A DNA stretch of 19,350 bases, taken from contig JAKFXV010000050.1 in assembly GCA_021731205.1 (NCBI GenBank), positions 1 to 19,350 of the forward strand, given 5' to 3'. Origin of the DNA: Nocardioides sp. (GTDB taxonomy: Bacteria; Actinomycetota; Actinomycetes; Propionibacteriales; Nocardioidaceae). The position numbers and the translations under genes were made by a program. Shown piece after piece: positions 1 through 19,350 of this stretch (position 1 is the first letter of the stretch; each line of letters opens with the position of its first letter). The notes beneath the pieces are model-generated. The model made no database searches and had not been told where the DNA came from. It saw nothing but the letters and a program-made list of their open reading frames with translations.

Positions 1-1524
1 GGCTCCTGCGCGAGTCGTCGCCGGTGTGGTTGAAACCACGTGCATACCGCGATCGGCCAGCAGTGCCAACGAGTCGACCGCGCTCAGCCAGCCGGTGAGC
101 GGCTGGGGGCGGGTTCCCGGAGCAAGCGCCGCCGGCACGGGTTGAAGCGGCGTCGGTGCGATCGCCCCCCGAGCGGAGTCGAGCAGGTGACCGATGGCCC
201 GAACACCCGACCGGGTGCCCTCCAGGACCGGGATTCCGAGCCCACGCAGACGGGCGGCCTGCACCTGGTCCGTTGCTGCAGGCACGTTGGAGATCACGAC
301 CAGCGGCTTGTCGGTGTCGCTCGCGACGGCCTCGAGCGCGCGCTGGTAGGCCTGGTCGCCGTCGTACTCCTCGACGAGATCGACCGCCAGGGCGACCAGC
401 TCGACGTGCGGTTCGTCCGCGAGCGCGCCCAAGCAGGTGCCGAACAGTGTCTCGGTGTCGACACCGCGGCCCCAGACGTCCAGCGGGTTGGTCACGACGA
501 GTCCCTCGTCGAGGACCTCCGCTAGTGCCTGTCGGCACTTGCCGCCCAACGTTGCGAACGGCACCGACTCCGCCGCAGCGACGTCGACCATGAGCACCCG
601 TTCGGCACCCGAGTCGTGGACCGTCGCGATTCCGTGCCCCGGCTCGCCGACTCCTCTGGAGACCCGCCTGCCGACGGACATCAATTCCAGGGTGTCGACG
701 AACTCCTCGACGTCTCCGCAGCGGTGCACGCCGTACGTCGCGAACAGGGCCTCCCAGGCGGCATCGGCGCCGGCTACGGCTCCGGAGTGAGCGGTGACCA
801 TCGCTCGTCCCGCGATCGAGGTGCCGACGGTGAGAGCCACCACCGGTATGCCCAGGGCCGCGGCACGGGCCAACTGCTCGCGGATCAGGTCCGGCTCACG
901 GATGGTTTCGAGGAACAGTCCCACGACGGTCGTCTGCGGCTGATCCAGGATCCAGCGAAGGTACTCACCCGTTGTCGTCACCAGCTCCTGCCCCGACGAG
1001 ATGGCCACTGAGAACTCGAGTCGCCGGTGGCTGCGCAGCAGGGCGGAGAACACCGAACCCGAATGGGTGATCAAGGCGATGCCGCCCGGGACGAGTCGGT
1101 CTCGCTCGAGGTAGCCGAGGGCGCGCAGGCCATGCCAGGGATTGACGAAACCCATGCAGCCGGCGCCGCACACGGCGATCCGAGCTCCGACGGCGGCCCG
1201 GATCTGGGCGGCCTGTCCGAAGGCGCTCCCGAACGCCACGGCGGCGCCCGCCCCGGCTTCGACCGCCAGCTCGAGGTGGGTTGGCAGCAACCGGTCGGGG
1301 ATACCGAGCAGCACGAGATCGACCGGACCGTCCAGCTCGCTCAACGAGGGCACACACGGCCGTCCCTGGATCTCGGTGTACGCCGGGTTGACGAAGTGCA
1401 CGCGTTCCACCCCGTGGCTGCGCAGCGCCTCGATCGCCAGTCGTTCTCCGAAAGAGCCGGAGCGGTTACTGGCGCCCACGACCGCCAGCGATCGGGCCGC
1501 TAGCATCCGGTCCAGGTTCGCCAT
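1..1524 (-). CDS. Acyl-CoA synthetase, ADP-forming acetate-CoA ligase type (partial, N-terminal 508 aa)
   Basis: This family interconverts an acyl-CoA plus ADP/Pi with an acid plus ATP through a phosphohistidine. The ORF is open from an ATG at 1524 to the window edge without a stop, so the C-terminal ATP-grasp part lies outside. A CoA-binding Rossmann domain starts at residue ~8 with the glycine-rich stretch VVGASNRSGSFGE. A succinyl-CoA-ligase-like flavodoxin fold follows at ~145-285 with GGIALITHSGS. The MVTAHSGAVAG stretch puts the likely phosphorylated His at residue 246, where family members read SHTGA. A second ligase-like domain follows (NPLDVWGRG). The start is preceded by a purine-rich GCGGGGAC. 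The gene is divergent from the TetR gene, which may control it. Substrate (acetate, propionate or other acid) cannot be told from sequence. Family assignment is firm; the specific reaction is inferred. Confidence 0.88.
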   Translation of the reverse strand, partial: MANLDRMLAARSLAVVGASNRSGSFGERLAIEALRSHGVERVHFVNPAYTEIQGRPCVPSLSELDGPVDLVLLGIPDRLLPTHLELAVEAGAGAAVAFGSAFGQAAQIRAAVGARIAVCGAGCMGFVNPWHGLRALGYLERDRLVPGGIALITHSGSVFSALLRSHRRLEFSVAISSGQELVTTTGEYLRWILDQPQTTVVGLFLETIREPDLIREQLARAAALGIPVVALTVGTSIAGRAMVTAHSGAVAGADAAWEALFATYGVHRCGDVEEFVDTLELMSVGRRVSRGVGEPGHGIATVHDSGAERVLMVDVAAAESVPFATLGGKCRQALAEVLDEGLVVTNPLDVWGRGVDTETLFGTCLGALADEPHVELVALAVDLVEEYDGDQAYQRALEAVASDTDKPLVVISNVPAATDQVQAARLRGLGIPVLEGTRSGVRAIGHLLDSARGAIAPTPLQPVPAALAPGTRPQPLTGWLSAVDSLALLADRGMHVVSTTPATTRAGA

Positions 1525-1544
1525 CGTCCCCGCTATCTGTCATC

Positions 1545-1575
1545 TTGACTCGTCGTTCAACGGCGTGGGTACGGT
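1545..1575 (+). promoter_or_regulatory. Possible tetR promoter in the divergent intergenic region
   Basis: The 90 bp between the two divergent genes contains TTGACT (1545-1550) and TACGGT (1570-1575). These fit actinobacterial -35 and TANNNT -10 patterns, but the 19-bp spacer is long. A TetR autoregulatory operator would be expected here; I see no convincing inverted repeat. Confidence 0.25.
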
Positions 1576-1614
1576 AGCGCGAAAGCGGCCGCAGGCAGGA
1601 AGGCAATCGAGGGC

Positions 1615-2232
1615 ATGGAGAACCAGGCGGGTGACGAACGCCGAGCCCAGATGCTCGCGGCTGCCGCCGAGTTGATCGCTGAGCGCGGCTTCGCGCAGAC
1701 CCGGATCGCCGATGTTGCGGGTCGGGTCGGGGCGAGCCCGGGCCTGGTCGTCTACTACTTCGAGACCAAGGACAAGCTGCTCACCGAGGCACTGCGCCAC
1801 TCCGAGTCGGCGTTCTACGTCGCCGCAGAGGAGTTGTTGCACAGTCGATCGACCACGGCGCAGCGGCTGGAGTCGTTGGTGACGCTGACGTTCGAGTCGA
1901 AGTCCCAAGCGGACTTCGCGGGCTCGTGGGGCCTGTGGTTCGACCTGTGGACTCAGGCGTTCAGGCACGCACAGGTTGCCGCAGATCGGCAGTTGCTCGA
2001 TGACCAGTGGCGCACGCTCATCGAGCGGGTGGTTCGTTCTGGGATCGAGGACGGCGAGATCGCCGGGGGCGTCGACGGTGTCGACGCGGAGGAGTTCGCC
2101 GTCAGCTGGGCGGCGTACCTCGACGGGCTGTCGGTTCAGGTCGCCCTGGATGACCCCCGAGTCGACGTTGCCAGGGCCAAACGCCTGGCGCTGCACTTCG
2201 CGGCGCGCGAGCTCGGCCTCAACCTGGACTGA
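1615..2232 (+). CDS. TetR/AcrR family transcriptional regulator
   Basis: A 205-residue one-component repressor-type protein. The N-terminal TetR DNA-binding domain spans about residues 8-55. Its helix-turn-helix reads TRIADVAGRVGASPGLVVYYF, followed by the family's usual FETKDKLL. The C-terminal half is helical and rich in W and A, resembling the BetI-type ligand-binding domain. The ATG at 1615 is chosen because the HTH domain begins at the expected distance; AGGAAGG lies 11 bases upstream and GAGGG immediately upstream. It is divergent from the acyl-CoA synthetase and convergent with the DUF1097 gene. By the usual TetR logic it may regulate the divergent gene and itself. The ligand is unknown. 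Confidence 0.9.
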   Translation: MENQAGDERRAQMLAAAAELIAERGFAQTRIADVAGRVGASPGLVVYYFETKDKLLTEALRHSESAFYVAAEELLHSRSTTAQRLESLVTLTFESKSQADFAGSWGLWFDLWTQAFRHAQVAADRQLLDDQWRTLIERVVRSGIEDGEIAGGVDGVDAEEFAVSWAAYLDGLSVQVALDDPRVDVARAKRLALHFAARELGLNLD

Positions 2233-2264
2233 CGTTACGCCCCGAACTGACGCCCAGAAAATGA

Positions 2265-2298
2265 CGTTGGGCCCGCGGCCGAAGCCGCGGACCCAACG
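2265..2298. terminator. Hairpin terminator between convergent tetR and DUF1097 genes
   Basis: A 15-bp stem (2265-2279 with 2284-2298) has one C-A mismatch and a CGAA loop. It lies 32 bp after the tetR stop. Read on the minus strand it is followed by CATTTTC, so it is the better terminator for the leftward DUF1097 gene, and it may serve both directions. The rest of the 2233-2395 gap shows nothing else recognisable. Confidence 0.65.
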
Positions 2299-2395
2299 CT
2301 GGTGATGGTGTTACAGAACGGGTACTGCCAATGCGGTTTGTCCCTACTTGTGAAACGTTAACCAGTGAAGCTCCAGCGAAGTCAACGCCTGCCGA

Positions 2396-2896
2396 TCAGG
2401 ACTTGGCGACAGCGCCGCCGATCTTCTCCGAGATGATGCCGAGCACGTTGCCGATGACCAGCGAGATCGCCGAGGCCAGGAACAACTTGACCGGATCAGA
2501 GGCGCCCTCGGCCGTGACGTACACACCGCTGAGGAACAGTCCAGCCGTCGGTGCGTAACCGAATACCTGACCGGGGATGAAGCCCAGGGCGGGGAGGTAC
2601 GCCGCGAGGATGAGGACGATGATCGCGATGCCCACGCACAGGCCGGCCGCGATGCTCGCATTGAAGGTCAGCTTGGTGAAGGTGAACAGCGAGATGGTGG
2701 CGATCAAGACGCCCCACACGTTTGCGGCGACGGACTTGGTGATGCCCTCAGTGCCACCGCCGGCGGCGTAGAAGCTGGCCCAACCGATGAAGGTGACCCA
2801 GATGACCCAGTAGACCGAGGCGACCTCGAGCCACGCGGACGTTGCGATGCCACCCATAACGCCGATGACGACGGCAAGTGCTGTGATGATTCCCAT
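2396..2896 (-). CDS. DUF1097 family inner-membrane protein (YcdZ-like)
   Basis: A 166-residue, strongly hydrophobic protein with about five transmembrane helices: near residues 3-22, 28-48, 59-80, 83-105 and 133-158. It is rich in G, A, V and I with few charges. Length, helix pattern and GWASFYAAGGG-type residues match DUF1097, whose E. coli member is YcdZ; the function of the family is unknown. The ATG at 2896 has AGGGAG eight bases upstream. The gene stands alone: convergent with tetR, and about 320 bp from the upstream ATPase gene. That upstream region holds a CRP/GlxR-like site and a hairpin, so control by carbon or cAMP state is possible (inference). I can assign no transport substrate. 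Confidence 0.8.
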   Translation of the reverse strand: MGIITALAVVIGVMGGIATSAWLEVASVYWVIWVTFIGWASFYAAGGGTEGITKSVAANVWGVLIATISLFTFTKLTFNASIAAGLCVGIAIIVLILAAYLPALGFIPGQVFGYAPTAGLFLSGVYVTAEGASDPVKLFLASAISLVIGNVLGIISEKIGGAVAKS

Positions 2897-2941
2897 ATAG
2901 GTTCTCCCTTATCTGCGCGATTGAGCGCCGACCGCTGGCCC

Positions 2942-2977
2942 GGAAGCAGCTCCTTGTCCTTGAAGGAGTCGCCTTCC
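2942..2977 (-). promoter_or_regulatory. Leader hairpin upstream of the DUF1097 gene
   Basis: Outer stem GGAAG/CTTCC (2942-2946 with 2973-2977) and inner stem CTCCTT/AAGGAG (2950-2955 with 2963-2968) flank a small internal loop. It lies 46 bp before the ATG at 2896. It matches no riboswitch class that I recognise. Confidence 0.35.
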
Positions 2978-3076
2978 CTGCCCAGACTGCGCGTCGTACT
3001 CCAGTGGGCGCCTGGTCGCTGCGGCGAAGTCGTTGCCGCGTCCGAGGTTGTGCCACCATCGCGGCGCCTTGGACAA

Positions 3077-3092
3077 AGTGACACGCATCACC
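3077..3092. promoter_or_regulatory. CRP/GlxR-like binding site upstream of the DUF1097 gene
   Basis: AGTGA-N6-TCACC keeps the full GTGA-N6-TCAC core of the CRP/GlxR consensus TGTGA-N6-TCACA, 8 of 10 conserved positions. It overlaps the possible -10 on the minus strand, which would suggest repression. Confidence 0.4.
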
Positions 3093-3215
3093 ATGAACGG
3101 CAAGTGAAGATTCTCAGGTTTTCCTCAGGAACGGGAAATCTGGCCTTTACGTGACCGGCCCTGGAACTATCACCCGAACCGGCGTTCGAACGTCCTCAGT
3201 CGCCCCGTCTCGTGC

Positions 3216-4313
3216 TCAGGAACCGGGCAGCACGCGGAGCGCGTCGGCGGCGAGGATGCAGGTGACGCGGCCGCCGGGAGCCGCCCAGGAAGGCACCTGT
3301 CCGGCCGAGTGCGCAACCTCGGCTTCGAGCCGGATCGTGCCGGTGCTGAGGCTGACGACACTCCGGGCCCCACGGTAGGTCACCGTCTCGACCTGTGCAG
3401 TCAGGCGGGTTCCGTCAGCCTCGGTGTGGTCGTCGGGAGGCAGCACGCGCACCCGCTCGGGCCGGATCATCACGTGTACGTGGTCCCCGATGTGGCCGCT
3501 CGCGCTCACGACCGACAGCGTGTGGTCGCCGACCCGGCAGGTGAGCGTGCCACCGCTGGACCCCGTCACCCGCGCCGGCCACAGGTTGGCGTTGCCCAAG
3601 AACGTCGCGACGTACGCCGACGCGGGGGTGCCGTACACCTCGCTCGGGGTGCCGACCTGCTCGACCTTGCCCTGGACCAGAACTGCGAGGCGGTCCGACA
3701 TCGTCAACGCCTCCTCCTGATCGTGAGTCACGTAGACGAACGTCGTGCGCACGGCCTGCTGCAAGGCCCTGAGCTCGGTCTGTAGCGAGGCCCGGAGGCG
3801 GGCATCCAACGCGCCGAGGGGTTCGTCGAGCAACAGCACCTTGGGCTCGAGCACCAGCGCCCGTGCCAATGCGACGCGCTGCTGCTGCCCTCCGGACAGT
3901 TGATGTGGGCGACGTTTGGCGAGAGCGCTCAACTCCACCAGCTCCAGCGCTCGCCCGATTTTGCTCGCCGCGTCCGCGCCCTGGATGCCGGCGTACTTCA
4001 GACCGAAGGCCACGTTGTCCTGAACCGACAAGAAGGGGAACAACGCATAGGACTGGAAGACCGTATTGACCGGTCTTCGGTGGGCGGGGACCTTCGTGAG
4101 ATCAGTTCCGTCCAGCGTGATCTCGCCGGCATCGGGCTCCTCGAACCCCGCGATCATCCGCAGCGTGGTCGTCTTCCCGCACCCTGACTCCCCCAGCAGC
4201 GAGAAGAACTCGCCGGCGCCGATCTCCAGTGACAGCTCATCGACTGCTCGCACGGGCGGAACCCCGGCGTACGCCTTCACCAAGCCGCGTAGGCTCAGCG
4301 CCCCTCCGCTCAC
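3216..4313 (-). CDS. potA: ABC transporter ATP-binding protein, spermidine/putrescine (PotA) type
   Basis: The ATPase that drives uptake through the PotB/PotC-type permeases encoded divergently at 7142-8955. In a 365-residue protein, Walker A GESGCGKT is at 41-48, the signature LSGGQQQ at 139-145, Walker B VLLLDEP at 159-165 and the switch His in THDQEEA at 197. A C-terminal TOBE-type domain spans about 280-365 with MIRPERVRVLP, as in PotA/FbpC/MalK relatives. The GTG at 4313 is chosen because AGGAGG stands four bases upstream and the family's start region (LSLRGLVKAYAG) follows at once. The open frame upstream is only the 59-bp repeat. The start overlaps the stop of the second minicistron as GTGA. 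It is the last gene of the leftward aminotransferase operon. Confidence 0.92.
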   Translation of the reverse strand: MSGGALSLRGLVKAYAGVPPVRAVDELSLEIGAGEFFSLLGESGCGKTTTLRMIAGFEEPDAGEITLDGTDLTKVPAHRRPVNTVFQSYALFPFLSVQDNVAFGLKYAGIQGADAASKIGRALELVELSALAKRRPHQLSGGQQQRVALARALVLEPKVLLLDEPLGALDARLRASLQTELRALQQAVRTTFVYVTHDQEEALTMSDRLAVLVQGKVEQVGTPSEVYGTPASAYVATFLGNANLWPARVTGSSGGTLTCRVGDHTLSVVSASGHIGDHVHVMIRPERVRVLPPDDHTEADGTRLTAQVETVTYRGARSVVSLSTGTIRLEAEVAHSAGQVPSWAAPGGRVTCILAADALRVLPGS

Positions 4314-4372
4314 GTTTCCTCCTGGTGAGCTCGCAGTTCGAGCGCAACTGCGCGCTCTCTCGCTTCGCTCAC
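4310..4372 (-). CDS. Minicistron 2 (20 codons) within the tandem repeat, coupled to potA
   Basis: GTG at 4372 opens 20 codons ending at TGA 4312-4310, encoding VSEARERAVA then LELRAHQEET. AGGAGG lies four bases before its GTG, and its stop overlaps the potA start as GTGA. Only the last two residues differ from minicistron 1. It may be a real micropeptide, a coupling device, or only repeat sequence. I recognise no family. Confidence 0.35.
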   Translation of the reverse strand: MSEARERAVALELRAHQEET

Positions 4373-4431
4373 GGTGCCTCCTGGTGAGCTCGCAGTTCGA
4401 GCGCAACTGCGCGCTCTCTCGCTTCGCTCAC
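4318..4431 (-). repeat. Two-copy direct repeat, 59-bp period, at the aminotransferase-potA junction
   Basis: The 55 bp at 4318-4372 and at 4377-4431 are identical; the 4-bp linkers differ (CACC or AAAC read on the minus strand). Each unit begins GTGAGCGAAGCGAG and ends in AGGAGG on the minus strand. Each also holds an imperfect 12-bp stem (GAGCGCGCAGTT against AACTGCGAGCTC, one mismatch) with a 7-base loop. The 59-bp period is one base short of 20 codons, so each unit shifts frame and recreates a GTGA overlap. Confidence 0.95.
4369..4431 (-). CDS. Minicistron 1 (20 codons) within the tandem repeat, coupled to the aminotransferase stop
   Basis: GTG at 4431 overlaps the aminotransferase TGA as GTGA, opens 20 codons and stops at 4371-4369, again overlapping the next GTG. 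The peptide starts VSEARERAVA and ends QEAP. Unlike minicistron 2 it has no Shine-Dalgarno in front, since the aminotransferase codons precede it; initiation would depend on re-initiation after the aminotransferase. Confidence 0.3.
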   Translation of the reverse strand: MSEARERAVALELRAHQEAP

Positions 4432-5816
4432 TGGTGGGGCCCGACCCGGGCCGCCAAAGTCTCCACGTTCGCCACGAAGCGGTCGACATCGGCGTCGGTG
4501 TGCTGCACCGAGACCAGCCACTGCTCGATCTTGCCCCAGGGCGGCAGGAACACCCCCCCGTTGTGCTGCACCAGCCAGTGCGCCTGCCCCAGCCGCTCGT
4601 CGACCTCCAGGAAGTCGCGGTAGTTGCGGATCGGATCGGCACGGAAGGCGATGCACCCCTTGGCGCCCGCTCGGACCACATGCCAGGGCAACCCGTGCCG
4701 CGCGATGATGGCGCCGATCTCGGCCTCCAGCCGCTGGCCGAGGCGCTCGAGGTGTGCGTAGGCGGACTCGGTCGCGACCTCGGTCAGCATCGCCCGCGCG
4801 GCGGCCATGGCCAGCGGGTTCCCGTTGAACGTCCCGACCTGTTCGTAGGTGCCGTCCGCGATCAGGCCCATCAGCGCCGCCGTGCCGCCGATCGCTGCAG
4901 TCGAGACGCCCCCGCCCATGGACTTGGCCAGACAGACCAGATCGGGCGTCACCCCCGACGCGGCGCTCACCCCACCCGGGCCGACGGTCAGCCCGGTCTT
5001 GACCTCGTCGAAAGCGAGCAGCACGTCATGCGCGTGCAGCAACTCCTTGAGTCCGGCGAGATAGCCGGGGTCGGGGTGGATGATGCCGGCGTTCATCATC
5101 AGCGGCTCGAGGATCATCCCGGCGATCTCACCGGCTCGCGCCGTGAGCACCCGTTCGACCGCGGCGAGGTCGTTGAAGGCCACGACATCCACCAGGTCGA
5201 CGATGGCCTGAGGGATGCCCGCTTGCGCTGCGCAGGCGTACGGCGATCGGGCCGGACCCGCTTCGTCGAGGTCGGGCATGACCGACACCTGCACCGAGTC
5301 GTGGTGTCCGTGGTAGCAGCCCTCGACCTTGATGATCCGCTCCCGGCCGGTGGCCGCTCGCATCAGATGGATCGCGTCCATGGTGGCTTCGGTGCCGGAG
5401 TTCGCGAAGCGCCACAACGGCAGCCCCCATCTTGCGGCGAGTTCGGTGGCCACGGCGATCGCGTCCTCCGTGGGCTGCGCGAAATGCGTGCCGAGCGCGA
5501 CTCGAGCCTGCACTGCCCGGACGATCGCCGGGTGCGCGTGGCCCGCCAACGACACGCCGTACCCCCCGTGGAAGTCGCTGTACGCCGTCCCGTCGACGTC
5601 AAACACCAGCGGACCGGCACCGTGGCTCATCCAGACCGCCTGCGGCTCGGCGATCTGCCAGTTCGAGGTCGCTCCCCCGGCCAGCACGCCCTGCGAGCGT
5701 TCGATGAGCCGGCGCGACCTGGGCTGGCGGGCCAAGAACACCTCGCTCTGCTCCGCGATCAAGGTGTCGAGTTGATCGGTGGTGGTGTCCAACTTCGGTG
5801 CCCCGAGGGTGGTCAC
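4428..5816 (-). CDS. Class III pyridoxal-phosphate aminotransferase, glutamate-1-semialdehyde aminomutase-like
   Basis: A 462-residue PLP enzyme that should move an amino group from an amine or omega-amino acid to a keto acid. Visible fold-type I landmarks are NSGTEATM at 139-146 (phosphate binding), YHGHHD at 168-173, FDEVKTG at 269-275 with the PLP-ring Asp270, and AKSMGGG with the Schiff-base Lys298. Overall it most resembles HemL-type proteins (GHAHPAIV, WRFANSGTEA). However, its place in an operon with a polyamine-type transporter argues for a catabolic aminotransferase rather than haem synthesis (inference). GTG at 5816 is chosen because AAGGAG stands seven bases upstream. The TGA overlaps a GTG of the downstream repeat. 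The DNA substrate locus is read divergently from the binding-protein gene across 61 bp. Confidence 0.88.
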   Translation of the reverse strand: MTTLGAPKLDTTTDQLDTLIAEQSEVFLARQPRSRRLIERSQGVLAGGATSNWQIAEPQAVWMSHGAGPLVFDVDGTAYSDFHGGYGVSLAGHAHPAIVRAVQARVALGTHFAQPTEDAIAVATELAARWGLPLWRFANSGTEATMDAIHLMRAATGRERIIKVEGCYHGHHDSVQVSVMPDLDEAGPARSPYACAAQAGIPQAIVDLVDVVAFNDLAAVERVLTARAGEIAGMILEPLMMNAGIIHPDPGYLAGLKELLHAHDVLLAFDEVKTGLTVGPGGVSAASGVTPDLVCLAKSMGGGVSTAAIGGTAALMGLIADGTYEQVGTFNGNPLAMAAARAMLTEVATESAYAHLERLGQRLEAEIGAIIARHGLPWHVVRAGAKGCIAFRADPIRNYRDFLEVDERLGQAHWLVQHNGGVFLPPWGKIEQWLVSVQHTDADVDRFVANVETLAARVGPHQ

Positions 5817-5832
5817 GTGCGGCTCCTTTCGA

Positions 5833-5847
5833 GTGCCTGAGAGGCAC
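5833..5847. promoter_or_regulatory. Inverted repeat in the divergent aminotransferase / binding-protein promoter region
   Basis: GTGCCT-GAG-AGGCAC is a perfect 6-bp inverted repeat in the 61-bp gap between the divergent transcription units. A TTGACT (5859-5864) lies close by. It is well placed to act as an operator for both arms. No local regulator gene is adjacent. Confidence 0.4.
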
Positions 5848-5877
5848 CCAGTACAGCATTGACTGGCCGTTCAGTCC

Positions 5878-7149
5878 ATGACACCTTGGGTTCCCATGAA
5901 GCAGCCAGGCGCGTGGCGGGCGGTCGAGCGCGACATCAGCAGACGGACCTTTCTCAAGGCCGGCGGTGGCGTCGCCGCCGCAGCCGGATTGCTCAGCGCG
6001 TGCGGTGGTGGCACAGCGGGCCCGGGTTCCCCGAACGCCTCCGCGGTGCAGATCGCGAGCCCGACCAATCCCGTCCGGTGGCCGATCCACGATGACGTGC
6101 CGATGATCGCGTCGGGCCTGAAGCCCGAGGCCGGGAGCACGCTGAAGATCTACAACTACGCCGACTACCTGAGCCCTCGAGTGATCAAGAACTTCGAGCG
6201 CGACTACTCCGTCAACGTCGAGTTGGCCACTTTCAACGACACGGAGGAGGCGATAGGCAAGATCGCCTCGGGTGGGCTGGGCTACGACATCTACTTCCCG
6301 TCGTACGACCAGATCGGCAAGCTGGTCGCGGCCAAGCTCGTCCAGCCCCTCAACCAGGACTACCTCGCAAACATCTCCTCGGTCTGGCCGCAGTTCACCG
6401 ACCCGTGGTACGACCTCGGCTGGCAGTACTCCGTCCCGTACACGACGTACACCACGGGCGTCGGCTGGCGCACCGATCAGGTGAACACCGACGTGGCGAG
6501 CCTGCCCAACCCCTACGACGCGCTGTGGGATCCGAGCGTGGCCGACAAGATCGCCATCATCGACGACTGGCATGTCGCGATGGCCATGGTGTTGCTCCGG
6601 GAAGGCAACTACGACATCAACAGCGAGAGCTCGGAGGACATCGCGCTGATCCGCACCCGGCTGCTGGAGCTGGCCGCAGCCACGGACCCCAAGGTCACCA
6701 TCACGATGTACAACGACCTGCCGGCGGGCCAACTCGGCTTGTGCCAGATGTGGTCTGGCGACGTCGTTAACGCGGTCTACTACCTCCCGAAGGGTCAGCG
6801 CCCTGACATCTTGCGCTACTGGTTCCCCGAGGATGGCCGGGGCATGGTCGACAACGACCTGATGATGATCCTGGCGGGGGGTCAGAACCCCGTGGCGGCC
6901 CACTACTTCTTGAACTACCTGCTCGACGAGCAGGTGTCTCTCGCAAACTTCGGCTTCACCGGCTATCAGCCTCCGCAGAACGTCATCAATCCGACGCGCC
7001 TGGTCGAGGACGGTTACCTCCCCGAGAACCTGCGCACGGCAACCGTGCTCCCTGAATGGTTCGACTCCGGCACCCGACTGCTGGGCATGCCGATCGAAGT
7101 CGAGCAGCAGTGGCTCAACGTCTGGCAGGAGTTCAAGGCGGGTGCCTGA
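5878..7149 (+). CDS. potD: ABC transporter substrate-binding lipoprotein, spermidine/putrescine (PotD) type, Tat-exported
   Basis: The extracytoplasmic receptor of the transporter. The N-terminus carries a twin-arginine signal (SRRTFLK, Arg22-Arg23), a short hydrophobic stretch and a lipobox LLSAC, with Cys42 the likely lipid-modified residue. The mature part has the SBP_bac type fold signature KIYNYADYLSPRVIKNFE, then YDIYFPSYDQIGKL, as in PotD/PotF proteins. It is 423 residues, slightly longer than E. coli PotD mainly because of the Tat leader. Two starts are possible, ATG 5878 or ATG 5896; neither has a good ribosome site, and I keep the longer one. It overlaps the downstream permease by 8 bp. 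Pot-type specificity (polyamine or another amine) is inferred from family only. Confidence 0.9.
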   Translation: MTPWVPMKQPGAWRAVERDISRRTFLKAGGGVAAAAGLLSACGGGTAGPGSPNASAVQIASPTNPVRWPIHDDVPMIASGLKPEAGSTLKIYNYADYLSPRVIKNFERDYSVNVELATFNDTEEAIGKIASGGLGYDIYFPSYDQIGKLVAAKLVQPLNQDYLANISSVWPQFTDPWYDLGWQYSVPYTTYTTGVGWRTDQVNTDVASLPNPYDALWDPSVADKIAIIDDWHVAMAMVLLREGNYDINSESSEDIALIRTRLLELAAATDPKVTITMYNDLPAGQLGLCQMWSGDVVNAVYYLPKGQRPDILRYWFPEDGRGMVDNDLMMILAGGQNPVAAHYFLNYLLDEQVSLANFGFTGYQPPQNVINPTRLVEDGYLPENLRTATVLPEWFDSGTRLLGMPIEVEQQWLNVWQEFKAGA

Positions 7150-8062
7150 CCGCTTGCCACGAGGGGGGAGCCCGGCTCCCCGCTGGCTGTGGCCGGCTCT
7201 GGCAGCGCCGGGAACCGCCTGGTTGCTGGTGTTCCTCGTGGCCCCGATGTACCTCGTGGCGGCGATCCTCTTCGGCACGATCGACCCGATCCTGCGCCGC
7301 CCGATCCCGGTGTGGAACCCAGCCGACTGGGACCCGACCCAGTTCCAGTACGTCTGGTCGCGTCTCTCCGGTGCGGACGGCTTCTTCGGCCCTGCGCTGC
7401 TGCGCACTGCGTTGTACGTCGGCACGGCCAGCGTCCTGTGTCTGCTGATCGCCTACCCGGTGGCGTACTACGCCGCGCGGATCGCCGATCGCAGGCGCGG
7501 CATGCTCCTGGCCGCACTGATCGCGCCGTTCTGGATCAGCTACATGATGCGCATGCTGGCCTGGGTGAACCTGCTCCAGAACGACGGTCTGGTCAACCAG
7601 CTGATCACTCTCGGCGGGCTCTTCGACACCGAGATCGACTGGCTGGGCGGCCGGGCCACGACGGTGGTCCTCGGACTGACCTATGGCTATGTGCCCTACA
7701 TGATCCTGCCCCTCTACGCCGGCCTGGATCGGATCCCCGCGTCGATGATCGAGGCCGGCCGTGACCTCGGCGCTAATCGGTTCCAGACCTGGCGTCGGGT
7801 GACGTGGCCGATGTCGAGGCCGGCCGTCGTCACGGCCGTGATCTTGACCTGCCTCCCGATGCTGGGCGACTACTTCACCTCCGATCTGTTGTCGGGCAAC
7901 CCACGCACCTCGATGGTGGGCAACCTGATCAACTCGGCCGTCCTCACGCCTGGCCAGACCGGGCAGGCGGCGGCGTTCGTCCTGCTGCTCCTGCTCGTCT
8001 CGATCGTGCCGATGGGCCTCTACATCCGCGTGACCCGGGACGGAGAGGCGACGCGCACATGA
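7142..8062 (+). CDS. potB: ABC transporter permease, PotB type
   Basis: A 306-residue inner-membrane subunit with about six transmembrane helices, the first at residues 17-44 (LWPALAAPGTAWLLVFL). The EAA loop that docks on the ATPase reads EAGRDLGANRFQTWRRVTWP at about 201-220, typical of PotB/PotC permeases. The GTG at 7142 overlaps the binding-protein stop by 8 bp, and the stop overlaps the next permease start as ATGA. It works with the PotC-type subunit, the receptor and the divergently encoded ATPase. Confidence 0.92.
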   Translation: MPDRLPRGGSPAPRWLWPALAAPGTAWLLVFLVAPMYLVAAILFGTIDPILRRPIPVWNPADWDPTQFQYVWSRLSGADGFFGPALLRTALYVGTASVLCLLIAYPVAYYAARIADRRRGMLLAALIAPFWISYMMRMLAWVNLLQNDGLVNQLITLGGLFDTEIDWLGGRATTVVLGLTYGYVPYMILPLYAGLDRIPASMIEAGRDLGANRFQTWRRVTWPMSRPAVVTAVILTCLPMLGDYFTSDLLSGNPRTSMVGNLINSAVLTPGQTGQAAAFVLLLLLVSIVPMGLYIRVTRDGEATRT

Positions 8063-8955
8063 GCGCGATGACAACGAACCGGGTGCGGAGGTTCGCCGGC
8101 TTCCGCAGGGCCCCCGTGCTGACGACGGTGACCGCGGTGTATCTGCTCTGGTCGCTGGTGCCCGTGCTCATCGCCGTGGCCTTCTCGTTCAACGACGGCC
8201 GCTCGCGCACCCAGTGGCAGGGCTTCTCGCTGCGCTGGTACGTCGGCGACCCATTGCGGTCGGTGCTCCACGACGACGCCTTGCAGACGGCCCTGCTGCA
8301 CACCTTCCGGCTGGGCTTGATCGTCACGCTGATCACGGTGCCGCTCGGCACGCTGCTGGCCCTCGGCCTGGATCGTTGGCGCGGCCGGCTGCCCGCGGGA
8401 GCGAACTTCTTGGTCCTGCTGTCGTTCGTGCTTCCTGAGGTGCTGCTCGCGGTGTCCCTGCTCTTCGTGGCCACGACGCTGACCTCCACCTTCGTCACGC
8501 CGGTGCGGCTGGGCACCGTGGGCCAGGTGATCGGCTTGGTGACCTTCCAACTGTCCTATCCCGTGATCATCGTGCGCGCGCGGTTGCTGACGATCGGGCG
8601 TCACTACGAGGAGGCGGCCGTCGACCTCGGGGCCTCACCGCTTACCGCGATCCGTCGAGTGCTGTTGCCGATGACGGCGCCGGCGATCATCGCCTCGGCC
8701 GTGTTGGTGTTCGCCGACGTGATCGACAACTTCGTGCTCGTGCGCTATCTCTCGGGGGGCGCGTCCACCGAGCCGGTTTCGGTGAAGATCTACAACACCG
8801 CGCGCGCCGCCCCTACGCCGGCACTGAACGCAGTAGCCACCCTGGTCCTGGTGGCGTCGTTGTTGGCTGTGACGCTGGGCTACCTCGCGTGGCGACGGTT
8901 CACTCGCGACGAGGCGAGCGCCGGCGGACTCGGCGCCTTCACCGGCGAGGCCTAG
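8059..8955 (+). CDS. potC: ABC transporter permease, PotC type
   Basis: The second membrane subunit, 298 residues with about six helices (TTVTAVYLLWSLVPVLIAV near 17-35). The PotC-like SFNDGRS follows helix 1, and an EAA loop EAAVDLGASPLTAIRRVLLP lies at about 191-210. The frame is open far upstream, but the start is the ATG at 8059, which overlaps the PotB-type stop as ATGA and begins the family's conserved region. It ends the rightward transport operon; its stop lies in a 16-bp perfect palindrome. Confidence 0.92.
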   Translation: MSAMTTNRVRRFAGFRRAPVLTTVTAVYLLWSLVPVLIAVAFSFNDGRSRTQWQGFSLRWYVGDPLRSVLHDDALQTALLHTFRLGLIVTLITVPLGTLLALGLDRWRGRLPAGANFLVLLSFVLPEVLLAVSLLFVATTLTSTFVTPVRLGTVGQVIGLVTFQLSYPVIIVRARLLTIGRHYEEAAVDLGASPLTAIRRVLLPMTAPAIIASAVLVFADVIDNFVLVRYLSGGASTEPVSVKIYNTARAAPTPALNAVATLVLVASLLAVTLGYLAWRRFTRDEASAGGLGAFTGEA

Positions 8956-8969
8956 TGGCGCGCGCCACT
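8954..8969. terminator. 16-bp perfect palindrome across the potC stop codon
   Basis: AGTGGCGCGCGCCACT reads the same on both strands and includes the last base of the TAG stop. It could fold as a GC-rich hairpin or serve as a protein site. No T-run follows, so a terminator role is only possible. The rest of the gap to 9055 shows nothing else clear. Confidence 0.35.
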
Positions 8970-9055
8970 GGCGGCGTACCCTCGAGGAACGCGGTGCCGC
9001 CTTCGACCCGAGGTGCGGCCTCCCACGCTCGACGCCGCGGACCAGAGGAGTCGGC

Positions 9056-9523
9056 TTGACCCGCTATCTACCCAAGTACCTCGCGATGTACGCCGTGCTG
9101 GCGGTGGTGTTCGCCACGGTGAGCGCCGCGATCGGGTTCCCCAGCATGCTCGGTGTGCTGCTCCCCGGGTTGCTGGCGGCGCTGGTGGGTGCAGGCTTCG
9201 TCAAGGACCACCTGCAGCTGCCGAGCGAGCGTCAGCGTGCCGAGTTCACGGCCTGGGCTGCAGGCACCTCGGCGCTGTTGGGGGCGGCCTTGTTCGCACT
9301 TGCCAGCAACCTGGCCGGGCGCAATCCCGACTCCCCCGCCGCAGGTCGCCCGGACGTCGAGCTGAGGCAGGTACTCGTGTTGGCGGCGGTGATGTTCGCC
9401 CTGAACGCGCTCACGATCTACGTCGGCTCCGGTATCGGGGCCCGCGGGGCCTACCACCGAATCGCCTACCCCGAGTCGACGCCCGGCGACTCCCCCGGAG
9501 CAGATCTCTCGCGAAGCGAGTGA
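9056..9523 (+). CDS. Small four-helix membrane protein (ABZJ_00895-like)
   Basis: A 155-residue protein of four predicted transmembrane helices at about 8-28, 31-49, 64-86 and 105-126, with a short polar C-terminus. It resembles small membrane proteins of the ABZJ_00895 family, whose function is unknown; that match is from memory of the family pattern and is not certain. The TTG at 9056 is chosen because GAGGAG stands six bases upstream. The ATG of a longer frame is not supported. The stop overlaps the GTG of the DUF429-RelA/SpoT gene as GTGA, so the two are translated together. The pairing suggests a membrane partner of the alarmone enzyme (inference). Confidence 0.75.
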   Translation: MTRYLPKYLAMYAVLAVVFATVSAAIGFPSMLGVLLPGLLAALVGAGFVKDHLQLPSERQRAEFTAWAAGTSALLGAALFALASNLAGRNPDSPAAGRPDVELRQVLVLAAVMFALNALTIYVGSGIGARGAYHRIAYPESTPGDSPGADLSRSE

Positions 9524-11259
9524 CCGGTCCCGGGTCCGCGCTCGTCCATATCGGGATCGACTTGGCGTGGGGTGAGCACAAGCCCACGGGCATCGCCGTA
9601 CTCGATCCCAGTGGTGGCCTCACGCTGGTCGCCTCGGTCCGCAGCGATGCCGACATCCAGGCGGCGCTGCGCGACTACGTCGTGCAGCCCTGCCTGGTCG
9701 GGATCGATGCTCCGTTGGTGGTCGTCAACCCGACCGGGATTCGACCGGCCGAGGCCGCGCTCAATCGGGACTTCCGCCGGTTCGAGGCAGGTGCCCATCC
9801 GAGCAACACCGGGAAGCCGGAGTTCGCCGGGCAACCGCGTGGCGCGCGCGTCGCCGCGCTGCTGGGGCTGGACATCGATCCCAACTCTGCCGAGGCCCAC
9901 CGGGCCATCGAGGTGTATCCGCACCCCGCGATCGTCGCGATCTTCGGACTCGATCGCACCCTGAAGTACAAGAACAAGCCCGGCCGCACCCTTGAGAGCC
10001 TGCGCCTGGCCACGCTGAGCCTGATGACGCACCTGGAGTCGCTGGCCTCCGCGGACCCACCGCTCCGACTAGCCGATTCCACAGCGTGGAAGGAATTGGT
10101 GGCGCAGGCGACCGCCGCCACCCGCAAGAGTCAGCTGCGTCACGTCGAGGATCAAGTCGATGCGGTCGTCTGCGCCTACGTGGCCGCGTTCGCTGATCGG
10201 CGACCGTCCGATACGACCGTGTACGGCGACTTGGCCGAGGGCTACATCGTCACCCCGTCACTGCGTCCGCGCCGGGGTCACCGATCCACTCCGCAGGACC
10301 AGGGCCCGGGCGCCGCGATCGCCGAGTACGCCGCTCGGAGGCCGCGTCTGGCCGCTGCGGGCGCCCAGTTCACCAGCGCCGTACGCCGGATCCTCGACGA
10401 CGCCGGCATCAACTACCTCACCGTCGAGGGGCGGACGAAGTCGGTGGAGTCGTTTGCCCAGAAGGCCCTTCGGACGCACGCTGACGGACCTGTGTACGCC
10501 GATCCGCTGACCGAGATCACCGATCAGATCGGGGTCCGCGTGATCACCTACCTGCTCAGTGACGTCCAAGCCGTCGCCGATCTCTTGGGCGGCGAGCTCC
10601 CGCTGCTCTCGGATCGCGACATGGGCCAGGAGACCGCTGACGAGGGCCGGTTCGGCTACTCGAGCCGACACCTGCTCGTCGGGCTTGACGGCGACACCCC
10701 GGCGCAGGTGCAGATCCGCACGGTCCTCCAGCACGCCTGGGCCGAGTTCGAACACGACATTCGCTACAAGGGGTCGATTCCCGAGGAGCATGTTCCCGAC
10801 CTCGATCGCCGGTTCACCCTCGCCGCGGGTCTGCTGGAACTCGCCGATCGTGAGTTCTCGACGATCCGCGAACGGCTGCGGGCCGATCGCGGCACCGACC
10901 TCGGCCTCGTCACCGAATCCGACGACGATCCGAGGATCTCACCGCAGGAGCTCGCCTCCTTCCTGGCCGGGCAGTACGCCGACGCGGGCTGGTCGCGCAC
11001 CGAGCACTACGCGTGGATTGCCGGCCTGCTCCTCGAGCTGGGGATCACGTCGCTGGAGGACCTTCGCGGCGTACTCAATGCGCCTGCGCCGAACGCCGGC
11101 CCGGAGCGGATGGCCTATCGCTATCCGCCCGGCGCCGTACGCCGACTCGACGACGCGTTGCTGGCCCGCTTCGAGGAGTCCTATCTCGCCCTCACCGGCA
11201 ACCGTGAGCGACACGACCTACTGGCGAATCGGCTAGCCAAGTTGAGGTCGCCGACCTAA
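9520..11259 (+). CDS. DUF429 (RNase H-like) fused to a RelA/SpoT (p)ppGpp synthetase domain
   Basis: A 579-residue two-domain protein. Residues ~9-240 are DUF429, an RNase H-like nuclease fold, with HIGIDLAWG (Asp14) and VGIDAPLVV. Residues ~265-460 are a small-alarmone-synthetase RelA/SpoT domain: RTKSVESFAQK (Arg305, Lys307), TDQIGVRVI with Asp335, FGYSSRH and QVQIRT at 396-401, then AWAEFEHDIRYKG. A helical tail of ~100 residues follows, of unknown role. As I recall it, the same architecture is that of Mycobacterium smegmatis MS_RHII-RSD, described as RNase HII plus (p)ppGpp synthetase. There is no HD hydrolase domain. The usual catalytic Glu of ExQIRT is Gln396 here. GTG 9520 is chosen for the GTGA overlap with the upstream gene; the ribosome site is poor, which fits coupling. 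The frame is open ~500 bp further upstream only by chance. Confidence 0.85.
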   Translation: MTGPGSALVHIGIDLAWGEHKPTGIAVLDPSGGLTLVASVRSDADIQAALRDYVVQPCLVGIDAPLVVVNPTGIRPAEAALNRDFRRFEAGAHPSNTGKPEFAGQPRGARVAALLGLDIDPNSAEAHRAIEVYPHPAIVAIFGLDRTLKYKNKPGRTLESLRLATLSLMTHLESLASADPPLRLADSTAWKELVAQATAATRKSQLRHVEDQVDAVVCAYVAAFADRRPSDTTVYGDLAEGYIVTPSLRPRRGHRSTPQDQGPGAAIAEYAARRPRLAAAGAQFTSAVRRILDDAGINYLTVEGRTKSVESFAQKALRTHADGPVYADPLTEITDQIGVRVITYLLSDVQAVADLLGGELPLLSDRDMGQETADEGRFGYSSRHLLVGLDGDTPAQVQIRTVLQHAWAEFEHDIRYKGSIPEEHVPDLDRRFTLAAGLLELADREFSTIRERLRADRGTDLGLVTESDDDPRISPQELASFLAGQYADAGWSRTEHYAWIAGLLLELGITSLEDLRGVLNAPAPNAGPERMAYRYPPGAVRRLDDALLARFEESYLALTGNRERHDLLANRLAKLRSPT

Positions 11260-11262
11260 ACT
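11257..11262 (+). promoter_or_regulatory. Possible -10 element for a leaderless Rieske oxygenase mRNA
   Basis: TAAACT fits TANNNT and ends six bases before the GTG at 11269, the spacing expected if transcription starts at the start codon. Its TAA is also the stop codon of the upstream gene. No Shine-Dalgarno precedes the GTG and no clear -35 is visible. Confidence 0.35.
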
Positions 11263-11268
11263 GAACGG

Positions 11269-12450
11269 GTGTTCAATCCCGCTGCCGCCATCGAAGACTC
11301 ACCCGCCAGCTGGAGCCCGGCTCCGGTCGATCCGGCCCAGCTGGCCGACGCGCTCCGACCGTTCGGCGAGAGCCGAATGCTCCCGGTCCGGGCCTACCTC
11401 GATGAACGCGTTCTCGCGTGGGAGCGAGAGCACCTCTTCAACGGCTGGCTCGCACTCGGCCGCACCGAGGAACTGGCTCGCCCACGGCAGATGAAGGCCT
11501 TCGCCGCCGGCCGTGGGGGCGTCCTCGTGGTGCGCGGAGACGACGGAGTCCTGCGGGGCTTCGAGAACGCCTGTCGGCACCGCGGCCACGAGTTGCTCGC
11601 CTGTGACGGCGTGGCAGACAACCGCGCGATCGTCTGTCCCTATCACGCCTGGGCGTATCGGCTCGACGGCTCCTTGATCGGTGCCCCTGGCTTCCGCAAC
11701 GCCCCCAACTTCGACCCTGCCGACCATGGCCTGCATCCGGTCGAGCTGCGAGAATGGCACGGCTGGCTGTTCGCCAATCGCGGAGCGGGTGCGGCCTTCG
11801 AATCCCACGTCGAGGGCCTGGACACCATCCTCGAGCACTACGACGGAGCCGATCTGGTGACCGTGGAAACCCATGAGTACGACGTCGCCGCCAACTGGAA
11901 GGTGATCGTCGAGAACTACCAGGAGTGCTACCACTGCCCTTCGATCCACCCCGAGCTGTGCCGCGTAAGTCCCCCGGACTCGGGGGACAACCTGCCACCC
12001 CAGGGCGATTGGATCGGCGGGGGGATGGAGTTGCGCGACGGCATGGCGACGATGTCCCTCGACGGGCGCAGCGACGGCGCCGTGATGACTCGTCTCGACG
12101 AAGTCGAGCAGCGCACCGTCATGTACATCGCCGTCCTCCCCAACATGCTGATCTCACTGCACCCCGACTACGTGATGACACATCTCCTGGTGCCGATCAC
12201 CGCCGACAAGACTCGCATCCGATGCTCGTGGGCGTTCCCCAAGGAGGTCGCCGCGCGCGAGGGCTTCGATGCGTCGTACGCCATCGACTTCTGGGATATC
12301 ACCAACCGACAGGACTGGTCGGCCTGCGAGTCCGTGCAGCGCGGGATGACCACTCCGGGTTATGTCCCGGGCCCGCTGGCTCCCGCCGAGGACGGTGTCT
12401 ACGACTTCGTGCACTACGTCGCCAGCCGCTACGCCGGGCAGTCGGCCTAG
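11269..12450 (+). CDS. Rieske non-haem iron oxygenase, large (alpha) subunit
   Basis: A 393-residue hydroxylase that uses a Rieske [2Fe-2S] cluster and a mononuclear iron to insert oxygen from O2. Cluster ligands are in CRHRGH (Cys102, His104) and CPYHAW (Cys123, His126). The iron triad appears as ENYQECYHCPSIHPE (His222, His227) plus Asp349 in TNRQDW. The segment LHPDYVMTHLL resembles the glycine-betaine / carnitine / stachydrine demethylase branch (GbcA-like) more than classical ring dioxygenases; this is a pattern judgement. No small subunit, ferredoxin or reductase gene is adjacent, so its electron donor lies elsewhere. The GTG at 11269 lacks a ribosome site, and a leaderless transcript is likely. 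It is convergent with the next gene, 18 bp away. Confidence 0.9.
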   Translation: MFNPAAAIEDSPASWSPAPVDPAQLADALRPFGESRMLPVRAYLDERVLAWEREHLFNGWLALGRTEELARPRQMKAFAAGRGGVLVVRGDDGVLRGFENACRHRGHELLACDGVADNRAIVCPYHAWAYRLDGSLIGAPGFRNAPNFDPADHGLHPVELREWHGWLFANRGAGAAFESHVEGLDTILEHYDGADLVTVETHEYDVAANWKVIVENYQECYHCPSIHPELCRVSPPDSGDNLPPQGDWIGGGMELRDGMATMSLDGRSDGAVMTRLDEVEQRTVMYIAVLPNMLISLHPDYVMTHLLVPITADKTRIRCSWAFPKEVAAREGFDASYAIDFWDITNRQDWSACESVQRGMTTPGYVPGPLAPAEDGVYDFVHYVASRYAGQSA

Positions 12451-12468
12451 CGACCCGTCGCCCTGGTC

Positions 12469-13272
12469 TCAACGGATCCCGGGGATCTCGGGATCCTCGT
12501 GGTGACTGCCGGGTTGTCGGCCGGCACGACGATCGGCCCGCCGCTCCAGCCACCGCGCGATGAGTGGGCCGAGGAGCACCCCGGTCAGATCGAACCCGAC
12601 GTAGCCCGAGACTGCGCCGCTGGGCGGATTCCCCATCGGTACGCCGAGTCCGGGCACCACCGGGACCCAGCTCCAGGTGCCGATCCACACGCCGTAGATC
12701 TCCAGCACGGCGACCACGACGAACACCCCCGCGATCACCGCTGCGTCGCGGCTGACCAGCAAGAACGCAATCACCACGACGCAGCCGAAGGCTCCGGCGA
12801 CGTCGTACCGCCCGAGGATGCCGGTCAATCCCACCAGGCCCCACAGCGCGATCAGCCCGATCATGGCGCGCACGAACCACGCTCGGTGGCGAGCGACGAG
12901 ATCGAGCTGACTGATCCGCCAGCCCGCGATATAGACGAGACCGTGACCGGCGGGGACGAACAGGGGCAGGTTGTCCAGGCGATAGATGTACAGCCCCCAG
13001 ATGATCGACCCCACGATCTCGCCCATGGTGGCCGCCACGACCACGACCGCCACCCGAGTCCGGTCCTCGAGTGACAGCGGCACTGTCACGATCACGAGTA
13101 CCACCCACGGAACCACCGACAGCAGCACTTGGGCGGGGAGGTTGGTGAAGCTGTCGACCCACAGCCCGACCATCGTGAACACGAAGAAGGCGGGCACGAA
13201 GACGGCGGGCCGGCTCAGCGAGCGACCGAGGCCGGCGACCGAGCCTGTCGTGAGACGGTCGGTCGCAGTCAT
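12469..13272 (-). CDS. Polytopic membrane protein of unknown function
   Basis: A 267-residue protein with about eight transmembrane helices (for example FVPAFFVFTMVGLWV, PWVVLVIVTVPL, AVIAGVFVVVAVLEIYGVWI). Conserved-looking polar spots inside the membrane are SIIWGLYIYRLDNLP and WIGTWSWVP. I cannot place it in a named family. Some prokaryotic carotenoid-related and lysoplasmalogenase-like membrane proteins share this look, but I see no diagnostic motif. The ATG at 13272 (MTATDR) is preferred over the TTG at 13281. Neither has a Shine-Dalgarno. The start follows the acetyltransferase stop by 11 bp, so the two may be one operon, or the gene may start a leaderless mRNA. The C-terminus is a charged tail. 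Confidence 0.75.
   Translation of the reverse strand: MTATDRLTTGSVAGLGRSLSRPAVFVPAFFVFTMVGLWVDSFTNLPAQVLLSVVPWVVLVIVTVPLSLEDRTRVAVVVVAATMGEIVGSIIWGLYIYRLDNLPLFVPAGHGLVYIAGWRISQLDLVARHRAWFVRAMIGLIALWGLVGLTGILGRYDVAGAFGCVVVIAFLLVSRDAAVIAGVFVVVAVLEIYGVWIGTWSWVPVVPGLGVPMGNPPSGAVSGYVGFDLTGVLLGPLIARWLERRADRRAGRQPGSHHEDPEIPGIR
12474..12496. terminator. Inverted repeat at the Rieske / membrane-protein convergent junction
   Basis: GGATCCCG (12474-12481) pairs perfectly with CGGGATCC (12489-12496) across a 7-base loop. It lies 24 bp after the oxygenase stop and inside the last codons of the opposing gene. It could end the rightward transcript, but no T-run follows. Confidence 0.4.
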
Positions 13273-13280
13273 AGCGCCCA

Positions 13281-13286
13281 AGGCTA
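13281..13286 (-). promoter_or_regulatory. Possible -10 element for the membrane-protein gene
   Basis: TAGCCT on the minus strand fits TANNNT, includes the acetyltransferase TAG stop codon and ends eight bases before the ATG at 13272. This repeats the arrangement seen before the Rieske gene. Confidence 0.25.
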
Positions 13287-14291
13287 GGGCCCACCCCCTT
13301 GAACCCGGTCACGCACCTCGGCGCTCAAGCCCGGCTGGGATCCTGGTCCTAGGTGGATGGCGCGGTTGACCCAGACCTCGCTCACCTGCATCCCGACCTT
13401 CTCGTAGAGGCTCAAGGCCCCGGTCCGGGAGTCGGTGGACAGGCTGGAGCGCACGGCCCCATGGTCGCGGGCAACGCGGAAGCAGTCCGCCAGCAACGCC
13501 TGCGCCAGCCCGAGCCCACGGTGTCGTGCCCGTACACCGATCCGGTCGACGTAGGCCTCGACCGGCTGGTCGTCTGTTGGATGCGACAACAAGACGATCG
13601 CTGCGGCAACGATCTCCCCGTCGGAGCTGGTGACGACGCGGAGATTCCACGGCTCGAAGTCCGGACGCAGTCTGGTTTGGGCCATGAAGTCGGAGAACTC
13701 TTCTCGCTCCCTGTCGGCCCACTCCAAGAAGGCATCCTCGAGCAGAGTCCAGACCGCGCGGTCCTCGTCCGATGTCGCCGTCCGGATCTCGTGTCCCTCC
13801 GGCAGGCTCCGCTCTGGGATCAAGGTGTCGGGGGGCAGGTGAAGCACCCAGCTGGTCGCCGCATGGTGATAACCGAGCGCGGTGAGCAGCCGGTCGGCCG
13901 GTGAGCCCTCACGAACCGGCATCCGGATCGTTACGCAGCCTCGTCGGCGCGCGGTGTCTCGCATCCACGCGGCCAGGAACGTGCCGATGCCCTGACCTCG
14001 AAACTCGGGATCGACCGCGGCATCGCCCCGTTCGTCGCTGGTCACCTCGGCATAACCCACCAGGGCCGGTCCCGCGAAGACTCCGAACGTCGAGCCGGGG
14101 ACGTCGAAGCTGGGTCGCTGCCAGTCTGCGATCAGGTCGGCGAGCTCGATCGTGGTGCGCCCGGCGTCGTGCGCCTCCTCGCGGGCAATCACCCGATGCA
14201 CGAGGGTGACATCCTCGAAAGTCAGCGGCCGCCCGTGCAGGCCCCGTTCGTGCAAGTGAGCGGGGAGCGCGCCATCACTGGTGGATGCCAT
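13284..14291 (-). CDS. Tandem GNAT-family N-acetyltransferase
   Basis: A 335-residue protein of two GNAT domains. The first (about 15-170) has the acetyl-CoA loop FRGQGIGTFL; the second (about 180-325) has RHRGLGLAQALL, the Q/RxxGxG/A type motif, and SRTGALSLYEKVGM near its end. Double-GNAT architecture is also that of mycothiol synthase (MshD), but MshD is about 300 residues and I cannot confirm identity; an amino-group acetyltransferase of unknown substrate is the safe call. The frame is open back into the yceI region, but the ATG at 14291 begins the recognisable domain. The upstream hairpin at 14310-14356 separates it from yceI. No strong Shine-Dalgarno is visible. Confidence 0.85.
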   Translation of the reverse strand: MASTSDGALPAHLHERGLHGRPLTFEDVTLVHRVIAREEAHDAGRTTIELADLIADWQRPSFDVPGSTFGVFAGPALVGYAEVTSDERGDAAVDPEFRGQGIGTFLAAWMRDTARRRGCVTIRMPVREGSPADRLLTALGYHHAATSWVLHLPPDTLIPERSLPEGHEIRTATSDEDRAVWTLLEDAFLEWADREREEFSDFMAQTRLRPDFEPWNLRVVTSSDGEIVAAAIVLLSHPTDDQPVEAYVDRIGVRARHRGLGLAQALLADCFRVARDHGAVRSSLSTDSRTGALSLYEKVGMQVSEVWVNRAIHLGPGSQPGLSAEVRDRVQGGGP

Positions 14292-14309
14292 GGTCGCCAG
14301 TAAATACTG

Positions 14310-14356
14310 CTCGACCCGGGCGCGCAGCGGGTTTTCCGCCGGGCGCCCGGGTCGAG
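14310..14356 (-). terminator. Strong hairpin downstream of yceI
   Basis: A perfect 14-bp GC-rich stem (14310-14323 with 14343-14356) continues after a small internal loop into GCGG/CCGC, with a GTTTT-type loop. It lies 39 bp after the yceI stop in the leftward direction, and AGTATTTACTGG follows it. It probably ends or attenuates the yceI transcript ahead of the acetyltransferase gene. The short inverted repeat CAGTA-AA-TACTG (14298-14309) lies between it and that gene's ATG. Confidence 0.6.
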
Positions 14357-14395
14357 TTGTGGTGCGATCTGCTGAGCCGCCGGTCCGGTGAGAGG

Positions 14396-14983
14396 TCAGG
14401 CGCTCTGGATAGCGGAGATGTCGAAGTCGAGCTTGATCTTCTCCGAAACCAGCAGGCCGCCGGTCTCCAGCGGGACGTTCCAGGTGAGGCCCCAGTCCTT
14501 GCGGTTGATGGTGCCGCCGCCCTCGAAGCCGACGCGAAGGTTGCCGAAGGGGTCGCGGGCCGAGCCGACCTGCTCGAACAGCAGGGTCACGGGCTTGGTC
14601 ACACCCTTGATCGTGAGGTCGCCGGCGATCGTCCACTCGGCGCCATCGCGCTCGATCGAGGTCGACGCGAACGTGATCGTCGGGTAGGTCTCGACATCGA
14701 AGAAGTCCGCGGACTTGACGTGTCCGTCACGATCGGCGCTACCGGTCTCGAAGCTGGCCGCGGAGATGACCAGGTCGACCTTCGAGGCGGAAGGCACGGC
14801 GATATTGATGCTGGCTGTTCCGTCGAAGGCCGTGAAGGCGCCGCGGACGGTGGTGACCATCGCATGACGGGCGGAGAAGCCCAGCCTGCTGTGCGAGGCG
14901 TCGATCACGTAGTCGCCGGAGATGTCCTCCAGCACGGTCGTTGCCGAGTCGAACCCGTCGGTGCTGCGGGTGATGAAGTTCAT
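14396..14983 (-). CDS. YceI family protein
   Basis: A 195-residue YceI-domain protein, a lipocalin-like beta barrel that in known members binds a polyisoprenoid chain. Typical family residues are visible in order: YVIDASHSRLGFSARHAMV near the N-terminus, SFETGSADRDGHVKSADFFDVE mid-protein, FASTSIERDG, LTIKGVTKPVTL and RKDWGLTWNVPLETGG. No signal peptide is present, so it is probably cytoplasmic, as many actinobacterial YceI proteins seem to be. The ATG at 14983 has GGAAGGG eight bases upstream. Its upstream region holds a nested inverted repeat resembling a MarR-type operator and, further up, a CRP/GlxR-like site. The physiological role is unknown. Confidence 0.92.
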   Translation of the reverse strand: MNFITRSTDGFDSATTVLEDISGDYVIDASHSRLGFSARHAMVTTVRGAFTAFDGTASINIAVPSASKVDLVISAASFETGSADRDGHVKSADFFDVETYPTITFASTSIERDGAEWTIAGDLTIKGVTKPVTLLFEQVGSARDPFGNLRVGFEGGGTINRKDWGLTWNVPLETGGLLVSEKIKLDFDISAIQSA

Positions 14984-15004
14984 GTCCAGCCCTTCCAGTA
15001 GTTA

Positions 15005-15023
15005 GTTGAATGTTCAACATTCA
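15005..15023. promoter_or_regulatory. Nested inverted-repeat operator upstream of yceI
   Basis: GTTGAA-TG-TTCAAC (15005-15018) overlaps TGAATG-TTCAA-CATTCA (15007-15023), giving two interleaved dyads. AT-rich repeats of this form are typical MarR-family operators. It lies about 22-40 bp before the yceI ATG, over the expected promoter or transcription start. No marR gene is in the window. Confidence 0.55.
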
Positions 15024-15062
15024 CTAGAAGCGCCGCCACACTCGACAGATTCCCCGGTCCGA

Positions 15063-15078
15063 TGTGTTCTGTGTCACA
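15063..15078. promoter_or_regulatory. CRP/GlxR-like site upstream of yceI
   Basis: TGTGT-N6-TCACA matches 9 of 10 conserved positions of TGTGA-N6-TCACA. It is about 80-95 bp upstream of the yceI ATG, suitable for activation by an actinobacterial CRP/GlxR protein. Confidence 0.45.
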
Positions 15079-15119
15079 CGCCGTTCGAGCTGCGGCCGGG
15101 TGTCGCGTAGCCACAGGAA

Positions 15120-15174
15120 AGCGCGGTCAGAAGGATCCGCTGACCCCCGCGGAGCGGATCCCTCTGACCGCGCT
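15120..15174 (-). terminator. 22-bp near-perfect inverted repeat, probable terminator of the sufE operon
   Basis: The arms 15120-15141 and 15153-15174 pair over 22 bp with one mismatch around an 11-base loop. It lies 138 bp past the sufE stop in the leftward direction, and TTTCC follows on that strand. The long, almost exact arms could instead be the remains of a mobile repeat. Confidence 0.5.
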
Positions 15175-15312
15175 CGTCAGCAACTCTCAGATGACTGCTG
15201 CCTACCCGTTCAGTGAGGTCAACGCTAGACCTCTCGGGCGGTCCCGTAATCCTCCGATGAGGGCATCTGTACTCGTCGAACGGATCGGAGTCCGCTGGCC
15301 TTTCGGACTACG

Positions 15313-15765
15313 TCAGCGGGTCGCTGGTACGCCCGCAGCGGTGCTGCGGGCGACTTGTCCCTTGATCCTGGCGAGCATCCCCGCCATGCCGCGCAGCCGC
15401 AGCGGGCTGACCTGCTCGGTGAGGCTGAGGCGGTTCGGCAAGTCGTCGGGAACGGCGAGCACCTCGGCCGGGCTCAGGCCGTCGAGGCCCTCGTGCAAGA
15501 TGCCCGCGAAACCGCGCGTCGTCGGCGCTTCGGGTGGTGCCGAGAAGTGCAGGCGAACCCGTCCATCGTCGCCGACCTCGACGGCCAGGAAGATCGGGGA
15601 CTGACACTCCGGCACGGGCTCGAGCAACTCAGGATGCTTCGCCAGCCGCTCGGGCAGGGCCGGGAGGTCGTTGCTGAACTCCAGCAGGAGCTCCAGCCGC
15701 TGCGCCGGCTCGAGAGCGGCGAACTCGTCGGCGATTTGTTGGAGGCTGGCCGGGAGGGCGTTCAC
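15313..15765 (-). CDS. sufE: SufE family cysteine-desulfurase sulfur acceptor
   Basis: A 150-residue SufE-like protein. In the family a Cys takes persulfide sulfur from a SufS-type desulfurase for Fe-S cluster assembly. The acceptor Cys54 is in PECQSPIFL, where family members read GCQS. Further features are [43 protein letters not shown] (typical GLxxxEIL region) and [17 protein letters not shown] at the C-terminus. The GTG at 15765 overlaps the sulfurtransferase stop as GTGA. The longer frame is rejected because it repeats the sulfurtransferase region in another frame. The pairing suggests sulfur from the rhodanese or a desulfurase passes through this protein (inference); no sufS is present here. 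Confidence 0.9.
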
Positions 15766-16655
15766 GGGGCCGATCCGGGTTCCTCGCCCTTCACGATCGG
15801 GACCTTGACCGCGTTCCCCCACTCGGTCCACGAGCCGTCGTAGTTGCGGACCTGCTGGAAGCCCAATAGATAGGTCAGGACGAACCACGTGTGACTCGAG
15901 CGCTCACCGATCCGGCAGTAGGCAATGACGTCGTCATCCGGGGCCAGGCCCTTCTCGCCCACGTAGATGGCCTCGAGTTCGGCGCGGGACTTGAACGTCC
16001 CGTCCTCGTTGGCCGCGCGGGCCCACGGAACCGACTGTGCTCCGGGGATGTGTCCGCCACGCAGTGCGCCCTCCTCCGGGTAGTCGGGCATGTGGGTGCG
16101 CTCCCCGGAGTACTCCAACGGGCTCCGGACGTCGACCATGGGCTTGCCGAGGTGGCCCAGCACCTCGTCCTTGAATGCGCGGATGGTGCTGTCGTCTCGC
16201 TCGATCACGGGGTAGGCCGCCGGGCTGATCGTGGGTCGATCGGTCGTCATGTCGCGCCCCTCGGCGATCCACAGGGCGCGCCCACCGTCGAGCAACCGCA
16301 CGTCGGGGTGACCGAACAAGCGGAAGACCCACATGGCGTAGGACGCCCACCAGTTCGACTTGTCGCCGTAGAACACCACGGTGGTATCGCGGCCGATGCC
16401 CTTGCGTGCCATGAGGTCCGCGAACCCGGCCCCGTCGAGGTAGTCGCGGGTGATCGGGTCGTTGAGCTCGGTATGCCAGTCGATCTTGATGGCCCCGGGG
16501 ATGTGTCCGGTCTCGTAGAGGAGGACATCTTCGTCGGACTCGATCACGACCAGGCCCGGGGTGCCGAGATGCCCGGCGAGCCATTCGGTACTGACGAGTC
16601 GGTCGCCCACGGCGTACTCGGCGAACTTCGGGGTGGTGTCGGCGGGAATGCTCAT
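15762..16655 (-). CDS. Thiosulfate sulfurtransferase, tandem rhodanese (CysA2-like)
   Basis: A 297-residue two-domain rhodanese that moves sulfane sulfur from thiosulfate or 3-mercaptopyruvate to an acceptor. The inactive N-terminal domain (about 15-140) has [13 protein letters not shown] and [12 protein letters not shown]. The catalytic domain (about 155-290) has [12 protein letters not shown] and the loop [14 protein letters not shown] with Cys247, the loop I recall for mycobacterial CysA2/CysA3. The ATG at 16655 has GAGG seven bases upstream. Its stop is coupled to sufE (GTGA), so the two form an operon. It is divergent from the thioredoxin-rhodanese gene over 67 bp, with overlapping promoter elements at 16680-16698. 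Confidence 0.93.
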
Positions 16656-16679
16656 CGGGTCGACCTCGTTCCGCTAGGA

Positions 16680-16698
16680 GAGGATTAGCCTAACCAAG
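16680..16698. promoter_or_regulatory. Overlapping divergent -10 elements with a DtxR/IdeR-like core
   Basis: On the minus strand the core GGTTAGGCTAA is identical to the middle of the IdeR/DtxR consensus, 13 of 19 positions overall. The same bases give TAGCCT on the plus strand (16686-16691) and TAGGCT on the minus strand (16692-16687). Both fit TANNNT at about 30 bp from the two start codons. It may be iron-regulated, or simply two overlapping -10 boxes. Confidence 0.45.
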
Positions 16699-16722
16699 CG
16701 CGCGCGAGCACAAGGAGAGACC

Positions 16723-17400
16723 GTGGCCACCAAGGCATTGACCACCGCAGAGTTCGAACCGACCATCTCCGGCGACGGGATAGTCCTGGTCGACTTCTGG
16801 GCGGAGTGGTGCGGCCCCTGCCGCCAGTTCGGCCCGATCTTCGAGGCCGCGTCTCAGGCGCACCCCGACATCGTGTTCGCCAAGATCGACACCGAGGCCG
16901 AGCAGCAGCTGGCGCAGATGGCTTCGATCACCTCGATTCCGACGCTGATGGCATTCAGGGACGGGATCTTGGTGTTCTCTCAACCCGGTGCGCTGCCGGC
17001 ACCCGCACTGGAACAGGTCATCGCGGGTGTGCGCGGACTCGACATGGACGACGTACGCCGACAGATCGCTGAGCAGCAATCTGCGAAGGGAGTGCGCGAA
17101 GTGAGCGTCGAGGATCTTGCTGAGGCCCATGCGGCGGGCGCGACGATCCTGGACGTTCGTGAGGCCGACGAGTTTGCCGCGGGCCACGTGGACGGGGCCG
17201 TGTTCATCCCGATGAGCCAGCTGCAAGGCAGGGTGACCGAGGTGCCCGGTGGAGATCGGATCTTCGTCATCTGCCGCAGTGGCAATCGCAGTGCAGTCGT
17301 GGCCGATTTCCTCGTCGCACAAGGCTTCGACGCGGTCAACGTTGCGGGCGGTATGGAGGATTGGGAACGCCACGGCTTCGCGGTCGTCCGGGGCGGCTGA
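16723..17400 (+). CDS. Thioredoxin-rhodanese fusion protein
   Basis: A 225-residue single ORF joining two redox/sulfur domains. Residues ~1-108 are thioredoxin with FWAEWCGPC (Cys30, Cys33) and the cis-Pro in SITSIPTLMAF. Residues ~125-222 are a single rhodanese domain with ILDVREADEFAAGHV and the active-site loop CRSGNRS (Cys184). The natural role may be reduction of persulfides held on a rhodanese Cys by the attached thioredoxin, releasing sulfide (inference). GTG at 16723 is chosen because AAGGAGAG stands six bases upstream. No signal peptide. It is divergent from the sulfurtransferase-sufE operon; the three probably handle sulfane sulfur together. Confidence 0.92.
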   Translation: MATKALTTAEFEPTISGDGIVLVDFWAEWCGPCRQFGPIFEAASQAHPDIVFAKIDTEAEQQLAQMASITSIPTLMAFRDGILVFSQPGALPAPALEQVIAGVRGLDMDDVRRQIAEQQSAKGVREVSVEDLAEAHAAGATILDVREADEFAAGHVDGAVFIPMSQLQGRVTEVPGGDRIFVICRSGNRSAVVADFLVAQGFDAVNVAGGMEDWERHGFAVVRGG

Positions 17401-17492
17401 CATTTTTCCACTCCTGCTGGAATGGTGCCGCGCCGCACAGGGGACTCTCAGGTTCGTTGAGTACACAGGTATTAACTAGTCTGTCTGTGCCC

Positions 17493-17509
17493 TGATCTTC
17501 GAAGGATCA
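17493..17509. promoter_or_regulatory. Inverted repeat upstream of the cupredoxin lipoprotein gene
   Basis: TGATC-TTCGAAG-GATCA spans 17493-17509 around a TTCGAA palindrome, about 40 bp before the ATG at 17550. Just upstream is TAGTCT (17477-17482), a TANNNT -10 candidate with a weak TTCGTT -35 18 bp away. The repeat could be an operator or a 5'-leader hairpin. The 17401-17492 stretch otherwise holds only a weak TTCCA/TGGAA stem at 17406-17422. Confidence 0.35.
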
Positions 17510-17549
17510 CGCGGGGGGCCTGGACCCATCCGACGGAGGATGTCGCACC

Positions 17550-17990
17550 ATGTTTCGAGTTCGTCCGATGCTTCTGCCTGCGCTAGCCCTCGTGTTGGCT
17601 GGCGCCCTCACCGCGTGCGGTAATGACACCGCGACAGATCCTGACGCCACCGAGACGACCCATTCGGGCGACCACTCGGAGTCTGCCGAGCCGACTGCCG
17701 AGCCGAGCGAGACAGCGGAACCGCCGGCAGGCAACGTCATCAACGTGACTGTCGCAGGTGGGGAGATCACCCCGGCGCCCGATACGGTCTCGGTCCCGCT
17801 GAACGAGGACGTCACGATCGCGGTCACCTCTGACATCGATGAGGAGGCTCACGTCCATGGCTACGACAAGGAGCTGGAGCTCGAAGCCGGCAAGACCACC
17901 CAAGTGACGTTCACCGCGGACATCCCCGGGGTGTTCGAGGTCGAGCTCCACGAGTCGGGCGATCTCCTCTTCGAACTCGAAGTTCAGTAG
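17550..17990 (+). CDS. Cupredoxin-like lipoprotein
   Basis: A 146-residue exported lipoprotein. The signal ends in a lipobox LTAC with Cys23 the likely lipidated residue, followed by a low-complexity linker rich in T, E, S and P (about 24-62). The C-terminal half is a small beta-sandwich of the EfeO/cupredoxin-like kind with HVHGYD (His101, His103), LEAGKTTQVTFTADIPGVFEVELHESG and LFELEV. The usual copper Cys is absent, and metal binding by the His pair is only inferred. The ATG at 17550 has GGAGG nine bases upstream. The stop TAG is followed at once by the ATG of the membrane protein, so the two form an operon and are likely partners at the membrane. Confidence 0.88.
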   Translation: MFRVRPMLLPALALVLAGALTACGNDTATDPDATETTHSGDHSESAEPTAEPSETAEPPAGNVINVTVAGGEITPAPDTVSVPLNEDVTIAVTSDIDEEAHVHGYDKELELEAGKTTQVTFTADIPGVFEVELHESGDLLFELEVQ

Positions 17991-19350
17991 ATGCGCGCCA
18001 CTGACGTGATGCCCTTGGCCCACGGCCTGGGCGGTCGATCTGACCTTCCTGTCCCCCTGTGGATCGCGGTCACGGGTGCCGTTTTGGCGTTGCTGTTCTC
18101 CTTCGCAGCCTTGGTGTTCTTCTGGAAGAAGCCGAAGTTCTCGGCCGACCCCGGGGGAAGGGCCGTCTCGGCGGGGCTCGAAAGAATCTTGAACTCCACC
18201 GGTGCCGAGGTCTTCCTCAAACTCGTCGGCTTGGTTGCCTTCGTCCTGGTGCTCTCGGCAGCCTGGATCGGCACCAACGACCCCAAGTCGAACCCCGCAC
18301 CGGCGTGGGTCTACGTCTGGTTCTGGGTCGGCCTGTTGCCGTTGTCGTTGATCTTCGGCCCGGTGGTCAAGGCGATCAGTCCGCTGCGCACGATCGCGGG
18401 CCTGCTCTCGATGGTCCTCCGCGGAGCGGAGAAGCCGATCCCCGCATCCTGGGGGATGTGGCCGGCAGCCATCAGCCTCTACACATTCGTCTGGCTCGAG
18501 TTGGTCGACCCGAATGCGTCCTTGCCGCGCACCGTGGCCGTCTACCTCACCGTCTACGCGCTGATCCACATCATTGCCGGTGTGGTCTACGGCCAGGACT
18601 GGTTCGAGCGTGGCGAAGGCTTCGAGGTCTACTCGACCCTGGTCGGCCGACTCTCGCCGTTTGCCCGCACGAACTATGGACATTGGGTGCTCCGTAACCC
18701 GTTGCACGGGTTGGCGCTGACGCCGCCCACGACCGGGTTGACCGCGGTGATCACCGTCTTGCTGGGATCCACCGCATTCGACGGCCTCACCCGAACGCCT
18801 ATCTGGCGCGACCTGGCGGCGTCTCAGCGAGACAACACCGCGAGTTACCTGCTGGCGGGCACCCTTGGCCTGACCGGGGCGATTCTGGTCGTCGCCGGGA
18901 TCTATTGGGTGGCGATGCGGATCACTCGAGCGTGGCTGCCCGACCGGTCCACCCTGTTGGCCGACTTCGCGCCGTCCCTGGTGCCAATCGCCATCGGCTA
19001 CACCATCGCCCACTACTTCTCGTTCGCGGTCTTCGATGGACAGCTGGGGTGGATCCTCGCGTCCGACCCGTTCGGACGCGGCTGGGACCTGTTCGGCACC
19101 GCCGGCGGAACGATCGACTACAGCTTGATCTCCACCCAGTGGATCGCCTTGGTCCAGGTCGCGGCGATTGCAATCGGGCACATCGCAGGTGTCGTCATCG
19201 CTCACGAGCGAGCGATCAGCCTGTTCCCGAAGCGCTATCACCTGCTTGCGCAGTACCCCATGCTCTGCGCGATGGTCGCGTTCACGATGTCCGGCATCGC
19301 GCTGGTGGTCGGAAGCGAGAAGTCGTTCTGGATGATGGTCACCGTAGGCA
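17991..19350 (+). CDS. Polytopic membrane protein, partial (C-terminus beyond window)
   Basis: At least 453 residues with about ten transmembrane helices, the first at about 23-46 (LWIAVTGAVLALLFSFAALVFFW), running off the right edge. Other segments include WVYVWFWVGLLPLSLIFGP, YLTVYALIHIIAGVVY and ALVQVAAIAIGHIAGVVIAH. I do not recognise a characterised family. Actinobacterial proteins of this size beside a cupredoxin lipoprotein are common, and I recall some being labelled fenitrothion hydrolase; nothing here supports such an activity. The ATG directly follows the lipoprotein TAG, with no ribosome site, so re-initiation is likely; an ATG at 18009 is an alternative. A copper or redox role is a guess from the neighbour. 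Confidence 0.8.
   Translation, partial: MRATDVMPLAHGLGGRSDLPVPLWIAVTGAVLALLFSFAALVFFWKKPKFSADPGGRAVSAGLERILNSTGAEVFLKLVGLVAFVLVLSAAWIGTNDPKSNPAPAWVYVWFWVGLLPLSLIFGPVVKAISPLRTIAGLLSMVLRGAEKPIPASWGMWPAAISLYTFVWLELVDPNASLPRTVAVYLTVYALIHIIAGVVYGQDWFERGEGFEVYSTLVGRLSPFARTNYGHWVLRNPLHGLALTPPTTGLTAVITVLLGSTAFDGLTRTPIWRDLAASQRDNTASYLLAGTLGLTGAILVVAGIYWVAMRITRAWLPDRSTLLADFAPSLVPIAIGYTIAHYFSFAVFDGQLGWILASDPFGRGWDLFGTAGGTIDYSLISTQWIALVQVAAIAIGHIAGVVIAHERAISLFPKRYHLLAQYPMLCAMVAFTMSGIALVVGSEKSFWMMVTVG

Follow-up and report, generated by a model that had tools for sequence, protein, structure and literature searches.

The two short repeat units that separate an aminotransferase gene from a potA-type gene in a 19,350-nucleotide stretch of Nocardioides DNA (the window) are probably copies of a non-autonomous palindromic mobile element, which enters the stop/start overlaps of neighboring genes and preserves their translational coupling. 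Relatives of these units are dispersed over the source genome and over part of the genus, form a hairpin supported by covariation, sit mostly at RTGA overlaps in a preserved reading frame, and have empty counterparts in other genomes.

At the locus itself, two 59-bp units lie in tandem on the minus strand (4431-4314) at a spacing of 59 bp, each an open frame of 20 codons whose own TGA overlaps the next GTG. This confirms what a sequence-only reading of the stretch had described, namely two 59-bp, 20-codon minicistrons joined by three GTGA overlaps; the AGGAGG that it placed ahead of every following GTG is likewise seen in the sequence. In the order of transcription, the features are:

4428-5816, minus strand: class-III aminotransferase gene, upstream of the element (NCBIfam matches under curated cut-offs)
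4428-4431, minus strand: GTGA, stop of the aminotransferase gene and start of minicistron 1 (sequence)
4373-4431, minus strand: unit 1, 59 bp, with minicistron VSEARERAVALELRAHQEAP (covariance-model match, E 1.1e-17)
4384-4431, minus strand: hairpin of unit 1, GTGAGC / GCG / GAGCGC paired with GCGCTC / TGC / GCTCAC (folding and family covariation)
4377-4382, minus strand: AGGAGG, Shine-Dalgarno sequence of unit 1, for minicistron 2 (sequence; anti-Shine-Dalgarno energies of element tails)
4369-4372, minus strand: GTGA, stop of minicistron 1 and start of minicistron 2 (sequence)
4314-4372, minus strand: unit 2, 59 bp, with minicistron VSEARERAVALELRAHQEET (covariance-model match, E 2.3e-17)
4325-4372, minus strand: hairpin of unit 2, pairing as in unit 1 (folding and family covariation)
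4318-4323, minus strand: AGGAGG, Shine-Dalgarno sequence of unit 2, for potA (sequence; anti-Shine-Dalgarno energies of element tails)
4310-4313, minus strand: GTGA, stop of minicistron 2 and start of potA (sequence)
3216-4313, minus strand: gene for an ABC transporter ATPase of the PotA type, following the element (NCBIfam matches under curated cut-offs)

Repeat finding returned a 59-bp pair with 95% identity, in a register slightly shifted from the unit borders, and the tandem repeat has a TRF score of 237. The upstream aminotransferase is related to glutamate-1-semialdehyde aminomutase, as judged from the NCBIfam matches shown, which are below the curated cut-offs. Within 3216-8062 of the window, the potA-type gene and the aminotransferase gene on the minus strand are divergent from a potD/potF-like (5878-7149) and a potB/potH-like gene (7142-8062) on the plus strand (family matches again under the curated cut-offs), so that the transporter seems to be split over two divergent transcripts. 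Elsewhere in the window, at 13180-13210, there is a 15-bp tandem repeat with 2.1 copies (TRF score 55).

The source genome is a Nocardioides metagenome-assembled genome of 2.09 Mb in 350 contigs, 84% complete. A search of the unit against the whole genome, as the sequence-only reading had proposed, revealed many further sites. The head GTGAGCGAAGCGAG occurs seven times in the 2.09 Mb and its reversed control pattern not at all; a 65-base query, searched up to an E of 10, matched 28 times, with E no higher than 1.3e-13 for the best 14; and a covariance model built on 21 of 32 copies (alignment A1, near-duplicates and degenerate copies left out) matched 17 times. Read by eye, the full copies share the ends RTGAGCGAAGCGAGAGAGCGC and GCGCTCGAACTGCGAGCTCAY, with variants. 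The element is laid out as RTGAGCGAAGCGAGAG, stem, variable loop, stem, CGAACTGCGAGC and a purine-rich Shine-Dalgarno sequence, normally over 86 bp. This usual unit corresponds to 29 codons minus the overlap, and the 59-bp form, which is 27 bp (9 codons) shorter, is a derivative of it. That this one genome has 12 copies of the 59-bp form at 9 sites is what a spread of the shortened form itself would be expected to produce. Junctions which, from their translations, we take to be purF-purM, dnaX-ybaB and hisC-hisB carry the element, what is presumably a pair of glycosyltransferase genes carries three copies in tandem, and a degenerate copy lies between the presumed infA and rpmJ.

Several other sequences came to light. 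A second dispersed palindrome around GGTTGAGGAGCGAGCGAAGCGAGCGTCTCGAAACC has the core GAGCGAAGCGAG in common with the element and different ends; it was found at L039, L040, L041, L049, L052 and L053 (contigs C13, C15, C16, C79, C233 and C268 of the source genome), in tandem at L049. Tail-less heads at L007 (18-40), L006 (1501-1530) and the second copy of L016 (1559-1623) form the N-terminus of the next frame (MSEARER.../VSEARER...), as if decayed elements had donated their start codon. At L012 (1273-1321, minus strand) there is a weak match to the CRISPR direct-repeat model RF01333 (28 bits, under the gathering score).

Among relatives, the covariance model matched 41 of 209 Nocardioides genomes at E<=0.01, the source genome included. 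The best match had E <1e-7 in 29 of these; the other 12 are weak positives (best E 3.5e-6 to 0.009), and several of the weak matches are unlike the element on reading. Weak matches in G214 (two), G175 and G086 were left out of the reading. One genome, G142, had 12 matches. A strict pattern with both ends hit 13 of 215 Nocardioides genomes, with no control hits. Uniqueness to this site and absence from relatives, one half of what the sequence-only reading had named as evidence against itself, therefore does not hold, since the repeat occurs at many sites both in the source genome and in relatives. In an order-wide search of 391 genomes, part of them Nocardioides, three weak matches fell outside the genus, and we rejected occurrence outside Nocardioides among these genomes, as none of the three reads like the element. 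Of a set of 40 genome-contig loci, 9 are titled Nocardioides; we assume the remaining 31 to be chance matches. Neither a search of plasmids for the element nor one of viral contigs with the strict pattern found a carrier.

Two unusual arrangements were seen along the way. At L179 (1501-1845, minus strand) in one Nocardioides genome, four weak copies of 84-87 bp (24-33 bits) stand in tandem and stay in one frame, a 144-codon repeat frame with no chain of overlaps. At L077, a 21-bp stretch GTGAGCGAACGGGGCAGAGCT with an RTGA site on either side lies just 5' of the first full copy; it looks as though a deletion had joined the GAGCGAA of the head to that of the tail.

To describe position and frame we scored arrays whose best copy reached at least 40.5 bits and counted weaker matches only where they adjoined a stronger one. 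By this joining rule there are 65 arrays with 77 copies: 56 single, 6 double and 3 triple. An RTGA head is present in 54 arrays, and in 45 of these (44 of the 50 with a clear phase) its TGA is by codon phase the stop of the upstream gene, where codon phase alone leads one to expect one third. The head is absent in the other 11 arrays, in the case of L133 solely owing to a weak match that the joining rule placed ahead of it. A few copies lie outside coupled junctions, such as L015, after an mscL-like gene, and L019, 5' of a glyA-like gene. The usual insertion site is a junction between genes, not the inside of a host reading frame, and RTGA is found at both edges of most measurable sites.

For 45 of the 54 RTGA-headed arrays we could identify a downstream start that lies in coding phase; the nine for which the rule used gave none are outside all length counts. 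In 39 of the 45, the insert has the length that minicistrons overlapping in a chain would give; these are 36 single inserts (2 modulo 3), two tandem arrays of two units (172 and 118 bp) and one of three units (177 bp). Following the short frames from one overlap to the next leads precisely to the downstream start in 35 of the 45. At L141, L156, L159 and L170 the phase is right but the head frame does not end on the start. Inserts without chain length are the in-frame N-terminal fusions L131, L135 and L146; L128, where a single minicistron precedes a fusion; and L136 and L166, which show neither chain length nor fusion. The main length classes are 86 (23), 83 (6) and 59 bp (2 single), with a few others. 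As the copies share descent, the frame counts do not represent independent events and the common length of 86 is partly inherited. A repeat that inserts or duplicates at stop/start overlaps, as the sequence-only reading had supposed, is borne out in that the copies are mostly at overlaps, occur in tandem and mostly keep the overlap chain, and the interpretation given there is supported in part. A tuning of the ATPase level relative to the enzyme and a copy number that varies between strains, which it had also suggested, are conjectural. Against our own explanation count the shared descent, the arrays without RTGA head, the six of 45 inserts that lack chain length, the four inexact endings and the weak positives among the genomes.

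Filled and empty forms of the same junction can be compared directly. Matching sdhA-sdhB pairs were found in 113 of 118 genomes; when the best 30 loci were read, 2 were filled and 28 empty, the latter consisting of 15 plain GTGA overlaps and 13 other arrangements. The filled sites read AAGTGA, element, then GTGA or ATGA, and thus have two RTGAs. The covariance-model search added two further filled sdhA-sdhB sites, L145 and L173. Together with L134, likewise at sdhA-sdhB, these copies belong to the 83 class and keep the DNA of the tail, which is read in another frame and still ends on the next RTGA, suggesting that it is the overlap that is kept rather than the peptide. For the aminotransferase-potA pair, 11 of 196 genomes match at E up to 1e-60, the source included. 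The junction is readable in three of the other ten, and none of the three has the element: L245 has a GTGA overlap, L243 a TGATG overlap, and L236, whose protein is 83% identical, a stop followed by a start read as TTG. These three empty relatives, and the occurrence of the element between what the translations suggest are many different gene pairs, argue against a dedicated role at potA.

The hairpin had been proposed in the sequence-only reading as an imperfect one of 12 bp. A hairpin is present, yet it is larger: unit 1 folds into helices of 6, 3 and 6 base pairs, separated by two internal loops, at -24.8 kcal/mol, only modestly better than its shuffles (z -1.9; 8 of 200 shuffles fold equally well). 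The family alignments give stronger evidence. In A1 (21 copies), 92.0% of cells are paired and 23 are double-change cells, as compared to 6.8 +/- 2.1 in shuffles. In alignment A3, which sets out 27 copies of exactly 86 bp without gaps (the 30 distinct sequences of this length minus three near-duplicates), 87.6% of cells are paired and there are 31 double-change cells against 9.0 +/- 2.6 in shuffles, a number reached by none of 500 shuffles, a control that ignores the relatedness of the copies; slid versions of the alignment, which allow for relatedness, have <=4 such cells. In these 27 copies, five of the six pairs of the inner stem change on both sides, further pair types are not above shuffles (14 versus 15.0), and the outer helix lacks its third pair in 17 and its fourth in 18. 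In the source genome, most copies have ends that pair as RTGAGC/GCTCAY, and head and tail pair at their outermost bases in 15 of 17, as GTG...CAC, as ATG...CAT and once, at a site without a start codon, as CCG...CGG. Rfam models had no match at the element in the window stretch and five loci searched.

The stretch ahead of the element's own start and the tail ahead of the downstream start bind the anti-Shine-Dalgarno sequence to a similar degree. In 49 copies, the mean energy was -6.83 kcal/mol before the element and -7.0 kcal/mol in its tail, with 38 and 33 copies, respectively, at -5 kcal/mol or better; 240 random upstream 15-mers had a mean of -2.65 kcal/mol and reached -5 in 18% of cases.

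Taken together, these observations suggest how insertion could proceed. The element would land at a 4-base RTGA where the stop of one gene overlaps the start of the next. Its TGA would stop the upstream gene and its RTG would open a minicistron of 29 codons (here 20), which would take over the former Shine-Dalgarno sequence of the downstream gene, while the tail would bring a new one before the second RTGA. Because the element begins with its own RTGA and has a length of 2 modulo 3, the product would be an upstream stop, a minicistron and a second RTGA overlap. After the upstream gene, a ribosome would reinitiate on the minicistron, read through the hairpin, terminate at the following RTGA and reinitiate there; since it could stop and restart at each RTGA, coupling would survive one, two or three tandem copies. 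Movement would be by transposition, as DNA or RNA, the minicistrons would be translated, and coupling would be the reason for the preserved frame and for the survival of insertions.

Which enzyme might mobilize the element was addressed by searches for Y1 transposases (PF01797), which brought up no mobilizing enzyme or autonomous partner. There is no match in the source genome (84% complete), and the only one in 209 Nocardioides genomes is in G145, a genome outside the 41 positives. RAYT mobilization was therefore rejected, as none of the 41 positive genomes has a Y1 transposase. It is a tentative and on balance rather doubtful proposition that the element represents a new class of mobile elements, which recognizes RTGA at intercistronic stop/start overlaps, carries a translatable cassette that swaps Shine-Dalgarno sequences and piles up in essential operons without breaking coupling; recognition might perhaps take place on the transcript, at the points where ribosomes stop and start anew.

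We consider it unlikely that a known DNA transposon has given rise to the element as a classical MITE, in which RTGA would be the 4-bp target duplication and the location at overlaps would be due solely to the harm done by other insertions, a reading that overlaps with the mobile-element explanation and does not exclude it. It would fit a short, palindromic, dispersed sequence with RTGA at both edges of most measurable sites, whose insertion is exact relative to the empty sites. However, no transposase partner emerged from the search for Y1 enzymes, and the 45 of 54 RTGA-headed arrays mentioned above are in the sense direction by codon phase. Further, the pairing of the first base of the head with the tail, seen in 15 of 17 source-genome copies, extends to L011 and L026, where the downstream start differs, so that RTGA looks like a part of the element.

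A cis-acting regulatory RNA, in which the hairpin controls downstream translation like a riboswitch or attenuator and the short frame is a leader peptide, appears improbable to us. A long-range stem with strong covariation next to a Shine-Dalgarno sequence, in sense orientation at operon junctions, is what one would look for in such an RNA, but the host genes look unrelated in their translations, and presence is sporadic, with 2 of the best 30 sdhA-sdhB loci filled and the three readable potA junctions of relatives empty. Moreover, a local hairpin (16-20/24-28), considered as a competing fold, was rejected because it shows no covariation.

We also asked for constraint on the encoded peptide. 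The pN/pS ratio was computed for 30 distinct sequences among 100 matches (82 loci), a set that leans to open frames due to its selection for exactly 86 bp with RTGA, 29 codons and RTGA. Over the whole unit the ratio is 0.96 in the peptide frame versus 1.02 and 0.80 in the two alternative frames (0.96 to 1.01 after column shuffling), over the middle segment 1.04 versus 1.20 and 0.93 (column shuffles 1.06 to 1.13) and over the tail segment 1.10 versus 0.86 and 0.75; in the first 21 bases it is 0.45 versus 1.09 and 0.61. There is thus a hint of protein-level constraint in the head (the first seven codons) only and none over the whole unit, and protein-level selection along the full length of the peptide was rejected. 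That the 20-29 residue peptide is the functional product, with its gene copied around as a microprotein family, is very improbable: its start and end are alike between copies (SEAR...ELRA), its frame is open in most high-scoring copies and its head has the low ratio just given, but the whole-unit ratio is unremarkable next to the other frames, L134, L145 and L173 keep the DNA of the tail in a different reading frame, L019 keeps the palindrome (CCGAGC/GCTCGG) without a start codon, and none of five peptides matches Pfam.

Literature searches on REP and MITE sequences in Nocardioides, on the 12-base core of the head, and on palindromes in connection with coupling or overlap brought up no description of the element, in a coverage that leaves out most subscription journals. 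Of the known systems, Rickettsia palindromic elements (RPEs) and REP sequences come nearest. In passages of PMC10969869, RPEs are short palindromic repeats, of which some families enter genes and keep the frame open, and in R. conorii nearly half lie inside reading frames, each encoding a conserved peptide. As far as these passages go, both kinds of element are palindromic and keep a frame open (here in 35 inserts that form exact chains and 3 that form N-terminal fusions, out of 45 measurable ones), whereas the Nocardioides element lies at stop/start overlaps and its peptide is as a whole not conserved. REP sequences of the GTAG and CGTC families, as portrayed in the part of PMC3733652 that we draw on, are palindromic, lie near coding regions and have ends that can supply the stop codon of a flanking gene; in these points they resemble the Nocardioides element. 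REPs, 20-40 bp long according to an abstract, have a GTAG or CGTC tag, whereas the Nocardioides element has 59-86 bp, RTGA, an internal frame and a Shine-Dalgarno sequence; with its head RTGAGCGAAGCG and units of 59 or 86 bp it has neither the tag nor a palindrome of 20-40 bp. The REP/RAYT system also differs from it in the Y1 transposase, which is absent from the 41 element-positive genomes. The passages on RPEs and REPs in these two sources describe no stop/start overlap that is split by an internal short cistron.

MITEs such as Chunjie, ERIC and Correia are, going by review passages and a reference title, non-autonomous, dispersed and able to enter operons, like the Nocardioides element. 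The latter differs by having no proven terminal repeats and target duplication, by its strong orientation bias and by a main length class of 2 modulo 3. Translational coupling at RTGA overlaps, by termination and reinitiation, uses an ordinary 4-base overlap and a Shine-Dalgarno sequence. In Nocardioides, insertion of the element doubles such an overlap. Operons with overlapping stop and start codons are expected to be hard to interrupt; if our explanation is true, the element would exemplify a novel means by which selfish DNA persists in compact operons, with the overlap kept on both sides, and would give rise to new short reading frames and to N-terminal extensions. The filled and empty alleles of a junction such as sdhA-sdhB in different species of the genus would then constitute a natural test set for termination-reinitiation.
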